DNA of 64,000 bases from Saprospiraceae bacterium (GTDB lineage: Bacteria > Bacteroidota > Bacteroidia > Chitinophagales > Saprospiraceae), in the NCBI GenBank assembly GCA_020631355.1, contig JAHDHL010000006.1, positions 1-64,000 of the forward strand. The letters are read 5' to 3'. Of this stretch, positions 1-64,000 are shown piece after piece. The position numbers were made by a program, and so were the translations under genes. The notes below the pieces were generated by a model. It worked only from the letters and a program-made list of their open reading frames with translations. It made no database searches and was not told where the DNA came from. Position 1 is the first letter of the stretch; each line of letters starts with the position of its first letter.

Positions 1-205
1 GGACAAAAACAAAAAACAAAAACTATGAACAAACACTCACTCTTATAATCTCTTTAGTTCTATCTTTCTTATTTCAAAAAGGAAGCGGAAAATTGAATGT
101 ATCCAGCCTATTTCTGTTTCCTATTGAAAGTATACTTCTTCAAGTTATACTTATGTATACGGGGTTGTTTATCAGAGGTTTCCCAAAATTAGATAAAAGA
201 TTTTT

Positions 206-1027
206 TTAATCTCTCATCCAAGGTGGCAACTCATCACCGTAATGTTCGATAAAGTTCACATTGGCGGATCCTGAACTAATATTGGCTACTTCAAAACTCC
301 ATGTGTGACTTTTCTTACACCCCGTAAAACACTTTTCGAATTTGACGATATAATCCAATTTCCATCCTTTAGAGGTTCTGGTAGCCTCAATGTCATTCCC
401 GTCAGAATCAGGTATCAGTAACTTTACTACTTCCACACCTTCCTCTTCCATGAAATCATTAGCCACTGGAGCCAGATTGATGGCTTTCTTAGCCTTTACT
501 ATGAAAAGATTACTATCGTCATCCCAAGTCTGATGGGATTCTATTTTCAGACCATACTTCGAACTCAGCTTATTGATGATATCACTATTGGTAATATTAT
601 CTCCTAAGCGCAATGGAGTTGCCCATTTGGCTGTATTCTTATAATTTACTTGGAACTTATCAACTGCAGGATTAGGAAAAGTGTGGAGCCTGTGCTTTTG
701 TGTTACAAGTACGGATTCACTGAAAGGAGATTTGTGTACCGCAATCAATGCACTGTATAACTCATCCTTCACTTCATCAGGAACCTCGGCTCCCAATTCA
801 TCATATCCACCCCCCTGAGCTATATAACGCAATGCCAAACGTGTGGCATCTTTCTCATACATCATTTTCTGGTAATCGGAAATATCCGCATCATCCAAAC
901 TCACACTATTCACTTGTCCGATGAAACTATCTGTAGCTACACCACTAGAAGTGAATGAGGACGATACTACCCAAATAAGGGTAAGTAAAGTCAATTTAGA
1001 TAATATGTTTAGATTAGGATTAGACAT
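206..1027 (-). CDS. Uncharacterised exported protein
   Basis: Encodes 273 residues. After a short polar start there is a hydrophobic stretch (about residues 10-30) that looks like a signal peptide or N-terminal anchor, so the protein is probably exported. The rest is soluble and acidic, with a two-cysteine motif (KCFTGCKKS) near residues 236-244 and a conserved-looking C-terminal end PPWMRD. A central segment (about residues 150-200) rich in alternating charged and hydrophobic residues could be a small alpha/beta domain. I do not recognise the family and assign no function. It has no close partner: the next gene starts 433 bases away on the other strand, so it is probably transcribed alone from the AT-rich gap. 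Confidence 0.7.
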   Translation of the reverse strand: MSNPNLNILSKLTLLTLIWVVSSSFTSSGVATDSFIGQVNSVSLDDADISDYQKMMYEKDATRLALRYIAQGGGYDELGAEVPDEVKDELYSALIAVHKSPFSESVLVTQKHRLHTFPNPAVDKFQVNYKNTAKWATPLRLGDNITNSDIINKLSSKYGLKIESHQTWDDDSNLFIVKAKKAINLAPVANDFMEEEGVEVVKLLIPDSDGNDIEATRTSKGWKLDYIVKFEKCFTGCKKSHTWSFEVANISSGSANVNFIEHYGDELPPWMRD

Positions 1028-1450
1028 CTGATTAATGGTTCTGTCGATGTATGTTGTATGTCATATATGATGCCAATAAGCGGGCTATCTGATTTTTTAG
1101 CAAAAACACAAGCTTACATTATGTGACATCATAAATATGAGCAATGACAACAAAATAAAACAATAAACAACTGATAAACAATGTATTACAAGGTACAACA
1201 ATGAATTAACGGTGTAAAAAGTGCCAATTCAACGCTAAGACTTCTTCGAAAAAAAATGGAATTGGACTGTTTTTAATATTAAAATCTAGTGATACACCTC
1301 ATATTAAATTTATTAAAATACATTAGCAATCAATAGGTTATGCAGTATTGATCCCTTTGGATACAGTTATTATGCTGTATTCCATTTCCGTTCCAATTGT
1401 TGTTTTTGATACTCAAACCATATAGAAAATGAATCGAATCCTTATTTTAC
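1028..1450. other. AT-rich intergenic region between divergent genes
   Basis: No open frame here has coding character. The region is strongly AT-rich, with several A-tracts, and must hold the promoters of both flanking divergent genes, but I find no clean TAnnTTTG box. A small dyad, ATACAG-8 nt-CTGTAT, lies at 1361-1380, about 80 bases before the plus-strand gene. It could be an operator, but a six-base arm is weak evidence. I see no RNA gene. Confidence 0.5.
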
Positions 1451-1459
1451 TTGCAAATC

Positions 1460-2485
1460 ATGAACATGAACAAGCAAGAAGCCCTAGTCACTGATGGGCG
1501 ATTTAATTTTGGTCGGTACGAATCCCCATTCAGGATAGTGAACATGTTGGATGCCAAGAGCCCTACCCTTTTGCCTTTCACTAAAAACTTCTCCTTAAGG
1601 GAATGGCAGGCTTTCCAAATATCCACAAAGGGATATTTCGGAATCATGGCAATCTACAACACCAAGAAAGTCTGTATCGTGCAGTTCATCATGTATGATA
1701 TCCAAAGAAAAAGAAAAATCAGATTCGAAAAGAAAGTACCATCATGGTCCATGCAGGTACCGTCGGGGCTGTTCGGAACCACTGCGTATTATAAGGATGC
1801 CAAACATAGTCTAATCGTAGAACACGATATCAACCAACACAAACTCTCTATCAAAGTAGATATCTCTGCCACGAAAAAGAATCCGGCAATACAGGCACAA
1901 TTAGAGGCATATCATAATGTGGAAGCATTCACTCCTATCGTTGTATGTCTACCATTCAGTGAAAAGCGAGCCATGTATTCCCATAAATGTATGATGCCCC
2001 TTTCGGGGAATATCCGTTTGGGAGATGATACGCTCACCCTTTTACATGAGAACAGTAATCTTATCCTTGACGACCATAAGGGATATTATCCCTATACCAC
2101 AAGGTATGATTGGGTTACTGCGGCAGGATTCCTTGGGGACGGTCGAAGAATCGGTTTTAATTTTACGGACAATCAGATAATCAATAAGGATAAATACAAT
2201 GAGAATGGGATATGGATTGACGGCCAACTTACATTCCTACCATTCACAGAAATCAAACGTCCCAATGGCTATAAAAAAGATTGGATCATTCAGGACAGTC
2301 AAGGCAAGGTGAACCTGACATTCACTCCTGTTGAGCATCATGCAGTGGAGGTCAATGCACTCATTATCCAAAGCAAATACCAAGGACCATATGGATATTT
2401 CAATGGCACGATACAAAGTAACCAAGGATTGATTACCCTAGATAATCTATTCGGTATGGGAGAAGATTTCTATCTTCGGTCATAA
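1460..2485 (+). CDS. DUF2804 family protein
   Basis: A 341-residue soluble protein with the hallmarks of DUF2804: an N-terminal LREWQ-type motif (around residue 46), a middle region with the SGLFGTTAYY pattern, and a C-terminal block reading GFNFTDNQ followed by NENGIWIDGQL, which matches the family's typical GxNxTDG...NExxxWxDG signature. The reading frame extends to a TTG nine bases upstream, but the ATG at 1460 (or a second at 1466) is the likelier start. The family has no established activity, although its beta-rich fold suggests ligand or lipid binding. It is followed after 10 bases by a membrane-protein gene, so the two are probably co-transcribed. Confidence 0.8.
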   Translation: MNMNKQEALVTDGRFNFGRYESPFRIVNMLDAKSPTLLPFTKNFSLREWQAFQISTKGYFGIMAIYNTKKVCIVQFIMYDIQRKRKIRFEKKVPSWSMQVPSGLFGTTAYYKDAKHSLIVEHDINQHKLSIKVDISATKKNPAIQAQLEAYHNVEAFTPIVVCLPFSEKRAMYSHKCMMPLSGNIRLGDDTLTLLHENSNLILDDHKGYYPYTTRYDWVTAAGFLGDGRRIGFNFTDNQIINKDKYNENGIWIDGQLTFLPFTEIKRPNGYKKDWIIQDSQGKVNLTFTPVEHHAVEVNALIIQSKYQGPYGYFNGTIQSNQGLITLDNLFGMGEDFYLRS

Positions 2486-2495
2486 TCCGAAATCA

Positions 2496-3260
2496 ATGAT
2501 GAAATACTACATAGAGCAGGGAGTTGACTGGAAGGATGTGTTCAATATGATGAAACTGCTTCTGATTCCTTTTGTTATCTTTCTTCTTATGGCCTATACC
2601 ATCACTTTTGATATCAGAAGTGATTCCTTCTTCAATAACATACCAATCTCGTATTATCTCATTCTAATAATCGCCTACATTTTCCAACTCTGGAGAGCCT
2701 ACAATAATCATGTAAAAGCCCAAAAACAATTTATTCTCACCATTGATGGGGATAAGATTGTCATAGAACAAATGGGTAAGATTTCATTTGAGATTGATAT
2801 GAATGGAATCCGGGTAGCTACACATATGAAGAATGGCGACCTAGAGCTAAGGAAACCTACTGACATACATGATAGGGAGAACAACCAGATTTATAGGTTA
2901 CCCGTAGGAAGAATCACGAGAGGAGAAGAAATCATCCAATTCACTTCCCAGTATACCGAGGTAGAATTGGAAGTTGATAGAGCATCATTACCCATGAAAA
3001 CCAAAATACTAATGGGTATCATACTAACCATTAGTTTGGGTATTTTCTTTGGCTTTTTCATTAGTAAGCAGCCCTATTACATTCTCATTGTGGGTTCTAT
3101 ATTCATGCTACTGATATATAGAAGATTCAAGGCGAGGAAACAAACAAAAGGCGAAGAAGTAAGACCGGCTCATTTGTTTGGAGGTAATTTTCTTACCGGA
3201 TTCATTGCTCTTACAATAGTAGTCAAAATGGCCTATACCATATTCATTCTACTCCAATAG
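2496..3260 (+). CDS. Membrane protein with a PH-like insert, unknown function
   Basis: Encodes 254 residues. There are two hydrophobic segments near the N terminus (about residues 18-40 and 45-65), a soluble beta-rich domain (about 70-165), then two or three more membrane spans (about 168-190, 193-210 and 228-252). The soluble part starts FILTIDGDKIVIEQMG, reminiscent of bacterial PH-like domains in small membrane proteins, but this is by eye only. It begins 10 bases after the DUF2804 gene and probably shares its transcript. Its last 12 bases overlap the end of the convergent DUF3667 gene. A second ATG lies one codon after the first. Confidence 0.7.
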   Translation: MMKYYIEQGVDWKDVFNMMKLLLIPFVIFLLMAYTITFDIRSDSFFNNIPISYYLILIIAYIFQLWRAYNNHVKAQKQFILTIDGDKIVIEQMGKISFEIDMNGIRVATHMKNGDLELRKPTDIHDRENNQIYRLPVGRITRGEEIIQFTSQYTEVELEVDRASLPMKTKILMGIILTISLGIFFGFFISKQPYYILIVGSIFMLLIYRRFKARKQTKGEEVRPAHLFGGNFLTGFIALTIVVKMAYTIFILLQ

Positions 3261-4046
3261 GGAATTCAAGGTATAATAACTGACCCCATATCTGTAGGAA
3301 CCCAACATGAATCCGAAAACCAAGGTAATGAGTCCACTTTGTAATACTCCTATCCACCATTTCCTTTTGAACATGTGCATTATGGCCATACAGAGATAGA
3401 TGACGAACAAAGCTTCTAATGTATAGATATATACCCATTTATTGATGGAAACGGGCAACAGTTCCATCAGTTGGATGATGATGGTTGTCATGACCATAAA
3501 AAAGGAAAGGAGATACACAACGAATAGGAAATGTTTTCCGAATTGGCGTTCTACCCTAAAGTTGAACAGATACACCATCATGGCTAGAAAAGGTAATAGG
3601 ATGAATACGAATAATTTGGAATGACTGACTACCTTTTGATCGTAGATTTCTGCCACGGCGTCCTTTGTCATTGATTTTTCTGTCATAATGGATTGCACAA
3701 TCGCCTCGTTTTCCGTTGTGAAGAACCATTTTGATGGTACGAGAAGCAAGTCAATCTGGGACATGAATAAGTAAAAAAGAATACTGGATAATACGAAAAC
3801 CTGAAACGGTTTCATGTACGCTTGGCGTTTTCCCCGAATATATTCCATAGGTAAATGGCCCGGCTGGAACAACAAACCCTTTATGGTTCGATACAGTTTG
3901 GAATCAAGATGAGTGAAGAATGAGAATCCATGGGATAGAATATGCCAGATATTGAAATCCTTTTCCGTTACCTGCTTCTCTCCACAATGACCACAGTATT
4001 TCCCTTTCACGATTGAATGGCAGGATGGACAGGTTTTCAGGTTCAT
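3249..4046 (-). CDS. DUF3667 family membrane protein with N-terminal zinc ribbon
   Basis: Encodes 265 residues. The N terminus carries a four-cysteine zinc ribbon (CPSC near residue 6, CGHC near residue 18) directly followed by the family's VTEKDF-type motif. A long amphipathic or membrane-associated stretch follows (LLFQPGHLPMEYIRGKRQ, the typical 'PG xx xxY xxGKR' block of DUF3667), then about five hydrophobic spans. This arrangement is characteristic of DUF3667, which is common in Bacteroidota and functionally uncharacterised. The protein is probably an inner-membrane protein with a cytoplasmic metal ribbon. The gene converges on its neighbour with a 12-base coding overlap. Confidence 0.8.
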   Translation of the reverse strand: MNLKTCPSCHSIVKGKYCGHCGEKQVTEKDFNIWHILSHGFSFFTHLDSKLYRTIKGLLFQPGHLPMEYIRGKRQAYMKPFQVFVLSSILFYLFMSQIDLLLVPSKWFFTTENEAIVQSIMTEKSMTKDAVAEIYDQKVVSHSKLFVFILLPFLAMMVYLFNFRVERQFGKHFLFVVYLLSFFMVMTTIIIQLMELLPVSINKWVYIYTLEALFVIYLCMAIMHMFKRKWWIGVLQSGLITLVFGFMLGSYRYGVSYYTLNSLLE

Positions 4047-4095
4047 GAATCTTGGATTATTTTCTCCTAAATTAGGAAAATCCCAAGAATTAAGC

Positions 4096-5208
4096 CTAGG
4101 TCAGATGATTCAATATTCGTTCGCTTTCTTCTCGAATCACTCCAAGGATGCCACCGGCCTTATATATATCGTATCCGAGGAAATACATACCCTCCCATTC
4201 TCCCGAACCTAAACAGGACTTAGGATTGCCATTGGTATCCAAGAAAGATCCTATCCCCTGAATGTATTCCTCCAACTTCGCATCATAACCCGTACAGAGT
4301 ATAATATGATTGAATGTCGAATCGGTTCCGTCCTTAAAGGAAACACCCTTTTCCGTAAAATTGGCGATATCCTTCCTTACTACTATCCTACCCGATTTGA
4401 TGGCTTCCACAGTCCCCAAATCGATGACCGGGGTTTTTCCTGTTTCACCCAATTGTTCAATTGGTGAAATATTAGGTTTTTCCAGACCATAGGGTTCAAG
4501 GTTTCCAATGGCTATTTTCTGTGCCAAATTGGAAATATTACGGGCGACTACCCTTGGAAGTTTATTGAGCGTGAATGCAGTTTCCTGACTAGCACGACCC
4601 AAAAAGACCAAGGGAACAATGTTTATCTTACTCCTTACGGAAATGGAGGTATCTATGTTGGAATTACTCAAATCCAATGCAATCTCAGCACCTGTATTCC
4701 CCATTCCCACTACCAAAACTTTCTTACCCAAAAAGGGCATAGGATTCTTATAATGAATACTGTGGGTAATGTCTCCTTGGAAAGCTTCCTGATTAGGAAA
4801 ACGGGGTATCCTTGGAATTCGGTTCACTCCTGTGGCTATGACTACTTTTTGGTATGTTGCAGTCCCCTTGTTCGTAGTAACAGACCAATTCCCTGATGTA
4901 TCCTTGGTAATATGCTTCACTTCGGTATCCAATTCGGGTTGGATATCAAAATGTTCGCAATAGGATTCATAATATTCAACCAGTTCATCCTTGGAGACGA
5001 ATTTTGGAAAATCCTTTGGAAATTGAAGATGTGGGAGGTGAGAAAACTTCTTGACGGTATGCAGTTTCAAACGGTCATAATGCCTTCTCCAGGAGCTGAC
5101 TATCTGGCTGTTTCGCTCAACTATATCAAAGGGTATCCCTGCTTTTCGAAGCCTACCCGCCATAGCCAACCCACCTGGCCCTGCTCCTACGATAAGTATA
5201 TTATTCAT
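4096..5208 (-). CDS. Flavin-dependent monooxygenase (FMO/YUC-like)
   Basis: Encodes 370 residues. Two Rossmann dinucleotide motifs are visible: an FAD-binding GAGPGG at about residues 8-13 and an NADPH-binding GMGNTG at about 167-172. Between them sits FQGDITHSIHY, which fits the FMO-identifying motif FxGxxxHxxxY. The late CTGYDA motif is also typical. The protein should be a cytoplasmic NADPH-dependent oxygenase of the flavin-containing/Baeyer-Villiger/YUCCA group, acting on a small nucleophilic or carbonyl substrate that cannot be named from sequence. The start codon overlaps the end of the upstream glycosyltransferase gene by eight bases, so the two genes are translationally close, although no pathway linking them is obvious. 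Confidence 0.85.
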   Translation of the reverse strand: MNNILIVGAGPGGLAMAGRLRKAGIPFDIVERNSQIVSSWRRHYDRLKLHTVKKFSHLPHLQFPKDFPKFVSKDELVEYYESYCEHFDIQPELDTEVKHITKDTSGNWSVTTNKGTATYQKVVIATGVNRIPRIPRFPNQEAFQGDITHSIHYKNPMPFLGKKVLVVGMGNTGAEIALDLSNSNIDTSISVRSKINIVPLVFLGRASQETAFTLNKLPRVVARNISNLAQKIAIGNLEPYGLEKPNISPIEQLGETGKTPVIDLGTVEAIKSGRIVVRKDIANFTEKGVSFKDGTDSTFNHIILCTGYDAKLEEYIQGIGSFLDTNGNPKSCLGSGEWEGMYFLGYDIYKAGGILGVIREESERILNHLT

Positions 5209-6325
5209 GTAATCGTATTGTATCCTTATATACTTTCAACAACTGACGAGTGAGTAAGTTGGGATGGAATTCATTCATGGCATACTGATATCCTTTCTCT
5301 GCCATATGGTCACATAATTTCTTATCCTTTGTGAGTTTCAATATGGCTTCCGCCAAATGAGACGCTTCCAATACATCCAAATAACAAGTATCCGGTCCTC
5401 CGGCTTCCGGTAGTGAAGCGGCCCTGTTGGTAATCACTGGTGTCCGTGATAAAAGGGCTTCTACCACAGGCAATCCGAATCCCTCAAAACTTGAGGGATA
5501 AATCATCATATTGGCAGCTTCATAAACGGATTTTAACTCAGCTGTACTCAAATAATCCTGAACGAAATGTACCCATTCATGGAGTTGGTGCTGTTCGATG
5601 TATTCCAACATACGTTGATGATATCCCTTTCCTTTTCCAACGATAACAAGGGGTATTCTTTCAGATTTGGGAATTTGGCCCATTGCCTCTAGAATCAGCA
5701 ATTGGTTCTTTCGTTCTTCAAGATTCCCTACCGTCAACATGAATTTATCCGGGAGTTGAAGATGTTGGATATTGGTCGTTTCGGATTCCATCACATAAAA
5801 TATAGGGTCTACGGATTGGTAAACCACTTCAATCTTATCCTCCGGAATCTGATAATATTGTAATAAATCCCTCTTGGTTTGTTGGCTTATGGCGATGATC
5901 TTGTCAGCTTCATTACAGGCAATGGTTGTCTTTTGATTGTAAATCCATCTGTCCCAAGGTTTATAGGTAGTTGGAAGATGTTTGAATATGACATCATGTA
6001 TCGTAACAATGGCAGGAATATCAAGCCCCAGAGGAATTTCATTACTCAATCCATGAAACAGGTGAAGTCCCATTTCATTCGTTTTCTGTGCTATCCTAAT
6101 GGTTCGCCAAGCGCCCGATAATACACCATTATAATGTATAACATTTGCCTGATGATCAAAATAGGAAGTCTCCAAATCAGGATTTTTCTTGGTTGTAAAA
6201 AGGCTATATTCATTATCGGGGAATAATGTCATCATATTACGAACCAACGTCCGGCTGTAATTACCGAGACCCGACGAGTTGCTGTATAAGCGTTTGGCAT
6301 CATATCCGATATGCATCTTCTCCAT
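5201..6325 (-). CDS. Glycosyltransferase, GT4 family (GT-B fold)
   Basis: Encodes about 374 residues from the chosen start. The N-terminal half has the acceptor-domain pattern IGYDAKRLYSNSSGLGNYSR (here cut to 20) and a histidine in TIHDVIF. The C-terminal donor domain has the retaining GT4 signatures: TVGNLEERKN, VIVGKGKG, and the E-x7-E block PSSFEGFGLPVVEAL. It should transfer a sugar from a nucleotide donor in glycan, lipid or polysaccharide synthesis. A longer frame reaches 6343, but that start falls at the edge of the pnp terminator hairpin. The ATG at 6325 (or 6316) gives a normal GT4 N terminus. It overlaps the downstream monooxygenase by eight bases. Confidence 0.88.
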   Translation of the reverse strand: MEKMHIGYDAKRLYSNSSGLGNYSRTLVRNMMTLFPDNEYSLFTTKKNPDLETSYFDHQANVIHYNGVLSGAWRTIRIAQKTNEMGLHLFHGLSNEIPLGLDIPAIVTIHDVIFKHLPTTYKPWDRWIYNQKTTIACNEADKIIAISQQTKRDLLQYYQIPEDKIEVVYQSVDPIFYVMESETTNIQHLQLPDKFMLTVGNLEERKNQLLILEAMGQIPKSERIPLVIVGKGKGYHQRMLEYIEQHQLHEWVHFVQDYLSTAELKSVYEAANMMIYPSSFEGFGLPVVEALLSRTPVITNRAASLPEAGGPDTCYLDVLEASHLAEAILKLTKDKKLCDHMAEKGYQYAMNEFHPNLLTRQLLKVYKDTIRLHE

Positions 6326-6344
6326 ATTGCGAACAAAATACAAA

Positions 6345-6369
6345 AAGCCCCACCAAAATGGTGAGGCTT
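6345..6369 (-). terminator. Terminator downstream of pnp
   Basis: Arms AAGCC...GGCTT plus an inner CACC/GGTG form an interrupted stem around a short A-rich loop. On the minus strand the hairpin ends in a run of T (complement of 6342-6346). It lies 27 bases beyond the pnp stop codon and separates pnp from the glycosyltransferase gene. Confidence 0.75.
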
Positions 6370-6395
6370 CTCTTTATTCTATCTATATAGGATGA

Positions 6396-8642
6396 TTAAT
6401 CCCTACGGTCATTTCTTCCTCCGCCTCTGCGATCGTTTCTTCCTCCACCTCTGCGGTCATTTCTTCCTCCACCTCTACGGTCACCACCTCTCCTAGGTGG
6501 ACGCTCAACATATCCTTCTGGCTTTTCTAGCAAGGCTCTCCTTGAAAGTTTCAGCTTGCCGGTTTTTTCATCGACACCAATCAGCTTGACTTTCACATCA
6601 TCACCTTCCTTGAAGAAGTCCTCCACTTTTTCCACTCTTTCCCAAGCGAACTCAGAAACGTGAAGCAAGCCGGATTTACCTCCCTTGAAATCAACGAATA
6701 CACCGTATGGTTGGATGGTAGCTACCTTTGCATCATAAACATCACCTACCTGAGGTGTGAATGTAATGGCATTGATGGCTTCCAAAGCAGCATCAATCGA
6801 AGCCTTATCATTAGAAGAAATCTGTACGATACCCATGTCATCCACTTCCTCGATATTAATGACAGTTCCGGTAGTTGCCTGAAGCTCCTGAATGATTCTA
6901 CCACCAGGTCCGATTACTGCACCAATGAAGCTCTTATCAATCTTCAACTCCACGATTCTAGGAGCATGAGGCTTGAAGTCCTCCCTTGCATCCTCGATGG
7001 TCTTAGCCATTTCATCAAGGATATGAATACGGCCATCCCTAGCCTGATCCAATGCCTTAGCAAGGATTTCATATGGTAATCCATCTACCTTGATATCCAT
7101 CTGGCAAGCACAAATACCATTCTTGGTACCTGTTACCTTGAAGTCCATATCACCCAAGGCATCCTCGTCACCAAGGATATCCGTAAGGATTGCGATACGC
7201 TCTCCATCTGCAATCATACCCATTGCCACACCTGATACAGGAGCCTTAATCGGTACACCTGCATCCTGAAGGGCAAGGGTTCCGGCACAAACTGTAGCCA
7301 TTGAAGATGAACCATTGGATTCTAAGATATCGGAAACGATTCTTATCGTATATGGAAATTCGTCTGGCATTACTTTCTTGATGGAACGTCCGGCAAGGTT
7401 GGCGTGACCTACTTCCCTACGTCCAGGTCCTCTCATCGGCTTTACTTCACCAACGGAATATCCAGGGAAATTATAATGTAGGATGAAATTGGAGAATGTC
7501 AATTCCTGAGCCGTATCCACCATCATCTTATCCGTCTTACTACCTAAAGTCAGTGTAGCAAGTGCTTGGGTTTCCCCTCTGTTGAAGATAGCGGAACCGT
7601 GTGTGGCTGGCAGGTAATCGATTTCCGTCCAAATCGGACGAACCTGGTCAGTCTTACGACCATCCAAACGAACACCTTCTTCCAATACCATTTCACGGAT
7701 GATATTCTTCTGGTGGTAGTAAAGGTATTCCTTACATTCACCCCATCTTTCATCTATCCATTCTTCGCTCTCGGCTTCAGTAAGATGAGCCTTAAGCTCC
7801 TCCTTAACCTTTTCGAGTCCCTCTTTTCTTTTCTTCTTATCCAATGCTCCCTTTGCAACAGCATAAATCTTATCCTTTGCAAAAGCATTGATGCGTTCTT
7901 TCAATTCTGCGTCTTCCTCAGCAGGTACGAAAGGAACGATAACGGCCTTTTCGCCTACCAATTCCTTCAATTTCAGCTGGGCTTCGCACTGTACCTTAAT
8001 GGCTTCGTGTCCAACCTTGATTGCCTCAAGCAAATCAGCTTCCTGACATTCATCCATTTCACCCTCTACCATCATTACATTCTCCATGGTAGCAGCCACG
8101 ATGATATCCAAGTCGGCATTCGCCAAATCGCTCTTCATCGGATTGATGATGAACTTACCATTGATACGGGCTACCCTTACCTCGGAGATAGGACCGTCGA
8201 ACGGTAGATTGGATACAGCCAAAGCAGCAGAACCAGCTAATGCAGCATATGCATCAGGAAGTACTTCCGGCTCGGATGACATTAGGTTGATGATGATTTG
8301 AGTATCATTCATGTATCCTTTCGGGAATAGTGGACGGACGGCACGGTCTACCAATCTACTCACTAGGATTTCATGTTCTGACAAACGAGCCTCACGTCTG
8401 AAGAAGTTACCCGGGATTCTACCCGCAGCTGCGAATTTTTCCTGGTAGTCAACAGATAGTGGGAAGAAACTTTGGCCTTCTCTTGGCTCTTTACTGGAGG
8501 AAACGACTGCAAACAACATTGTTTCGCCGATCCTAACTACGACTGACCCTGCTGCGAGCGTGGCCAGTTTTCCCGTTTCTATAGTTACGGGGGTTCCATC
8601 TGGTAAATCGAATGAGACGGAAATTGGAATTTGTTTACCCAT
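6396..8642 (-). CDS. pnp: Polyribonucleotide nucleotidyltransferase (PNPase)
   Basis: About 748 residues from the ATG at 8642. This is the phosphorolytic 3'-5' exoribonuclease of the RNA degradosome. The order is standard: RNase PH domain 1 (FFRREARLSEHEILVSRLVD region), a helical linker, RNase PH domain 2 with the catalytic-site stretch TRIVSDILESNGSSSMA (starting YTIRIV here), a KH domain (GAVIGPGGRIIQEL) and an S1 domain (VGDVYDAKVATIQPYGVFVDF). The frame is open upstream to 8723, but that region contains a -7 promoter box at 8721-8728, so the shorter start is preferred. The C terminus has an added Arg/Gly-rich tail of repeated RGGGRNDR units, which is not part of the classical enzyme. rpsO lies upstream, as in many bacteria. 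Confidence 0.97.
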   Translation of the reverse strand: MGKQIPISVSFDLPDGTPVTIETGKLATLAAGSVVVRIGETMLFAVVSSSKEPREGQSFFPLSVDYQEKFAAAGRIPGNFFRREARLSEHEILVSRLVDRAVRPLFPKGYMNDTQIIINLMSSEPEVLPDAYAALAGSAALAVSNLPFDGPISEVRVARINGKFIINPMKSDLANADLDIIVAATMENVMMVEGEMDECQEADLLEAIKVGHEAIKVQCEAQLKLKELVGEKAVIVPFVPAEEDAELKERINAFAKDKIYAVAKGALDKKKRKEGLEKVKEELKAHLTEAESEEWIDERWGECKEYLYYHQKNIIREMVLEEGVRLDGRKTDQVRPIWTEIDYLPATHGSAIFNRGETQALATLTLGSKTDKMMVDTAQELTFSNFILHYNFPGYSVGEVKPMRGPGRREVGHANLAGRSIKKVMPDEFPYTIRIVSDILESNGSSSMATVCAGTLALQDAGVPIKAPVSGVAMGMIADGERIAILTDILGDEDALGDMDFKVTGTKNGICACQMDIKVDGLPYEILAKALDQARDGRIHILDEMAKTIEDAREDFKPHAPRIVELKIDKSFIGAVIGPGGRIIQELQATTGTVINIEEVDDMGIVQISSNDKASIDAALEAINAITFTPQVGDVYDAKVATIQPYGVFVDFKGGKSGLLHVSEFAWERVEKVEDFFKEGDDVKVKLIGVDEKTGKLKLSRRALLEKPEGYVERPPRRGGDRRGGGRNDRRGGGRNDRRGGGRNDRRD
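6407..6478. repeat. Three 24-base tandem repeats encoding the PNPase RG tail
   Basis: Three near-identical 24-base units (6407-6430, 6431-6454, 6455-6478), each differing at one to three bases, followed by a degenerate part unit. They lie in frame at the 3' end of pnp and encode the repeating octapeptide RGGGRNDR. The unit length is a multiple of three, so copy-number change would lengthen or shorten the tail without a frameshift. Confidence 0.9.
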
Positions 8643-8720
8643 CTTTAGATTTCTAAGTGATTCTGAATTAAAGGTTGAAGATGGTCTTATTGCTTCTTTA
8701 TCCTTTTTATATATCGGGTG

Positions 8721-8728
8721 CAAAGGTA
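8721..8728 (-). promoter_or_regulatory. Probable -7 box of the pnp promoter
   Basis: On the minus strand the sequence is TACCTTTG, a match to the Bacteroidota -7 consensus TAnnTTTG. Transcription would start near 8714, giving a leader of about 70 bases before the ATG at 8642. I find no good TTTG at the -33 position, so the call rests on the -7 box and its location. Confidence 0.55.
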
Positions 8729-8895
8729 AGCTATTACTTGGATTTGTACCGTTTTTTCTATATGTAAAATCAAATTGAGCATAAATTTAATGTCACAACT
8801 TACACCTTGTGAACCAGCTAAATATTTCGAATTATGCCATATAACATCACCCTTACCCATCACTTCGGTTTTAACATATAGGACAAGGACATAAA

Positions 8896-8928
8896 AAAAG
8901 CCTGCAATACATTGTATTACAGGCTTTT
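8896..8928 (-). terminator. rpsO terminator
   Basis: Arms AAAAGCCTG and CAGGCTTTT enclose an AATA/TATT inner pairing. The minus-strand transcript ends in a seven-base T run (complement of 8893-8899). It sits 18 bases after the rpsO stop codon and separates rpsO from pnp. Confidence 0.85.
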
Positions 8929-8946
8929 GTATCCTTTCAGATTGGA

Positions 8947-9222
8947 TTATCTTCTTAGACCCAGCTTCTTGATTAGAGCACGGTATCCTTCCAAATCTTT
9001 CTTGGCAAGATAATTCAACAATCTTCTACGCTTACCTACCATTTTCAAAAGTGAACGACGGCAAGAGTGATCTTTCTTGTTACTTTTCAAGTGCTCGGAT
9101 AATTGAGCAATCTTGAATGTGAACATGGCAATCTGTCCCTCTGTGGAACCGGTGTTCTTCTCAGAACCACCATATTCGTTGAAAATTTCTTGGAGTTTAC
9201 CTCCTTCCAAATACGTTGGCAT
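8947..9222 (-). CDS. rpsO: 30S ribosomal protein S15
   Basis: Encodes 91 residues, close to the usual S15 length. The family signature is clear: [15 protein letters not shown] near the start, then the [19 protein letters not shown] block and the C-terminal [13 protein letters not shown]15 binds the central domain of 16S rRNA and nucleates assembly of the small-subunit platform. It is followed by pnp, a classical arrangement, but here a terminator lies between them and pnp has its own -7 box. A strong promoter precedes the gene. No obvious Shine-Dalgarno sequence precedes the ATG, and the leader is AT-rich, as is common for highly expressed genes in this phylum. Confidence 0.97.
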
Positions 9223-9280
9223 TGTTTAAAAATTTAAATGAACCGAAAAAGATTATGCAATGCGTTTTCAGCAGCGGATG

Positions 9281-9313
9281 CAAAGATAAGCATTTATTCC
9301 CAATAATCACAAA
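9281..9313 (-). promoter_or_regulatory. rpsO promoter (Bacteroidota sigma type)
   Basis: On the minus strand a -33 TTTG (9310-9313) is separated by 21 bases from the -7 box TATCTTTG (9281-9288), a textbook Bacteroidota primary-sigma promoter. The predicted start near 9274 gives a leader of about 50 bases before the S15 start codon. Confidence 0.8.
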
Positions 9314-9400
9314 TGTGTATGGATATTACATGGTCGAATTCTTCCTTGGATTCATCGTGAAATTTGGGAGTTCAAGTCCAAAGGGATGATATTATGTAAC

Positions 9401-9970
9401 ATGAATGAAATCCTAGACCATAACAACCATATTATCAAACCCACTTTCAAGGGAAGATGGGGTGAAATCGGATTCAGAACCTTTCACTTGGTCATCGTCA
9501 CACTATTCTTTGCATTACCCATGGGCAATGGGCTAATTGAAAATACGTTTAGGGTTCTATTCCAGGATTTAATCTTATTGTTGCAGATAGCAGCCCTGAT
9601 TGTCGTCCTTTTCTTTTCGGTGGCCTATTTCAACTTGGTTTGGAATTGGTTGTGGTATGTATTCGGCAAGGAAATCATCGATATCAATCGGGCTAGTATG
9701 GTCATTACACGAAAGTGTATTTTACATAAGGAAATGGTCATCAACTTCAGCCAAGTGGAGAGGATGGAATACCATCATACCAATGTCAAATCAGGTATTC
9801 GTAAGATGGGAAACAACTTCCCCTTTTTCTTTGGAAAATTGAAAATCACATTGGAAGACCAAAAAACCTACATCTGTGCCTTTGATCTTTCCCACTCCGA
9901 ATACCTTGAGATTGCTACTGCATATCATGCATGGAGGAAACAAAGCACCGAAGTCCTAAAGACCGGATAA
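9401..9970 (+). CDS. Small membrane protein with PH-like domain
   Basis: About 189 residues from the second ATG (an alternative start lies at 9386). Two hydrophobic spans (about residues 18-40 and 52-80) are followed by a soluble C-terminal domain of about 100 residues containing ASMVITRKCILHKEMVINFS and a long beta-rich stretch, reminiscent of the PH-like domains attached to small bacterial membrane proteins. The function is unknown. It converges on the OmpA-like gene with a 15-base overlap. The upstream gap to rpsO holds the rpsO promoter in the opposite orientation. The similarity in layout to the protein at 2496-3260 is general only. Confidence 0.65.
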   Translation: MNEILDHNNHIIKPTFKGRWGEIGFRTFHLVIVTLFFALPMGNGLIENTFRVLFQDLILLLQIAALIVVLFFSVAYFNLVWNWLWYVFGKEIIDINRASMVITRKCILHKEMVINFSQVERMEYHHTNVKSGIRKMGNNFPFFFGKLKITLEDQKTYICAFDLSHSEYLEIATAYHAWRKQSTEVLKTG

Positions 9971-11539
9971 AAGCATATCCAGCGCTTCCCTTGAAGTCGG
10001 TTCGACCATGATTTCCTTAGAGGTCTTTTTCCTTAGTTTTCCGGAATCGGTATACAAGTAGACATTGCCTTGATTATCAAAGGCCGTAACGATGAGTTTG
10101 ATATCTTCCTCTACCGGCATCCTGGCATTCAGAAAAAAGTACTTATCTGCTTCCTTTCTGAGTTGGATGACACTTTCCCTTTTTTCGAATACGATGTAAG
10201 CCGTATTGATTTGGACATCATCATTCTTTACATTCACCAAAAACTCCACCTCTTTCATCTTTTCATCCTCCATAAATCTATCACAATTGATGATTCCCAT
10301 GCGACTTGATTCAATCAGTGTCCTAAAACGCTTGGATTCCTCCCAAACCTTTCGTTCATATTCCACCCGCTTTTCGTAGGCTGTTATGATACTGTCCTTT
10401 TCCTGTTTGGTTAGTTCCCTGAATGTTCCGGACATTCCATTTATTCTGGTTTTCTTATTCCTCTTTTTGGCCTCACTCTTTTCCACCAATCGAAGCCCGC
10501 TACCGTCCTTGGTCATCACTACCCCATAATCATCGAGATTCAGGCTGGGTTGTCCTTCCCGGGTATATCTTTTATCTATTTCCCAATCCATCATTCCCTC
10601 ATCATCCCTTTCACCATAAAAGGTGTAATAGGAAGATTCCATTGGTGTAGGGAATAAAATTTCCATTGAAACTCCCTCGTCCAGGTCTAATTCAGCATCG
10701 GTTTCGTCTTTTGCACTGATATCTATCATCCCTAGAGAAATCAAGGGGTTTCCCTTACTGATGGTATTCAAGTTATTGATTACCATATCCTTCTTTGTTG
10801 TGAATTCTTTCAAGGATAAGGTAATCTCACCTATGATTTCCTTACCATCCTTCCTGACAAACGCATTGGTCGGAATTCTGATTCTGGTATCCTTTTCTCC
10901 CTTAATTACCTTGGGATAATTACCATGGAACTTAAATTCCTGAACAGTAGGTTCGTTTTCCCTGATATAATCTTGTAGGGATACGGGGTCAGGATTATCA
11001 TCTTCCTCTGCGATATCCTCAACAGGACCGTGATCAATCACCACTTCCTCATCCACTAATTCCAAAACAGGCTCATATTCTACATCCACAGGGACCTCCT
11101 CTTTTACCTCTACCTTTTCGGGCACTTGGATTCGGGTTTTCCCTAATAATCGAGGCATTTCTATCTGGTAAACATCCACTCTCCGATAAGCCCTAGCAAC
11201 ATCCAATGCCTCGGACTCCCCCTTGGATTCAGTTCTTATCTTTTCAGATGGAATACCATTTTGTATCATCAGGTTCTTGATGGTTCTCACCCTATTATCC
11301 GAAAGGGTCATATTGTAAGCAACCGAACCGGCCATATCGCAGTGTCCAACTATCCGGTATTCATGGGAATCGGGATTGAATTGAGAAATGAGGGCATGAA
11401 TCTTTGCTTTTTCCTGTTCTTCTAATTGGTATTCATCCGATTTGAAGAAAAATGTTTCATCCTGTGCACTTATCAGGAGAGGTAGTGTCAGAATCATTAA
11501 AGGGAGTATCCAATTTTTCATTGTAGTCATTTTTTCCAT
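9956..11539 (-). CDS. OmpA-like periplasmic protein with large C-terminal domain
   Basis: Encodes 527 residues with a signal peptide ending in ISAQ (ATG alternatives at 11539 and 11521). Residues about 30-130 form an OmpA-like peptidoglycan-binding domain: the FFFKSDEYQLEEQEKAKI start, the VGHCDMAGS motif (usual form GHTD, here with Cys in place of Thr) and NRVRTIKNLM. An acidic Glu/Asp-Val-rich linker (about 140-190) follows, then a beta-rich region with a YPKVIKGEKDTRIRIP element seen in Bacteroidota surface proteins. It probably tethers an envelope complex to the cell wall. It follows a lipoprotein gene after 20 bases and probably shares its transcript. Confidence 0.75.
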   Translation of the reverse strand: MEKMTTMKNWILPLMILTLPLLISAQDETFFFKSDEYQLEEQEKAKIHALISQFNPDSHEYRIVGHCDMAGSVAYNMTLSDNRVRTIKNLMIQNGIPSEKIRTESKGESEALDVARAYRRVDVYQIEMPRLLGKTRIQVPEKVEVKEEVPVDVEYEPVLELVDEEVVIDHGPVEDIAEEDDNPDPVSLQDYIRENEPTVQEFKFHGNYPKVIKGEKDTRIRIPTNAFVRKDGKEIIGEITLSLKEFTTKKDMVINNLNTISKGNPLISLGMIDISAKDETDAELDLDEGVSMEILFPTPMESSYYTFYGERDDEGMMDWEIDKRYTREGQPSLNLDDYGVVMTKDGSGLRLVEKSEAKKRNKKTRINGMSGTFRELTKQEKDSIITAYEKRVEYERKVWEESKRFRTLIESSRMGIINCDRFMEDEKMKEVEFLVNVKNDDVQINTAYIVFEKRESVIQLRKEADKYFFLNARMPVEEDIKLIVTAFDNQGNVYLYTDSGKLRKKTSKEIMVEPTSREALDMLLSGL

Positions 11540-11559
11540 AACGCCATATCCGTTTCTAG

Positions 11560-12426
11560 TTACAATGGTTCATCTATTTTAGGAGGGACAACGATGACAT
11601 GGGATTGATAGTCATTATATTCCAAAAAGGGTGTCTCAATAAAAAGAATGGTATTGTTACCATATCCAAATGACGGATTAGCAGGTGAACCTGCCCAGTT
11701 ACATTCTTTCAATTGCGAAAAACGAGTAATCCAGGTATGATACCCTTGGTCACTGAATCCCCATGCGAATGGATGCTCTTTCAGTAATTCTGATATAGCC
11801 TCATCATCCTTTCCTCGGATATAAAGATGCGTTAATGGGATATTGGGTTGTTTCCAAACCGGGTATTCCTTACTTTTTTCGAATGCCTTGAGGCAATGTT
11901 CGTATTCGTGGGATGATTCATCCAAAACCAGGTATGCTTTCCAGTCCCAATATTTTACCAGAAGATACCCCAAACTCCAGCCTGCAATTTCCCTATCTTT
12001 CCAGATTTTGCGATGTTGCTCCATCAATAGGGATAAATCATCGATACTGAACCCCTCACTAAGACCATCGAATGCGTACAAGGTACAATGCATACTATCT
12101 GTATCCAATCCCCTTTTCTCCAAGTCTGTAATGTATCCAGTATACAATCCACTCGCTTCCGCACGCTGCCTCCAGATTGTACCATAATATTTCGATACCC
12201 GACCCAAGTTGATATCATTAAAATATTCATTCTCAATCGCAGCTATGGAATTGATGGCATCCGAAGCGGAAAAATCCTGATAACGGATAGCAGATTCAGC
12301 CGTTGTTGCCTGCGGAGTATATAATACATCCCTAGGTAAATCCATGGGTAATGCTTCAATAGTAGGTGGCCTACAGCCCAAGGAAACAAACATTAGAGAT
12401 ATGAATAGATACAGTAATTGTTTCAT
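11560..12426 (-). CDS. Uncharacterised lipoprotein
   Basis: Encodes 288 residues. The N terminus MKQLLYLFISLMFVSLGCRPP is a lipoprotein signal with a lipobox VSLGC (Cys at residue 18). The mature part is soluble, aromatic-rich and mostly helical in appearance, with no motif I recognise. It is first in a two-gene run with the OmpA-like protein, so both may act together in the periplasm or at the outer membrane. The gap upstream (12427-12543) shows no clear promoter. Confidence 0.75.
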   Translation of the reverse strand: MKQLLYLFISLMFVSLGCRPPTIEALPMDLPRDVLYTPQATTAESAIRYQDFSASDAINSIAAIENEYFNDINLGRVSKYYGTIWRQRAEASGLYTGYITDLEKRGLDTDSMHCTLYAFDGLSEGFSIDDLSLLMEQHRKIWKDREIAGWSLGYLLVKYWDWKAYLVLDESSHEYEHCLKAFEKSKEYPVWKQPNIPLTHLYIRGKDDEAISELLKEHPFAWGFSDQGYHTWITRFSQLKECNWAGSPANPSFGYGNNTILFIETPFLEYNDYQSHVIVVPPKIDEPL

Positions 12427-12543
12427 CTTCCATTGAATTAATTCTGAGGATTAGGCATGGTCAGGATGAGTACCAAAAGCAAAAGCGGAAAACCAACTAG
12501 GATTCCCGCTTAAAATGCTCATTAAATTATTTGGCAATATATA

Positions 12544-12897
12544 TTACCAGCTCATATCATCTTCTGATGTAGTATCATCTTCCCTATTGGCCAAACTGGC
12601 TTCATACTCCTCATTTCTTCTTGTGAATTCATCATAGTCATAATCCGGCATCAGCTCGGTCTTGACATGGTTCACTGTATCCTCCAATCCCTCTATAAAA
12701 CGATTAAAATCTTCCTTATACAGGAAAATCTTATGTCGTTCATAACGATCACTATCAAATCGTTTAGTGCTTTCTGTAATGGTCAGATAGTAGTCGTCGC
12801 CTTTAGTTTTACGGACATCAAAGAAATAAGTTCGTCTCTTCCCCGCCCTTACTCTGTTAGAGTACACACTCTCTTGTCGTTTGCGTTCGAAATCCAC
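12544..12897 (-). CDS. DUF3276 / PUR-alpha-like nucleic-acid-binding protein
   Basis: Encodes 117 residues. The N-terminal two-thirds contain the PUR repeat pattern: basic KRRTYFFDVRKTKGDDYYLTI followed by ITESTKRF and an amphipathic helix LYKEDFNRFIEGL, which matches the DUF3276 (PUR-alpha-like) family nearly universal in Bacteroidota. The C terminus is acidic and disordered (EDDTTSEDDMSW). PUR proteins form intertwined dimers that bind single-stranded DNA or RNA, so a role in transcription or RNA binding is likely, but it has not been proved for the bacterial members. The gene is monocistronic and lies after the ABC-operon terminator. Confidence 0.88.
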   Translation of the reverse strand: MDFERKRQESVYSNRVRAGKRRTYFFDVRKTKGDDYYLTITESTKRFDSDRYERHKIFLYKEDFNRFIEGLEDTVNHVKTELMPDYDYDEFTRRNEEYEASLANREDDTTSEDDMSW

Positions 12898-13008
12898 GGA
12901 AATTCTGTTTTGTTTTTGATTGAAATGTTCGTTCAGTAATATAAATGTGAAAATTCATACCATTGAAATTGGCGAAAACGCCATCGAAACTGATATAAAT
13001 ATAAAAAA

Positions 13009-13042
13009 ACTTCGCTATCGGTTATCCTTTTGATGGCGAAGT
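13009..13042 (-). terminator. Terminator after the xse-ABC operon
   Basis: Arms ACTTCGC and GCGAAGT are extended by four more pairs (one G-T) around a 12-base loop. On the minus strand the hairpin is followed by seven T residues (complement of 13003-13009). It lies 40 bases after the ABC transporter stop codon. Confidence 0.8.
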
Positions 13043-13081
13043 TTTAACAAAAAAATAATTAATGGTATATCATTGGGTGAA

Positions 13082-14875
13082 CTAAGGCTCTAAAAATTCT
13101 TCCTCAGCGGGTTTTTGCTGTTCGTATAATTCCGCGTAGAAACCTCCTTTGGCAAGGAGTTCGTCATGTGTACCTTCTTCTGCGACCACGCCCTCATCCA
13201 AGACGATTATCTTATCAAAATCCAACAAGGAATATATCCTATGTGTAATGATAATGGTTGTCTTATCCTTGAGATGATTTTCTAGGAAACCTAGGATTCG
13301 TTGTTCGGTTGTCGTATCCACAGCAGATAAACAATCATCCAAAATAATGATATCCGGATTCTTGATGAAAGCCCTAGCGATGGAAACCCTTTGCTTTTGA
13401 CCTCCGGATAAGGTCACACCCCGCTCCCCTACCACGGTTTCGAAACCCTCGGGTAACCCAGCGATATCCTCATAGACCGATGCATGTTTGGTGTATTCCT
13501 CAATCTCTTTCTGATTGGCATCTGGTTTTCCGAATGCTACATTCCCTGCTACTGAGTCGGAGAAAAGGAAAACATCCTGTGGGACATATCCAGTTCGTTT
13601 CCTCAGATGGTCTAGATTATGCTGTCTGATGGGAATACCATCAATAAGTAATTCTCCGGAAGTGATATCATACATCCTCACCAGAAGGTCTGCAATGGTT
13701 GTCTTTCCCGTACCCGTCTTACCAATGATGGCCATTTTCTGGCCGGGTTCCAATTCGAAGTTAACATCCTTTAATGCCTGTATTCCTGTATCTGGATAAG
13801 TAAAGGATACGTGCTTGAATGCTATATGCCCCTTAATGGGAACGACTTCATTGTTTTCATTCATAATGTCGGGCTGCGCATGTAGAAACTCATTGATTCT
13901 CTTTTGGGAAGCTGCTGCACGTTGAATGATGGATGCTACCCAACCAATGGCTGTAACGGGCCAGGTCAACATATTGATATAGATAACAAACTCGGCAATG
14001 TTTCCGGGTGTGATGTTACCCTTAGCGACTTGGATTCCTCCGACATAGATTACAATCAGGGTGCTTGCACCGATGAGTACCATCATCAAAGGATGGAACA
14101 TCGCTTCCGTCTTTGCCAACGACATGGACTTATCCTTGAAGTCATCAGCCTGACTCGTGAAGTGCTTCAGCATTGGAATTTCCTGTACATATGACTTGAT
14201 GACTCTGATACCGGAAAATACTTCCTGTGAGGTACTATTGAGCGTAGATAGCTGTGCCTGTATCTTCTCACTTTTCTTATTGATTCTATTACTCACATAA
14301 TAAATCGAAATGGAAAGAATGGGTAATGGCAGTAAGGAATACAAGGTCAACTCCCAACTCACACTCAGCATGGATGAAATGACCAATACGAACAGGGAAA
14401 CCAGATTGATGGCATACATGATAGCAGGCCCCAGATACATCCTAACCTTACCTACATCCTCGGAAATCCGAGCCATAAGGTCGCCCGTATTGTTCTTTTT
14501 GTAGAAGGCCAGGCTCAATTTTTCATAATGGGCGAAAATGTCATTCCTCAAATCAAATTCTATCAATCTTGACATCACAATGATGGTTTGTCTCATGAAA
14601 AACATGAAAACGCCCATCATCAGGGCTAATAACAAAACAATGCCTCCAAATACCAGAAGGGTTTGCCCCAATTCGTTCTGAATCTCGGATTGTACCTCGA
14701 ATCCGGATGTATTCCTGAAAAGATTGATATTCTCAACCACCAAATCCAGCGCATTCCTGATAATGCGTGGCTGGAGCACTCTGAAATAATTGGACACCAC
14801 GACAAAGACTATTCCCAGAAGGAATCTCCATTTGTATTTCCAGATGTATCGATTCAGATATGCTAAATGCTTCAT
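13082..14875 (-). CDS. ABC exporter, fused permease and ATPase
   Basis: Encodes 597 residues. The N-terminal half has about six membrane spans (type IV exporter fold). The C-terminal half is a complete ATPase: Walker A GKTGTGKTT, Q-loop GYVPQDVFLFSD, signature LSGGQKQR, Walker B IIILDD and the switch histidine in IITHR. The sequence groups with MsbA/MdlB-type multidrug or lipid exporters, and the protein should act as a homo- or heterodimer in the inner membrane. The substrate cannot be inferred. It starts two bases after the xseB stop codon, so it is the last gene of a tight xseA-xseB-ABC run. Confidence 0.92.
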   Translation of the reverse strand: MKHLAYLNRYIWKYKWRFLLGIVFVVVSNYFRVLQPRIIRNALDLVVENINLFRNTSGFEVQSEIQNELGQTLLVFGGIVLLLALMMGVFMFFMRQTIIVMSRLIEFDLRNDIFAHYEKLSLAFYKKNNTGDLMARISEDVGKVRMYLGPAIMYAINLVSLFVLVISSMLSVSWELTLYSLLPLPILSISIYYVSNRINKKSEKIQAQLSTLNSTSQEVFSGIRVIKSYVQEIPMLKHFTSQADDFKDKSMSLAKTEAMFHPLMMVLIGASTLIVIYVGGIQVAKGNITPGNIAEFVIYINMLTWPVTAIGWVASIIQRAAASQKRINEFLHAQPDIMNENNEVVPIKGHIAFKHVSFTYPDTGIQALKDVNFELEPGQKMAIIGKTGTGKTTIADLLVRMYDITSGELLIDGIPIRQHNLDHLRKRTGYVPQDVFLFSDSVAGNVAFGKPDANQKEIEEYTKHASVYEDIAGLPEGFETVVGERGVTLSGGQKQRVSIARAFIKNPDIIILDDCLSAVDTTTEQRILGFLENHLKDKTTIIITHRIYSLLDFDKIIVLDEGVVAEEGTHDELLAKGGFYAELYEQQKPAEEEFLEP

Positions 14876-14877
14876 AA

Positions 14878-15072
14878 TTAGACTTTATCATCCATCATCC
14901 CAAGGACGACTTCCTCGGTTCCCCTCAATTTATTGCGACAGAATTGGATGAGTTGTTGTGCCTCTTTCACCTTATCTGATAATTGGTCTACACTGACCTT
15001 ATCATTTTCCAAATCATTCATAATGGTGGAAAGCACTTCCATGGCTTTTTCATATGTCATTTCCTTGGCCAT
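14878..15072 (-). CDS. xseB: Exonuclease VII small subunit
   Basis: Encodes 64 residues, in the normal size range. The helical pattern MTYEKAMEVLSTIMNDLEND followed by VSVDQLSDKVKEAQQLIQFCRNKL (quoted in parts) is typical of XseB. Several small subunits bind the long coiled coil of each XseA to form exonuclease VII, which degrades single-stranded DNA from both ends. It starts one base after the xseA stop codon, which confirms the assignment, and is followed two bases later by the ABC exporter. Confidence 0.92.
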   Translation of the reverse strand: MAKEMTYEKAMEVLSTIMNDLENDKVSVDQLSDKVKEAQQLIQFCRNKLRGTEEVVLGMMDDKV

Positions 15073-15073
15073 A

Positions 15074-16312
15074 CTATTCGATTTTTAGTTGCTCTACCCT
15101 GACTAATGCCTCACCATCCCTAAGTATGATATTCAAATGGTCTGAGGGCTTCAAAAGTTCAATGGAATCCACTTTCTTTCCATCTTTGGTAACCAGTGCA
15201 TATCCCTTATCCAATATCTGTTGGGCATCGTATCCAGCGAGCCGGTGCTCCAATTGGTCCAATTGGCTTCTTTGTTCCAAAAAGTATCGCTGTAAATGCT
15301 GACTGAAGCGTTGGGTATGCACATCCAATTCCCTTACTGCTCCCTGATATTTTCTGTTAGCAAAAAATTGAATCCGTTGTTGTTGGGATTGTAATTGCAG
15401 GAGATGTCTCTGGAGTATTCCATTTGATATATCCTTGATTCCCTGTCCCATTTGTTCCATCCTAAATTCGAATGCGGAATTGTGATGGATGATGAAATCT
15501 GCTACTGCAGTGGGCGTCTTCAGGTCGGTATGGGCTACCTGATCCGCAACGGTTTCATCCACATCGTGGCCTATTCCCGTTATCACGGGTAATGGACACT
15601 TAGCAATCGCTTTCCCTAAATCATATTCATCGAATGCTGATAAATCCAGACGGGCTCCGCCTCCCCGGATGATGACAACAATGTCAAAATCGGGTTTGCG
15701 TTTGATGGATTCCAACTGTTTAGTGATGTTTTGGGCCGCTCTGTCTCCTTGGACCGTTGTGGCGAATAGGGTGTTCTCTATCTTATATCCTAGGGGATTG
15801 TGCTGTATTTGTTGTAAGTAATCCTGCAAGCCCGCAGCATTCGCACTGGAGATGACGGCTACTTTCTGAATAACATGTGGCAATTTCAGGGAAGCATTCT
15901 TGTATAACAACCCCCTTTTTTTCAATCGTTGGAGGATTTCTGTTCTACGAACCAGAATTTTCCCCAAGGTAAAATCACCATCTATTTCTTCAACGATGAG
16001 TTTCAATCCGTACCGTTCATGAAAATCGACCTGGGTCTTGAAAAGGACCTCATTCCCCTCTTGTAGGATTTGTTCCAAGGGCAGTTGAGAGGAATTAATG
16101 ATTTGTTTCAGTGATTTCTTCCAAATGACAGATTCAGCCCTTGCGATGATCTCATCGGTCTCCTCATTTTTCTGGACTAAATCCATAAAGATATGCCCTC
16201 CTGACTCGTTGAGCTGACCTATCTCACAACGAATCCATAGTGCCTCGGCAAAATTCAATACCAAGACCCTCCTGATGTACTCATTCAATTCGAATAGTGA
16301 ATAGGATTGCAT
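15074..16312 (-). CDS. xseA: Exonuclease VII large subunit
   Basis: Encodes 412 residues. The N-terminal OB-fold begins SLFELNEYIRRVL and contains WIRCEIGQLN. The catalytic domain has IRGGGARLDLSAFDEYDLG and PVITGIGHDVDETVADQVAH, with the conserved DLKTPTAVADF following. The C terminus is a long coiled coil that binds XseB, then a short terminal domain. It digests single-stranded DNA in both directions in mismatch repair and damage processing. It is somewhat shorter than the Escherichia coli enzyme (456 residues), mainly in the coil. A small membrane gene lies 43 bases upstream. Confidence 0.95.
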   Translation of the reverse strand: MQSYSLFELNEYIRRVLVLNFAEALWIRCEIGQLNESGGHIFMDLVQKNEETDEIIARAESVIWKKSLKQIINSSQLPLEQILQEGNEVLFKTQVDFHERYGLKLIVEEIDGDFTLGKILVRRTEILQRLKKRGLLYKNASLKLPHVIQKVAVISSANAAGLQDYLQQIQHNPLGYKIENTLFATTVQGDRAAQNITKQLESIKRKPDFDIVVIIRGGGARLDLSAFDEYDLGKAIAKCPLPVITGIGHDVDETVADQVAHTDLKTPTAVADFIIHHNSAFEFRMEQMGQGIKDISNGILQRHLLQLQSQQQRIQFFANRKYQGAVRELDVHTQRFSQHLQRYFLEQRSQLDQLEHRLAGYDAQQILDKGYALVTKDGKKVDSIELLKPSDHLNIILRDGEALVRVEQLKIE

Positions 16313-16355
16313 GTATGGATGTTTGGTTGGAATGGGGCCGGTATGTCGTCAGGAA

Positions 16356-16940
16356 TTAATTGTGATAACGGAAACCTTTTCTTCCCTTGGGCTTCATTCT
16401 CACCGCATGTGATTGTCCCTTGGTCTTCACCATTTGTTCCACTTGTAGGAGCTGGCCTTTGATTTCCTGATTCGTTATCTTCAATTTTTTCGCATTCTTA
16501 ACATGGACATTGGCTTGATTCCATTTTCTACGGGAAGCATTCAATGCTGCCAACTGAACCTGAATCATAGCGGTCTCATTATCCGATGGCATCTTGATTT
16601 GTTCAGCCTTCTTAAACCATTCCTCCCCTGCGGAGATATCCTTTTTATTCAGTGCGATGGTTCCCTTAATCATGTAGTACATGGCCTTATTAGGACCAAA
16701 AAGCCATTCCGGTTTCAGTGTCAATTTCAAGCGTTCATCAGCAGCATCCATATCTCCCGCTTGCATGAGTGTGGCAGCGGACTGGATTGTACCGAAAATA
16801 AAATAACCTACTAATAATATGATTCCTAACAGAATCAAAGGAGAGGCATACCAGAAGTTGGTGAAAATGGCCAAAACAATTCCTCCGACCAATAAAATTC
16901 CAATCAATGCGAAACGGAGGTATATATTAATGCTGAACAT
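16356..16940 (-). CDS. Membrane-anchored TPR-like protein
   Basis: Encodes 194 residues. Two adjacent N-terminal hydrophobic spans (about residues 5-30 and 30-55) are followed by a helical region with TPR-like spacing (MQAGDMDAADERL, MYYMIKGTIALNKKDISAGEEWFKKA, quoted in parts), then a basic tail ending GRKGFRYHN. TPR-like helices suggest protein binding on one face of the inner membrane; no partner is known. It lies just upstream of xseA on the same strand and may head that operon. The divergent lipoprotein gene starts 92 bases away. Confidence 0.7.
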   Translation of the reverse strand: MFSINIYLRFALIGILLVGGIVLAIFTNFWYASPLILLGIILLVGYFIFGTIQSAATLMQAGDMDAADERLKLTLKPEWLFGPNKAMYYMIKGTIALNKKDISAGEEWFKKAEQIKMPSDNETAMIQVQLAALNASRRKWNQANVHVKNAKKLKITNQEIKGQLLQVEQMVKTKGQSHAVRMKPKGRKGFRYHN

Positions 16941-17032
16941 AATCTAAATTTTATACTTTTACTCATAGTATGATGATGGGTATGGTTACTCATACATCAT
17001 CTTCTATTGGAGGCACAAAAATACGCAGGATT

Positions 17033-17626
17033 ATGGAATCAAAAGAGCAATTTCGAATTTTTACCATTTTTATATCCTTTCTATTCCTAGCTACGCTATT
17101 CTCTTGTAGTAGTGAAACAAGCGAATCATCGGAAAAGATTAATGATTCAGCAACATCTTCTGAGCCAACCATCTTTGAGGAGTTGGTTGTGGAAGGGGAT
17201 AACAAGAGTAGTTACTATCTGGACAATGAAGTCGTGAGTCCTAAGAAGACTGAGGGACATGTCAAAACTGAAAACGGTATTCGAAAGTATACGGTCCTCT
17301 CTTATTCTGGTACTGAGGGATACTTTTTCGAACTGAGTCTTGCGGAGGGAGAAAACCTGAAAGGCGAACATAGTATGAATAAGGAGGGGAATAGATTATA
17401 CCTCAATCATAAGGTGGATAATATGCTCACTGTATATGGCAGTAATTTCTGCCAGGGTAATCCAGGGTCCATTTTCGTGGATGAACATGATGAATCCGCA
17501 GGTACCATCAGTGGTCATTTTACTGTTAATGTATGCAATGACGGCAAGATGGGCCAATTGGGCCAAAAGACACTTCACCAATGTAAGTTCAACAAAGTGA
17601 AGATTTCAGAGATGTATAATAAATGA
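17033..17626 (+). CDS. Uncharacterised lipoprotein
   Basis: About 197 residues from the ATG at 17033. An earlier in-frame ATG at 16970 would add 21 polar residues ahead of the signal peptide and is unlikely. The hydrophobic signal ends in the lipobox ATLFSCSS. A Ser/Glu-rich spacer follows, then a beta-rich domain with three cysteines late in the protein (NFCQGNPG, NVCNDG, HQCKF). I recognise no family. It is divergent from the TPR-like gene and ends ahead of a large hairpin shared with the convergent transporter. Confidence 0.7.
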   Translation: MESKEQFRIFTIFISFLFLATLFSCSSETSESSEKINDSATSSEPTIFEELVVEGDNKSSYYLDNEVVSPKKTEGHVKTENGIRKYTVLSYSGTEGYFFELSLAEGENLKGEHSMNKEGNRLYLNHKVDNMLTVYGSNFCQGNPGSIFVDEHDESAGTISGHFTVNVCNDGKMGQLGQKTLHQCKFNKVKISEMYNK

Positions 17627-17669
17627 TAGTCAATAGAATCTGATTCAACATCAAGATTCCTTTCATTAA

Positions 17670-17726
17670 AATAAGGCGCTAGGTTTAGGGATTATGAGTA
17701 ATATCCTTGGTTCCTAGTGCCTTATT
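17670..17726. terminator. Bidirectional hairpin between convergent genes
   Basis: Fourteen-base arms, AATAAGGCGCTAGG and CCTAGTGCCTTATT, pair with a single G-T wobble around a 29-base loop. The loop contains GGAT and ATCC, which can form a small inner hairpin. Short T/A-rich flanks lie on both sides. Its place between two convergent stop codons fits a two-way terminator, though the loop is long. Confidence 0.65.
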
Positions 17727-17776
17727 CATTTTATCCACCCAAAGAAATCATTTGGTTCGTAGGGCTGGTGTTGATG

Positions 17777-18676
17777 TTATGTTTTTTCGAAACGCCTTTT
17801 CATGAACGGATGCATGAAAACCGCGAATAGGATAATGAGTACCCCCAGATAGAAAAACTGTCCCACTTCCTGATTCTCCTGAAAAATCAACCAAGCGAGG
17901 ATGATGCCGTATACGGGTTCCAAATTCACTACCAGTGTGGATGCAAAAGCGGAGAGGTGCCTCAACGCCCTCAATCCAAGTACATATCCGAATGTGGTAC
18001 ACAGCAGGGCCAATATCAAAAGGTAAAAGATATCCATGAAACCTGCGGGTACAAAAGCTGTCTCTCCTAAGTACTGCTTGGAAATCGGAAAGATGATACT
18101 CAGGAAAATCAGCCCGCTTGATAATTCAATGAATGTCATGCCCAATGGATTGATATTCTCATTCTCGTCAATGACCTGCTTATTCAGAATGGAAAAGATA
18201 GCCGCTAATAAGGCTGATAATAATCCCAAATAAACACCCAGCACCTTTTCACTAGGAATAAAATTGACCACCAGATACATTCCCGGAATGACCAATAGTC
18301 CTAGGAATACCTCGTACCATTTGTGTTTATACCGCATCAGTATAGGCTCAATAAGTGAGGCGAAGAAAGAGCCCGTTGCCATACAGACCAAGCAAATGGA
18401 TACATTGGAATACTTGATACTTCCGAAGAACAGTACCCAATGGGTAGCCACTACAATCCCTATCCCCATCATCCTCAGGATGAGCTTCCAGGAATATTTG
18501 GGAACATGGGTCCAGATGACCTTGAAGAACAACAAACTGACACAAGTGAACAATAAACGCCACCAAACCAATGCAATTTCTTCCAGTGTAATCACCTTAC
18601 CCAAAATAGCCGTGAACCCCCAAAGGAATACGGCCAGATGTAATTCCAAGTATGATCTTTTTGTCGATGCGTCCAT
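17777..18676 (-). CDS. DMT-superfamily permease, EamA family
   Basis: About 299 residues from the ATG at 18676. Ten hydrophobic spans in two five-span EamA repeats are visible, starting YLELHLAVFLWGFTAILGK. The second repeat ends near LEPVYGIILAWLIF, the conserved EamA C-terminal block (usual form EPV...L). It should be an inner-membrane drug/metabolite transporter of unknown substrate. An extended frame to 18766 would overlap the preceding gene by 77 bases and has a poor N terminus. The preceding GNAT-like gene ends 13 bases upstream of the chosen start, so the two genes are likely co-transcribed. Confidence 0.88.
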   Translation of the reverse strand: MDASTKRSYLELHLAVFLWGFTAILGKVITLEEIALVWWRLLFTCVSLLFFKVIWTHVPKYSWKLILRMMGIGIVVATHWVLFFGSIKYSNVSICLVCMATGSFFASLIEPILMRYKHKWYEVFLGLLVIPGMYLVVNFIPSEKVLGVYLGLLSALLAAIFSILNKQVIDENENINPLGMTFIELSSGLIFLSIIFPISKQYLGETAFVPAGFMDIFYLLILALLCTTFGYVLGLRALRHLSAFASTLVVNLEPVYGIILAWLIFQENQEVGQFFYLGVLIILFAVFMHPFMKRRFEKT

Positions 18677-18689
18677 TTGTTCGTATTCT

Positions 18690-19586
18690 TTAGAATTGGG
18701 CCCACCATTTTTTCCAGCCCTTGAGATGGTTTTCCTTATATGTGGAGTAGAGCATGGACTCCGCATTGAATATCTCAGGACGGATATTTCCCATTCTCGT
18801 ATTGAAATCCAGAATAATGGGTTTCCCGGATTGGGTCTGAATCATCATATCCGTCAATTTCCAAAGTGCGAATTTATTATCTCCCCCACTATGGACAGGA
18901 ATAAGGCTCACTACCTTTCCGTGACTGAATGCAAAACAATCCGCTGCCACCAATTCTCCCTTTTCAGTCCTCATTCCAGAAATAAATCCTATTCCTCTAT
19001 GCAATAGGTTATATATGATTCTGAGGTATGCATGCTTCTTTGATTCAACTGCATGGGAATCATACTTCATGTAGAAATCAACTAACTCCTCAGGTTTCAC
19101 ACCTCCATCCGCAATGAGATTCGAACGATGGATGACTTCCATACCAGCCCTCAACTCATCCGTATATTTCCCCAGAATCAAATCATAAGGGTCGCGAAGT
19201 ACCAGCTGATAGTCTTTCCATTGTGTGATATCATGGTCGCTCAATGATGGAAAGGATTTGGAAAAATTGATTTCCCTCACCTTATAATCCTCCGGTATGG
19301 CATTGAGGAAAGCCTTTACCCGTACGGAGGACGGGATATTCACGGAATACAACCCTGACTTAGGCAATAAATCAGGAACATGCAATGCCATTTCACTTCC
19401 TCGCAATTCCTTTTTCATCAATGGAAAAACAGATTCGTAATCACCCTCTACCAAACCATCCCATTCCTTGGCTACCTGATCCAAATACCATGTGTATCCG
19501 AATAGGTTTCCCGTATTGGAATAATGGACACAACTGTCCCATTTTAATTTATCAATATCCTCCCTTTTGACGAGTCTGACTTCCAT
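18690..19586 (-). CDS. GNAT/FemAB-like acyltransferase-fold protein
   Basis: About 298 residues from the ATG at 19586 (an in-frame ATG lies seven codons upstream). The layout resembles double-GNAT (FemAB-like) proteins: an N-terminal WDSCVHYSNTGNLFGYTWYLD element, a middle block HRSNLIADGG, and a C-terminal part with GIGFISGMRTEKGELVAADCF resembling a GNAT acyl-CoA or aminoacyl-tRNA-binding strand. Such proteins transfer amino-acyl or acetyl groups, but no substrate can be named. It precedes the EamA transporter by 13 bases. The divergent peptidase gene starts 293 bases away, and I see no clean promoter box there. Confidence 0.6.
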   Translation of the reverse strand: MEVRLVKREDIDKLKWDSCVHYSNTGNLFGYTWYLDQVAKEWDGLVEGDYESVFPLMKKELRGSEMALHVPDLLPKSGLYSVNIPSSVRVKAFLNAIPEDYKVREINFSKSFPSLSDHDITQWKDYQLVLRDPYDLILGKYTDELRAGMEVIHRSNLIADGGVKPEELVDFYMKYDSHAVESKKHAYLRIIYNLLHRGIGFISGMRTEKGELVAADCFAFSHGKVVSLIPVHSGGDNKFALWKLTDMMIQTQSGKPIILDFNTRMGNIRPEIFNAESMLYSTYKENHLKGWKKWWAQF

Positions 19587-19879
19587 ATCCTGATGTATGA
19601 CGGGCAAATATAAACCTTAGTTTCAGAAGCATTCCAACAATTTCATGGTATTACTCCACCACACTGAATTTAGGCCCATTGAACTAAAAGAGATGGAACA
19701 TCAACCCAATGGTATTTGTTTATTTTCTTGGAAGTAGGTAACTCCCATTGTCATGGGCAAACAATGGAGAACATGGTACACTGTCCTATTCCCACACGTC
19801 AATATTTTGTAAAAATATCCAAAGCATGAATTCCTATGCTTAACTTTAGTCCAAAGTTTTACCACAACAGAATCTAATC

Positions 19880-20956
19880 ATGAAATATCCAATCATTCTT
19901 TTTACCCTTTTCTTCGCTTCTTCAATACCTCTGATGGGACAATATCAGTTTGAGCCCATCCATGAAATTCAGCATACCCCAATCAAGGACCAATGCAACA
20001 CTGGAACCTGTTGGAGTTTTTCCACCATTTCTTTCCTAGAATCGGAAGCAGCTAGGATGACACAGCAGGATGTCAATCTTTCTGAAATGTACATCGTTAG
20101 GAATATCTACATGGACAAGGGAATGAACTATATGCTTAGGCAGGGTAAGGCCCAATTCAGTGAGGGAGGTCTGGCACATGACGTTATCAATACACTGGAT
20201 AAGCATGGTGTCGTTCCGCAAGGTAAGACTTCCATTAAGGACCCTGCCTATCATGACCACAATGAATTGGTATCCATCCTTACGGGAATGCTCAAGCAAC
20301 TGATTAAGGATAAGACCATTGGCAAGAATTGGAAAAGGGCCTACAATGCTGTCCTTGACATCTTCTTCGGATTCATACCTGAAAAATTTTCCATTGACAA
20401 CAAGGAATATAATCCCATGACCTATGCGGAATCCCTAGGCCTTGATGCTGATAATTATATCAATCTGACCTCATTCACGCACCATCCCTACCATGATGAA
20501 TTCATTTTGGAGATACCTGATAATTATTCCAATGGTTCCTACTGGAACCTACCTATGTCCGACTTAGAAAAATCTGTGGACTCCGCACTGGAAAAGGGTT
20601 ATACTGTTGCATGGGATGGAGATGTCTCTGAAAATTTCTTTAGGCAATCCAAGGGATTAGCGGTAAATCCAGAAAAAGGAGCAGATGGTTTTTCAGGGCC
20701 TGTTAAGGAAATAGAATACGATGTGAAAAAACGTCAGGAATTGTTCGAGAATTACAGCACTACAGATGACCACCTGATGCATATCGTGGGCTTGTTCAAG
20801 GACCAAAAGGGAAACCAGTATTACAAGATTAAGAATTCATGGGGAGAGGAAGGGCCTTACAAAGGATACCTTTACATGTCAAAATCCTATTTCCAATTCA
20901 AAACAGTAAGCGTCACCCTACACAAGGACGCTATTCCTAAGGGAGTTATCAAATAA
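19880..20956 (+). CDS. Secreted papain-like cysteine peptidase (C1 family)
   Basis: Encodes 358 residues with a signal peptide cleaved near residue 20 (PLMGQ). The catalytic set is complete: Gln38 of the oxyanion hole, Cys44 in TGTCWSFS, His301 in HLMHIVG and Asn319 in KIKNSWG. The long insert between Cys and His, and the block NLSEMYIVRNIYMDKG, resemble the bleomycin-hydrolase/PepC-like branch (C1B), but this member is exported and has no propeptide I can see. It should act as a periplasmic or secreted peptidase or aminopeptidase. A tiny zinc-ribbon membrane protein follows six bases later, so the two are co-transcribed. Confidence 0.9.
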   Translation: MKYPIILFTLFFASSIPLMGQYQFEPIHEIQHTPIKDQCNTGTCWSFSTISFLESEAARMTQQDVNLSEMYIVRNIYMDKGMNYMLRQGKAQFSEGGLAHDVINTLDKHGVVPQGKTSIKDPAYHDHNELVSILTGMLKQLIKDKTIGKNWKRAYNAVLDIFFGFIPEKFSIDNKEYNPMTYAESLGLDADNYINLTSFTHHPYHDEFILEIPDNYSNGSYWNLPMSDLEKSVDSALEKGYTVAWDGDVSENFFRQSKGLAVNPEKGADGFSGPVKEIEYDVKKRQELFENYSTTDDHLMHIVGLFKDQKGNQYYKIKNSWGEEGPYKGYLYMSKSYFQFKTVSVTLHKDAIPKGVIK

Positions 20957-20962
20957 AGAACA

Positions 20963-21157
20963 ATGGGTATATTATTTCGAATCCTGGGACTCTTATTCGT
21001 AGCCGGAGTTCTATTCTTCTTATTCAAACAGATTTATGATAATGTGAATCTGGGTATCAATAGTTGTGAATATTGCGATGGCAAGGGTCATTGGTTAGGA
21101 ACCAGGGGAGAAAAAAACAGATGTAAGGTTTGTAATGGTAGCGGAAAAAGGAACTGA
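20963..21157 (+). CDS. Mini membrane protein with DnaJ-type zinc ribbon
   Basis: Encodes 64 residues. One N-terminal membrane span (about residues 5-26) is followed by two CxxCxGxG units, CEYCDGKG and CKVCNGSG, separated by about 17 residues. This is one four-cysteine zinc site of the DnaJ cysteine-rich type without the J domain. It may bind zinc and hold unfolded or thiol-containing clients at the membrane. Its six-base spacing after the cysteine peptidase suggests a joint function, perhaps in folding or keeping the protease thiol reduced; this is inference. The start codon is the only sensible one. Confidence 0.75.
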   Translation: MGILFRILGLLFVAGVLFFLFKQIYDNVNLGINSCEYCDGKGHWLGTRGEKNRCKVCNGSGKRN

Positions 21158-21283
21158 TTCACTCGTTTCACCTTTCAAATTCTAGCCTTGGATAGTTCCT
21201 TTTCTATTTTATCACAGGAAACACCAAACATTATTTTTAGCAATGTGTTCTTTTCTTTGTACACATCAAACTAAAGATTCAAC

Positions 21284-22750
21284 ATGCTTGAAATAAAGAC
21301 CCTTGGCGAACTCAAGAAAACCAACTACCAACCCAAAAGCGTCAAAGAGGAATTAAGGGATAACCTGATTCAAAAGCTAAGGCAAAAAGAAAAGGTATTC
21401 GAGGGAATACTCGGATTCGAGGATACCGTGATTCCGGATTTGGAAAGGGCCATTTTATCAAGACATAATATCCTGCTTCTTGGATTGAGAGGCCAGGCCA
21501 AGACACGACTTGCCAGATTGATGGTAGACCTGTTGGATGAATATATTCCAGTCGTTGAGGGTAGTGAATTGAATGATGACCCCATGAATCCTATATCCAG
21601 GATTGCGAGGGATATCGTTGATGAAAAGGGAGATGATACTCCCATCACCTGGATGCATCGTTCAGAGCGTTATGTGGAGAAATTAGCAACGCCTGATGTA
21701 AGTATCGCAGATTTGGTAGGTGATGTAGACCCCATCAAGGCTGCAACCCTGAAGCTCCCCTACTCGGATGAAAGGGTCATTCATTTCGGCCTGATTCCTC
21801 GTTCACATAGATGTCTTTTTGTCATTAATGAATTACCAGACCTCCAGCCCAGGATACAAGTATCCCTTTTTAATATGCTTCAGGAGGGCGATATGCAAAT
21901 CAGGGGATTCAAGCTCAGATTGCCGTTGGATATTGAATTCGTATTCACTGCCAATCCTGAGGATTATACCAATAGAGGGAGTATCATCACTCCATTAAAA
22001 GACCGGATTGAATCCCAAATCCTGACCCATTATCCAAGAACATTGGATATCGGAAAGCAAATTACAAGACAAGAGGCCCAAATCACGGATTCGCAAAGGA
22101 AACAAGTACATGTTCCAGAAATACTGGAAAACATCCTGGAAAGGATAGCCTTTGCTGCCAGAGAGAGTGAATACATTGACGAAAAAAGTGGTGTATCCGC
22201 ACGTCTGACGATAGCAGGCTATGAAAATCTGGTCAGCACGGCAGAACGGCGCATGATTATTTGTGGTGAGGAACGAACCCAAGCCCGTATCACGGACTTT
22301 TGGGGTGTTGTACCAGCCATCACAGGTAAGGTCGAACTGGTTTACGAGGGTGAACAAGAGGGACCCTATATGGTTGCCATCAAGCTTTTGGGTGAAGCCA
22401 TTAAGGAAGAATTCGATGAATATTTCCCAGATCCTGAGGCACTCATCAGGGATGGACAAAGAGATCCGTACCAAAATATCAGAGAATGGTTTTCCAATGG
22501 TAAGCATGTGGAATTCCTGAATGATGATGCCCAGAAAAATTGGAGAAAAGCACTTGAAAAAGTTCCGGGACTAGAACGTTTGGTCATCAAGTCCGTTCCA
22601 CAAGTTGAGGAGGAAGAAGTACATGCATTCATGGAATTGGCATTGTTTGGGTTATCCGAATACAATGTACTGAACAAGGACATCATCAATCAGAAGTTCG
22701 AATTCAGGGATTTGCTGGCTGATATGCTTGGGGGAAGTGATTTTTCCTAG
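21284..22750 (+). CDS. AAA+ ATPase, Mg-chelatase ChlI/MoxR type
   Basis: Encodes 488 residues. Walker A is GLRGQAKT (residues 67-74), followed by a Mg-chelatase-type insert and the HRSERYVEKLATPDVSIADL block. The Walker B region is LFVINELPDL, and sensor 1 lies in FVFTANPEDYTNRG. The Walker B acidic pair reads NE rather than DE, as in several ChlI-like proteins. The C-terminal region is helical. These ATPases usually work with a von Willebrand A-domain partner as metal chelatase or chaperone-like remodelling machines. No VWA gene adjoins it here, so the target is unknown. A strong terminator follows the stop codon. Confidence 0.88.
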   Translation: MLEIKTLGELKKTNYQPKSVKEELRDNLIQKLRQKEKVFEGILGFEDTVIPDLERAILSRHNILLLGLRGQAKTRLARLMVDLLDEYIPVVEGSELNDDPMNPISRIARDIVDEKGDDTPITWMHRSERYVEKLATPDVSIADLVGDVDPIKAATLKLPYSDERVIHFGLIPRSHRCLFVINELPDLQPRIQVSLFNMLQEGDMQIRGFKLRLPLDIEFVFTANPEDYTNRGSIITPLKDRIESQILTHYPRTLDIGKQITRQEAQITDSQRKQVHVPEILENILERIAFAARESEYIDEKSGVSARLTIAGYENLVSTAERRMIICGEERTQARITDFWGVVPAITGKVELVYEGEQEGPYMVAIKLLGEAIKEEFDEYFPDPEALIRDGQRDPYQNIREWFSNGKHVEFLNDDAQKNWRKALEKVPGLERLVIKSVPQVEEEEVHAFMELALFGLSEYNVLNKDIINQKFEFRDLLADMLGGSDFS

Positions 22751-22830
22751 TATTCTCAATATCTAGTATGAATCTCTGTCGATGTTTTAAGGATTAATCT
22801 GAAAAGCATTAGCTTTTATCTGATAATATC

Positions 22831-22866
22831 AAAATGGTGAATGAATTCGTATTCGTTCACCATTTT
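22831..22866. terminator. Strong terminator after the AAA+ gene
   Basis: Sixteen-base arms (AAAATGGTGAATGAAT and ATTCGTTCACCATTTT) with one T-G wobble enclose the tetraloop TCGT. T-rich sequence follows on the plus strand. It lies 81 bases after the AAA+ stop codon and 32 bases before the next gene. Confidence 0.85.
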
Positions 22867-22897
22867 GTTTTGGGTTCCTTCCTAATTATTCCTTGAC

Positions 22898-23383
22898 ATG
22901 GATTTGAATTATCTCGCATTCTTTCTCATTTCATTTATTCCGCTCATGTTGGGTAGGTTTTGGTACAGACCACAATCCTCCATACTCAAATGGTCTGGAG
23001 AACACCCTATCATATCACAATCCAAATGGAACATTGCCAAATACTTATGGGCTTTCATCTTAAGTATTACTCTAATATATGGATACATCAATCTCATCAT
23101 CCATCAGATGGGTTTCTATGAATTATTCTTCACGGATATCATGATGGGAAAAGAGGAAGCACAACAAATAGTGGATGAATTCCTAGCCCAATACCGTTAC
23201 AAACACAGACATCTGGGACATGGTATCTTTCATGGATTCATTAATGCTTTTGTCTTTGCACTCCCATTTGTAGGATTCTTCGCCATGTTGGAAAACAAGG
23301 GATACAAATTCTATCTCCTTCATCTTTCTTATTGGCTGGTAACCAGTATGATTGTGGGTGGATTAATCTCTGAATTCGTTTGA
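22898..23383 (+). CDS. Small membrane protein, DUF1761-like
   Basis: Encodes 161 residues with four hydrophobic spans (about residues 4-22, 48-68, 108-128 and 137-158). The N-terminal pattern LNYLAFFLISFIPLMLGRFWY and the closing WLVTSMIVGGLI resemble DUF1761 membrane proteins, but the loop between spans two and three is longer than usual. The function is unknown. It lies alone between a terminator and the promoter of a glycosyltransferase operon. Confidence 0.6.
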   Translation: MDLNYLAFFLISFIPLMLGRFWYRPQSSILKWSGEHPIISQSKWNIAKYLWAFILSITLIYGYINLIIHQMGFYELFFTDIMMGKEEAQQIVDEFLAQYRYKHRHLGHGIFHGFINAFVFALPFVGFFAMLENKGYKFYLLHLSYWLVTSMIVGGLISEFV

Positions 23384-23495
23384 CCATGGTCATCATCCCA
23401 AACTCCACTAGGATGCCAACTATCGTACAAAGCTCTGTGATAAAGGTTAAATAGCCTAAGCGTTTGGACACTTTCAATCGTTGGAATATTATATT

Positions 23496-23503
23496 TACGT
23501 TTG
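23496..23503 (+). promoter_or_regulatory. Probable -7 box for the glycosyltransferase-ribBA run
   Basis: TACGTTTG matches TAnnTTTG. A start near 23511 would give a leader of about 47 bases to the ATG at 23558. The -33 position has TTTC rather than TTTG about 20 bases upstream, so support is moderate. Confidence 0.45.
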
Positions 23504-23557
23504 AATAGGTGTTATGGGAACATCCGATGTCCCCATCCCTAATCCTAAACACTTGTG

Positions 23558-24781
23558 ATGAGAGTACTCCAATTATGTAAGAAATTCCCCTACCCTGTCA
23601 AGGATGGAGAATCACTGGCCATTACCTATCTGAGTAAGGCTTTACATCAATTGGGCTGTGAGGTTTCCCTCTTGGCCATGAATACTACGAAACATCATAG
23701 CAATGATTGTGGAAACAAGGAACAACTCGACTTCTACCAAACGATAGATGTCGTTCAAATTGATAATAGGGTCAAGGTGAAGGATGCGATTGCCAATTTG
23801 TTCAGTAAGGATTCGTTCCATATCAGTCGTTTTGTATCAGAAGCTTTTGAAGAAAAACTTAAAAAGCTCCTAAAGTCGCAACATTTTGACATTATCCAAC
23901 TAGAAACACTCTATTTGGCTCCCTATATTCCCACCATAAGGCAATATTCCAAGGCGAAAATAGTCATGCGTTCCCACAACGTTGAACATGAGATTTGGGA
24001 AAGGGTAACGCACAACACCCAAATGGGACCTAAAAAATGGTACCTGAACCATCTGACTCAAAAATTAAGGAATTACGAAATCCAACGGTTGAATGATTAT
24101 GATCTTTTTGCTGCCATTACGCAAAGGGATTTGGAAAGGTATAGACAATTGGGATTCAATGGTAAGGGAGTCAACATTCCGATTGGGATTGATATGAATG
24201 ATTATGAATGGAATGCACAAGCATTCCAGAAGCCATTGTCCGTTTCCTTTATTGGCTCCCTGGATTGGATGCCTAATATTGAGGGGGTAAAATGGTTTTT
24301 GGATAAGGTTTGGCCCGAAATGAAACAGCAATTCCCCCAACTCACATTCCATATTGCCGGGAGGAACACCCCTGATTGGCTACTCAAATCCAACCTTAGG
24401 GATGTCATCGTACACGGCGAAGTTGAGGATGCCCATGAATTCATCAATCAGCACCCCATAATGGTGGTACCACTGCAAGCAGGTAGTGGTATGCGGGTCA
24501 AAATCCTTGAGGCGATGGCCTTGGGCCGTATTGTCCTCACTACCTCCATCGGAGTGGAGGGTATTCATGCTGAGCATCAGGAAGAAGTCTTTGTGGCTGA
24601 CACACCCAAGGAGTTCTTATCAGCTATGAGAATTTGCCACAGGAAGAACGGAAGTCTGCGCTCCATTGGTGAAAAAGCCAAGGATTTTATTGGAAAAGAA
24701 TTCGATAATACCCAAATTGCACAAAAATTATTGGATAGGTATCATCAGATTATCCATAAGAAAACCCAGAGTATTGTATGA
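23558..24781 (+). CDS. Glycosyltransferase, GT4-like
   Basis: About 407 residues from the ATG at 23558 (a GTG lies one codon before). The N-terminal domain carries the acceptor-side pattern FPYPVKDGESLAITYLSKAL. The C-terminal GT-B donor domain has VSFIGSLDWMPN, FHIAGRNTP and the late PLQAGSGMRVKILEAMALG block, in which Glu of KILEAM is the usual donor-binding residue. It should be a cytoplasmic retaining transferase in glycan or polysaccharide assembly. Its stop codon overlaps the start of the following GT2 gene (ATGA), and ribBA follows as third gene. Confidence 0.88.
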   Translation: MRVLQLCKKFPYPVKDGESLAITYLSKALHQLGCEVSLLAMNTTKHHSNDCGNKEQLDFYQTIDVVQIDNRVKVKDAIANLFSKDSFHISRFVSEAFEEKLKKLLKSQHFDIIQLETLYLAPYIPTIRQYSKAKIVMRSHNVEHEIWERVTHNTQMGPKKWYLNHLTQKLRNYEIQRLNDYDLFAAITQRDLERYRQLGFNGKGVNIPIGIDMNDYEWNAQAFQKPLSVSFIGSLDWMPNIEGVKWFLDKVWPEMKQQFPQLTFHIAGRNTPDWLLKSNLRDVIVHGEVEDAHEFINQHPIMVVPLQAGSGMRVKILEAMALGRIVLTTSIGVEGIHAEHQEEVFVADTPKEFLSAMRICHRKNGSLRSIGEKAKDFIGKEFDNTQIAQKLLDRYHQIIHKKTQSIV

Positions 24782-26004
24782 GTCCCATAATCATTATTGT
24801 CCTACAAATAATATTATGGTCTTGTCTTTTCCTTATCATCTATTCCTACATCCTCTTTCCCCTAATCCTCCGTTTCCTAGCCAGGAATAAGCAGCGACAT
24901 ACAGATTTGTACTCAGATAATGAACTCCCCAGGGTATCCGTACTCATGTCCCTATACAATGAGGAAAGCATCATTTTGGAAAAGCTCAATCACCTACAAC
25001 AACAAAACTACCCAAGTGATTTACTCCACATATATATAGGTTCTGATTGTTCGGATGACCGGACAAATGAAATTGTGGATACTTACATTCAGGAACATCA
25101 ATTAGGACATTTCCATTTCTTTCCCAATACCAATAGGCAAGGAAAACCCGGCGTTATCAACCAATTATTCGCTGAGGCTGCCAAGGATTTCCCTTTAGGG
25201 GAACAACATGTCATCTTCATTACGGATGCAAGTGTTCTTCCTGAGCCCAATGTCACACGGTTACTGGCCCGACACTTCAAAAATCCACGAATAGGACTGG
25301 TGGATTCATTACAAAAACACCTTGGACTCCGAAAACAAGGCATTTCCCAATCAGAGGATGAATATATCAGTAAGGAAGTCGATATCAAATCCAATGAGAG
25401 TCTGGCCAACGGCAGGATGATGGGCCCTTTTGGAGGTTGTTATGCCATCCGTTCACAACTCTACAAACCCGTTCCCTCTAATTTCCTTGTGGATGATTTT
25501 TACTTGGCCATGCATGTATTGGAAAGGGGCTACTTGGCCATCAATGATACACAAGCCGTGTGTTGGGAATCCGTTTCACATGAAATCCATGAGGAATATA
25601 GGAGGAAAAGGAGAATATCCGCGGGAAATTTCCAAAACCTACAAACCTACGCCCACCTCCTTATTCCCAAAGGAAATGGTATAGCATTTAATTTCTGGGG
25701 ACATAAGGTTATAAGATGGTTGGGACCATTCCTTATCATTGTCGCTTATCTATCTAACATAACATTAGCAGCCTACGGAAACATATTTTATTCTATATTG
25801 TTAGTATTTCAGACAAGTTTGATCTTTATAATACCGATATTTGACTTAGTTTTGGAACGATTACAAGTCAATATGCCATTATTGAGATCGATCCGTTACT
25901 TTTTCATGATGAACCTAGCCTTACTAGAAGGATTTATCAACTATTTAAAAGGAGTGAAGAGCAATGTCTGGCAACCAACCAAACGACCCAATACAACTGA
26001 ATAG
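24778..26004 (+). CDS. Membrane glycosyltransferase, GT2 family
   Basis: Encodes 408 residues. An N-terminal span (about 3-28) precedes a GT-A domain with [12 protein letters not shown], the [10 protein letters not shown] element, the acidic FITDASV (DxD-like) motif, a [13 protein letters not shown] block containing the likely catalytic ED/DD, and the RRKRRIS motif, close to QxxRW of processive synthases. Two to three C-terminal spans follow (about 320-400). It should build or extend a membrane-exported glycan, but it lacks a full QxxRW, so a processive polysaccharide synthase is uncertain. It overlaps the GT4 gene by four bases and ribBA by 41 bases. Confidence 0.88.
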
Positions 26005-27196
26005 CATTCCCGAAGCCATTGAGGATATCAAGGCAGGGAAATTGATCATCGTAGTAGACGATGAAGACAGGGAAAATGAGGGGGACTTCATCGGAGCAGC
26101 AGAAATGGTGACTCCTGAAATGATCAACTTCATGGCCACACACGGCCGTGGATTGATTTGTACCCCGATTACCGAACGCAGAGCCATCGAATTGCAATTG
26201 CCCATGATGGTCAATGACAATACAGCACTGCATGAAACTGCCTTCACCGTTTCCATTGATCTTGTGGGTCAGGGATGTTCTACTGGAATCTCGGCTTATG
26301 ATCGCTCTACGGGCATCAAGGCCATGACCCAAAAGGACACGAAAGCCAGCGACTTTGCAAGACCGGGACATATTTTCCCACTGATTGCCAAGGATGGTGG
26401 CGTCCTAAGAAGAACAGGACATACCGAAGCTGCAGTGGATTTGGCCAGAATGGCAGGGTTCTATCCCGCGGGTATCCTGGTAGAAATACTCAATGCCGAT
26501 GGTACGATGGCTAGGTTGCCGGATTTGGTCAAGGTGGCGGAAAAATTTGACTTGAAAATAATTTCAATCAAAGATTTAGTAGAGTATCGCATGAACAATG
26601 AACGCCTCATCCAAAGAGAAACCAGTGTAAAGATGCCCACAGAGTGGGGAGAATTCGATCTTATAGCTTACACTGAAAAAATTACAGGTGACACCCACCT
26701 GGCCTTGAAGAAAGGAAATTGGGAAAAAGACGAACCCATATTAGTCAGGGTACACTCATCTTGTGACACAGGGGATATCCTCGGTTCACTCAGATGTGAT
26801 TGTGGCCCCCAACTCCATGCCGCCATGAAAAAAGTGGACGAATACGGTAAGGGATTGGTCCTGTACATGAGACAGGAAGGACGTGGTATCGGACTCGTCA
26901 ACAAACTCAAGGCCTACAAACTTCAGGAAGAAGGGTATGACACCTATGAAGCCAACCAAAAGTTAGGTTTCCAAATGGACCAAAGAGATTATGGTATCGG
27001 AGCACAAATCCTTAGGGATTTGGGTATTTCCAAAATCAAACTAATGACCAATAACCCGAGAAAAAGAATCGGACTCATAGGGTATGGTTTGGAAATCGTG
27101 GAGAACGTACCTATCGAAATTTCTCCGAATGAGCATAATGAATTCTATCTGCAGACCAAAAGGGATAAGATGGGACATGAAATTCTGAGAGGATAA
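25964..27196 (+). CDS. ribBA: Bifunctional DHBP synthase / GTP cyclohydrolase II
   Basis: Encodes 410 residues, the usual length of fused RibBA. The N-terminal half makes 3,4-dihydroxy-2-butanone 4-phosphate: [20 protein letters not shown] and RPGHIFPL with the following [12 protein letters not shown] are all present. The C-terminal half is GTP cyclohydrolase II, with the zinc-binding [18 protein letters not shown] and the substrate loop [12 protein letters not shown]. Together they supply both branches of riboflavin synthesis. The start lies 41 bases inside the GT2 gene, preceded by AAAAGGAG about nine bases upstream; no later ATG would preserve RibB. A perfect hairpin terminator follows. 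Confidence 0.96.
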
Positions 27197-27218
27197 TTCT
27201 TATACAAGAATCAGTAAT

Positions 27219-27248
27219 AATGGGAGTTGATGAAAATCAACTCCCATT
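27219..27248. terminator. Bidirectional terminator between ribBA and the DUF481 gene
   Basis: Perfect 12-base arms AATGGGAGTTGA and TCAACTCCCATT around a six-base loop TGAAAA, with T/A-rich flanks on both sides. It sits between convergent stop codons (27196 and 27254). Confidence 0.88.
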
Positions 27249-27253
27249 GTTAT

Positions 27254-28033
27254 TTAAATCTTCAGGTTCAAACCATTCTTGAATTGGTATCGGAGCTCGA
27301 TTACGGATATCGGCGGTGAGCTATCGTACAATAACTGAAAATAGGTTCGCCAATTCAGTTTTTTGAAGATTTTGAACTCCAATCCTGTTTCGGATGAAAT
27401 TCTCAGGTCATGGAATGCATCCACCCTGGGTTGGATGTAGGTAACATGACTGATTCCTAAATTATCATTAGGCTTGTAGAACATATTTAGGTAGCCGGAT
27501 AAACGATGATGGTTGAAAATCGTATGTTTCGAAATACCATCCCATTCCTCATCCGAATGTTCAAACATGTACAGCAAACCCAAATAGATATAACCTTTTT
27601 CCTTTCTCAATAATTGGAATCTTGGGCCTGTACCCGCCAGTAATCTAAGATTAATCAATTCCACCTGATTGAACTGGCCCTGACTGAATGCTTCCCAGGT
27701 CATGAAAGAGGTAAGTTTCCGATTATATCTGAAATGTATGAACTGATTATTATTAATATCGGTAGTTTCCGTATTCCCCCTTTCCCTGAACCTATTGATA
27801 CCGAATGCCCCAATCATCATGATACGGTTCTTATTGTTGAATTGATAATCCCCTTTCAAACTCCCCTCTCCCTCCAATACATCACCTGAGGAGTTCCTGG
27901 ACATCGACATCCCAAGCCCTATCTCCATGCTGAAGTGATTGGATAAGGTATCAGACAATCTTAATTTCTCAATATTGACAATTTGGGCCTGTATCAGTAT
28001 GGGGCATAGGAGCAGAAAAATCACTAATCGCAT
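27254..28033 (-). CDS. DUF481-family outer-membrane beta-barrel protein
   Basis: Encodes 259 residues with a signal peptide ending LIQAQ. The mature protein has the alternating aromatic strands of DUF481 (YdiY-like) barrels: the GEGSLKGDYQF, FRYNRKLTSFMTWEAF and LRLLAGTGPRFQLL segments and a closing VIELRYQFKNGLNLKI with a terminal aromatic or hydrophobic residue. It probably sits in the outer membrane as a small porin-like or structural barrel. No operon partner is visible: the next gene is divergent and starts 105 bases away. Confidence 0.82.
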   Translation of the reverse strand: MRLVIFLLLCPILIQAQIVNIEKLRLSDTLSNHFSMEIGLGMSMSRNSSGDVLEGEGSLKGDYQFNNKNRIMMIGAFGINRFRERGNTETTDINNNQFIHFRYNRKLTSFMTWEAFSQGQFNQVELINLRLLAGTGPRFQLLRKEKGYIYLGLLYMFEHSDEEWDGISKHTIFNHHRLSGYLNMFYKPNDNLGISHVTYIQPRVDAFHDLRISSETGLEFKIFKKLNWRTYFQLLYDSSPPISVIELRYQFKNGLNLKI

Positions 28034-28125
28034 GGTTATTCATTCATTCGGTACTCAACAAAGCTAATAAATTAATTGTATGCTTAAAATAACCTTTCAT
28101 CACAAGTCAATCCGGATAACTATCA

Positions 28126-28133
28126 TACCTTTG
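28126..28133 (+). promoter_or_regulatory. Possible -7 box very close to a start codon
   Basis: TACCTTTG matches TAnnTTTG and ends five bases before the ATG at 28139. If used, transcription would start at or just before the start codon, giving an almost leaderless message. No proper -33 TTTG is present at the right spacing, so the box may be chance. Confidence 0.3.
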
Positions 28134-28138
28134 ATTCA

Positions 28139-29029
28139 ATGAAACCACACCATTTACTCGTTCATGGAGCCATTCTGACCGTAGCATTGATTTATGGTGC
28201 CAATTATAGCATCATGAAAACGGTTACACCCGAATACATCCAACCTCTAGGATTGGTTGTGATCCGGGTAGTTAGTGCAGCGATACTTTTTTGGTTGATT
28301 TCACCACGGGAGAAAATCAAGGATAAGAAAGATTATCTCATCCTGGCATTATCCGCCCTATTCGGCGTGGCATTGAATCAGATTTTCTTTATCAAGGGTT
28401 TGGCATTGACTGTTCCCATCAACGCATCGGTCATCATGACTTCCACCCCAATCCTGGTTCTGATTGCTACAGCCATCATCCTCAAGGAAAAAATCACCGG
28501 ACTCAAAATTGTGGGTATACTTTTGGGATTCCTGGGAGCATTCCTCCTACTGACAGGTGGTGGAATACGATTTGGAGGGGATACATTCTGGGGTGACATC
28601 ATGATACTCATCAATGCCTGTGCTTATGGCGTTTATCTGGTAATCGTCAAACCATTGATGGTCAAGTACAAACCCACTACGGTAGTCAAGTGGATATTCA
28701 CTTTCGGAATCCTGTACGTCCTACCATTCGGATGGCAGGACTTTTCAGCCATACAGTGGCAGACCATTCCGCAAGCCAATTACATCGCAATAGGATACAT
28801 TATCCTTTTCACTACTTTCCTAACCTATCTCCTCAATGGTTGGGCCCTTAAACATATCAGCCCCAATGTAGTTGGGTACTATATTTACCTACAACCCATC
28901 ATCGCAAGTGCCATTGCCATTCTATTCAGGAACGACCCATTGACCTGGCAAACCATCATGTTTTCATCCCTCATATTCCTTGGTGTATTCCTTGTGAGTT
29001 GGAAAAAGAAAAAACCACTTCCTGCCTAA
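28139..29029 (+). CDS. DMT-superfamily permease, EamA family
   Basis: Encodes 296 residues with ten membrane spans in two EamA repeats. The first begins VALIYGANYSIMK and ends with LTVPINASVIMTSTPILV. The second ends YYIYLQPIIASAIAI. It should be an inner-membrane metabolite exporter or importer of unknown substrate. It is distinct from the EamA protein at 17777-18676. A propeller lipoprotein gene follows after 10 bases and a cyanophycinase-like gene nine bases after that, so the three may be one transcript, though a transport role for their product is only a guess. Confidence 0.9.
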   Translation: MKPHHLLVHGAILTVALIYGANYSIMKTVTPEYIQPLGLVVIRVVSAAILFWLISPREKIKDKKDYLILALSALFGVALNQIFFIKGLALTVPINASVIMTSTPILVLIATAIILKEKITGLKIVGILLGFLGAFLLLTGGGIRFGGDTFWGDIMILINACAYGVYLVIVKPLMVKYKPTTVVKWIFTFGILYVLPFGWQDFSAIQWQTIPQANYIAIGYIILFTTFLTYLLNGWALKHISPNVVGYYIYLQPIIASAIAILFRNDPLTWQTIMFSSLIFLGVFLVSWKKKKPLPA

Positions 29030-29039
29030 CCATCCAAAC

Positions 29040-30395
29040 ATGTTACCGAATCCATCTATCAAAATTATTTCATTCTTATGTATCATTCCTTTCTGGATTA
29101 ATTGTCAACAGCAAGATTCAGTAGACACGATATCAAATAGTACAACCACCACTAGACACATTGAGTCGTCCAGTCTCCATCATATCAAGAATACTCGGCG
29201 CATCAGTAGTAACCATTTTTCAGATATAGTGGTAGATGATAATGGGAATAGTTATATCGCAACTTTTGAAAAAAAGATTGATAACCAAGATTACATATCC
29301 ATCATCAAGATGGATCCAGAGGGCAGGATGGAATGGGATTTGGGAAATGAATCACTTGGTAGAGCCACGGCCATTTCCATTGATTCGCAAAATCATATCT
29401 GGGTAACAGGCTATTTCGAGGACCGTTTGGAAATCAATGGAAAGCATACCAATAATATCCCGGGACATCGCCTATTCGTTGCACGGATACATCCAAACGG
29501 ACAATGCATTGTCCTTAAACATAGCTTAGGCGCACAAGGATTCAACATACATGTCAATCATACTGGCCAAGTACTTGTATCAGGTGTATTTCATCAGAAA
29601 ATGATACTCGATGATTGTACACTACAACATTCATCTTCCGATACTTTTATCGCACTTCTGGATTCTAATGGTAATTGTATCCAGATAGAACCCATACAAG
29701 GAACAATACAAAGAATCGAATCTGCACCTGATGGTCATTTCTATATTTCAGGACATTTCCACGAAGCATTTGTATTCAGGGATATGGAAGCCCAAACCAG
29801 TGGGCCATTGGACCAGGATGCATTCCTATTCCAATATCATAAACAAAATGGAAATGGATGGCTCAGGACTTTCGGAAATCGTGGAATCCTAAAAGATGGT
29901 TACCGAACTTCAGAAAGTGCAACCGATATGGTAGTGGATGAAAATGGGATTTACCTCATAACCATTGAGGACAGTAACATTCCCTATAACAGTCCTATCC
30001 AAAAAATGCAATGGTATCACTATACATGGGATGGCAAGCAAATCAACACTTCCACCATTGCAGAACCCATCAGTTATAAATCCATTGGTCTGATAGAAAA
30101 AGATGAAAAAGGACATTTTTGGATTGCAGGGAAGTCTGATTATTCCTTGAAAGTAGGTGCGGATATCCTAACTCAATATCAGGAACATACAGCTTTCCTC
30201 TTGGAATTGGATAAGAATCTGGAACTGATATACTATGAGCTACCCCAATACACGGACATCGCGCTTTTCAGAGGTATTCGATGCCAGAATTCCAAGGTTT
30301 ATCTTAGCGGACATTTCAAGGGCCAATTAAAATTGAAAAAGGATACGATTCAAAATAATGGAGAACATGGATTATTTTTATACTTCATTCAATAA
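29040..30395 (+). CDS. Lipoprotein with beta-propeller (SBBP-like) repeats
   Basis: Encodes 451 residues. The N terminus has a hydrophobic signal and a possible lipobox, FWINC (Cys at about residue 22). The body is a run of beta-propeller-like blades containing DVVVDDNGNSYI-type elements (seen here as DIVVDDNGNSYIAT), AISIDSQNHIWVTG and IESAPDGHFYISG, which match the SBBP/NHL-style repeat in which a Gly-Asn/Asp-x-[hydrophobic] turn ends each blade. About six blades are suggested. Such proteins bind ligands or proteins at the outer membrane. It sits between an EamA permease and a secreted cyanophycinase-like protein with very short gaps. Confidence 0.72.
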   Translation: MLPNPSIKIISFLCIIPFWINCQQQDSVDTISNSTTTTRHIESSSLHHIKNTRRISSNHFSDIVVDDNGNSYIATFEKKIDNQDYISIIKMDPEGRMEWDLGNESLGRATAISIDSQNHIWVTGYFEDRLEINGKHTNNIPGHRLFVARIHPNGQCIVLKHSLGAQGFNIHVNHTGQVLVSGVFHQKMILDDCTLQHSSSDTFIALLDSNGNCIQIEPIQGTIQRIESAPDGHFYISGHFHEAFVFRDMEAQTSGPLDQDAFLFQYHKQNGNGWLRTFGNRGILKDGYRTSESATDMVVDENGIYLITIEDSNIPYNSPIQKMQWYHYTWDGKQINTSTIAEPISYKSIGLIEKDEKGHFWIAGKSDYSLKVGADILTQYQEHTAFLLELDKNLELIYYELPQYTDIALFRGIRCQNSKVYLSGHFKGQLKLKKDTIQNNGEHGLFLYFIQ

Positions 30396-30404
30396 TCAAA
30401 TCAG

Positions 30405-31721
30405 ATGAAAAGTATTTGGATTCTACCTTTTCTGTTCTATTCTTCTTGGACTATGTCCCAAGATTATACTTCCTACTTTACAGGGAATGGGAATGATGTA
30501 ACTACCACTCCTAGCGGTGGAGTCTGTCTAATGGGTGGCGCAACTGAAAATGATGAAGCCATGAAATGGTTCCTCAATCGTTCAGATGGAGGAGACATCC
30601 TAATCCTTCGTACATCCGGTTCTGATGGATATAACGATTATTTCTATACCGACCTAGGCACTACCGTTAATTCTGTTGAAACCATCGTATTCAATAATTC
30701 GAATGCAGCCAATGATACTTATATACACAATAAGATACAACAGGCCGAAGCGATTTGGTTTGCAGGTGGTGACCAATGGAATTATATATCTTATTGGAGA
30801 GGTAACACCATAGGCCAACTCATTAATGAAGCCGTTTCAGATCGGAACATTGTCATTGGTGGAACCAGTGCAGGAATGGCTATTCTGGGACAATTATATT
30901 TCAGTGCGGAAAATGGTACAGTCACATCGAATACGGCACTTAATAATCCTTATGACAATGATGTTACCATTGATAATACTCCTTTCTTATCCATTCCATA
31001 TCTAGAAAACACCATTACGGACACGCATTATGATAATCCGGATAGAAAAGGCAGGCATGCCGTTTTTCTGGCTCGAATATTCAATGACTGGGGGCTGGAT
31101 GCCAAGGGAATAGCCTGTGAGGAATATACTGCCGTTTGCATTGCGCCCGATGGGATAGCCAGCGTATATGGCGAGTATCCAGAATACGATGATTTTGCTT
31201 ATTTCCTACAAGTCAACTGTGAATTGGAGCAATCCTTACCTGAAACCTGCATGGCCAATGAGCCATTGACATGGAATCATGATGGACAGGCAATCAAGGC
31301 ATATCAACTTCCCGGAACACTAAACGGAAGCAATACTTTTGATCTGAATGATTGGCAAACAGGAATTGGCGGAACTTGGATGGAATGGTCCGTTTTGTCA
31401 GGTTCCCTATCCGAACAGATGGCCGATGGGCCATCCTGTACGACTTCCATTTTGGAACCGGATAATCATTCACACATACGAGTTTTTCCCAATCCGAATA
31501 AGGATTTCATTTCGATTCAATCTGAATCATTCCCTTTCAATGGTCTTACAATCAGGAATACCCTGGGACAGATAGTATTTGAAAAAGATGATTTGGATAC
31601 GAATCAATATGGGTTCCAACACCAATTCCCATCGGGATTATATTTCGTGGAAACCTCATGGAAGCAGAATGGCCAAACGGAAAGTACCCAAGAGATGCTT
31701 CTGATTCAATCCAGAGAATAA
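30405..31721 (+). CDS. Secreted cyanophycinase-like (S51) protein with T9SS sorting domain
   Basis: Encodes 438 residues with a signal peptide (about residues 1-18). The core matches peptidase family S51: GGVCLMGGA near the start, WFAGGDQ at about 118-124, the nucleophile elbow GGTSAGMA with Ser155, and DTHYDNPDRKGR, which fits the DxHFxxRxRxGR motif with an aromatic Tyr replacing Phe. After the enzyme core comes a spacer, then a C-terminal sorting domain (about 360-438) with the FPNPNKDF motif and GLYFVE. It should cleave a beta-aspartyl or similar peptide bond outside the cell; cyanophycin is the classical target but is not proved here. Confidence 0.85.
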   Translation: MKSIWILPFLFYSSWTMSQDYTSYFTGNGNDVTTTPSGGVCLMGGATENDEAMKWFLNRSDGGDILILRTSGSDGYNDYFYTDLGTTVNSVETIVFNNSNAANDTYIHNKIQQAEAIWFAGGDQWNYISYWRGNTIGQLINEAVSDRNIVIGGTSAGMAILGQLYFSAENGTVTSNTALNNPYDNDVTIDNTPFLSIPYLENTITDTHYDNPDRKGRHAVFLARIFNDWGLDAKGIACEEYTAVCIAPDGIASVYGEYPEYDDFAYFLQVNCELEQSLPETCMANEPLTWNHDGQAIKAYQLPGTLNGSNTFDLNDWQTGIGGTWMEWSVLSGSLSEQMADGPSCTTSILEPDNHSHIRVFPNPNKDFISIQSESFPFNGLTIRNTLGQIVFEKDDLDTNQYGFQHQFPSGLYFVETSWKQNGQTESTQEMLLIQSRE

Positions 31722-31877
31722 GTTCATCCGTATTACTACGAATCCTCAAAGAATCCCGACAAATTCTAATTCATGGATGCATAGCAACCGAAGTGGCCGA
31801 TATCTTTAGGAATAGTATTCAACGGGTAATGATATATCTTTGGACACATCCTTACCCCAGAACCGAAAGGATATCAG

Positions 31878-34295
31878 ATGAAAGAAAAATTCAAATCCAT
31901 ATTCCGTTTCATATTCATCAAACATAGGAGAATCACCCTCATCCTAGGGAGTATAGTATTATTGGCCTATGCCTTTTGCCTGCCAAGACCCCTATTCCAA
32001 TCACCCACATCCATCGTATTGGAGGATAAGGATGGAAACCTGCTAGGCGCCAGTATCGCTAGGGATGGACAGTGGAGATTCCCTTATTCGGATAGGATAC
32101 CTGAAAAATTCGAAAAATCCATACTGGAATTCGAGGATAGGAGATTCCATTATCATTTGGGGGTCGACCCCAAGGGAATAGCCCGTGCCATAGAACAAAA
32201 CATCAGGAACAGAGAAGTCGTGAGTGGGGGCAGTACCATCAGCATGCAGGTAATAAGAATGGCTAGGGGTAACAAGAAAAGGAACGTATGGAATAAGATT
32301 GTAGAAGCCATCATGGCAACCCGTCTGGAAATTGGCTATACGAAAAAAGAAATCCTTTCCTATTATGCATCCAATGCACCATTTGGTGGTAATGTCGTTG
32401 GTTTGGATGCAGCATCATGGAGATATTATGGCAAAAGACCCGATTTGCTTTCATGGGGAGAAGCAGCGACATTGGCCGTACTGCCCAATAGCCCGGCCTT
32501 GATACATCCCGGAAGAAACAGGGATGCACTCATGCAAAAAAGGAATCGTTTGCTGGATAGATTGGTAGCACAAGGACAATTGGATTCCATCAGTTGTTCG
32601 CTGGCTAAGTCAGAACCCTTGCCTGACAAACCCTTACCCCTACCCCGATTAGCACCCCATTTATTGGATAAGGTAGCATATGAGCATTTCTATGGAAAAA
32701 GGAATGCAATTACAAGGATGAAAACGACTATTGATCCTTATTTCCAATCCCAAACCAACAATATTCTTATCCGTCATAAGGAAAGATTAGCTGCGAATGG
32801 AATTCATAATGCTTGTGTGATGATTATGGATGTGGAATCAGGGGATATTCTTTCTTATGTGGGTAATATGCCATTCATAGGAAATGAGCACGCGCCTAGT
32901 GTTGATATAACCAAAGCCCCTAGGAGTACGGGGAGTATCCTGAAACCATTTCTCTATGCAGCCATGCTCGATGAGGGAAGCCTTTTGCCTGATGCACTCA
33001 TTTCGGATGTTCCGACCCAAATGGGTAATTATCGTCCATTGAACTATTTTGAAACCTATGATGGTGCAGTTCCTGCCAGTAGAGCATTGATTCGTTCATT
33101 GAATGTACCCTCCATCAGGATGTTACAACAATATGGTGTAGAGAAATTCCATAACATCCTTGGAAAAATGGGTATGACGACCCTCAATCGTCCGCCAAGC
33201 CATTACGGCCTTACATTGGTCGTTGGAGGTTCGGAGGGCAACCTGTTCGAAATTACAAGCATGTACGCCTCAATGGCCAGAACACTCAATCATTTTTATG
33301 ATTATGACGGCCAATATGACCCCTTGGATTTCAGAACCGCCAATTATGTTCATGGAAAATCCATTCCTAGGACTCCGAAAGCAAAATTATCCACCCAACC
33401 CTATGTTTTGAGTGCAGCATCCATCTGGCAAACGTTCAACACCATTCAGAATGTGGAGCGTCCAACATCAGAGGGCAACTGGGAAGTCTTCGATTCCGAT
33501 AGACAGATTGCATGGAAAACAGGTACCAGTTTCGGATTCCGTGATGCATGGGCTGTTGGAGTCACTCCTAAGTATGCCGTAGGCGTTTGGACCGGGAATG
33601 CTGACGGAGAAGGAAGACCCGGACTCATTGGTGTATATGCATCAGCTCCTATCCTTTTTGATATCTTTGACTTTCTCCCCCACTCTGATTGGTTTGACCG
33701 CCCGGAAGATGAAATGGTGGATATTCTGGTCTGTGCGGAAAGTGGTCATTTGGCCTTACCGCACTGTGAGACTAAGGATAGCTTAAGATTGCCAAAGAAT
33801 GGCATCCGTTCCAAGGCTTGTCCATATCACCAAACCATACAATTGGATGAGGCAGGCAAAAGGGTGAATGCTGCTTGCTATTCCCCGGGTAGGATGAACA
33901 CCCAATCATGGTTTGTATTGCCTCCATTGGAGGAACATTATTATCAATCAAAACATCCATCCTATTCCAAGCTCCCTCCTTTCAGGGATGGCTGCCAAGG
34001 GAATCATTCAAAGGATAATCCGATGCAAATGATATATCCCAAGTATGCTGCCAAGATATATGTCCCACTGGATTATGATGGAAAAAGGAGTAAGACGGTT
34101 TTCAAAGCTACCCACAGAAATGATGATGCCACACTCTATTGGCATTTGGGGAATGAATTCGTAGGACAGACCGAAACATTCCATAGTTTGGAGCTGGATC
34201 CGCCTGAGGGAGAACACATTCTGACCATTGTGGATGATGAGGGACATCAACTCCAACAGAAATTTGAAATCCTTGTCAAGAAAAAGGATGAATAA
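31878..34295 (+). CDS. pbpC: Penicillin-binding protein 1C (bifunctional murein synthase)
   Basis: Encodes 805 residues. A short basic N terminus and one membrane span (about 18-36) anchor it to the inner membrane. The GT51 transglycosylase domain carries the catalytic-site motif EDRRFHYHLGVD (Glu86). The transpeptidase domain has S353-x-x-K356 (GSILKP), a middle SLNVP motif and KTG at 547-549 (WKTGTSFG). The C terminus (about 700-805) is the BiPBP_C domain unique to PBP1C. It polymerises and cross-links peptidoglycan. A tRNA gene follows. The alpha-2-macroglobulin gene that often neighbours pbpC is absent here. Confidence 0.94.
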   Translation: MKEKFKSIFRFIFIKHRRITLILGSIVLLAYAFCLPRPLFQSPTSIVLEDKDGNLLGASIARDGQWRFPYSDRIPEKFEKSILEFEDRRFHYHLGVDPKGIARAIEQNIRNREVVSGGSTISMQVIRMARGNKKRNVWNKIVEAIMATRLEIGYTKKEILSYYASNAPFGGNVVGLDAASWRYYGKRPDLLSWGEAATLAVLPNSPALIHPGRNRDALMQKRNRLLDRLVAQGQLDSISCSLAKSEPLPDKPLPLPRLAPHLLDKVAYEHFYGKRNAITRMKTTIDPYFQSQTNNILIRHKERLAANGIHNACVMIMDVESGDILSYVGNMPFIGNEHAPSVDITKAPRSTGSILKPFLYAAMLDEGSLLPDALISDVPTQMGNYRPLNYFETYDGAVPASRALIRSLNVPSIRMLQQYGVEKFHNILGKMGMTTLNRPPSHYGLTLVVGGSEGNLFEITSMYASMARTLNHFYDYDGQYDPLDFRTANYVHGKSIPRTPKAKLSTQPYVLSAASIWQTFNTIQNVERPTSEGNWEVFDSDRQIAWKTGTSFGFRDAWAVGVTPKYAVGVWTGNADGEGRPGLIGVYASAPILFDIFDFLPHSDWFDRPEDEMVDILVCAESGHLALPHCETKDSLRLPKNGIRSKACPYHQTIQLDEAGKRVNAACYSPGRMNTQSWFVLPPLEEHYYQSKHPSYSKLPPFRDGCQGNHSKDNPMQMIYPKYAAKIYVPLDYDGKRSKTVFKATHRNDDATLYWHLGNEFVGQTETFHSLELDPPEGEHILTIVDDEGHQLQQKFEILVKKKDE

Positions 34296-34313
34296 ATCAT
34301 ATCAACGGAACCA

Positions 34314-34342
34314 TTTGAATTCAAAAATTGTATTTATATTTG
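34314..34342 (+). promoter_or_regulatory. tRNA-Val promoter
   Basis: A -33 TTTG (34314-34317) is spaced 17 bases from the -7 box TATATTTG (34335-34342), a full Bacteroidota-type promoter. The predicted start is near 34349, eight bases before the mature tRNA. Confidence 0.8.
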
Positions 34343-34356
34343 CGACGAACAAAGTT

Positions 34357-34431
34357 AGTGCTATAGCTCAGCTGGTTTAGAGCGCTACCTTGACAGGGTA
34401 GAGGTCATCGGTTCGAACCCGATTAGCGCTA
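34357..34431 (+). tRNA. tRNA-Val, anticodon GAC
   Basis: A 75-base cloverleaf folds cleanly: acceptor arms AGTGCTA and TAGCGCT with one G-T pair, D stem GCTC/GAGC, anticodon stem CTACC/GGTAG with loop TTGACAG (anticodon GAC), T stem ATCGG/CCGAT with loop TTCGAAC, and a five-base variable loop. CCA is not encoded; the downstream bases are CAA. GAC reads GUC and GUU codons for valine. It is transcribed alone. Confidence 0.97.
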
Positions 34432-34435
34432 CAAG

Positions 34436-34462
34436 AGCCATCCCAATGGGATGGCTTTTTTT
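34436..34462 (+). terminator. tRNA-Val terminator
   Basis: Nine-base arms AGCCATCCC and GGGATGGCT around AAT, followed directly by seven T residues (counting the last base of the arm). A clear intrinsic terminator, four bases after the mature tRNA end. Confidence 0.92.
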
Positions 34463-34603
34463 ATTGGGATGCCCATTCCCACCTTTCAGCAATTACTTTC
34501 CCTATCTCAGCAATCAGGCATTAGCCCACCAATCATTATGACTATATTTGTCATAATTCGATTTGAATCCCCAATCCTTTCATCACACACTAAACCATTT
34601 GAA

Positions 34604-35413
34604 ATGAAAACATTCAAGCAAGCACTTTTCTTTGCCATTTGCACTTTCTTCTTCTTTTCCTGCCAAGAAGAAATTACGACCCATCAAAGTACATCCGCAA
34701 ATGATAATCCATTCCTATCCATAGGTGAAAAAGCATTTATCAGGCGAGGCAAAATCAAGAAAAAGAGTACTGTGGGATATAAAGTCAGGGTTATTGCTTC
34801 CAACGACGATAATGATTCCTCAGAAGACATTCCGGCAATTGCCCAAGCAGAATATACGATTCTACCTTCAGGGGATGTATTTCCAAGCCCCTCCAATTTC
34901 CCATTGGAAAATAAAGGCTTAACGGATGCCGGTGATGTTCGTTTTGTATTTAAGGATCTTAATTTCGAGGGAGGAGAACCTGATGGTATATCATTCACAA
35001 CCATTACCCAATTCAGGGATGAGAATGGTGCTGACATTGGCGCACCCGTTACTGATTATATCACAGTTCAGGATAATGACGGACTCAGTATGAAAGCTCC
35101 GAAATTAAGTATGAAGAATGATGGGGAAACATTCAAACTAAGACTGGTTCTTAAGGGAGATAACATCGGTCAGGTCGAAAAGGTACAAGTTAGCCTGACA
35201 CCGGATGACGGAGGTTCCGAATCAGATCCAGCTACATTCGAACTGACCTTGACAGGAGAAACGGAGACCAGTAGAATCTACAAGAATAACAGCATCACTT
35301 TCATAGAATCAGATAATGTAGTGGATATGGAATACATTGCTGCAGTATCAGTAAGCGATGCAGGAGGTGAAGAATTGGATTATGCTGAATTCAGGATTAC
35401 CGGATTGGAATAA
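34604..35413 (+). CDS. Uncharacterised lipoprotein
   Basis: About 269 residues from the ATG at 34604. The reading frame is open further upstream to 34451, but that part overlaps the tRNA terminator and lacks a signal. From the chosen start, MKTFKQALFF...FFFFSCQEE gives a lipobox FFSC (Cys at about residue 20). The mature protein is beta-rich and acidic with two similar-looking halves (VRFVFKDLNFEGG and the later FKLRLVLKGDNIG), suggesting a pair of Ig-like domains. The family is unrecognised. It converges on the CpcT-like gene across a perfect inverted repeat. Confidence 0.72.
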   Translation: MKTFKQALFFAICTFFFFSCQEEITTHQSTSANDNPFLSIGEKAFIRRGKIKKKSTVGYKVRVIASNDDNDSSEDIPAIAQAEYTILPSGDVFPSPSNFPLENKGLTDAGDVRFVFKDLNFEGGEPDGISFTTITQFRDENGADIGAPVTDYITVQDNDGLSMKAPKLSMKNDGETFKLRLVLKGDNIGQVEKVQVSLTPDDGGSESDPATFELTLTGETETSRIYKNNSITFIESDNVVDMEYIAAVSVSDAGGEELDYAEFRITGLE

Positions 35414-35433
35414 TCCTCATGCATATATAACCC

Positions 35434-35479
35434 AATCAAAAAGGGGCGATAGTATAATTACTATCGCCCCTTTTTGATT
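35434..35479. terminator. Perfect 21-base inverted repeat, two-way terminator
   Basis: Arms AATCAAAAAGGGGCGATAGTA and its exact complement enclose a four-base loop TAAT. The G/C-rich centre is flanked by A5 and T5, so the hairpin ends in a T run on both strands. It lies between convergent stop codons (35413 and 35481). Confidence 0.93.
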
Positions 35480-35480
35480 C

Positions 35481-36119
35481 CTATTCCTTTTTTAGGAAAA
35501 CATATCCTTTCTTTTCAGCTCCCCAAACTTGCTTCCCATCCTTATCGAACCCTTGATCCCAACTCTCGATTTTACCTTTTGTCACCTCGACCTTGGATGT
35601 AGCATAAGATGCTCCTCGTAAGGTACTACCACAGGAAGTAGCTCCTGTTGCCCCCTTGAAGTGATGCTCACCCAATCTTTTCATTACGACCTCACAACCC
35701 TCACGAATCTCCAATTGTTCAGGCTTCAATGCATCCCATTTCCTAGAATCTTTCCAAGCCATTATCCAATTCTTTTCATTGGGTAATTTATATACTTCGG
35801 ATACATAATCACCTGATGCATTCTGAAATAACTTATACACCCTCTGTCTATAAGGACGCTCCTGACTCTTGGTCACCGATTGTTCCACATACAAATACTT
35901 GGCATCCTCCCTATCTTTCCAAATGGGATACATATGCAAGGTAATATCATAGAATGCCTCATCCTCTGCTGCTTGCTGGGAAGAATCAAACGAACCCTGC
36001 ATCAATCCATATAGCTCATTCAGATGATTCTGCTTTGTTGCATTCAATCCTTTTTTTCCCTTACAGGAAAATGCAAGTAATGATATGGATATCAAAAATA
36101 CTATTGCTAATCTATTCAT
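35481..36119 (-). CDS. CpcT/CpeT-like lipoprotein
   Basis: About 212 residues from the ATG at 36119. The longer frame to 36164 adds a poor extra N terminus. The signal ends in the lipobox LLAFSCKGK. The mature part has the CpcT/CpeT pattern: a start LNELYGLMQGSFDS, then YDITLHMYPIWKDREDAKYLYVEQ, RQRVYKLFQ, and the late block HHFKGATGATSCGSTLRGASYATSKV. In cyanobacteria this fold attaches bilins to phycobiliproteins; here there are no phycobiliproteins, and the homologue is exported. It probably binds some other hydrophobic or carbonyl ligand. It converges on the neighbouring lipoprotein gene. Confidence 0.78.
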   Translation of the reverse strand: MNRLAIVFLISISLLAFSCKGKKGLNATKQNHLNELYGLMQGSFDSSQQAAEDEAFYDITLHMYPIWKDREDAKYLYVEQSVTKSQERPYRQRVYKLFQNASGDYVSEVYKLPNEKNWIMAWKDSRKWDALKPEQLEIREGCEVVMKRLGEHHFKGATGATSCGSTLRGASYATSKVEVTKGKIESWDQGFDKDGKQVWGAEKKGYVFLKKE

Positions 36120-36251
36120 GATTTTTAATATGATGTTTCGAAAGGTAATAAGATTCGAAATCATTCAATAATACTCCAAGCTAATTATCTTCTCTTTACA
36201 ACCTCTTTGGATTATATTCGTAAATAGAATAAGCCAATTCCAATCCATCTT

Positions 36252-39200
36252 ATGAAGCATATCATCATCGTTCTTTCCCTAATCATAACAACAACATCCC
36301 ACTTATACGCACAGTGCAATGCCGTATGTACTCCCCTAGCCTATGAGGGATTCGAATATGATGAACTCAGTCCCTTGGATGAACTATCCGGCGGCTCAGG
36401 TTGGGGTAATATTTGGGAAGTCCAGGGTAGTGACACATCCATCCCCGGATATCACGTTTCTGCTAATGATAACTTAGGATACGACGATTTACAAACTTTC
36501 GGTGGTGGTCTTTCAGGAGGGAATTCTTGGTTGAGTGCAGGTAGGGCCTTGGACTTATCGGAAGACGGATTATTCAATAATTATTTGGATAATGGCTTTA
36601 TCGGGGCGGAGAATACCACTTTGTATTTTTCTGCCATTATCCGTAAGGATGAAAATAATTCGGATCCGATCTTCATAAATTTACACGAGGGTAATATTCC
36701 TTGGTACGATGAATTTGACAGTCCCCAACTTACTGGTTTTGGATATTATGGAAATGCATCCAATGAGAATGGGACTGATTATTGGACACTCAGGATTTTT
36801 GATGATTATTATCTGTCGGACATACCTGTTGTAGTCGGAGAAGATGTTCTTTTTGTATTGGCAGTAACATTCGGAACCAATGATATGAATACCTACGATT
36901 GGTGGGTCAATCCTGCTACCATCGGTTCCAATATGCCAAGTCCTAGCCTGACCCAAACCATCAACGGAGAAATGCGCTTTCGTTCACTGAAACTCTATCA
37001 CGGTTCAGGTACGGAATTCGGAATCATGGATGAGATACGTTTTTCGGAAAGTTGGAACTGTGCCGTTCCGGATAGCAATACACCATTGAACAGGGTTCCA
37101 GTAGCTGAAATAACGACCACTACCCTTTCGGGAATGGGACCATTGGTTGTTGATTTTGATGCATCGAATTCATATGATCCGGATATCAATGGTGATATCA
37201 TATCCTATGAATGGGATTTTGGCGATGGTCAGACTGCATCAGGAGCCATCGTTTCCAATACCTATATCCATACCGGACAGATGACCGCCACACTTACCCT
37301 GACGGATAATTGTGGTTCTACCTTTTCGGAAATCATAACGATTACCGTTTTGGATGAGAATGGTGAATTCCCTTGCCTTTCTACCATCAGACTCGACCAA
37401 ATGGCTGATTTTGAAGTAGCCAATGGTGCCTTTTTTGTGGAAGGCGGTACGGACTATACACTTACGCTACCGGATAATTCCCAAATCAATCAATCGAATG
37501 GTCATTTCACCAATCTGGCTGCAGGACAATATGCATTGGAGGTCATGGGTCAGGGAGGTTGTACCGAAACTTTCGAAATCACCATTCCTACAGATAGTAC
37601 AAGCATCGAGAACTGGACACCGGATATCTGTAATTTCCATATCGGTATGAACATAGACGGTATCCCCTATTGGAACCAAATCAGGGCTTTCAAGGATTTT
37701 GCTATGCAAGCGGATGATTACTTTACAGGACCAGTTGAGGGAGGTGTTTGGAATTCAGGATATATGAATGAGGTAGCCGTTGATAATCAAGGATATCCAT
37801 TAGAACTCCCCTACTCCCCTAGTGATGGGGGTGGTGAACAATTAGTTAGGGGTGTCATATCAGCTGATGGCCATATGTTGCTTGGGGATTATGTCCTATT
37901 GTATGATGGGGAGGGCGTAGTAACCTTATTCGGAGATGTGCAGGAAATGGGTAATATTCCGGGTAGAATAGAATTCTCAGTCATTGGCCAAGGCAACATC
38001 TGGTATCATATCCAACAAAGTACATTAGGGAATCATGTAAGGAATGTACGTATAGTCAGGGTGGAAGACGAAGCAGATTTCGAAACAGCTCCTTTCTATG
38101 TACCATTCTTAGAGAAACTGAATGAATTCGAAGCCATTCGGTTCATGGATTGGGGGCATACCAATGGTTCAGAGCAAATAGCATGGTCGGATAGGAAGTT
38201 GCCCGATTATCATACGCAAGGACATGGCCATGCAGGAGTCGCTTATGAATGGATGATTGAATTGGCCAATCTGATGCAAAAAGATATCTGGATTTGTGTT
38301 CCTCACCAAGCAGATGATGACTATATCACTCAAATGGCCCTTTTGTTCAGGGAACAATTGGATGAAAATATTACCATTTATCTTGAATATTCCAATGAAG
38401 TATGGAATTGGCAATTCTCACAGGCACACTGGGTCAATGACCGCAAACCAGCCAATTGGTCCCAACAGAGATACTATGCCGAACGTTCCGGGAATGTATT
38501 CAGAATCTGGCACGATGTGTTTGCGAATGATGCGAATCGAGTGAAACGAGTCCTAGCTACACAGACGGTCAATCCTTGGCTCGGACAACAAGCCATGTCC
38601 CAACTCAAGGGGGAATTCGACTATCTATCCCCTACTTGGTACTTCGGATATGCTTCTGATATTTGCCAATCCCAATTGGAAGCACTGGGTGCCAATGCAA
38701 CAGCCGAGGACGTACTAGATTGTACCAGACAGAACTTTCTCGCACAAGCTGGTGCTTTGAGACAACAACATATGAATGCCAAACTCTACGGAAAGGAGGT
38801 AATTGAATACGAGGGAGGCCAACACATGACTTCGAATCCAGCCACGGTTTCATTCCAACAGGCCGTGTATGATGCACAAGTTCATCCCGGCATCTATGAC
38901 CTCTATCAGGAAGTCATGGATAGTCTTAGGATTTGGGATTCCAAATTGGCTATGGCATTCACGCTCTCAAGTGTCCGTGAATCCATATATGGTTCATGGG
39001 GAGCATTGGAATACATTGAGCAAGACCCTATGGTAACATCCGCACCTAAATGGGATGCCCTCATTGATAATATTCTTTGTTATGAACCCGCTGTCGATTT
39101 CTCGACAGATATAGCATACATACCCGACCATTCGATGAATATTCATTTATTCCCTAATCCCACATCAGGCATCCTGCATATGGAATGGGAAGTTTCCGCT

Positions 39201-39395
39201 TTAGAAAACCTACGGATTGATATTCATAATATCTTGGGCCAAAGCATCGCATCACATATCATCCAATCTCCTGATACTAAGTATAGCTTAGATTTGAGCC
39301 AAATGGGTCTTAGGAATGGAACGTATATCATACATCTCTCCCAAGGGGGTCAAACTTTGGGAACTGATAAGATTATCCTGATGCAAAGTGAATAA
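36252..39395 (+). CDS. Giant secreted protein: PKD domain, glycosidase-like domain, T9SS tail (paralogue 1)
   Basis: Encodes 1047 residues with a signal peptide ending LYAQ. Residues about 25-275 are beta-rich (likely a lectin-like jelly roll). A PKD domain follows (284-368, YEWDFGDGQ). Residues about 450-945 form a large domain with a TIM-barrel look: it begins CNFHIGMNIDGIPYW, contains YLEYSNEVWNW (Asn715-Glu716, the NE pair of clan-A acid/bases) and later IEYEGGQH (Glu854, position of a nucleophile). A T9SS sorting domain ends the protein (960-1047, LFPNPTSG). It has a close paralogue at 43463-46825, with the sensor/regulator pair between them. It is probably a surface polysaccharide hydrolase, family unassigned by me. 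Confidence 0.78.
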   Translation: MKHIIIVLSLIITTTSHLYAQCNAVCTPLAYEGFEYDELSPLDELSGGSGWGNIWEVQGSDTSIPGYHVSANDNLGYDDLQTFGGGLSGGNSWLSAGRALDLSEDGLFNNYLDNGFIGAENTTLYFSAIIRKDENNSDPIFINLHEGNIPWYDEFDSPQLTGFGYYGNASNENGTDYWTLRIFDDYYLSDIPVVVGEDVLFVLAVTFGTNDMNTYDWWVNPATIGSNMPSPSLTQTINGEMRFRSLKLYHGSGTEFGIMDEIRFSESWNCAVPDSNTPLNRVPVAEITTTTLSGMGPLVVDFDASNSYDPDINGDIISYEWDFGDGQTASGAIVSNTYIHTGQMTATLTLTDNCGSTFSEIITITVLDENGEFPCLSTIRLDQMADFEVANGAFFVEGGTDYTLTLPDNSQINQSNGHFTNLAAGQYALEVMGQGGCTETFEITIPTDSTSIENWTPDICNFHIGMNIDGIPYWNQIRAFKDFAMQADDYFTGPVEGGVWNSGYMNEVAVDNQGYPLELPYSPSDGGGEQLVRGVISADGHMLLGDYVLLYDGEGVVTLFGDVQEMGNIPGRIEFSVIGQGNIWYHIQQSTLGNHVRNVRIVRVEDEADFETAPFYVPFLEKLNEFEAIRFMDWGHTNGSEQIAWSDRKLPDYHTQGHGHAGVAYEWMIELANLMQKDIWICVPHQADDDYITQMALLFREQLDENITIYLEYSNEVWNWQFSQAHWVNDRKPANWSQQRYYAERSGNVFRIWHDVFANDANRVKRVLATQTVNPWLGQQAMSQLKGEFDYLSPTWYFGYASDICQSQLEALGANATAEDVLDCTRQNFLAQAGALRQQHMNAKLYGKEVIEYEGGQHMTSNPATVSFQQAVYDAQVHPGIYDLYQEVMDSLRIWDSKLAMAFTLSSVRESIYGSWGALEYIEQDPMVTSAPKWDALIDNILCYEPAVDFSTDIAYIPDHSMNIHLFPNPTSGILHMEWEVSALENLRIDIHNILGQSIASHIIQSPDTKYSLDLSQMGLRNGTYIIHLSQGGQTLGTDKIILMQSE

Positions 39396-39423
39396 AACAG
39401 AGTATTGGAATCATTCACAAATA

Positions 39424-39456
39424 ATTATCTAATGAATTAATATACAATTAGATAAT
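39424..39456. repeat. Inverted repeat in the 155-base gap before the sensor kinase gene
   Basis: Ten-base arms ATTATCTAAT and ATTAGATAAT around a 13-base AT-rich loop, then a short T-rich run. It lies 29 bases after the end of paralogue 1 and could be a weak terminator or an operator for the regulator genes. Confidence 0.5.
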
Positions 39457-39550
39457 CATCATTTTATTTTCAATAGCATTCACAAAAATTGAATTTCATA
39501 TTGTTGGTACTTGAAATGAATTCTAAATTTATATTGTTTTGACCAACCTG

Positions 39551-42529
39551 ATGAAAAAACATATCATTCTTGGTATCCTATTCCTTGCATCTTTCCGTAT
39601 GGATGCCCAATCCCTACGTTTCAAACATTACACTACCAATGATTTCCTTTCACAGAATAGTGTGATAGATATTGCACAAGATAGTTTCGGCATGGTTTGG
39701 ATGGCTACACAGGATGGCCTGAATCGGTACGATGGCAATGACGTAACACTATTTGAGAAGTATTTTACAGATATCACCAAACCTACTTACAGTAGACTCG
39801 GTCAAATTTTTGTGGACCACCAGAATCAGGTCTGGATCAGCACCCTGAATGGTCATCTGGAATATTATAGTTATACCACTGATTCCTTTACCCTTGTTCC
39901 TAATATTCAATATGCGAGTTCGATTCTTGAAGATGATGAACATCACCTTTGGGTAGCTACCTACGATAGTGGTTTATATGAATTGAAACCCGATGAAAAC
40001 GGATATGATGTCCATCATTATCTTCCCCAAACGGGCATCAATACCATGGTGATACACGAAAACGAACTCATTCTGGGCCGGTACGATGGTGCATATATTT
40101 TTGATCTCAAGGAGAAAAAAACCAAGACTATTCTCAAGGAGTTGAATGATAAGCCCATTAGTAAAATCATCCGAGCCAAGAAAGGATTCTATTGGGGTAC
40201 CCATGGTCAGGGTTTTTATTTCAGTTCGGATTTGGAACAGGTCCGTCAGGTTCAATCCATTCCCCACCATTTGAACATTCAGGATGTAATAGAAGATAAC
40301 AAACAACAAATATGGGTAGCTACTTATGGGGATGGGACTTATCTTTTAGGGAATCAGGGCATCCAACAATTCAAACATAATCCACAGAATGAATATTCCA
40401 TAAATTACAATGATATCATTAGCCTATTCGAGGATCGTGAGGGACATATTTGGATGGGATCCGATGGTGGAGGCGTATCCATTACGAGTGATGCCCTCAA
40501 TGTTTTCCATGTATTATCCCAAAATCAGGTAAGGGATGATGTTTTTGTAAAAGTCCCCCGCTCCATTGCCATGGATGAACGGGGACAATTATGGATTGGA
40601 ACCTCAGGACACGGACTGACGATGTTAGCTCCAAATGGTACTTTGGAAACTTTCAAAACTGATGATTCAAAATTGAATAGTAACCGAATCATGAGCCTTG
40701 TTGCCATCAAAAACCAACTCTGGATTGGACATCAGGATGGAGGTTTCCAAGGGATGGATATCGCAACCCAAACCTTTTTTGAAACTTCCGACACATTGCC
40801 TTGCAAAACGGTTTGGAACATCTTACCCATCCATAACAATCAATTACTACTGGCTACCAGACAAAATGGAATCATTCTCTACGATACAAAAAATAAGACG
40901 CATCAAATTTTCAAACCCTCACAATTAATTAATGCAACAATTTCCGATAATATCCGAAAAATAATTACGGGTAATAATGGAATATTCTATATGGGAACCG
41001 AACAGGGAGAAATACTTTCCTTGAATATACATACACAACAATTTCAAATCATCGACATCCCCATTCAGACATCCATAAAGACATTATACATAGAAAATCA
41101 TATGCTTTGGATTGGAACCCAAGGAGAGGGTATTTATTTATATGACTTAGAAAAAGGAGAGCATTCTAGAATACATAAGAAAGATGGACTCCCCAATAAT
41201 GTTATTTATTCCATTCTTTCGGATACTGACGATTTCCTATGGATAAGTACCAATAAAGGTATATGCCAATTGAATAAAAAAAATATTCTCAATAAAACAC
41301 AACCTTATATCCAGCAATATTTCACTAAGGATTCCGGCTTAATTAATAATGAATTCAATACGGGTGCATATTTCAAATCCAGGGATAATATTATTTATTT
41401 CGGTGGATTAGATGGCATCAATTGGTTCAACCCCAAGGATATTCGAAAGGACAGCATTTTCAGCCATATACTTTTACAAAAAATCAACTATCAACACCAT
41501 GACACATTCAAGGAGACTTCCTTATTAAACAAGAAAAAAATAGACTTGTCCCATTTCAATAAAAATTTCCAAATCCGATTCAATGCCTTGGATTTCCTTG
41601 GAATAGAGGATAAGAATTATCAAATAAAACTGGAGGGCATCCATCAAAATTGGATTGAAAATGGAAAAAGTAATACTGCCAACTTCACCAATATTCCTCC
41701 TGGAAATTATAGATTCCGAGTCAGAACAGTCCATTCCAATGGTGAAGCATTCCAAGAAGCCAAAGCCCTAGAAATCAATATACATCCAGCGTTTTGGCAA
41801 ACCAATATCTTTAGAATTACCTGTATTTGCTTAGGAATGGGAAGCATACTGGGATTGTTGTATTGGCGGGAAAGAATCAGGGATAAAAAAGCTGAAGTCA
41901 AGGAGAAAATCATTTTATCAGAAGCCAAGGCTCTCAGGAATCAGATGAATCCTCATTTCATTTTCAATAGCCTCAATTCCATAGACAGTCTCATCCTACT
42001 AAAAAAATCAGAAAAAGCTTCCGAATATCTTGGAAAATTCAGTCAATTGATGCGTAAGATTCTAGGAACAGAAGAAAATGTGATTGACCTTTCCGAAGAA
42101 TTAAAAAACATTAATTTATATGTCCAATTGGAACAATTAAGATTTTCAAAAGAATTTGATTTTAATATTCATGTAGAACCTGACATTGATATCAGGCACA
42201 TTAAGATTCCTCCATTGGTGCTCCAACCTTTTGTAGAAAATGCCATCTTACACGGATTGATGTACAAGGAGGGAAAAGGCCATCTTCATATTAATATCAG
42301 TAGAAGAAATTCATTTATCATTTATGAGATCATTGATGATGGAATAGGAATAAAAATGTCCAAAAAAATCAATGATAAAAAAAGAAAACATAAGCAATCC
42401 CTTGGATTAAAAATTACCAAGGAAAGAATAGAATTATATAGCCAATCCTATACGAAAAAAGGACATGTAGACATCACCGAGCATATACCCCAAGGTACAA
42501 AGGTCACCATTTATTTACCTTACCAATAA
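39551..42529 (+). CDS. Two-component-propeller sensor histidine kinase (LytS-type)
   Basis: About 992 residues from the ATG at 39551 (a TTG lies four codons earlier). A signal segment leads into a long periplasmic part made of Reg_prop propeller repeats (WMATQDGLNRYDG, WIGTSGHGLTML, WISTNKGICQL and others), then a Y_Y_Y domain (about 665-740, NYRFRVRTVHSNGE). One membrane span (about 752-772) precedes a His_kinase domain with NQMNPHFIFNSLNS (phosphorylated His802) and an HATPase_c domain (LQPFVENAILHGL). It should sense an extracellular, probably carbohydrate, ligand and phosphorylate the LytTR regulator encoded 16 bases downstream. Unlike hybrid SusR-type sensors it lacks its own receiver and AraC domains. 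Confidence 0.93.
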   Translation: MKKHIILGILFLASFRMDAQSLRFKHYTTNDFLSQNSVIDIAQDSFGMVWMATQDGLNRYDGNDVTLFEKYFTDITKPTYSRLGQIFVDHQNQVWISTLNGHLEYYSYTTDSFTLVPNIQYASSILEDDEHHLWVATYDSGLYELKPDENGYDVHHYLPQTGINTMVIHENELILGRYDGAYIFDLKEKKTKTILKELNDKPISKIIRAKKGFYWGTHGQGFYFSSDLEQVRQVQSIPHHLNIQDVIEDNKQQIWVATYGDGTYLLGNQGIQQFKHNPQNEYSINYNDIISLFEDREGHIWMGSDGGGVSITSDALNVFHVLSQNQVRDDVFVKVPRSIAMDERGQLWIGTSGHGLTMLAPNGTLETFKTDDSKLNSNRIMSLVAIKNQLWIGHQDGGFQGMDIATQTFFETSDTLPCKTVWNILPIHNNQLLLATRQNGIILYDTKNKTHQIFKPSQLINATISDNIRKIITGNNGIFYMGTEQGEILSLNIHTQQFQIIDIPIQTSIKTLYIENHMLWIGTQGEGIYLYDLEKGEHSRIHKKDGLPNNVIYSILSDTDDFLWISTNKGICQLNKKNILNKTQPYIQQYFTKDSGLINNEFNTGAYFKSRDNIIYFGGLDGINWFNPKDIRKDSIFSHILLQKINYQHHDTFKETSLLNKKKIDLSHFNKNFQIRFNALDFLGIEDKNYQIKLEGIHQNWIENGKSNTANFTNIPPGNYRFRVRTVHSNGEAFQEAKALEINIHPAFWQTNIFRITCICLGMGSILGLLYWRERIRDKKAEVKEKIILSEAKALRNQMNPHFIFNSLNSIDSLILLKKSEKASEYLGKFSQLMRKILGTEENVIDLSEELKNINLYVQLEQLRFSKEFDFNIHVEPDIDIRHIKIPPLVLQPFVENAILHGLMYKEGKGHLHINISRRNSFIIYEIIDDGIGIKMSKKINDKKRKHKQSLGLKITKERIELYSQSYTKKGHVDITEHIPQGTKVTIYLPYQ

Positions 42530-42545
42530 ATCCAACAACGAATTT

Positions 42546-43295
42546 ATGAAAGCCATTCTCATTGATGACGAACAAGCAGCTTTACTCAGTCTGAAAAGCA
42601 AGTTGGAATTATATTGTCCCGAAATCGAAATCCTTGAATTATGCGATTCTGCCAAGACGGGTTTCAAGGCTGTCAATACCATGAATCCGGATATTATTTT
42701 CCTTGATATAGAAATGCCTTGGATCAATGGTTTTGAATTTCTGGAATCCTTGGGTGATGATATTCAATTCGAAGTGATTTTCGTAACAGCTTATAACCAG
42801 TATGCCATCAAAGCCTTTAAATATTCCGCAATGGATTATTTATTGAAACCGGTCATCAAAGATGACTTGATTGAATTATACGAACGACTACTCAAGAAAA
42901 AAAGTAAATTCGATAAGGATAAAATCGCTCAACTCAAAGCGGACATCTCCATCGAGGGACATTCCAAAAGATTGTTATTATCCGTATCCGATGGCATAGA
43001 AATCGTCCATGAAAATGAGATACTCTACTGTAAGGCAGATGCGAATTACACAGAAATCCATCTCAAGGAAAGAAAGATGATTGTTGTGAGTAAGAACCTT
43101 GCCCAAATTGAAAAATTACTGGATCAGCAATTCTTCTTTAGGATTCATCATTCCTATCTCGTCAATCTTACGGCCATCAAAAGATTCAGGCAGACCGATG
43201 GTAGCGAAATCATTCTATTTAATCAAACTTCATTACCCGTTTCCAGACGAAAAAAAATGGACCTACTGGAAGCCATCCAAAATCTAGCTGATTGA
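42546..43295 (+). CDS. LytTR-family response regulator
   Basis: Encodes 249 residues. The receiver domain is canonical: acidic pocket Asp7-Asp8, phospho-acceptor Asp54 (FLDIEMP), Thr81 (VTAYN) and Lys101 (LLKPV). The C-terminal LytTR DNA-binding domain (about 150-249) has NEILYCKADANYTEI, FFRIHHSYLVNL and the closing RRKKMDLLEAI. It should bind short direct repeats ahead of target genes once phosphorylated by the kinase just upstream. Its likely targets are the two large secreted paralogues on each side, although I could not pick out a shared binding site by eye. Confidence 0.95.
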   Translation: MKAILIDDEQAALLSLKSKLELYCPEIEILELCDSAKTGFKAVNTMNPDIIFLDIEMPWINGFEFLESLGDDIQFEVIFVTAYNQYAIKAFKYSAMDYLLKPVIKDDLIELYERLLKKKSKFDKDKIAQLKADISIEGHSKRLLLSVSDGIEIVHENEILYCKADANYTEIHLKERKMIVVSKNLAQIEKLLDQQFFFRIHHSYLVNLTAIKRFRQTDGSEIILFNQTSLPVSRRKKMDLLEAIQNLAD

Positions 43296-43462
43296 TTGGT
43301 ATTCATGGCCAGATGACACCAACCAATCATACATCATTCCATACCAAGTATCAACTGATGCATACCCTTTGTTCAACCATTCTCCATTGAACCCCGATTT
43401 GATTTACATTGCAAATGAAACCACCCCCCTACCCTAAGTCATCCGCAGTAATATCCAAACCA

Positions 43463-46400
43463 ATGATGAAACAAATAATTGTCATCCTATCCTTACTATT
43501 CCCCCTGAGTCTACAAGGACAGTGTCCGGGCATTTGTAATCCATTCACCTATGAGGGCTTTAACTATGCCGATTTGACTCCCCTACATGAACAACAAGGA
43601 GGAACAGGATGGAATGACGCATGGGTGGTTCAGAATGATAACATAACCGTTCCCGGCTACCATATTTCCACTACGGAGAGTATACCCTACATGGATTTAC
43701 AATCAACCGGTGGCACATTGAACGGAGGTAGCCAATACGATGCGATAGGCAGATTACTGGATGTGAGTGAGGATAGTCCATATCAGAATATCATGGCCAG
43801 TTACAATTCCGTTGGGGCAGCAGGAAGCACGCTTTACTTTTCATTCAAAATCAGAATTGACCAATACAACGGCTCCCATTTCGGACATATGCACAACGGT
43901 ACTAATCCGACGAGAGACAACTTCAATGGTGCCCAAATCCTAGGTGCGGGGGTGTACGGTAGTGATTCTGATGTTGGCGGAACCATCTACTGGACACTTC
44001 GGGTATTCAACAATTATTACCCTACCAATATTCCCCTCACACTCAACGAGGATGTACTCATCGTACTCCGTGCAGAAATGGGTGCCAATGACAATAACAC
44101 TTACAGCATCTGGGTCAATCCAAGTACCATTGGGGCGACCATGCCTACTCCTGATTTAGTCCAAGCCATTTCCGGACAGATGAGCTTCCGCTCTATTAAA
44201 TTCTATCTCAATAATGTTTCCGGAGCCAATCATGTGGATGAGGTCAGGGTTGCGGATTCCTATGAATGCGCCACACCTGATGCGGTTACGGCTCTCAATC
44301 AATTACCCCAAATCAGCATGAGCAATAGCAGTATGAATGGCAATGCGCCACATACCGTAAGCTTTGATGCCAGTTCCTCAACGGATTCGGATGGTTCCAT
44401 TGTCAATTATGAATGGCATTTCGGTGATGGGGAAACAGCCACAGGTCCCATCGTGAATCATCAATACGATATTACCGGGAATATGACGGGACATGTTATA
44501 GCTACGGATAATTGCGGAGCCCAGAATGCCACGACATTCGATGTAGCTATTGCAGATATGAATGGTAATTTTCCTTGTCAGAGTGTAGTCCAATTGGAAA
44601 GAATGGCAGATTGGAGTACGGATAATGGAAGAATAGAAGCATTCGGTGGGGATAGCTATACCCTTACCTACCCCGATATGAGCCAAACAACCCAGGCAAA
44701 TGGTACATTCGTACAACTCGCTCAGGGAGATTATGAATTGGTTGTCTCATCCAATGGTGGCACATGCACCGATACTTTCAATCTGGTGGTCCCTCTGGAT
44801 AGCAACAGTATTCCCGGATGGTCACCCAATCCTTGCCTCACCCGCATGGGGATGAATATCGATCCTCTGAATTATTGGAATTCGTCCAGACATCTCAAGG
44901 ATTATGCAAGACAAGCAGGTTATTTCAGAACATTCTCAGCCCTTGGAAATACGGAATTCATGGATAGCATACCTGTGGATGCAAGTGGTTATCCATTGGA
45001 ACTTCCCTTTGTTCCCGCGGATGGTTCCGGCGACCAATATGTCAGGAGCTCAATAGCATCGGCCGGTCATATGCTCCCCGGCGATTATGTACTCACCTAT
45101 GATGGTGATGGAATCATTGCCATGAGTAATTCAGTCAATATCACCCAAAACATCGCCGGTAGAATTGAATTCAACCTGCCCAATCCAGATGGTGTATTCA
45201 TCCGTATTTTCCAAAGTACAATCGGGAATCACATCAGGAATATCCATATCTTCAGAACGGAAGATGAATCCACTTATCAATCCGCTCCATTCAATGCTCA
45301 TTTTCTAGACAAACTGAATCATTTCGAAGTCATCAGATTCATGGAGGCACAGGATATCAATGAAGCAGAACAAGTGGATTGGATAGACCGAAAACCTGCT
45401 AACTTTTACTCGGAAGCATTCGGTTACAGTGAGGGAGTATCCTACGAATTCATCATAGAATTGGCCAATCTGACAAGAAAGGATATCTGGGTCAATGTAC
45501 CGCATGCAGCCAGTGATGATTACATAACGCAAATGGCAACGTTTTTCAGGGATAATCTTCATCCCGATGTGGATGTATACATTGAATATTCCAATGAAGT
45601 ATGGAATTTTTTCTTTCCCCAAACCTACTGGGTACTTGATAGAACCCCGAGTCACTGGAGTTATGAGCGAAAATATGCACAACTGTCCAAGAATGTATTT
45701 GATATTTGGAAAGGGGTTTGGACAGGACAGGAAGACCGTATTAAGACAGTCCTTGGTACGTGGTTGAATAGTGAAGTCCACGGCATGCAGGGATTGGCCT
45801 ACCTCAAGGGAGAAGTGGATTACATTGCCCCTACTTGGTATTTTGGTAGTGGTTGTTCGAATAATATTCCCAACGGTGCTACCGTTCAGGATGTATTGGA
45901 CTGTGCGGAACAAAGTCTCATCAATAACATGGAAGCACTCAGGGCTCATACCAGAAATGCCAAGATGTTTGGCGTGGAAATCATTACTTATGAGGGTGGG
46001 CAACACTTGGTTCCAAGGAATGGCAGTGACCCGAATGCACAAGCTATTTATGATGCGCAGATTCATCCCAGCATGTATGATTTGTACCAAAGGGCGATTG
46101 ATTCCCTTAGGGTCCTTGACAACAAACTTATCATGCCATTTACCTTATCTTCCTGGCGAGAAAGTCAGTTCGGTTCATGGGGAGCTTTGGAATATATAGA
46201 ACAGGATGCCAGCGTGGAACCAGCTCCGAAATGGGAGGCACTACTGGATAATATTGTATGTTATACTCCTCCTGTGAATCTGTTCTTACCTGTCGAACTC
46301 CTATCGTTCAGGGCCCAATGTGGAACGGAGATATCATTCGCATGGTCTACTCTCACCGAACAGAACAGTTCCCATTTCGAAGTTGAAATGTGGCAAGGGA

Positions 46401-46825
46401 ACCATTGGATAACACTAGGAGAAATCGAGGCAGCCGGCCATACCGCACAGATACAATATTATGAATTTGAGTACAAGAGGAATGAATTGCAAGGAACACA
46501 ATATTTCAGATTAAAGATGGTCGATTTGGATGGGACTTTCGAGTACAGTGATATCATCCCATCCCAGTGTGGTAAGGATAATAACATATCAATCCATCCT
46601 AATCCTACACATGGAATGCTTCAAATCACCAGTAAGGATACACAATCATCCATCCTTGAAATCTATAATGTCCTGAGTCAGAAAATCATATCCTTACCAT
46701 TTGATGAGACATCCTTGGAGTTGGACTTGAATACTTATCCGATGACCAGTGGTACGTATTTCTTATTCGTAAGGAATGATAGTCATATCATCCATCAGGA
46801 GAAAATCATTTATTTGGAGGATTAG
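43463..46825 (+). CDS. Giant secreted protein: PKD domain, glycosidase-like domain, beta-sandwich, T9SS tail (paralogue 2)
   Basis: About 1120 residues from the ATG at 43463 (a second ATG follows at once; the frame is open to 43409 but without a signal). The signal peptide ends SLQGQ. The domains follow paralogue 1: beta-rich N terminus, PKD (about 280-365, YEWHFGDGE), then the glycosidase-like domain with IEYSNEVWNF (Asn710-Glu711, counted from the second ATG) and ITYEGGQH (Glu843). An extra module of about 100 residues, starting PVELLSFRAQC, precedes the T9SS tail (HPNPTHG). This is the common Bacteroidota beta-sandwich before sorting domains. Expected to be a secreted polysaccharide-active protein under the adjacent two-component pair. 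Confidence 0.78.
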   Translation: MMKQIIVILSLLFPLSLQGQCPGICNPFTYEGFNYADLTPLHEQQGGTGWNDAWVVQNDNITVPGYHISTTESIPYMDLQSTGGTLNGGSQYDAIGRLLDVSEDSPYQNIMASYNSVGAAGSTLYFSFKIRIDQYNGSHFGHMHNGTNPTRDNFNGAQILGAGVYGSDSDVGGTIYWTLRVFNNYYPTNIPLTLNEDVLIVLRAEMGANDNNTYSIWVNPSTIGATMPTPDLVQAISGQMSFRSIKFYLNNVSGANHVDEVRVADSYECATPDAVTALNQLPQISMSNSSMNGNAPHTVSFDASSSTDSDGSIVNYEWHFGDGETATGPIVNHQYDITGNMTGHVIATDNCGAQNATTFDVAIADMNGNFPCQSVVQLERMADWSTDNGRIEAFGGDSYTLTYPDMSQTTQANGTFVQLAQGDYELVVSSNGGTCTDTFNLVVPLDSNSIPGWSPNPCLTRMGMNIDPLNYWNSSRHLKDYARQAGYFRTFSALGNTEFMDSIPVDASGYPLELPFVPADGSGDQYVRSSIASAGHMLPGDYVLTYDGDGIIAMSNSVNITQNIAGRIEFNLPNPDGVFIRIFQSTIGNHIRNIHIFRTEDESTYQSAPFNAHFLDKLNHFEVIRFMEAQDINEAEQVDWIDRKPANFYSEAFGYSEGVSYEFIIELANLTRKDIWVNVPHAASDDYITQMATFFRDNLHPDVDVYIEYSNEVWNFFFPQTYWVLDRTPSHWSYERKYAQLSKNVFDIWKGVWTGQEDRIKTVLGTWLNSEVHGMQGLAYLKGEVDYIAPTWYFGSGCSNNIPNGATVQDVLDCAEQSLINNMEALRAHTRNAKMFGVEIITYEGGQHLVPRNGSDPNAQAIYDAQIHPSMYDLYQRAIDSLRVLDNKLIMPFTLSSWRESQFGSWGALEYIEQDASVEPAPKWEALLDNIVCYTPPVNLFLPVELLSFRAQCGTEISFAWSTLTEQNSSHFEVEMWQGNHWITLGEIEAAGHTAQIQYYEFEYKRNELQGTQYFRLKMVDLDGTFEYSDIIPSQCGKDNNISIHPNPTHGMLQITSKDTQSSILEIYNVLSQKIISLPFDETSLELDLNTYPMTSGTYFLFVRNDSHIIHQEKIIYLED

Positions 46826-46849
46826 AATAAAACCACTTATACAAAATCC

Positions 46850-46881
46850 CCTACCACTTATCCTGGTTGGAAAGTGGTAGG
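46850..46881. terminator. Hairpin between convergent genes
   Basis: Perfect ten-base arms CCTACCACTT and AAGTGGTAGG with a 12-base loop. There is no T run on either strand, so terminator activity is uncertain. It follows the stop codon of paralogue 2 by 25 bases. Confidence 0.5.
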
Positions 46882-47018
46882 TACATCATAAGAAATTCCG
46901 ATTCAGAAAGGGTATAATTTACATTCAAGAACACTTAAATACTTTCTGGCATGATGATGAATAACCGATGGGTGGAAATGTTTCCTTGTAGAATAATGAT
47001 GAATGATGTGGTAATTGG

Positions 47019-47876
47019 CTATTGTGAGAAAAAATAGTCCAATTCTTCCCATAATGTATCCTTGGATTTTTCCTTGAACACCCCGAAATGACCTATCTCC
47101 TTGAGATTACAGGATGCAGGTCTTATGGTATAGGCATTGACCTTTGCATTCGGATAGGATTTCTGATAATTGGGTAATGTCTTGGGCGTTGCCATAATGT
47201 CATCAGGAAAGAACCAAGCCGTAATTTCCTTATCTACGGTCCTATAATGGGTATCACTGAACTGATGTTCCATATAATGTGCCATCAGTGTATTACCACG
47301 ACTATTCTTCCACCATTCCTCAGCCACACCTTTCGGCCAATCCTCCCCTAATCCGAAAATACCGGGAGCATATCCCCATATGGGCAATATGATAGGGAAA
47401 AAGATATTGGAGGACCATTTTACTTTTCTTCTATAAGATGGCTCAAAGTTGTGATAATTCCCGGATGAGCTGGCTACGACTATTACCTTATCCAACATAT
47501 TCCAATTGGACATCAGTCCTAGTAATTGCCCACCCATGGAATGGGCGAACAAATGCGTTGGTACTTCAGGATATTCATTCTTAATCCAATCCAAAACACC
47601 TCGTGCATCCTTTCTACCCCAATCAGAAATCGAGGCATTGAATCCCCTAAGACTATCGGGTTTGGAAGCGCCTACGCCCCTGTAATCAAATAAGATGATT
47701 CGATATCCCTTACTTGCGAGGAATGAGCACATCTTCAGATAGAATTCCTTTTTAATGACCGTTCCTGCGTGGAATTGGATATTGGCCCTTACGGGAATAT
47801 CCTTGGGAGAAAGCACAACGGCAGATAGCTCAAAGCCATCTGCCGCAGGTATTCTTATGGATGTTTGTTCTATCAA
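47019..47876 (-). CDS. Alpha/beta hydrolase
   Basis: Encodes 285 residues with the hydrolase-fold order: IQFHAGTVIKKEFYL at the oxyanion strand, FDYRGVGASKPDSL, the nucleophile elbow AHSMGGQ (Ser at about residue 116), and a late His in IGHFGVF, the usual catalytic-base position. There is no signal peptide. It resembles the predicted alpha/beta hydrolases of COG4757 (esterase or serine-aminopeptidase-like), with unknown substrate. It starts two bases after the stop codon of the amylase gene, so it is translated from the same transcript, perhaps to deacylate a sugar or lipid released near the cell, which is speculative. Confidence 0.85.
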   Translation of the reverse strand: MIEQTSIRIPAADGFELSAVVLSPKDIPVRANIQFHAGTVIKKEFYLKMCSFLASKGYRIILFDYRGVGASKPDSLRGFNASISDWGRKDARGVLDWIKNEYPEVPTHLFAHSMGGQLLGLMSNWNMLDKVIVVASSSGNYHNFEPSYRRKVKWSSNIFFPIILPIWGYAPGIFGLGEDWPKGVAEEWWKNSRGNTLMAHYMEHQFSDTHYRTVDKEITAWFFPDDIMATPKTLPNYQKSYPNAKVNAYTIRPASCNLKEIGHFGVFKEKSKDTLWEELDYFFSQ

Positions 47877-47878
47877 TT

Positions 47879-50800
47879 CTAATGTTTGATGATTTTTTCG
47901 GAGTGAACCATTTCACCCTCATTCCAAATCTGGACATGGTACATGCCACCATTCAGATGGGAAAGATTCAGTTCCGTTTGCTGGGAATGCATCAGTTTTC
48001 TTCCCATCATGTCAAAAATAAGAACATCCACCGATTCTAAGCTAGTTTTAATATTCAATTGGTCCACAATAGGATTCGGATAGGTTGAAATATCATCCGA
48101 AGTGAGGAAATCATCTGTTGTCAATGATTCATCAGACATCCTATTACCACCTGAGCAACTGGTCTGAACTTCATATGCTCCTAGGTCCGCAGTACCGAAT
48201 ATCCTGATAGCTCCTGTTATATCCTCAGTAATCCCGCTGGATAATGCATCATCTCCCATATCAACTATAGGCGAACAATCCTGTACGGAATAATCCGCAT
48301 TCAACAATAGGTCACCTACAGTTGCTGACATCAGTGTATTGGTTCCATTACCAATAACGGTACTACCTTGGAAGTAACAATTATTGTGATTGAAATTCAA
48401 TATTCCATTGTTGAAAGCCTTTACATTCTTTGAGAATGCCAAATTTTGGTGTGCTATGATGGAATTATCAATATTCACATCCAACTGGTCATTGAATCCA
48501 ATTTGGAAAGTCATCAATAACTTGTTCTTGGTCTCTCCCAGAACGGTTGTATGAATCATATCAAATGTCTGGTCCCTGTTCGTAGCAATCAATGCAATTG
48601 CATTGGCATTCTGCGAAGCATTATTAGCGATGATACTATTCTCTATATAGGTATATAAGGAATTATTGATTTCAATGGCACATCTGCCTGAAGCGCTGTT
48701 ATTAATGATTCTTGAAGAACGCACATACATCATAGTTTCATTACTGTGGTACAATGCACTTCCATTCAATGCGGTATTATTCTCCAATAAACAATGATTA
48801 ACGTTCACTTCCGGTGAAAGCGTAGCAAACATGGCACCACCATAAATGGCATGGTTGCCGGTAAGTCTGACATCCTGTAATGTCAGAGTAGCACCCACGG
48901 AATAAATGGCTCCACCCCTGGCACGTCCGAATGTATTGGCGTTATCGGCATTTCCGTCCTCAATGGTTAGGCCATCCAAGACCACATCCGTAGCATCCGT
49001 CAATTTGACCACATGGAATGAGTTGCCTGATAATGTATTATCCTGGTCGATATCTCCTGATAATGTAGTGGTGTAAGTAGTTGCATCACGGTCTCCTCCT
49101 CCTATTGGGTATCCACCCCACAATTGGACATTCGATGGTACTTCGAATGCTGCTCCCCTACTGGTTCCTGAAGTGGGATAATACATTCCCTCTGCCATGT
49201 GAACATAAGCAAGGCAAGTTCCATCCAATGCAGCCAAAGCTAGTTGCAAATCGGTGTAAGCATCAGCCCATGATGTTCCATCATTATTACCAGAAGCTGC
49301 CAAATCCACATATACATCCGTAGCTACACAGCCCACAGGAGGATTGACGGGGTCTTCGCAATGCCATTCATTATCATAATAATAACCTCCACAAGTGTGT
49401 AAGTCCAAGGTTTGGTCCGCACCATTATTACTGAAAATGATATTCGTACATCCTACAGCCATAGTACCTGAAAACCAACCATCTCCCTCGTCTACCAAGG
49501 TATCACCCGGCCAGGGATCCGTTACTTCATTACCGAGTGAATCCCAAGCATAGAAATGGGTATATCCTTGTACGTAGACCGTAATTGAGCTAGCGGTTCC
49601 ATCGTTGCACTCCACCTCACCCGTAGGAGGAGGATCTGTATGGAATGCTCCATCATAATAATATCCACCACATGTGACCAAATCGGCTGTTTGGTCTTCT
49701 CCTCCATTACTGAATATGATATTGGCACATTCAGTCGGGGATGAGAATGTAATGGAATACCATCCATCCATAAAGGTCATGGAACCACCCGGCCACGCTC
49801 CCAAAAGAGGGTTATCATTGTCATCCCATGCATAGGCATTCGTAAAACTTTGGGCATATACCGTGATATCATAATTAGCAGGCGGTGGAGGTGTTTGGGT
49901 TTGGTCCAGCCATACTGCATAGTTATTCCCGGATGCAACCATCACCCAATTTCCGGCCAAACCTGCGGAATTGGGATCCCAATTGCTATTTCCTAGTTTT
50001 ACAGCGAGATTCGATTGGTCTCCCTGGATGGTAGCTGCATAGAACTGATTGGAATAGGATTGGATAGTCAACGGACTCTCACTATGGATACCCGCAGTTT
50101 TCCTTGCGCTCATTAGGGAAGTGATTTCCTGCTTTACATTGTTCCCCCAATCAAAATAGTGGGGATAGAATATGGTGGGAACACCAGGATGCGTCAGGAT
50201 ATATGCATAACCTGAGCCGATATTATTTCCATTGAGAATATTGTTATCCGAATCATAATAAGGGGTATCGTGATTTTCCAAGAAAGTAACATAATTCCTT
50301 GGGTCCCAGCCAATACCTCCGGGTGCAGCATTCTGGTAGGCCAGATAACTCCAATTATTATCCTTGATAGCCCCCTTGACACTATAATAGGTCGGAAAAT
50401 CGAATGCTGCGGAACCAGTCTCATCAATCCAATTCTGAATGACCTGTTTATCCTGTGTCCAATATTCACCTACGGAGAATGAGGGATTTGTATTGTTATT
50501 ATAATGAGTGATATAATATTCATCATATCCATGTACGAAATCGTATCTCCAACCATCGTATCCTACTCCTTTCAGGACATTATTCATCCAAGAAATAACT
50601 TCTTGCTGTACATAAGGATTAGAATGGTCTATGTCACGAGCAGGTCCGTAGGCCGTACCTGTGTCATTATTTCCTCTGGGAAATGTATTCGAATGTTCGG
50701 GTTGGTTCCAGACCTCATCATTGCTACAAATCACATCTGTTCCCCATGCCGGATTACAGAAATCCAACCAATTGCCACATCCAATTCTGTGATTGATGAC

Positions 50801-51136
50801 GATATCTGCAATTACTTCTATCCCCTCATTATGCAGGGCTGTTATCATTGCTGCGTGTTCGGTGGCTGTACCGTAGGCATTTCCCAGATTATTCAATTCA
50901 CGAGGCAGATATCCCTGCGGGGCTCCTGAATTACTTGGAGGTGGCATCCAAACCATGTCAAAACCTGCTGTTCCCAGCTCGCTCGATAAGGTATTGATGT
51001 TATTGTACCAACCGTTGGAATTATCCTGTGCATCCCAATAGAATCCTTGTAAGAGAATCCTATCATCATTGGGAACTTGGGCGGTCAACTGGACAGTGAC
51101 TGCAATGAGTATGGCAAACAAACTGATACGTTTCAT
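47879..51136 (-). CDS. Secreted multidomain alpha-amylase with starch-binding modules, beta-helix and T9SS tail
   Basis: 1085 residues from the ATG at 51136 (a longer frame to 51187 adds a non-signal stretch). The signal peptide ends VQLTAQ. The GH13 barrel (about 22-410) has VINHRIGCG, nucleophile Asp199 (GWRYDF), acid/base Glu224 (SVGEYW) and Asp290 (ENHDT). Two copies of a starch-binding module (CBM26-like) follow (about 421-500 and 515-595), each ending in the CGGYYYD motif. Residues about 605-1005 form a right-handed beta-helix of the polymorphic-outer-membrane type (GGAIYS, GGAMFA). The T9SS domain closes the protein (YPNPIVDQ). It should cut alpha-1,4-glucan on or outside the surface. 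Confidence 0.93.
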   Translation of the reverse strand: MKRISLFAILIAVTVQLTAQVPNDDRILLQGFYWDAQDNSNGWYNNINTLSSELGTAGFDMVWMPPPSNSGAPQGYLPRELNNLGNAYGTATEHAAMITALHNEGIEVIADIVINHRIGCGNWLDFCNPAWGTDVICSNDEVWNQPEHSNTFPRGNNDTGTAYGPARDIDHSNPYVQQEVISWMNNVLKGVGYDGWRYDFVHGYDEYYITHYNNNTNPSFSVGEYWTQDKQVIQNWIDETGSAAFDFPTYYSVKGAIKDNNWSYLAYQNAAPGGIGWDPRNYVTFLENHDTPYYDSDNNILNGNNIGSGYAYILTHPGVPTIFYPHYFDWGNNVKQEITSLMSARKTAGIHSESPLTIQSYSNQFYAATIQGDQSNLAVKLGNSNWDPNSAGLAGNWVMVASGNNYAVWLDQTQTPPPPANYDITVYAQSFTNAYAWDDNDNPLLGAWPGGSMTFMDGWYSITFSSPTECANIIFSNGGEDQTADLVTCGGYYYDGAFHTDPPPTGEVECNDGTASSITVYVQGYTHFYAWDSLGNEVTDPWPGDTLVDEGDGWFSGTMAVGCTNIIFSNNGADQTLDLHTCGGYYYDNEWHCEDPVNPPVGCVATDVYVDLAASGNNDGTSWADAYTDLQLALAALDGTCLAYVHMAEGMYYPTSGTSRGAAFEVPSNVQLWGGYPIGGGDRDATTYTTTLSGDIDQDNTLSGNSFHVVKLTDATDVVLDGLTIEDGNADNANTFGRARGGAIYSVGATLTLQDVRLTGNHAIYGGAMFATLSPEVNVNHCLLENNTALNGSALYHSNETMMYVRSSRIINNSASGRCAIEINNSLYTYIENSIIANNASQNANAIALIATNRDQTFDMIHTTVLGETKNKLLMTFQIGFNDQLDVNIDNSIIAHQNLAFSKNVKAFNNGILNFNHNNCYFQGSTVIGNGTNTLMSATVGDLLLNADYSVQDCSPIVDMGDDALSSGITEDITGAIRIFGTADLGAYEVQTSCSGGNRMSDESLTTDDFLTSDDISTYPNPIVDQLNIKTSLESVDVLIFDMMGRKLMHSQQTELNLSHLNGGMYHVQIWNEGEMVHSEKIIKH

Positions 51137-51314
51137 TTTGTTACTTTGACTTGATGAGTAGAAAGAAGTTATTTGCGTAAAACCCAAATGACTCCATGCA
51201 AAAGTTTGCCGGCTACGAGTAAATATAGAATATTATTGTAATGTAATCCAAATATCTTAGTGTCAAATTGACACACCTTTTTGAAATTCATACTATTTAT
51301 AGTCAAAACTGACA

Positions 51315-51351
51315 AAAAAGGGTTGCGAAAATCCTTTCCGCAACCCTTTTT
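51315..51351 (-). terminator. Terminator ahead of the amylase gene
   Basis: Thirteen-base arms AAAAAGGGTTGCG and CGCAACCCTTTTT around an 11-base loop. On the minus strand the hairpin is followed by a T run. It ends the preceding gene (stop at 51374), so the amylase gene has its own promoter between this hairpin and 51136. Confidence 0.88.
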
Positions 51352-51373
51352 CCAAAATAATATTCGCTTATCC

Positions 51374-51898
51374 TTACAAGGAGTAAGTCTTTCTTTTCTT
51401 GGTAGGTTTGGTTTTCTTGGTATCGGAATCCTCATCTTCCTTGAATTCTGGTCTATCTTCAGAATCGGGTAATTGTAAGAATTGATCCAAATTGAAGAAA
51501 TCACCTTGGAAATCTTCCATTTTGCCCATCAGGTCTTCCATTTCTGGCCCACCAAAGAAAAAATTGAGTCCCTCCATGTCCTCGGGTACCTGATTGAACA
51601 TATCACCGAATCCCAGAAGATTGTCGGGTAGGTCCTCATTGGTAATAATGAGTGTATCACCATTGATTATGATTTCGTTCTTACCATTCAGTGAATTGAA
51701 TTCCAGTTCTTGCATGTAGGATTGCATCTGCTGCATAGCCTCCTCCATCTCGGCTTTCATCGCATCCATTTTCTCCTGCATTTCAGAGCGGAGTGCATCC
51801 ATATCCATTTCTTCCTGACTCTTTCTTTCTTCCTCTTGTGCGGTCAATCCCATTCCAAGAAAAAGAATCATAAGTATTGAGAGTATTGAACCTTTCAT
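51374..51898 (-). CDS. Small secreted Met/Glu-rich coiled-coil protein
   Basis: Encodes 174 residues with a signal peptide ending GLTAQ. Residues about 25-65 are a methionine- and glutamate-rich coil (MQEKMDAMKAEMEEAMQQMQ): about every fourth residue is Met, and charge alternates. A short beta segment follows (IIINGDTLIITNEDL), then a Phe/Gly/Asp-rich region and a basic tail (KKTKPTKKRKTYSL). I know no family. The Met-rich coil could bind copper or silver, or simply be a helical stalk. It is monocistronic with a strong terminator. Confidence 0.75.
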   Translation of the reverse strand: MKGSILSILMILFLGMGLTAQEEERKSQEEMDMDALRSEMQEKMDAMKAEMEEAMQQMQSYMQELEFNSLNGKNEIIINGDTLIITNEDLPDNLLGFGDMFNQVPEDMEGLNFFFGGPEMEDLMGKMEDFQGDFFNLDQFLQLPDSEDRPEFKEDEDSDTKKTKPTKKRKTYSL

Positions 51899-51995
51899 TC
51901 TAATCCGATTTATTCAATATAAAGACGTATAAATTATAATTTGGTTGCTTTGTTCCAATAGTCTTAACGCTTGGTTAAGTTTCTATGGAAACATT

Positions 51996-52694
51996 CTATA
52001 TCCTAATAAAAGACACTTCCTCGAAAGATTGGGAGACGCCGAATATACCATAGCCATGTTCTCTTAGCAACTGAATGGATTGGATGGTCTTGTCTCTACC
52101 ATTATCAAAGAATCGGTCGTGGAATTCAATCAGAAACTGGCCAACCTCTACATCCGAAGCCAATATGGATGGTAGGACATCATACTCAGCACCTTCGATA
52201 TCCATTTTCACCACGTCCACTTTCTGGTAGCCCAATTCAAGGGTAAGGTCATTCCATGATTTCATGGGGACGGTCACTTTGCGTTTCGTGTCAACGGTTT
52301 CGTGATGAATCAATGAGCCTGATACGTGATCCTCATTCACAGGCAAAAGGAAATCAGCAGTTCCTGTATCCTTTGCAATACCATAGTCCTTGTAGGAATA
52401 ACCCGTAGGTAGTTGTTGTCGAGCGAGCCAATCAAGGGATTTTGGGGTAGGGTCAAAACCGATGACCTTACAATGATGCTTATTGATGACAGCCTTGTCA
52501 AAGGTGATGTCCTCTCCGATTCCGAATGAATATACGATGCTATCCTTATCCAACACATCAGGATGGATGTAAAAGCCTCCGTATTCATTACCATACCAAA
52601 TGGCATTACAATCTGTGGCCTTATCCAAATGCTTCATGGCACCTGAAGCCTTGAGCATGAAATGTTTTGCTTTTTTCCTTAATTGCTGAATCAT
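51996..52694 (-). CDS. FkbM-family methyltransferase
   Basis: Encodes 232 residues. The SAM-binding core includes VYSFGIGEDITFD (motif I, Gly-rich), VIGFDPTP (acidic residue for the ribose), and the FkbM signature VDVVKMDIEGAEYDVLPS. FkbM enzymes O-methylate hydroxyls on polyketides, sugars or glycans. Here the presence of several glycosyltransferases and a sulfotransferase within 8 kb favours a glycan substrate, though that is context only. There is no signal peptide, so it is cytoplasmic. The next gene starts 66 bases upstream. Confidence 0.88.
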   Translation of the reverse strand: MIQQLRKKAKHFMLKASGAMKHLDKATDCNAIWYGNEYGGFYIHPDVLDKDSIVYSFGIGEDITFDKAVINKHHCKVIGFDPTPKSLDWLARQQLPTGYSYKDYGIAKDTGTADFLLPVNEDHVSGSLIHHETVDTKRKVTVPMKSWNDLTLELGYQKVDVVKMDIEGAEYDVLPSILASDVEVGQFLIEFHDRFFDNGRDKTIQSIQLLREHGYGIFGVSQSFEEVSFIRI

Positions 52695-52760
52695 GTGATG
52701 GCCGGATTGATTTTGTCTACCTATATCACGGATAAAGATATGATAAAGTAAGGAACCTTG

Positions 52761-53438
52761 CTATCTCACGTTTTCCTTTACGATTTTCCAGATGCACATT
52801 GCCAGAAAGATGACATTCTCATTCCCTTTCATCTGGTTCGATACCAAATCCAGGGCTCTTGGATTGACATCATTATTATAACCATCCTTTCTAAGGATAT
52901 GTCCGGCATCCTTATTTCCGATTACGACTGTAGTATAACTCTCCAGATTGTTTTCAAGGAAATTCGCCAGCATACTACCATCCGTACCATAGAGTTTGCC
53001 ATCAATCAATCTACCCAAAGCAGCCCCATTGACCAAAACTTCCACTTCCTTGGGATATTCGTAGAAGAATAATTCGTTTTCCTTGGTCTGGGCATACAGT
53101 ACACTATAGGTTTCCTTGGTAGGATATTCACGATAACCATAACTGAACAGTGGTTCCTGATATATGGAAGCGAATGCTCCCGTGGATTCAAAACCGTTCT
53201 TTTGGGAGGATTTCACATTCACCTTGTTCAATGAAAGGAGTTCGATTTCATTCTTTTCCCAAGGAATCAGTTGTGAGACGAACTGGTTGACGATTTGTTT
53301 GAGGCGCAGCATGTCCTTGGGCATCCTCTTATTCAGAGGAATCCTTACCTTGGATGAGGTGTAGTAGAGTGCAACCAGTAATACCATAAATAATACCAGT
53401 GTACGACTATTGATTAATAATAACTCAGGTGTAACCAT
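52761..53438 (-). CDS. Uncharacterised membrane-anchored protein
   Basis: Encodes 225 residues. A hydrophobic anchor lies at about residues 11-28. The soluble part has a beta-rich pattern with VPLNKRMPKDMLRLKQIV (seen as IPLNKRMPKD), YGYREYPTKETYSVLY and GYNNDVNPRALDLVSNQ, which do not match a family I can name. It precedes the FkbM gene on the same strand, with a 66-base gap that could allow co-transcription. The function is unknown. Confidence 0.65.
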   Translation of the reverse strand: MVTPELLLINSRTLVLFMVLLVALYYTSSKVRIPLNKRMPKDMLRLKQIVNQFVSQLIPWEKNEIELLSLNKVNVKSSQKNGFESTGAFASIYQEPLFSYGYREYPTKETYSVLYAQTKENELFFYEYPKEVEVLVNGAALGRLIDGKLYGTDGSMLANFLENNLESYTTVVIGNKDAGHILRKDGYNNDVNPRALDLVSNQMKGNENVIFLAMCIWKIVKENVR

Positions 53439-53673
53439 GCCAAATTGCTTTCAAAAAAGTTGTCTTGTGAGTTGGTTTTTGTGTTGGGTTGGATACATAT
53501 TTCCATCCAATTCCCATTTGTTATAATCATCTACATGTATTACGACTTCAAAGTTGGAAAATGATACTATTTTACAAATCCTTTTAGATGAATGTCATCC
53601 TTTTTCCGACAAGTGCATACTTGATATGCCAATGCAAATTGGTTAGACTCAAATTGAAGAAAACTCATTGATT

Positions 53674-54063
53674 ATGAAAATCCTTATCCTATGTACGGGT
53701 AATTCGTGCCGTAGCCAGATGGCACATGGGTACTTAGCCCACTTCCTTGGAGACCATGCGGAGGTCTACAGTGCAGGAACCCATCCATCGGGAGTCAATC
53801 CGAATACCATTGTTGTTATGAATAAGGATGGCGTGGATATTTCGGGACATACTTCCAATCATATGGATGAATATGTGGACATCCACTTTGATTTTGTCAT
53901 TACGGTTTGTGATAATGCAAAGGAAAGTTGTCCTGTTTATCCGGGAGAGGGAAAAACCATTCATCATAGCTTTCCCGATCCACATGGCCATGACCTGGAT
54001 GAATATTTCAGGGTCAGGGATATGATTCGGTTGTATTGTAAGGGATTTGCAGACCGTTCCTAG
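53674..54063 (+). CDS. ArsC-type arsenate reductase / low-MW phosphatase family
   Basis: 129 residues from the ATG at 53674 (TTG two codons earlier is less likely). The P-loop CTGNSCRSQ (Cys7, Cys12, Arg13) marks the low-molecular-weight phosphatase fold. The pair Cys79 and Cys86 in CDNAKESC fits the thioredoxin-coupled arsenate reductase triad (Cys10/82/89 in the Staphylococcus enzyme), so arsenate reduction is likelier than tyrosine phosphatase activity. No arsenite pump or arsR regulator adjoins it. Its stop codon overlaps the stop codon of the convergent GH36 gene in the palindrome CTAG. Confidence 0.85.
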   Translation: MKILILCTGNSCRSQMAHGYLAHFLGDHAEVYSAGTHPSGVNPNTIVVMNKDGVDISGHTSNHMDEYVDIHFDFVITVCDNAKESCPVYPGEGKTIHHSFPDPHGHDLDEYFRVRDMIRLYCKGFADRS

Positions 54064-55778
54064 GATTGTAGGATAATGGTTTCATAGGGTTCGAGTTTGA
54101 TTTGTCCCTTTTTGATGGGAATACTCTTTTCATGATTCCATAAATTGGAATATGCCGTATATTTCTTTCCCTCGTTGGTAAAATCAATCTTATAGTATCC
54201 CTTGAGCTCTATGACCCTTTCTACTTCACTCTTGGCCCATTTTCTTGTGGAGAGATATTCAGCGTATTGTTCCTCATTATAATCACCCAAGTAGTCCGAA
54301 GTGAAAATGAGTTTCCCAAGGATACTGTTCAATGTCAGTATCGTATTCTGTTGGGTGGGTGTCAGCTTATTATTCTTATCCCTAAGGATAAAAACATCGG
54401 GATCATTGAGAAATGCATGTTGGTTGAGTTGCCATCTTCCCAAAACAGAGCGTAATGCTATCATCGTGGATACACGTTCTCTGTTATTGAGCCATTTCAA
54501 TGGCTTGTGTTCCCATGACAAGTGAATATCCGCACCAATTCGACAATAATCCACCTTACCGAATGAGGGCCCCAAAGGAACACCACATCCCAGAATGATT
54601 TTATCACCACAGGCTTGTCTCAGGAATTCCATACCATCGGACATGATTTGCCCCCTGGTCTTATCCTTTCTAGGGATAACAGCTGCTCCATACAGAAAAT
54701 CCAACTTGACCATATCATAGCCCCATTTCTTCAGTACGGTATGGAATACACCCATCAGGTAATCCCTGACTTCCTTGTTGTAGATATCCAATGCATAGAA
54801 GTAGCCACTCCACATGGGATTGTATCCTACCGCCACATTCTTTCCTGACTCATCCTTAAGGAGCCAATGTTGTTTGTTCTTGAAAATGCTCGACTTCTTT
54901 TCAACCACAAAAGGAGCCAACCATAAACCTGCCTTGGTATCATTGGCATGAATGGCATCCGCCAACTGCTTCATTCCCTTTGGGAATTTATCCTGTTGGA
55001 TATCCAACCAATCCCCTACACTCGCTTGGTATCCGTCATCTATTTGAAAGATATCTATCTCCAATTCCCTTTCCTTGAAAGCTGCTAAATTCTTAAGGAT
55101 GATATCTTCATTGATATTCGTGTAATAGTTGTACCAACTTGTCCAGCCATGTGCCAACCTTACCTTGGGTTTCTTGATTTCAGCCAATTGGAACCAATTT
55201 CCGAATACATCCCTATCCTTTCCATCAGCAATGAAAATATCCAACCCGGCATAGGAATGAGGTAATTCCAATCCCTTGCAATCCTTTTCTATGATGAGCT
55301 TCTGGTTATTCTTATCAAAATTGAATAAGGTATACCCCGTCCTTTCATTCAAGGATGCGAACAATCGGATTTGATGGTTTTTCTTTCTGAGATAAGTATA
55401 GGTCCACGAATGGATTTTCCCGGGGCCTCTCTGTATGTTCTCGAAAGTATAATCCCCATACATTTTCATTAATGGAAAAACGAGTCGTCTGAGTTGTGGT
55501 ATTTCCTCGTCCAAATCCATTTCCCTACTCTCTGACCAGGATTGGAAACCATTGGAAAAAACCTTATTGATATCGGCTGTGGATAAATCCAATTCAATCC
55601 TGACCCTATCAAGTGTAATCTTTTGTTTCGGATGAACGGACAACTGTATGCGTTTGCCTCCCGCTACTTCAGAATGCATAATGTCCACATAGAGTTCTTC
55701 TGTTGTGGTCATTCCTTTTTCTTTTAGAGGGAGTTTCTTCCCATCGTATTCCAATACTGCTTGCATCATCTCTTTCAT
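54060..55778 (-). CDS. GH36-like alpha-galactosidase
   Basis: Encodes 572 residues with no signal peptide. An N-terminal beta-sandwich (about 1-195) leads to a TIM barrel: LAHGWTSWYNYY, DIFQIDDGYQ, KAGLWLAPF, then the nucleophile Asp360 in MVKLDFL and the likely acid/base Asp417 in CRIGADIHLSW. A C-terminal beta domain closes the protein. These features match clan GH-D (families GH36/GH27), whose members remove alpha-galactose or alpha-N-acetylgalactosamine. The enzyme is probably cytoplasmic, working on imported oligosaccharides. The gene starts 30 bases after the upstream glycosyltransferase stop. Confidence 0.88.
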   Translation of the reverse strand: MKEMMQAVLEYDGKKLPLKEKGMTTTEELYVDIMHSEVAGGKRIQLSVHPKQKITLDRVRIELDLSTADINKVFSNGFQSWSESREMDLDEEIPQLRRLVFPLMKMYGDYTFENIQRGPGKIHSWTYTYLRKKNHQIRLFASLNERTGYTLFNFDKNNQKLIIEKDCKGLELPHSYAGLDIFIADGKDRDVFGNWFQLAEIKKPKVRLAHGWTSWYNYYTNINEDIILKNLAAFKERELEIDIFQIDDGYQASVGDWLDIQQDKFPKGMKQLADAIHANDTKAGLWLAPFVVEKKSSIFKNKQHWLLKDESGKNVAVGYNPMWSGYFYALDIYNKEVRDYLMGVFHTVLKKWGYDMVKLDFLYGAAVIPRKDKTRGQIMSDGMEFLRQACGDKIILGCGVPLGPSFGKVDYCRIGADIHLSWEHKPLKWLNNRERVSTMIALRSVLGRWQLNQHAFLNDPDVFILRDKNNKLTPTQQNTILTLNSILGKLIFTSDYLGDYNEEQYAEYLSTRKWAKSEVERVIELKGYYKIDFTNEGKKYTAYSNLWNHEKSIPIKKGQIKLEPYETIILQS

Positions 55779-55808
55779 TTATCAATCATTGGGTCATCAG
55801 CTCCAGTC

Positions 55809-57074
55809 CTAATCCAGGTTTAGGAAAGAAAGGATTTCCTTTTCGTGGTTCTCCTGTTCCATCAACTTCCCTAAGTGCTCCACCTTTCGTTTGTAGGATA
55901 TATTCTCCCATGCATCCAAAAATAAGTTTTCAAATTGTTTTGTCCTGAGTTTTTTTATGGGAACACCCAATGGGCCTACACCCAAACTGGCCACATTCTT
56001 ATTCCAATAGAATTGGTCTACCGCATGTGGAACCACGACATTCACACATTGATATTTTATCGCCATATGAGTCGTACCTGCACCACCATGATGCATAACC
56101 AGATAGCACTTGGGAAAAATATAATCATATGGAATCCTATTCACGAACAATATATGCTCTCCTGCATCCTTTTGTTCTTCCAGGCCTCCTGCATATGTAT
56201 TGATGATGGCCGGAATCTTATACCGTTCTAATATGTCTAAAATGAATGCGGTATTCTTTTGCGGTTCGGCATTCACCATACTACCAAAGGTAATGAGACA
56301 ATATTTAGGATACCGCCTAATAAAATCTAATAGTTGATCATCCGCTTCCCAATTGACTTTCTTATTCCTTTCCCTAAAACCCAATATCCTTACATTCTCT
56401 TTCCAATCGGGTGGACGGTTGTACATATACCGGGATATCATTATCATACTCCTTGCTTCATCGAGCATGAAATTCCTAACCCGTTTATTGGTCATTTTCA
56501 ATCCTGGATAATACTTATGGAATTTCTTGGTGAATTTTATCATGTACTTCGCTGTAAAAAAATTCAGCAGTCGGAAAGTCAACAAATTCAGGAATTTCCC
56601 CATGTTCTTCGTCAGAGGAATAGAAGGTACATGTTCATTCGGATGCATCAACTGTGGCATCGGAAACAGGAAATAGGCTTTCCCCTTATTCTGCATGCCC
56701 CAGATGTAGGCCATATAAATTTTTGCGTGGAATATTACGATATCGGGTTGTTCATCACGAAGTGTTTCGTATTGTTCCTTGATGAAAATATGATGTACCG
56801 CTTTCATCTGAAGATACATCTTCCTCAGTATTCCCAAACGGGTCAGGATATTTCCTTTCTGGCCAAGGAAAGACTTGGCTTCCTCACTTTCCAACATTTC
56901 CAGGAATCGCTTATCAAAAGGAATGAAATTCAGGTGAGTATCCAAAACTTCCTGTTCGAATTGGATAGGCATAACAGCGGTCACATCGTGTCCCTTTTCC
57001 TTGAGAAGATGGCCAATGGCAAGGAATGGCTCCATATCACCTCTTGTTCCCATTGACATCAGAAGAATTTCCAT
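55809..57074 (-). CDS. UGT-type glycosyltransferase (GT1/GT28-like)
   Basis: Encodes 421 residues. The N terminus MEILLMSMGTRGDMEPFLAIG (quoted to show G-T-R-G-D) is the typical start of sterol/macrolide/zeaxanthin-type UDP-glycosyltransferases. The C-terminal domain has LITFGSMVNAE and the donor signature LVMHHGGAGTTHMAI with His-Gly-Gly-Ala-Gly-Thr, then PHAVDQFYW. It should transfer a sugar to a lipid, carotenoid or other small acceptor at the membrane. It lies directly upstream of the GH36 gene in the same direction, so the two may share a transcript. Confidence 0.88.
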   Translation of the reverse strand: MEILLMSMGTRGDMEPFLAIGHLLKEKGHDVTAVMPIQFEQEVLDTHLNFIPFDKRFLEMLESEEAKSFLGQKGNILTRLGILRKMYLQMKAVHHIFIKEQYETLRDEQPDIVIFHAKIYMAYIWGMQNKGKAYFLFPMPQLMHPNEHVPSIPLTKNMGKFLNLLTFRLLNFFTAKYMIKFTKKFHKYYPGLKMTNKRVRNFMLDEARSMIMISRYMYNRPPDWKENVRILGFRERNKKVNWEADDQLLDFIRRYPKYCLITFGSMVNAEPQKNTAFILDILERYKIPAIINTYAGGLEEQKDAGEHILFVNRIPYDYIFPKCYLVMHHGGAGTTHMAIKYQCVNVVVPHAVDQFYWNKNVASLGVGPLGVPIKKLRTKQFENLFLDAWENISYKRKVEHLGKLMEQENHEKEILSFLNLD

Positions 57075-57153
57075 GGTTGTAAGTTAATGAAGAATGTTGT
57101 AAGTTCGGATTGTTTGTTGGGATGAAAACAACAAGCCCAACTCATATATCCTT

Positions 57154-58581
57154 ATGTTATTCAATTCCATAGACTTTGCTGTTTTCCTCCCCATCGTATT
57201 TGCGGTGTACTGGATGATAGGAACCGAAAGGAGGCAATGGCAGAATGCATTTCTGCTTTTGGCCAGTTATGTGTTCTATGGTTGGTGGGACTATCGCTTT
57301 CTGATACTGATTTTTCTGAGTTCTTTGGTGGATTTTCTGGTTGGTCAGAAAATAGTCAATCATAAAGGAAAGGGTCGGAAATATTGGTTATGGCTGAGTA
57401 TTGCAGTCAATTTGGGATTGCTGGGATTTTTCAAGTATTTTAATTTCTTCATTGAGGAATTCATTTCCGGATTCAGATGGATGGGTATGGAACATTCATG
57501 GGAAACCATGCATATTATCCTACCCGTAGGTATTAGTTTTTATACCTTCCAGACGCTAAGTTATACCATAGATATTTACCGTGGAAAATTAGAGGCGAGT
57601 AAGGACCCTATTTCATTCTTTGCATATGTATCCTTTTTTCCGCAATTGGTGGCTGGGCCCATAGAAAGAGCCAAAAGACTGCTTCCCCAATTCCAAGAAA
57701 AGCGGAGGTTCAATTATGAATTAGCCCGTGACGGAACCCTCCAAATCATATGGGGCCTATTCAAGAAAATCGTTATCGCGGATACATGTGCCATTCATGC
57801 GAATTATATTTTCGAACATCATCAGGAGGTCAATAGCTCTACTCTATTATTGGGTATCATCTATTTTCTCATCCAAGTCTATTGTGATTTTTCGGGGTAC
57901 TCCGACATGGCGATTGGTCTGGGTAAATTATTCGGATTCCGACTCATGAAAAATTTTGATTTCCCTTTATTCTCAAGGGATATTCCTGAATTCTGGAGAA
58001 AATGGCATATTTCCCTAACAAGTTGGTTTGTGGATTATGTATATATTCCTCTGGGTGGTAGTCGATATGGATTATGGAAAAAAATAAGGAATGTATTAAT
58101 TATTTTCCTAGTCAGTGGATTCTGGCATGGTGCCAATTGGACCTTTATTCTTTGGGGTTTATTTTGTGGACTTGCATTCATTCCGTATCTGGTTACAGGA
58201 AATAATCGGAATTATGTAGGTACGACAATTGCCCAAGGAAAACTATTCCCCAGTTTCAAGGAACTATCGGGAATGATTCTTGTCAATGTTTACATCTGCC
58301 TTAGTATGGTATTTTTCAGGTCATCGGACATCCAACAGGCTTATGAATATTTCATTGGATTATTCAGCATGAATTTTCATCCTTTTGACTTGGGTCGACT
58401 GAATTATTTTCCGCTTATTATTTTATTGTTTGTTTGGGAATGGTTAGTAAGAAAAAAAGACCATGGCCTACAAATAGAAGCATTGCCCCATATAATGAGA
58501 TGGAGTATTTATGCGGGGGTCATTTGGATGATATTATATTATTTCGGAAACGAAGAAGCTTATATTTATTTTCAATTCTAA
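57154..58581 (+). CDS. MBOAT O-acyltransferase (AlgI/DltB-like)
   Basis: Encodes 475 residues, the length of AlgI-type MBOAT proteins. About 10-12 membrane spans are visible, starting MLFNSIDFAVFLPIVFAVYW. Family motifs are intact: PVGISFYTFQTLSYTIDIYRG, YPQL-like FFPQLVAGPI, WRKWHISLTSW and the catalytic FWHGANW with His325. It should transfer acetyl from a cytoplasmic donor across the inner membrane to a periplasmic acceptor. An SGNH-like gene follows after one base and a sulfotransferase 10 bases later, indicating a single locus that modifies a surface polysaccharide. Confidence 0.93.
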   Translation: MLFNSIDFAVFLPIVFAVYWMIGTERRQWQNAFLLLASYVFYGWWDYRFLILIFLSSLVDFLVGQKIVNHKGKGRKYWLWLSIAVNLGLLGFFKYFNFFIEEFISGFRWMGMEHSWETMHIILPVGISFYTFQTLSYTIDIYRGKLEASKDPISFFAYVSFFPQLVAGPIERAKRLLPQFQEKRRFNYELARDGTLQIIWGLFKKIVIADTCAIHANYIFEHHQEVNSSTLLLGIIYFLIQVYCDFSGYSDMAIGLGKLFGFRLMKNFDFPLFSRDIPEFWRKWHISLTSWFVDYVYIPLGGSRYGLWKKIRNVLIIFLVSGFWHGANWTFILWGLFCGLAFIPYLVTGNNRNYVGTTIAQGKLFPSFKELSGMILVNVYICLSMVFFRSSDIQQAYEYFIGLFSMNFHPFDLGRLNYFPLIILLFVWEWLVRKKDHGLQIEALPHIMRWSIYAGVIWMILYYFGNEEAYIYFQF

Positions 58582-58582
58582 T

Positions 58583-59455
58583 ATGAAAAAATTCTCTTAT
58601 AAGATTGGATTTTGGTGCTTGGGTATCTTATTTTTTTTCGGAATGAATTTCGGAATGAATTCCTATTTTATACAGCATGAAATCGTAGGACAATCTTGTA
58701 AGACTTTAATCATTGGGGAATCACATATTCGTTCCGGGTTGAATCCGGAATGGATGGAAGATGCTGCCAATATTGCACAACCCGCAGAAAATATATTCTT
58801 GACATTCCATAAATTAAAAAGATACATACAATTACACCCCAAAACCCAAGCAGTCATTTTGGGTATTGGACACAATACTTTCTCTGGTTTTAATGATACC
58901 AAATTCAGGGATGCACATTTTGCACACGAATTCATGAATAGAGCCTACGCCATCATTCCGATACGAGCCTTGGAATCCGTAGGTCCTGACTGGAGAATTT
59001 ATACCAAGACATACATTAAGAATATGCTACTTTATCCCAGAAAAAAACACGATGCATTCATTGGCAGATATCATCCAATTATTCAGGATGCAAGGCAGCA
59101 GGAAGTAGATATTTTCATTCAAAGACATTATTATAAAAATGATACGACCCTCTATCCTATTTCTGATATTTCCATTCAATATTTGGATTCAGTAATTTAT
59201 TATTGCCAGGAGAAAAACATAGAATTATCCACTGTATATATTCCACAGCAAGAAGCATATGTGGCATTAATCCCAGAGATATACCAAGAACAATTCAACA
59301 CAACCAAACAACATCTGAATCATTTGAATATTCCTTTATATGATTTCCATCAAGAAAGATTAGATGAAAGTTATTTTGCTAATTTTGACCATCTGAATCA
59401 CAAGGGTGCAGAATGGCTGACCAAGGAATTGTTACAAAGAATGCATAGTGAATAA
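58583..59455 (+). CDS. SGNH-fold, AlgX/DltD-like protein
   Basis: Encodes 290 residues. One N-terminal membrane span (about 8-28) puts the rest in the periplasm. IIGESHIRSGLNP at the start of the soluble domain is the block-I position of the SGNH fold (Ser of GESH). FDHLNHKGAEWL near the C terminus provides the Asp and His of a DxxH catalytic pair, and IGHNTFSGF could hold block III. This fits the periplasmic partner of MBOAT acyltransferases, which finishes acetyl transfer to sugar. It lies one base after the MBOAT gene and is probably co-translated. Confidence 0.75.
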   Translation: MKKFSYKIGFWCLGILFFFGMNFGMNSYFIQHEIVGQSCKTLIIGESHIRSGLNPEWMEDAANIAQPAENIFLTFHKLKRYIQLHPKTQAVILGIGHNTFSGFNDTKFRDAHFAHEFMNRAYAIIPIRALESVGPDWRIYTKTYIKNMLLYPRKKHDAFIGRYHPIIQDARQQEVDIFIQRHYYKNDTTLYPISDISIQYLDSVIYYCQEKNIELSTVYIPQQEAYVALIPEIYQEQFNTTKQHLNHLNIPLYDFHQERLDESYFANFDHLNHKGAEWLTKELLQRMHSE

Positions 59456-59465
59456 ATCAATTTGA

Positions 59466-60281
59466 ATGGGGGTACTGAATTTAATGAATGGGATTTTCAA
59501 GAAGGTTTCCAAGAAGCCTAATATTCCTATTTGTATTTTCACCCATCATAAATGTGGCACAACATTGTTCAGAAAATGCTTCAAGGAGATTGCCATTGCC
59601 TTTGACTGGAATTTTATTGCATTGAAAGGATATCAAAAAAGAATTCCGGAGGGATATGATATAATCCTATTCAGTCATTCGGGTTTGGATTTTAATCTAA
59701 ATCCCAGAACATTCAGGGGCGTTCATCTTTCTAGGAATTATAAGGACATTCTAATTTCGGGATATTTATATCATAAAAGATGCAGGGAAAAATGGTGTTT
59801 GAATGAGAATTTCCAGATGGACAAGCCTATTCTTTTTCCACAAATCCCATATTCACAGCAACACCAACCCTACGAATGGAAAAAGACCTACATATCGAAT
59901 CTCAACGGATTATCCTATCAAAAAAACTTATTACAATTATCCCAGGAAAAAGGAATTCTTTTCGAAATGGAAAGGTATGCTTCCTGGACGATTCAGGATT
60001 TACAACAATGGAATCATACCAGGGATAATGTTTTGGAAATCCAGTTTGAAAAAGTCATGGAACAGTACCAGTCAACATTCCAAGAAATTTTCGAATATCT
60101 CGAATTTCAACCCCAACAAATAAAAAAGGCCCTACACATCATAAAGAAACATGATTTGTCCCGGATGTCATCCGAACAAATCGATATGAACCCAATGATT
60201 CACGCTACAAAAACTTCCAAATGGGAAGATTATTGGTCCGATAGTTTGGAAAAAGAATGGTGTAAGAGGATCAATGAATAA
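59466..60281 (+). CDS. PAPS-dependent sulfotransferase family protein
   Basis: Encodes 271 residues. The 5'-phosphosulfate loop appears as THHKCGTTLF (residues 26-35), with Lys29 and the GTT triplet typical of the family. The 3'-phosphate motif reads HLSRNYKDILISGYLYH, in which Arg and Ser match the usual RNPKDV..S pattern. No signal is present, so it is cytoplasmic, using PAPS to sulfate a glycan, lipid or small metabolite. Its place behind an MBOAT/SGNH acetylation pair suggests a glycan that is both acetylated and sulfated. The downstream lipA gene converges after 19 bases. Confidence 0.82.
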   Translation: MGVLNLMNGIFKKVSKKPNIPICIFTHHKCGTTLFRKCFKEIAIAFDWNFIALKGYQKRIPEGYDIILFSHSGLDFNLNPRTFRGVHLSRNYKDILISGYLYHKRCREKWCLNENFQMDKPILFPQIPYSQQHQPYEWKKTYISNLNGLSYQKNLLQLSQEKGILFEMERYASWTIQDLQQWNHTRDNVLEIQFEKVMEQYQSTFQEIFEYLEFQPQQIKKALHIIKKHDLSRMSSEQIDMNPMIHATKTSKWEDYWSDSLEKEWCKRINE

Positions 60282-60300
60282 ATGGACTCTATTCCAATTC

Positions 60301-61179
60301 TTATAAATGTCGCTCTGCATGATAGGATGACCTGACCAAAGGTCCACTCTCGACAAAATCGAATCCCCTTTCCAAACCAGCTAATCGATATTTTTCGAAA
60401 ATGTCCGGATGTACGAATTCTGCTACTGCGAGGTGCATTTTGGTAGGTTGGAGATATTGGCCGATGGTTACGACGTCCACACCCATTTCACGCAAATCAT
60501 CCAGGATACGAAGTACCTGGTCTTCCGTTTCTCCCAATCCGACCATGAATCCGGTCTTGGTCCGTTTACCGAAGTCCTTGATGCGCTTCAGTTCTTCAAG
60601 GGAACGTTTATATTTTCCTTGAGGACGTACTTTCCTGTATAGTTCCTCAACGGTTTCCATATTATGGGACACGACCTCCTGTCCCCCTGAAATCATTCGT
60701 ACCAAGGCTTCCCAATTCCCTCTGACATCAGGGATAAGGGTTTCGATGGTGGTACTTGGCGATTGTTCCTTGACTTGCTTAACTGTCTGATACCAAATTT
60801 CCGCACCACGGTCCTTGAGTTCATCCCTATTGACGGATGTGATTACCGCATGCTTGACCTGCATCAATCTGATGGCTTCGGCTACCCTGCGGGGTTCATC
60901 CTCATCATATTCGTTCGGACGACCGGTCTTTACGGCACAGAATGAGCAAGAACGGGTACATACATTCCCCAGAATCATGAATGTTGCCGTACCTGCACCC
61001 CAACATTCACCCATATTGGGACAGTTCCCACTTTGGCAAATGGTATGGAGATTATAGGTATCCACTAATTCACGGACACGTTTGTATTCCTTGCCTATCG
61101 GCAATTTCACCCTTAACCAATCAGGTTTTCTTTCCCTTGGTGGTTTCTTATTATTATCGACAATTGGCAAGTCTATCAT
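60301..61179 (-). CDS. lipA: Lipoyl synthase
   Basis: Encodes 292 residues, the standard length. A radical-SAM enzyme with two iron-sulfur clusters: the SAM-binding CTRSCSFC (Cys74, Cys78, Cys81) and the auxiliary cluster in [13 protein letters not shown] (Cys48, Cys53, Cys59). The C-terminal [12 protein letters not shown] motif supplies the auxiliary-cluster serine. It inserts two sulfur atoms into octanoylated lipoyl domains of 2-oxoacid dehydrogenases and the glycine cleavage system. It has its own -7 promoter box at 61226-61233. An envelope-protein gene is 77 bases upstream on the same strand. Confidence 0.97.
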
Positions 61180-61225
61180 AGTAGTAACAGATGGGTATGT
61201 GAATGTATACCTTAGATAACAAATG

Positions 61226-61233
61226 CAAAGATA
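61226..61233 (-). promoter_or_regulatory. Probable -7 box of the lipA promoter
   Basis: TATCTTTG on the minus strand matches the consensus exactly. A start near 61219 would leave a leader of about 40 bases. The nearest TTTG upstream is only 13 bases away, too short for a normal -33 element, so the spacing is unusual. Confidence 0.5.
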
Positions 61234-61256
61234 GCTAAGTTGATATCAAAGTGGAA

Positions 61257-62036
61257 TTAATTGCTTCGCTTTCCGAATTGGAATGCCAAATAAACATTCA
61301 GGAATGCCATCTGATTATCGGCCTGTTCGACCATGATGGGTACTTTCTTGTAGTAAACATCCAGCATGAATCCGAATTCCAGTGCCTTGACAAACTCGTC
61401 AAATGCTCCCCAATCCAGATGCAGTGCAATCTTGGCATGTCCTCCCGGAATAACGGATAGGTCATTCCAGCCATATCTGAATCCGGAAGAATTGATGATA
61501 TTCCCTGTATCAAGGAATGCATCAGCATACTGTTCAGTATAAGGTGTCCTAACGAAAATCAAATCACCATCCTGATTCACTTTCAGATCCAGATAATAAG
61601 GTTTCAGTACACCTAGGGTCACACCTCCCATATATGACATTCCTACTGCTACCCCTCTCCTTTCCTGCTTTTCAGAAAAATAGCGCTTCTCTCCCCAACC
61701 TCCTCTGGCTACAAAGAGTGAATTCTGCTTACCGAAGACATAGGCACCACCCGGGTTATTCTGGAAAGAACCCAAGGAGCGGTTATTGTTACGGGATTCC
61801 TTGGGATGCTTTAATGTACCCAATTCAACCTGATAGAATGTAGTCCTGTAATAGGTCTTGATTTTTGCCTTATTCATGGCCAAGGCAAAGATTCCATTGG
61901 TATGGAGTCTGAAATCGAATGTCAGTTCCTTATTGTAAATGACCCCATATGTTTCTTCTGTTTCGAATCCGGATTGAGCTACGGATGAACAGGTCAGAAA
62001 GATAAGAAGTAAGGTTGTGGTTATGATATGCCTCAT
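61257..62036 (-). CDS. Probable outer-membrane protein, unknown family
   Basis: Encodes 259 residues with a signal peptide ending SSVAQ. The mature chain shows alternating aromatic strands (TFDFRLHTNGIFALAM, YQVELGTLKHP, GVTLGVLKPYYLDLKV) and ends in an amphipathic strand MAFLNVYLAFQFGKRSN, all consistent with a beta-barrel of about ten strands. It looks like a widespread Bacteroidota outer-membrane protein of unknown function, but I cannot name it. It lies just upstream of lipA on the same strand. Confidence 0.68.
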   Translation of the reverse strand: MRHIITTTLLLIFLTCSSVAQSGFETEETYGVIYNKELTFDFRLHTNGIFALAMNKAKIKTYYRTTFYQVELGTLKHPKESRNNNRSLGSFQNNPGGAYVFGKQNSLFVARGGWGEKRYFSEKQERRGVAVGMSYMGGVTLGVLKPYYLDLKVNQDGDLIFVRTPYTEQYADAFLDTGNIINSSGFRYGWNDLSVIPGGHAKIALHLDWGAFDEFVKALEFGFMLDVYYKKVPIMVEQADNQMAFLNVYLAFQFGKRSN

Positions 62037-62214
62037 ACGCTAAGTATTGCGATTATTACCCAATTTAATAATTATTAGGGATAAAAGTGGGAAATGGCAG
62101 CAGTCCCGACTTGGATTAGTAGCTAAACGCTATTTGGGGGACATAAGTTGCGATATCCGACATGATAGCAGGAATATGGACTAATCATGATTCCAATCCC
62201 CTTTAAATAAAAAG

Positions 62215-62240
62215 GGTGCAACATCGTCATATGCTGCACC
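62215..62240 (-). terminator. Terminator after the envelope-protein gene at 62276
   Basis: Arms GGTGCA and TGCACC are extended by imperfect pairing (CAT/ATG) around a short loop. On the minus strand it is followed by CTTTTTATTT, so it ends transcription from the gene whose stop is at 62276. Confidence 0.7.
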
Positions 62241-62275
62241 ACTTACTCGGTTTTGATCTATTTGTGGACTATTTT

Positions 62276-62845
62276 CTAGTTTTTCTTCTTGAAGATATCT
62301 CCCCAATTGAAACCGTCTCCATCCTTTTTCTTTTTCTTCTTGTTCTTCTTCCTCTTATTCTTCCACTTCTGGAATTTGGTGGGTCTCTTATTGATGATGT
62401 ACCTTACCGAAAGGGATGATTCTCCGGCAAATGCCTTTTCACCCCCTGTTATGTTGAATGCCGGTTTATAATCATAACTCACATTGAATCGGCCTATGGA
62501 TATCTCCCCTCCTGCAATGAATGATACTCCGAATGGATCGTCATATGCAATACCATCATTGGCTTGTCCGGTGTACCACCCCTTGTGAACTCCCATTCCT
62601 GTATACACATTAAAACGCTTGAATAAAATGGGAAAATGCTGTTCTCCCAATAGGGTTACGGTTACGAGATCCTGTTTGAAACGATTGTTTACGATTCCCT
62701 CGATGGTCGTCTTATTGGCTATTCGTTGTTGGACAGACAAACCGATACCCGAACCCATTCTTAGGCCCACTGCGGTATTATAGGTTTGTGCTTGAATCAT
62801 GGTTGTACTAAGGAGGAATGCGAAAACAAAAGTTAGGTACTTCAT
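62276..62845 (-). CDS. Small secreted or outer-membrane protein with lysine-rich tail
   Basis: Encodes 189 residues with a signal peptide ending TMIQAQ. Residues about 22-145 look like a small outer-membrane beta-barrel (RMGSGIGLSVQQ, YTGMGVHKGWYTG, GRFNVSYDYKPAFN). The last 40 residues are highly basic, with a KRKKNKKKKKKDGDG run followed by FNWGDIFKKKN. Such a tail on a barrel could face the periplasm and bind peptidoglycan or lipopolysaccharide phosphates. I recognise no exact family. Confidence 0.7.
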   Translation of the reverse strand: MKYLTFVFAFLLSTTMIQAQTYNTAVGLRMGSGIGLSVQQRIANKTTIEGIVNNRFKQDLVTVTLLGEQHFPILFKRFNVYTGMGVHKGWYTGQANDGIAYDDPFGVSFIAGGEISIGRFNVSYDYKPAFNITGGEKAFAGESSLSVRYIINKRPTKFQKWKNKRKKNKKKKKKDGDGFNWGDIFKKKN

Positions 62846-62976
62846 ATCGTTTAATTTTCCTAAAAAACGCCGTCCGAAAAAGCTTTATTATGAAATATTG
62901 AGTGGATATAGTTAATCTTACGTTAAGGAATTTTTGTTGTGTTAAGGCTTTCGGAAATAACCCTTTAAACTTGAAT

Positions 62977-63894
62977 TTACCACTCTCTCCAAGGAGCTGT
63001 AATATCCAAATCATTCTCAATTATGAAGCCTGTTGTGGTAACGGCTTTGTCTATGAATTCACATAATTCCTCTCTTTCCATCGTTTCGATGAAAGCATCA
63101 TAATCCAGATTTATCCGATTGATTTGTTGTACCAATCGTTTTACTGAAGTATAAATCGGGCCTGCTTTCTTTTTTTCGGTATGTTCCATTATTTTTTCCA
63201 AAAATGACAGAAGACAAGTTTCTACGACTCCGATATTCTCTGGGGTAAATAAATCATCACCATCGGTCATTCTCTTTTTCCATTGGATGGTAGGAATTTC
63301 TTTTTTTAATTGTTCCAATTGTGGTACACGTTCGGGGCGGATATTTTTCCTTTGCCGGCCCAGCATCCTTTTGAGCTCCATTTGGGATAGCTCATTTCTG
63401 GAAAATTGAATACATCTGATCCAGATTAATTTATTACCGGCATCCAAGGCAGTTAATAATCGGAATGTTCCCATATTGAACCACCAAGCCTGTCCGTAAT
63501 TTACTTTCATTCTTTCAAAAGGCTTTTTTCCTAATTTCCGAATGACTTCCTTGTCGGTATCTCCTTGCTTCAGATCGTAGGGTAATGAAGTTGGAAATGG
63601 AATTTGAGTATCATAATAATGATTATCAAAAGTAACCTCCGTCAGGATTAATTCATCACCATCTTCATCGAGTAGGCCTATCGGAGTACCGAAACCGGAT
63701 GTATATCTTTTATTTCCATTATAGGTCAGGAAAATATCATGGCGGTCGTTTGTTGCATTCACATCATACTGAAAACCTGAGACATCCAGATTATCACCAT
63801 TATCCAATTCAATTCGGAATTGTTGGAGATGTTGTTTTAAAAGAGGTTCGTGGATTGAATAACCTAAAAATAGGATCAGATCCTTTTCTTCCAT
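62977..63894 (-). CDS. Uncharacterised cytoplasmic protein
   Basis: Encodes 305 residues with no signal or membrane span. The N-terminal half has a beta-rich pattern with FLTYNGNKRYTSGF and LPYDLKQGDTDKEVIRKLG, the latter a lysozyme-inhibitor-like or immunity-protein-like DTD/KxG element seen by eye only (LKxGDTDKEVxxxLGKP). A middle helical part (LIWIRCIQFSRNELSQMELKR) and an acidic C terminus follow. I assign no function. Proteins with this phrase often occur as immunity or structural-complex factors, but nothing nearby supports a toxin partner. The next gene upstream ends 38 bases away on the same strand. Confidence 0.6.
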   Translation of the reverse strand: MEEKDLILFLGYSIHEPLLKQHLQQFRIELDNGDNLDVSGFQYDVNATNDRHDIFLTYNGNKRYTSGFGTPIGLLDEDGDELILTEVTFDNHYYDTQIPFPTSLPYDLKQGDTDKEVIRKLGKKPFERMKVNYGQAWWFNMGTFRLLTALDAGNKLIWIRCIQFSRNELSQMELKRMLGRQRKNIRPERVPQLEQLKKEIPTIQWKKRMTDGDDLFTPENIGVVETCLLSFLEKIMEHTEKKKAGPIYTSVKRLVQQINRINLDYDAFIETMEREELCEFIDKAVTTTGFIIENDLDITAPWREW

Positions 63895-63932
63895 TGGAAT
63901 ATATTTTTCAAGTCATCATTAGAATGGATATT

Positions 63933-64000
63933 CTAATCCAAAGTGACCAAGGTGACGCCATCACCTCCCTTATTATTTTCAGGATGGGACATTGAGGCTA
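63933..64000 (-). CDS. 3' end of a further minus-strand gene (partial)
   Basis: The open frame reads inward from the window edge and ends in TAG (complement of 63933-63935), giving a C-terminal peptide containing SHPENNKGGDGVTLVTLD. It is 38 bases from the start of the next gene and on the same strand, so it may share a transcript. Too short to identify, and it could be chance. Confidence 0.4.
   Translation of the reverse strand, partial: ASMSHPENNKGGDGVTLVTLD

Follow-up and report, generated by a model that had tools for sequence, protein, structure and literature searches.

Does a Saprospiraceae locus in which two giant, apparently secreted paralogues enclose a sensor kinase and a LytTR regulator form one compact, self-regulated unit of surface degradation, as a first-pass annotation proposed, or do the giants stand apart from the regulators between them? 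Within the window, that is, the whole 64-kb stretch of DNA analysed, four ORFs follow one another on the + strand in the order that annotation described, namely giant 1 (P1; 36252..39395, 1047 aa), a periplasmic propeller sensor histidine kinase (39551..42529), a REC-LytTR response regulator (42546..43295, 249 aa) and giant 2 (P2; 43463..46825, 1120 aa, ATG at 43463). Intergenic gaps in this order are 143 bp (155 bp to the kinase ATG), 16 bp and 167 bp; the kinase ORF (39539-42529) opens with TTG, and the ATG at 39551 is the likelier start. The claim that nothing else lies between the four genes also held, as the remaining ORFs of at least 90 aa within 36252-46825 overlap them antisense or out of frame, none convincingly, and were taken as unsupported as genes. 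The SusC/SusD pair that defines a polysaccharide utilization locus was not found at this locus, in agreement with the annotation: the largest window ORF besides the giants, the kinase and an amylase is at most 805 aa, no SusC-sized ORF in the window lacks an assignment, and the neighbours covered by the Pfam scan, which took in part of the window ORFs, are not SusC/D.

Domain structure and duplication of the giants

P1 comprises an apparent signal peptide (recognized by eye), an N-terminal beta-rich domain, a PKD domain (37089..37349, + strand, residues 280-366; PF18911, E 6.1e-17, with collagenase PKD matches in PDB), a linker, a GH-A-like core and a T9SS type A sorting domain (39147..39377, + strand, residues 966-1042; PF18962, E 2e-9; TIGR04183). 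P2 has the same domain order, PKD and sorting domain included, with a longer stretch ahead of the sorting domain (46592..46810, + strand; PF18962, E 1.4e-8). In both giants the sorting domain scores above the PF18962 / TIGR04183 cut-off, and a SprA gene was found in the same genome; at the sequence level, these observations support the earlier suggestion that the giants are exported and attached by T9SS. The P1 N-terminal domain was poorly modelled (pLDDT 69.8, residues 7-74 below 50), and its lectin- and calreticulin-like fold matches were weak.

The two giants share 457 identical residues over 953 aligned positions (48%, E = 0.0), far beyond chance, and both phrase pairs quoted in support of their kinship were recovered in the alignment. 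They also form a sister pair in a single clade (SH-aLRT 97) of a tree that took 12 of 46 Rhodobacterales-group rows and excluded rows spanning fewer than 430 query positions as well as L123, which belongs to the contig of L015. This identity and the sister placement bear out the view that the giants are products of duplication. Their terminal branches differ in length, at 0.8 for P2 vs 0.21 for P1.

A predicted GH-A-type core with an invariant glutamate pair

The core occupies residues ~455-950 of the giants (37596..39116 in P1 and 44807..46282 in P2, both on the + strand). No match to the P1 core was found in Pfam or NCBIfam, and searching 70 aligned cores against these libraries returned just isolated weak matches, with 1-3 members per family and best E values of 0.019 and 0.0034; the core profile retrieved nothing from PDB sequences at E <= 10. 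These cores make up alignment A1, headed by the P1 core, in which 70 of 80 rows remained after a redundancy filter, the 80 having already passed a coverage filter; of 241 relatives, the best 80 had been retained. Nothing on the core family, including its motif SNEVWN, was found among the open-licence PMC articles listed. We call the family unnamed in the sense that it is without an entry in Pfam, NCBIfam and PDB sequences, CAZy/dbCAN families lying outside the comparison.

AlphaFold2, queried with the P1 core, confidently predicted a TIM barrel (pLDDT 92.7, pTM 0.92) with a beta-sandwich (core residues 82-155) inserted near the barrel start. The top Foldseek match was a GH51 arabinofuranosidase (E 3.1e-6, probability 1), followed by other glycosidases, and whole-query TM-scores were low (0.27-0.39 among the 50 matches shown). 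VIA-align ranked a bacterial heparanase best (5bwi_B; Z 21.7, 300 residues, 3.5 A), with GH51 at about Z 21.5, beta-glucuronidase at about 21 and GH39 at about 19; heparanase and beta-glucuronidase belong to GH79, which like GH51 is placed in clan GH-A. By this predicted fold, the core is a clan GH-A-type (beta/alpha)8 barrel.

Two glutamates in the model are candidates for catalysis, and both are invariant in 70/70 aligned cores. The proposed acid/base, P1 E716 (core E268; codon 38397..38399, + strand), lies in the SNEVWN motif just past strand 4, and the proposed nucleophile, E854 (core E406; codon 38811..38813, + strand), lies in the YEGG motif, where strand 7 ends. Strands 4 and 7 comprise residues 261-265 and 401-406 of the core model, with strand numbering that is our own. 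Their P2 counterparts would be E712 (acid/base; codon 45596..45598, + strand) and E844 (nucleophile; codon 45992..45994, + strand). In the model, the placement of the pair at strands 4 (N-E) and 7 fits the clan GH-A plan and, together with the predicted fold, supports the suggestion that the giants are polysaccharide-active enzymes. P2 keeps both glutamates and deviates at the near-invariant positions D185, W186, T189, W272, Q273 and Q323, a count that leans against both window copies, as the conserved columns were picked without the window rows.

The modelled core resembles GH51 and GH79 enzymes in its TIM barrel, aligned at Z of about 21 over about 300 residues, and in its N-E motif glutamate past strand 4 and glutamate ending strand 7. 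It differs from them in aligning structurally at 8-15% identity and in having an early beta-sandwich insertion plus its own motifs, SNEVWN and YEGG. Kinship to GH51 by sequence was considered and rejected, the P1 core being without a Pfam match; because hhalign of A1 vs five GH51-type proteins gave a probability of just 0.6%, the kinship is one of fold only.

Relatives of the core and their gene neighbourhoods

Core relatives were detected in 142 of 398 Saprospiraceae genomes and, elsewhere, in cyanobacteria, Rhodobacterales, planctomycetes and others. Rhodobacterales relatives mostly sit within polysaccharide-synthesis clusters, with at least two glycosyltransferase-like ORFs in 41/46 loci of this group and a flippase-like ORF in 38/46. 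Among cyanobacterial loci, 8/20 contained at least two glycosyltransferase-like ORFs, 13/20 any such ORF and 9/20 a flippase-like ORF; this context was Pfam-typed in one locus each of the Rhodobacterales group and the cyanobacteria. Glycosyltransferase-like ORFs were detected in 0/44 giant loci of the Saprospiraceae type and in 0/7 loci of a mixed group of others. Some relatives join the core to further modules: RTX repeats and a GH16 domain (PF00722, E 4.7e-18) accompany it in a Paracoccus marcusii plasmid protein, L251 and L252 join it to RTX repeats, and L254 to cadherin/Big domains. No neighbouring family, the giant itself aside, recurs in more than five of the 44 giant loci, and the substrate is therefore not readable from context.

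Conservation of the four-gene arrangement

The four-gene order was sought in relatives and not found. A propeller kinase-LytTR pair stood beside the giant in 0/45 other giant loci, and a second core ORF likewise in 0/45; the giant of the nearest relative is also without the pair. Of the 45 loci, 29 have 3 kb or more on each side and 16 have less than 3 kb on at least one. The flanks examined were those of 43 giants and 17 short forms, with weaker and partial long ORFs left out. In the short-flank loci, and in G291 and G230, where a different contig carries a further partial core, contig ends may have separated tandem copies. In L160, a LytTR-like regulator and two short kinases lie ~1.9 kb upstream of the giant, with a 571-aa ORF between; this was not counted as a case, its kinases not being the propeller kinase of the window. 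In L142, L143 and L155, small ORFs of 365-440 aa resemble the propeller (33-79 bits), with no kinase match. A conserved giant-kinase-LytTR-giant locus is rejected, because giants were found apart from the regulator pair in all 45 other loci, the very finding that the first-pass annotation had named as counting against it.

The sensor contains Reg_prop, Y_Y_Y, His_kinase and HATPase domains, and the regulator REC and LytTR; the H-box His (41954) and the phospho-acceptor Asp of REC (42705) are present. In a hybrid two-component system, as defined in PMC11253607, a single chain unites sensor, kinase and regulator, whereas here kinase and LytTR regulator are separate proteins. The Reg_prop and Y_Y_Y periplasmic sensor is shared with the solved one-chain hybrids 4a2l and 3v9f, but the separate regulator, the LytTR output and the lack of a nearby SusC-sized gene set the window pair apart from them. 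The combination of His_kinase with REC-LytTR recalls LytS/LytR-type systems, from which the pair differs in its propeller-type sensor and in a regulator whose best NCBIfam match, BtsR, falls below cut-off (140.1 of 246 bits). The closest kinase homologues, found at E <= 1e-150 in 6 of 297 other same-family genomes (best three candidates scored per genome), are 37-41% identical and adjoin other genes, with no giants.

Nor was a direct repeat shared by the regions upstream of 36252 and 43463, which the annotation had suggested looking for, detected. No motif common to the P1 and P2 upstream regions exceeded shuffled controls (best match p = 0.18), and no LytTR-style direct repeat with 19-24 bp spacing occurred in the upstream regions. 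The strict Bacteroidetes promoter, TTG-N17..21-TAnnTTTG, was absent upstream of P1, kinase and P2. Direct-repeat pairs did occur within single regions, two upstream of the kinase (copies of 14 nt spaced at 33 bp and of 10 nt spaced at 65 bp) and a third upstream of P2 (10 nt, 137 bp); all were taken as chance.

Proposed role and alternative explanations

We consider it probable that the giants are glycoside hydrolases exported by T9SS, from a family without an entry in Pfam, NCBIfam or PDB sequences, duplicated in this lineage, with an ordinary regulator pair between the copies; catalysis, substrate class, export and insertion history are what we infer here. The giants would leave via Sec, then be carried by T9SS and attached to the surface; polymer may bind to the PKD and N-terminal modules, and retaining cleavage would proceed by E716 and E854 in P1 and by E712 and E844 in P2. 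The copies would stem from duplication within this lineage, after which P2 appears to have changed faster than P1 with both glutamates retained, which suggests a shifted substrate preference. A non-catalytic barrel that binds glycans or acts as an adhesin would suit the giants, since surface proteins that are large and carry PKD and lectin-like modules can be adhesins, and the weak fold matches of the poorly modelled N-terminal part lean the same way; invariance of both glutamates and their surrounding motifs in 70/70 cores across phyla is hardly needed for binding alone, and we regard such a role as very improbable. A model in which breakdown products are sensed by the propeller kinase and transcription of both giants is set through the LytTR regulator is compatible with the giants being enzymes and parts from the preferred reading on regulation. 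One-strand contiguity, the enclosure of the pair by sister copies and the resemblance of the sensor to 4a2l and 3v9f favour such control, and lineage-specific regulation would be invisible in relatives. Against it stand the absence of the pair from all 45 other giant loci, the other genes beside near kinase homologues, the lack of a common upstream motif and the 23 LytTR domains of the genome, because of which it is unremarkable to find a LytTR gene close to one for a secreted protein; we judge such control unlikely. In the preferred reading, the kinase and regulator would form a two-component system of ordinary type, placed between the copies during the history of this lineage; it may regulate the giants locally, with no conserved sign of it. 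The position of one regulator pair exactly between both copies is a coincidence that a free-standing pair leaves unexplained.

A further alternative, also compatible with enzymatic activity and differing in role, is that the core acts on the cell's own exopolysaccharide, trimming or releasing it in matrix formation, and not on food polymers. The synthesis-cluster neighbourhood hints at exopolysaccharide processing over feeding, given that the relatives in Rhodobacterales, and roughly half of those in cyanobacteria, sit among glycosyltransferases and flippases; fusions to RTX (L251, L252) or cadherin/Big domains (L254) fit a matrix protein, and R. denitrificans encodes one core relative on pTB2, a plasmid to which PMC3141670 ascribes importance in cell envelope biosynthesis. 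Glycosyltransferase- or flippase-like neighbours occurred, however, in 0/44 Saprospiraceae-type giant loci, as judged with queries from other phyla, and we hold this role to be a tentative option. Equally speculative is a wider proposal, that the core defines a glycoside hydrolase family spanning six phyla and acting on bacterial or algal exopolysaccharide, which its makers (Rhodobacterales and cyanobacteria) would encode within the synthesis cluster and Saprospiraceae would attack, as the same polymer class, through T9SS modules, with the core duplicated in the lineage of the window and copy 2 shifted in specificity; the family is unnamed in the sense given above. A conserved, enzyme-like family for which the libraries searched offer no name, structure or sequence match occurs in about a third of the sampled Saprospiraceae genomes and in exopolysaccharide clusters of cyanobacteria and roseobacters, and is of more interest than the supposed regulated locus, whose regulator arrangement is a local curiosity. 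Assigning a substrate to the family would aid the annotation of genes at present called 'hypothetical' or 'calcium-binding protein' and could connect the organisms that make matrix in aquatic biofilms with those that degrade it.

Setting of the locus within the genus

No giant was found in eight other genus members at E <= 1e-15, three of which (G033, G309 and G339) hold only the short form. In a search of the genus for an empty site, PBP1C was present in 6/8 of them at E <= 1e-60; because gene order beyond PBP1C differs or contigs end, insertion boundaries cannot be set. P2 residues ~941-1116 are similar to the tails of other T9SS-type proteins from the genus, and in four members (L219-L222) an ORF of 216-1680 aa near PBP1C resembles this part of giant 2 only, matching its T9SS tail, not the core, at 28-35% identity.

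Gene layout of the locus

The region 36252-46825 comprised four genes, all on the + strand, which confirms the first-pass observation that two paralogous giants enclose a kinase/LytTR pair. After giant 1 (36252-39395; 1047 aa) came a sensor kinase, in which Reg_prop repeats and the domains Y_Y_Y, His_kinase and HATPase were recognized, then a REC-LytTR regulator and lastly giant 2 (from the ATG at 43463 to 46825; 1120 aa). Both giants carried a PKD domain, a T9SS type A sorting domain and, by eye, an apparent signal peptide, and were 48% identical across 953 aa. In sequence, the sensor kinase matched two propeller sensors of solved structure, 4a2l and 3v9f. With successive intergenic gaps of 143, 16 and 167 bp, the genes could form three transcription units, one for each giant and one shared by kinase and regulator. 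The genome (6.16 Mb) contained 23 LytTR domains.

A GH-A-like core in both giants

No Pfam or NCBIfam family matched the core of giant 1 (residues ~455-950 of the giants), only isolated weak matches to these databases were obtained across 70 aligned cores (the two giants and 68 relatives), and profile searches of PDB sequences returned no core match. AlphaFold2 on the 70-row alignment predicted a barrel plus a beta-sandwich around core residues 82-155 (pLDDT 92.7, pTM 0.92). Foldseek placed GH51 arabinofuranosidases first (E 3.1e-6); further down its ranking came galactanases, GH5_4 glucanases, beta-glucuronidases and xylanases. VIA-align gave Z 21.7 for bacterial heparanase 5bwi and about 21.5 for GH51. 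If residues 15-19 are counted as the first strand and residues 180-182 as the second, E268 (SNEVWN; proposed acid/base, giant 1 E716) lies just past strand 4 (261-265) in the model and E406 (YEGG; proposed nucleophile, giant 1 E854) at the end of strand 7 (401-406), both invariant in 70/70 cores. Glutamates in these two positions correspond to the plan of clan GH-A. The core resembled GH51 in predicted fold but not in sequence, with no signal in a comparison of the two profiles, so that it probably works like clan GH-A while belonging to none of the families tested. Predicted structure and conservation support a putative enzyme identity for the giants; rival explanations of regulation and role are compatible with that identity, and the confidences of the explanations overlap accordingly.

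History of the two giants

The duplication proposed for the giants was supported by a 105-row core tree, in which they were sisters (SH-aLRT 97), neighboured by UBA2329 (98) and a Spirosomataceae MAG (95), with all giants in a single group (99). The end branch of giant 2 was 0.8 against 0.21 for giant 1, in a quick-method tree whose program itself warns that long branches are unsure. At 72 strongly conserved columns, giant 2 departed at 16 and giant 1 at 11, compared with a median of 1 over 70 rows and 9-10 for three other giants (L013, L014 and L015), indicating that giants are generally divergent and giant 2 more so. Giant 2 retained both glutamates (its E712 and E844), with D185, W186, T189, W272, Q273 and Q323 altered. 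The simplest reading is duplication in this lineage, then quicker change of the second copy. The giant 2 tail (residues ~941-1116; 46283-46810) resembled T9SS-type protein tails in four same-genus genomes (28-35% identity), encoded by ORFs near PBP1C (L219-L222) whose likeness to giant 2 was limited to the tail, which suggests that T9SS tails may be exchanged among surface proteins of the genus.

Conservation and regulation of the four-gene order

The core was present in 142 of 398 same-family genomes (E <= 1e-15). Flanks were retrieved for 43 giants (L123-L165) and 17 short forms of the core (L166-L182); adding L013 and L014 gave 45 giant loci, with at least 3 kb on each side in 29 and at least 5 kb in 23. 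A propeller kinase and LytTR pair adjoined the giant in none of these 45 other loci, and none had a second core ORF on the retrieved stretch. One (L160) had a different kinase-regulator set ~1.9 kb upstream of its giant, and two genomes (G291 and G230) held a second partial core, each on a separate contig. The kinase and regulator queries found no match across 21 kb of the nearest relative, UBA2329 (DDUV01000102.1). Comparable kinase homologues (37-41% identity, E <= 1e-150) occurred in only six cases among 297 other genomes, three candidates being scored in each genome; a relative of the regulator lay near three of them (L223, L227 and L228), and a giant on the stretch retrieved around none (0/6). 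The compact locus envisaged by the first-pass annotation is not supported as a conserved regulatory unit.

Nor did the direct repeat suggested upstream of 36252 and 43463 materialize: no LytTR-style direct repeat was found in the giants' upstream regions, which shared no common element (their best local match scored 18, and shuffled sequences averaged 15.8; p = 0.18). Co-regulation of the giants within this lineage is possible.

Distribution and neighbours of the core family

The core family is rare in Bacteroidota beyond Saprospiraceae (12 of 395 phylum genomes matched, nine of those outside Saprospiraceae; E <= 1e-20). Using glycosyltransferase- and flippase-like queries from one Rhodobacterales-group and one cyanobacterial locus, at least one glycosyltransferase-like ORF was found on the retrieved stretch in 46/46 Rhodobacterales-group loci (at least two in 41/46; flippase-like in 38/46) and in 13/20 cyanobacterial loci (at least two in 8/20; flippase-like in 9/20). 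The same queries detected such synthesis-type neighbours in 0/44 Saprospiraceae-type giant loci, 0/7 loci of the mixed 'other' group and 1/17 Saprospiraceae short forms. On annotated plasmid records, core proteins were labelled, for example, 'hypothetical', 'calcium-binding' or 'cadherin-like'; a Paracoccus marcusii protein combined the core with GH16 and RTX repeats. In Roseobacter denitrificans, the core lies near glycosyltransferase genes on pTB2, a plasmid described as important for cell envelope biosynthesis (PMC3141670).

One Rhodobacterales locus (L046:2876-7468) encoded a megaprotein with formyltransferase, adenylation, luciferase-like monooxygenase and PCP domains near the core, and ORFs matching it occurred inside glycosyltransferase clusters in 38/46 Rhodobacterales-group loci. 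L047, counted in this group, comes from a record titled Nocardioides marinus (Actinomycetota); its core falls among Rhodobacterales cores in the tree, and the record may be mislabelled or contaminated.

Other genes of the window and its genome

A T9SS-tagged alpha-amylase with two CBM26 stretches was encoded at 47879-51187 (- strand); its C-terminal ~480 residues, found at 20 further places in the same genome and 39 in same-genus G206, are a repeated surface-protein module. A Peptidase S51 protein of the cyanophycinase type at 30405-31721 (+ strand) bore a T9SS sorting domain. At 35481-36164 (- strand), this Bacteroidota genome encoded a protein of the CpeT/CpcT family, a phycobilin lyase family; it was found in only one of eight other same-genus genomes. 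A third core copy in the genome (G000:C69:4226-5887; L166:4082-5911), short and T9SS-tagged, closely followed the genes of a beta-helix protein and of a further T9SS protein on their downstream side, and a short form of the core was common to three genus members.
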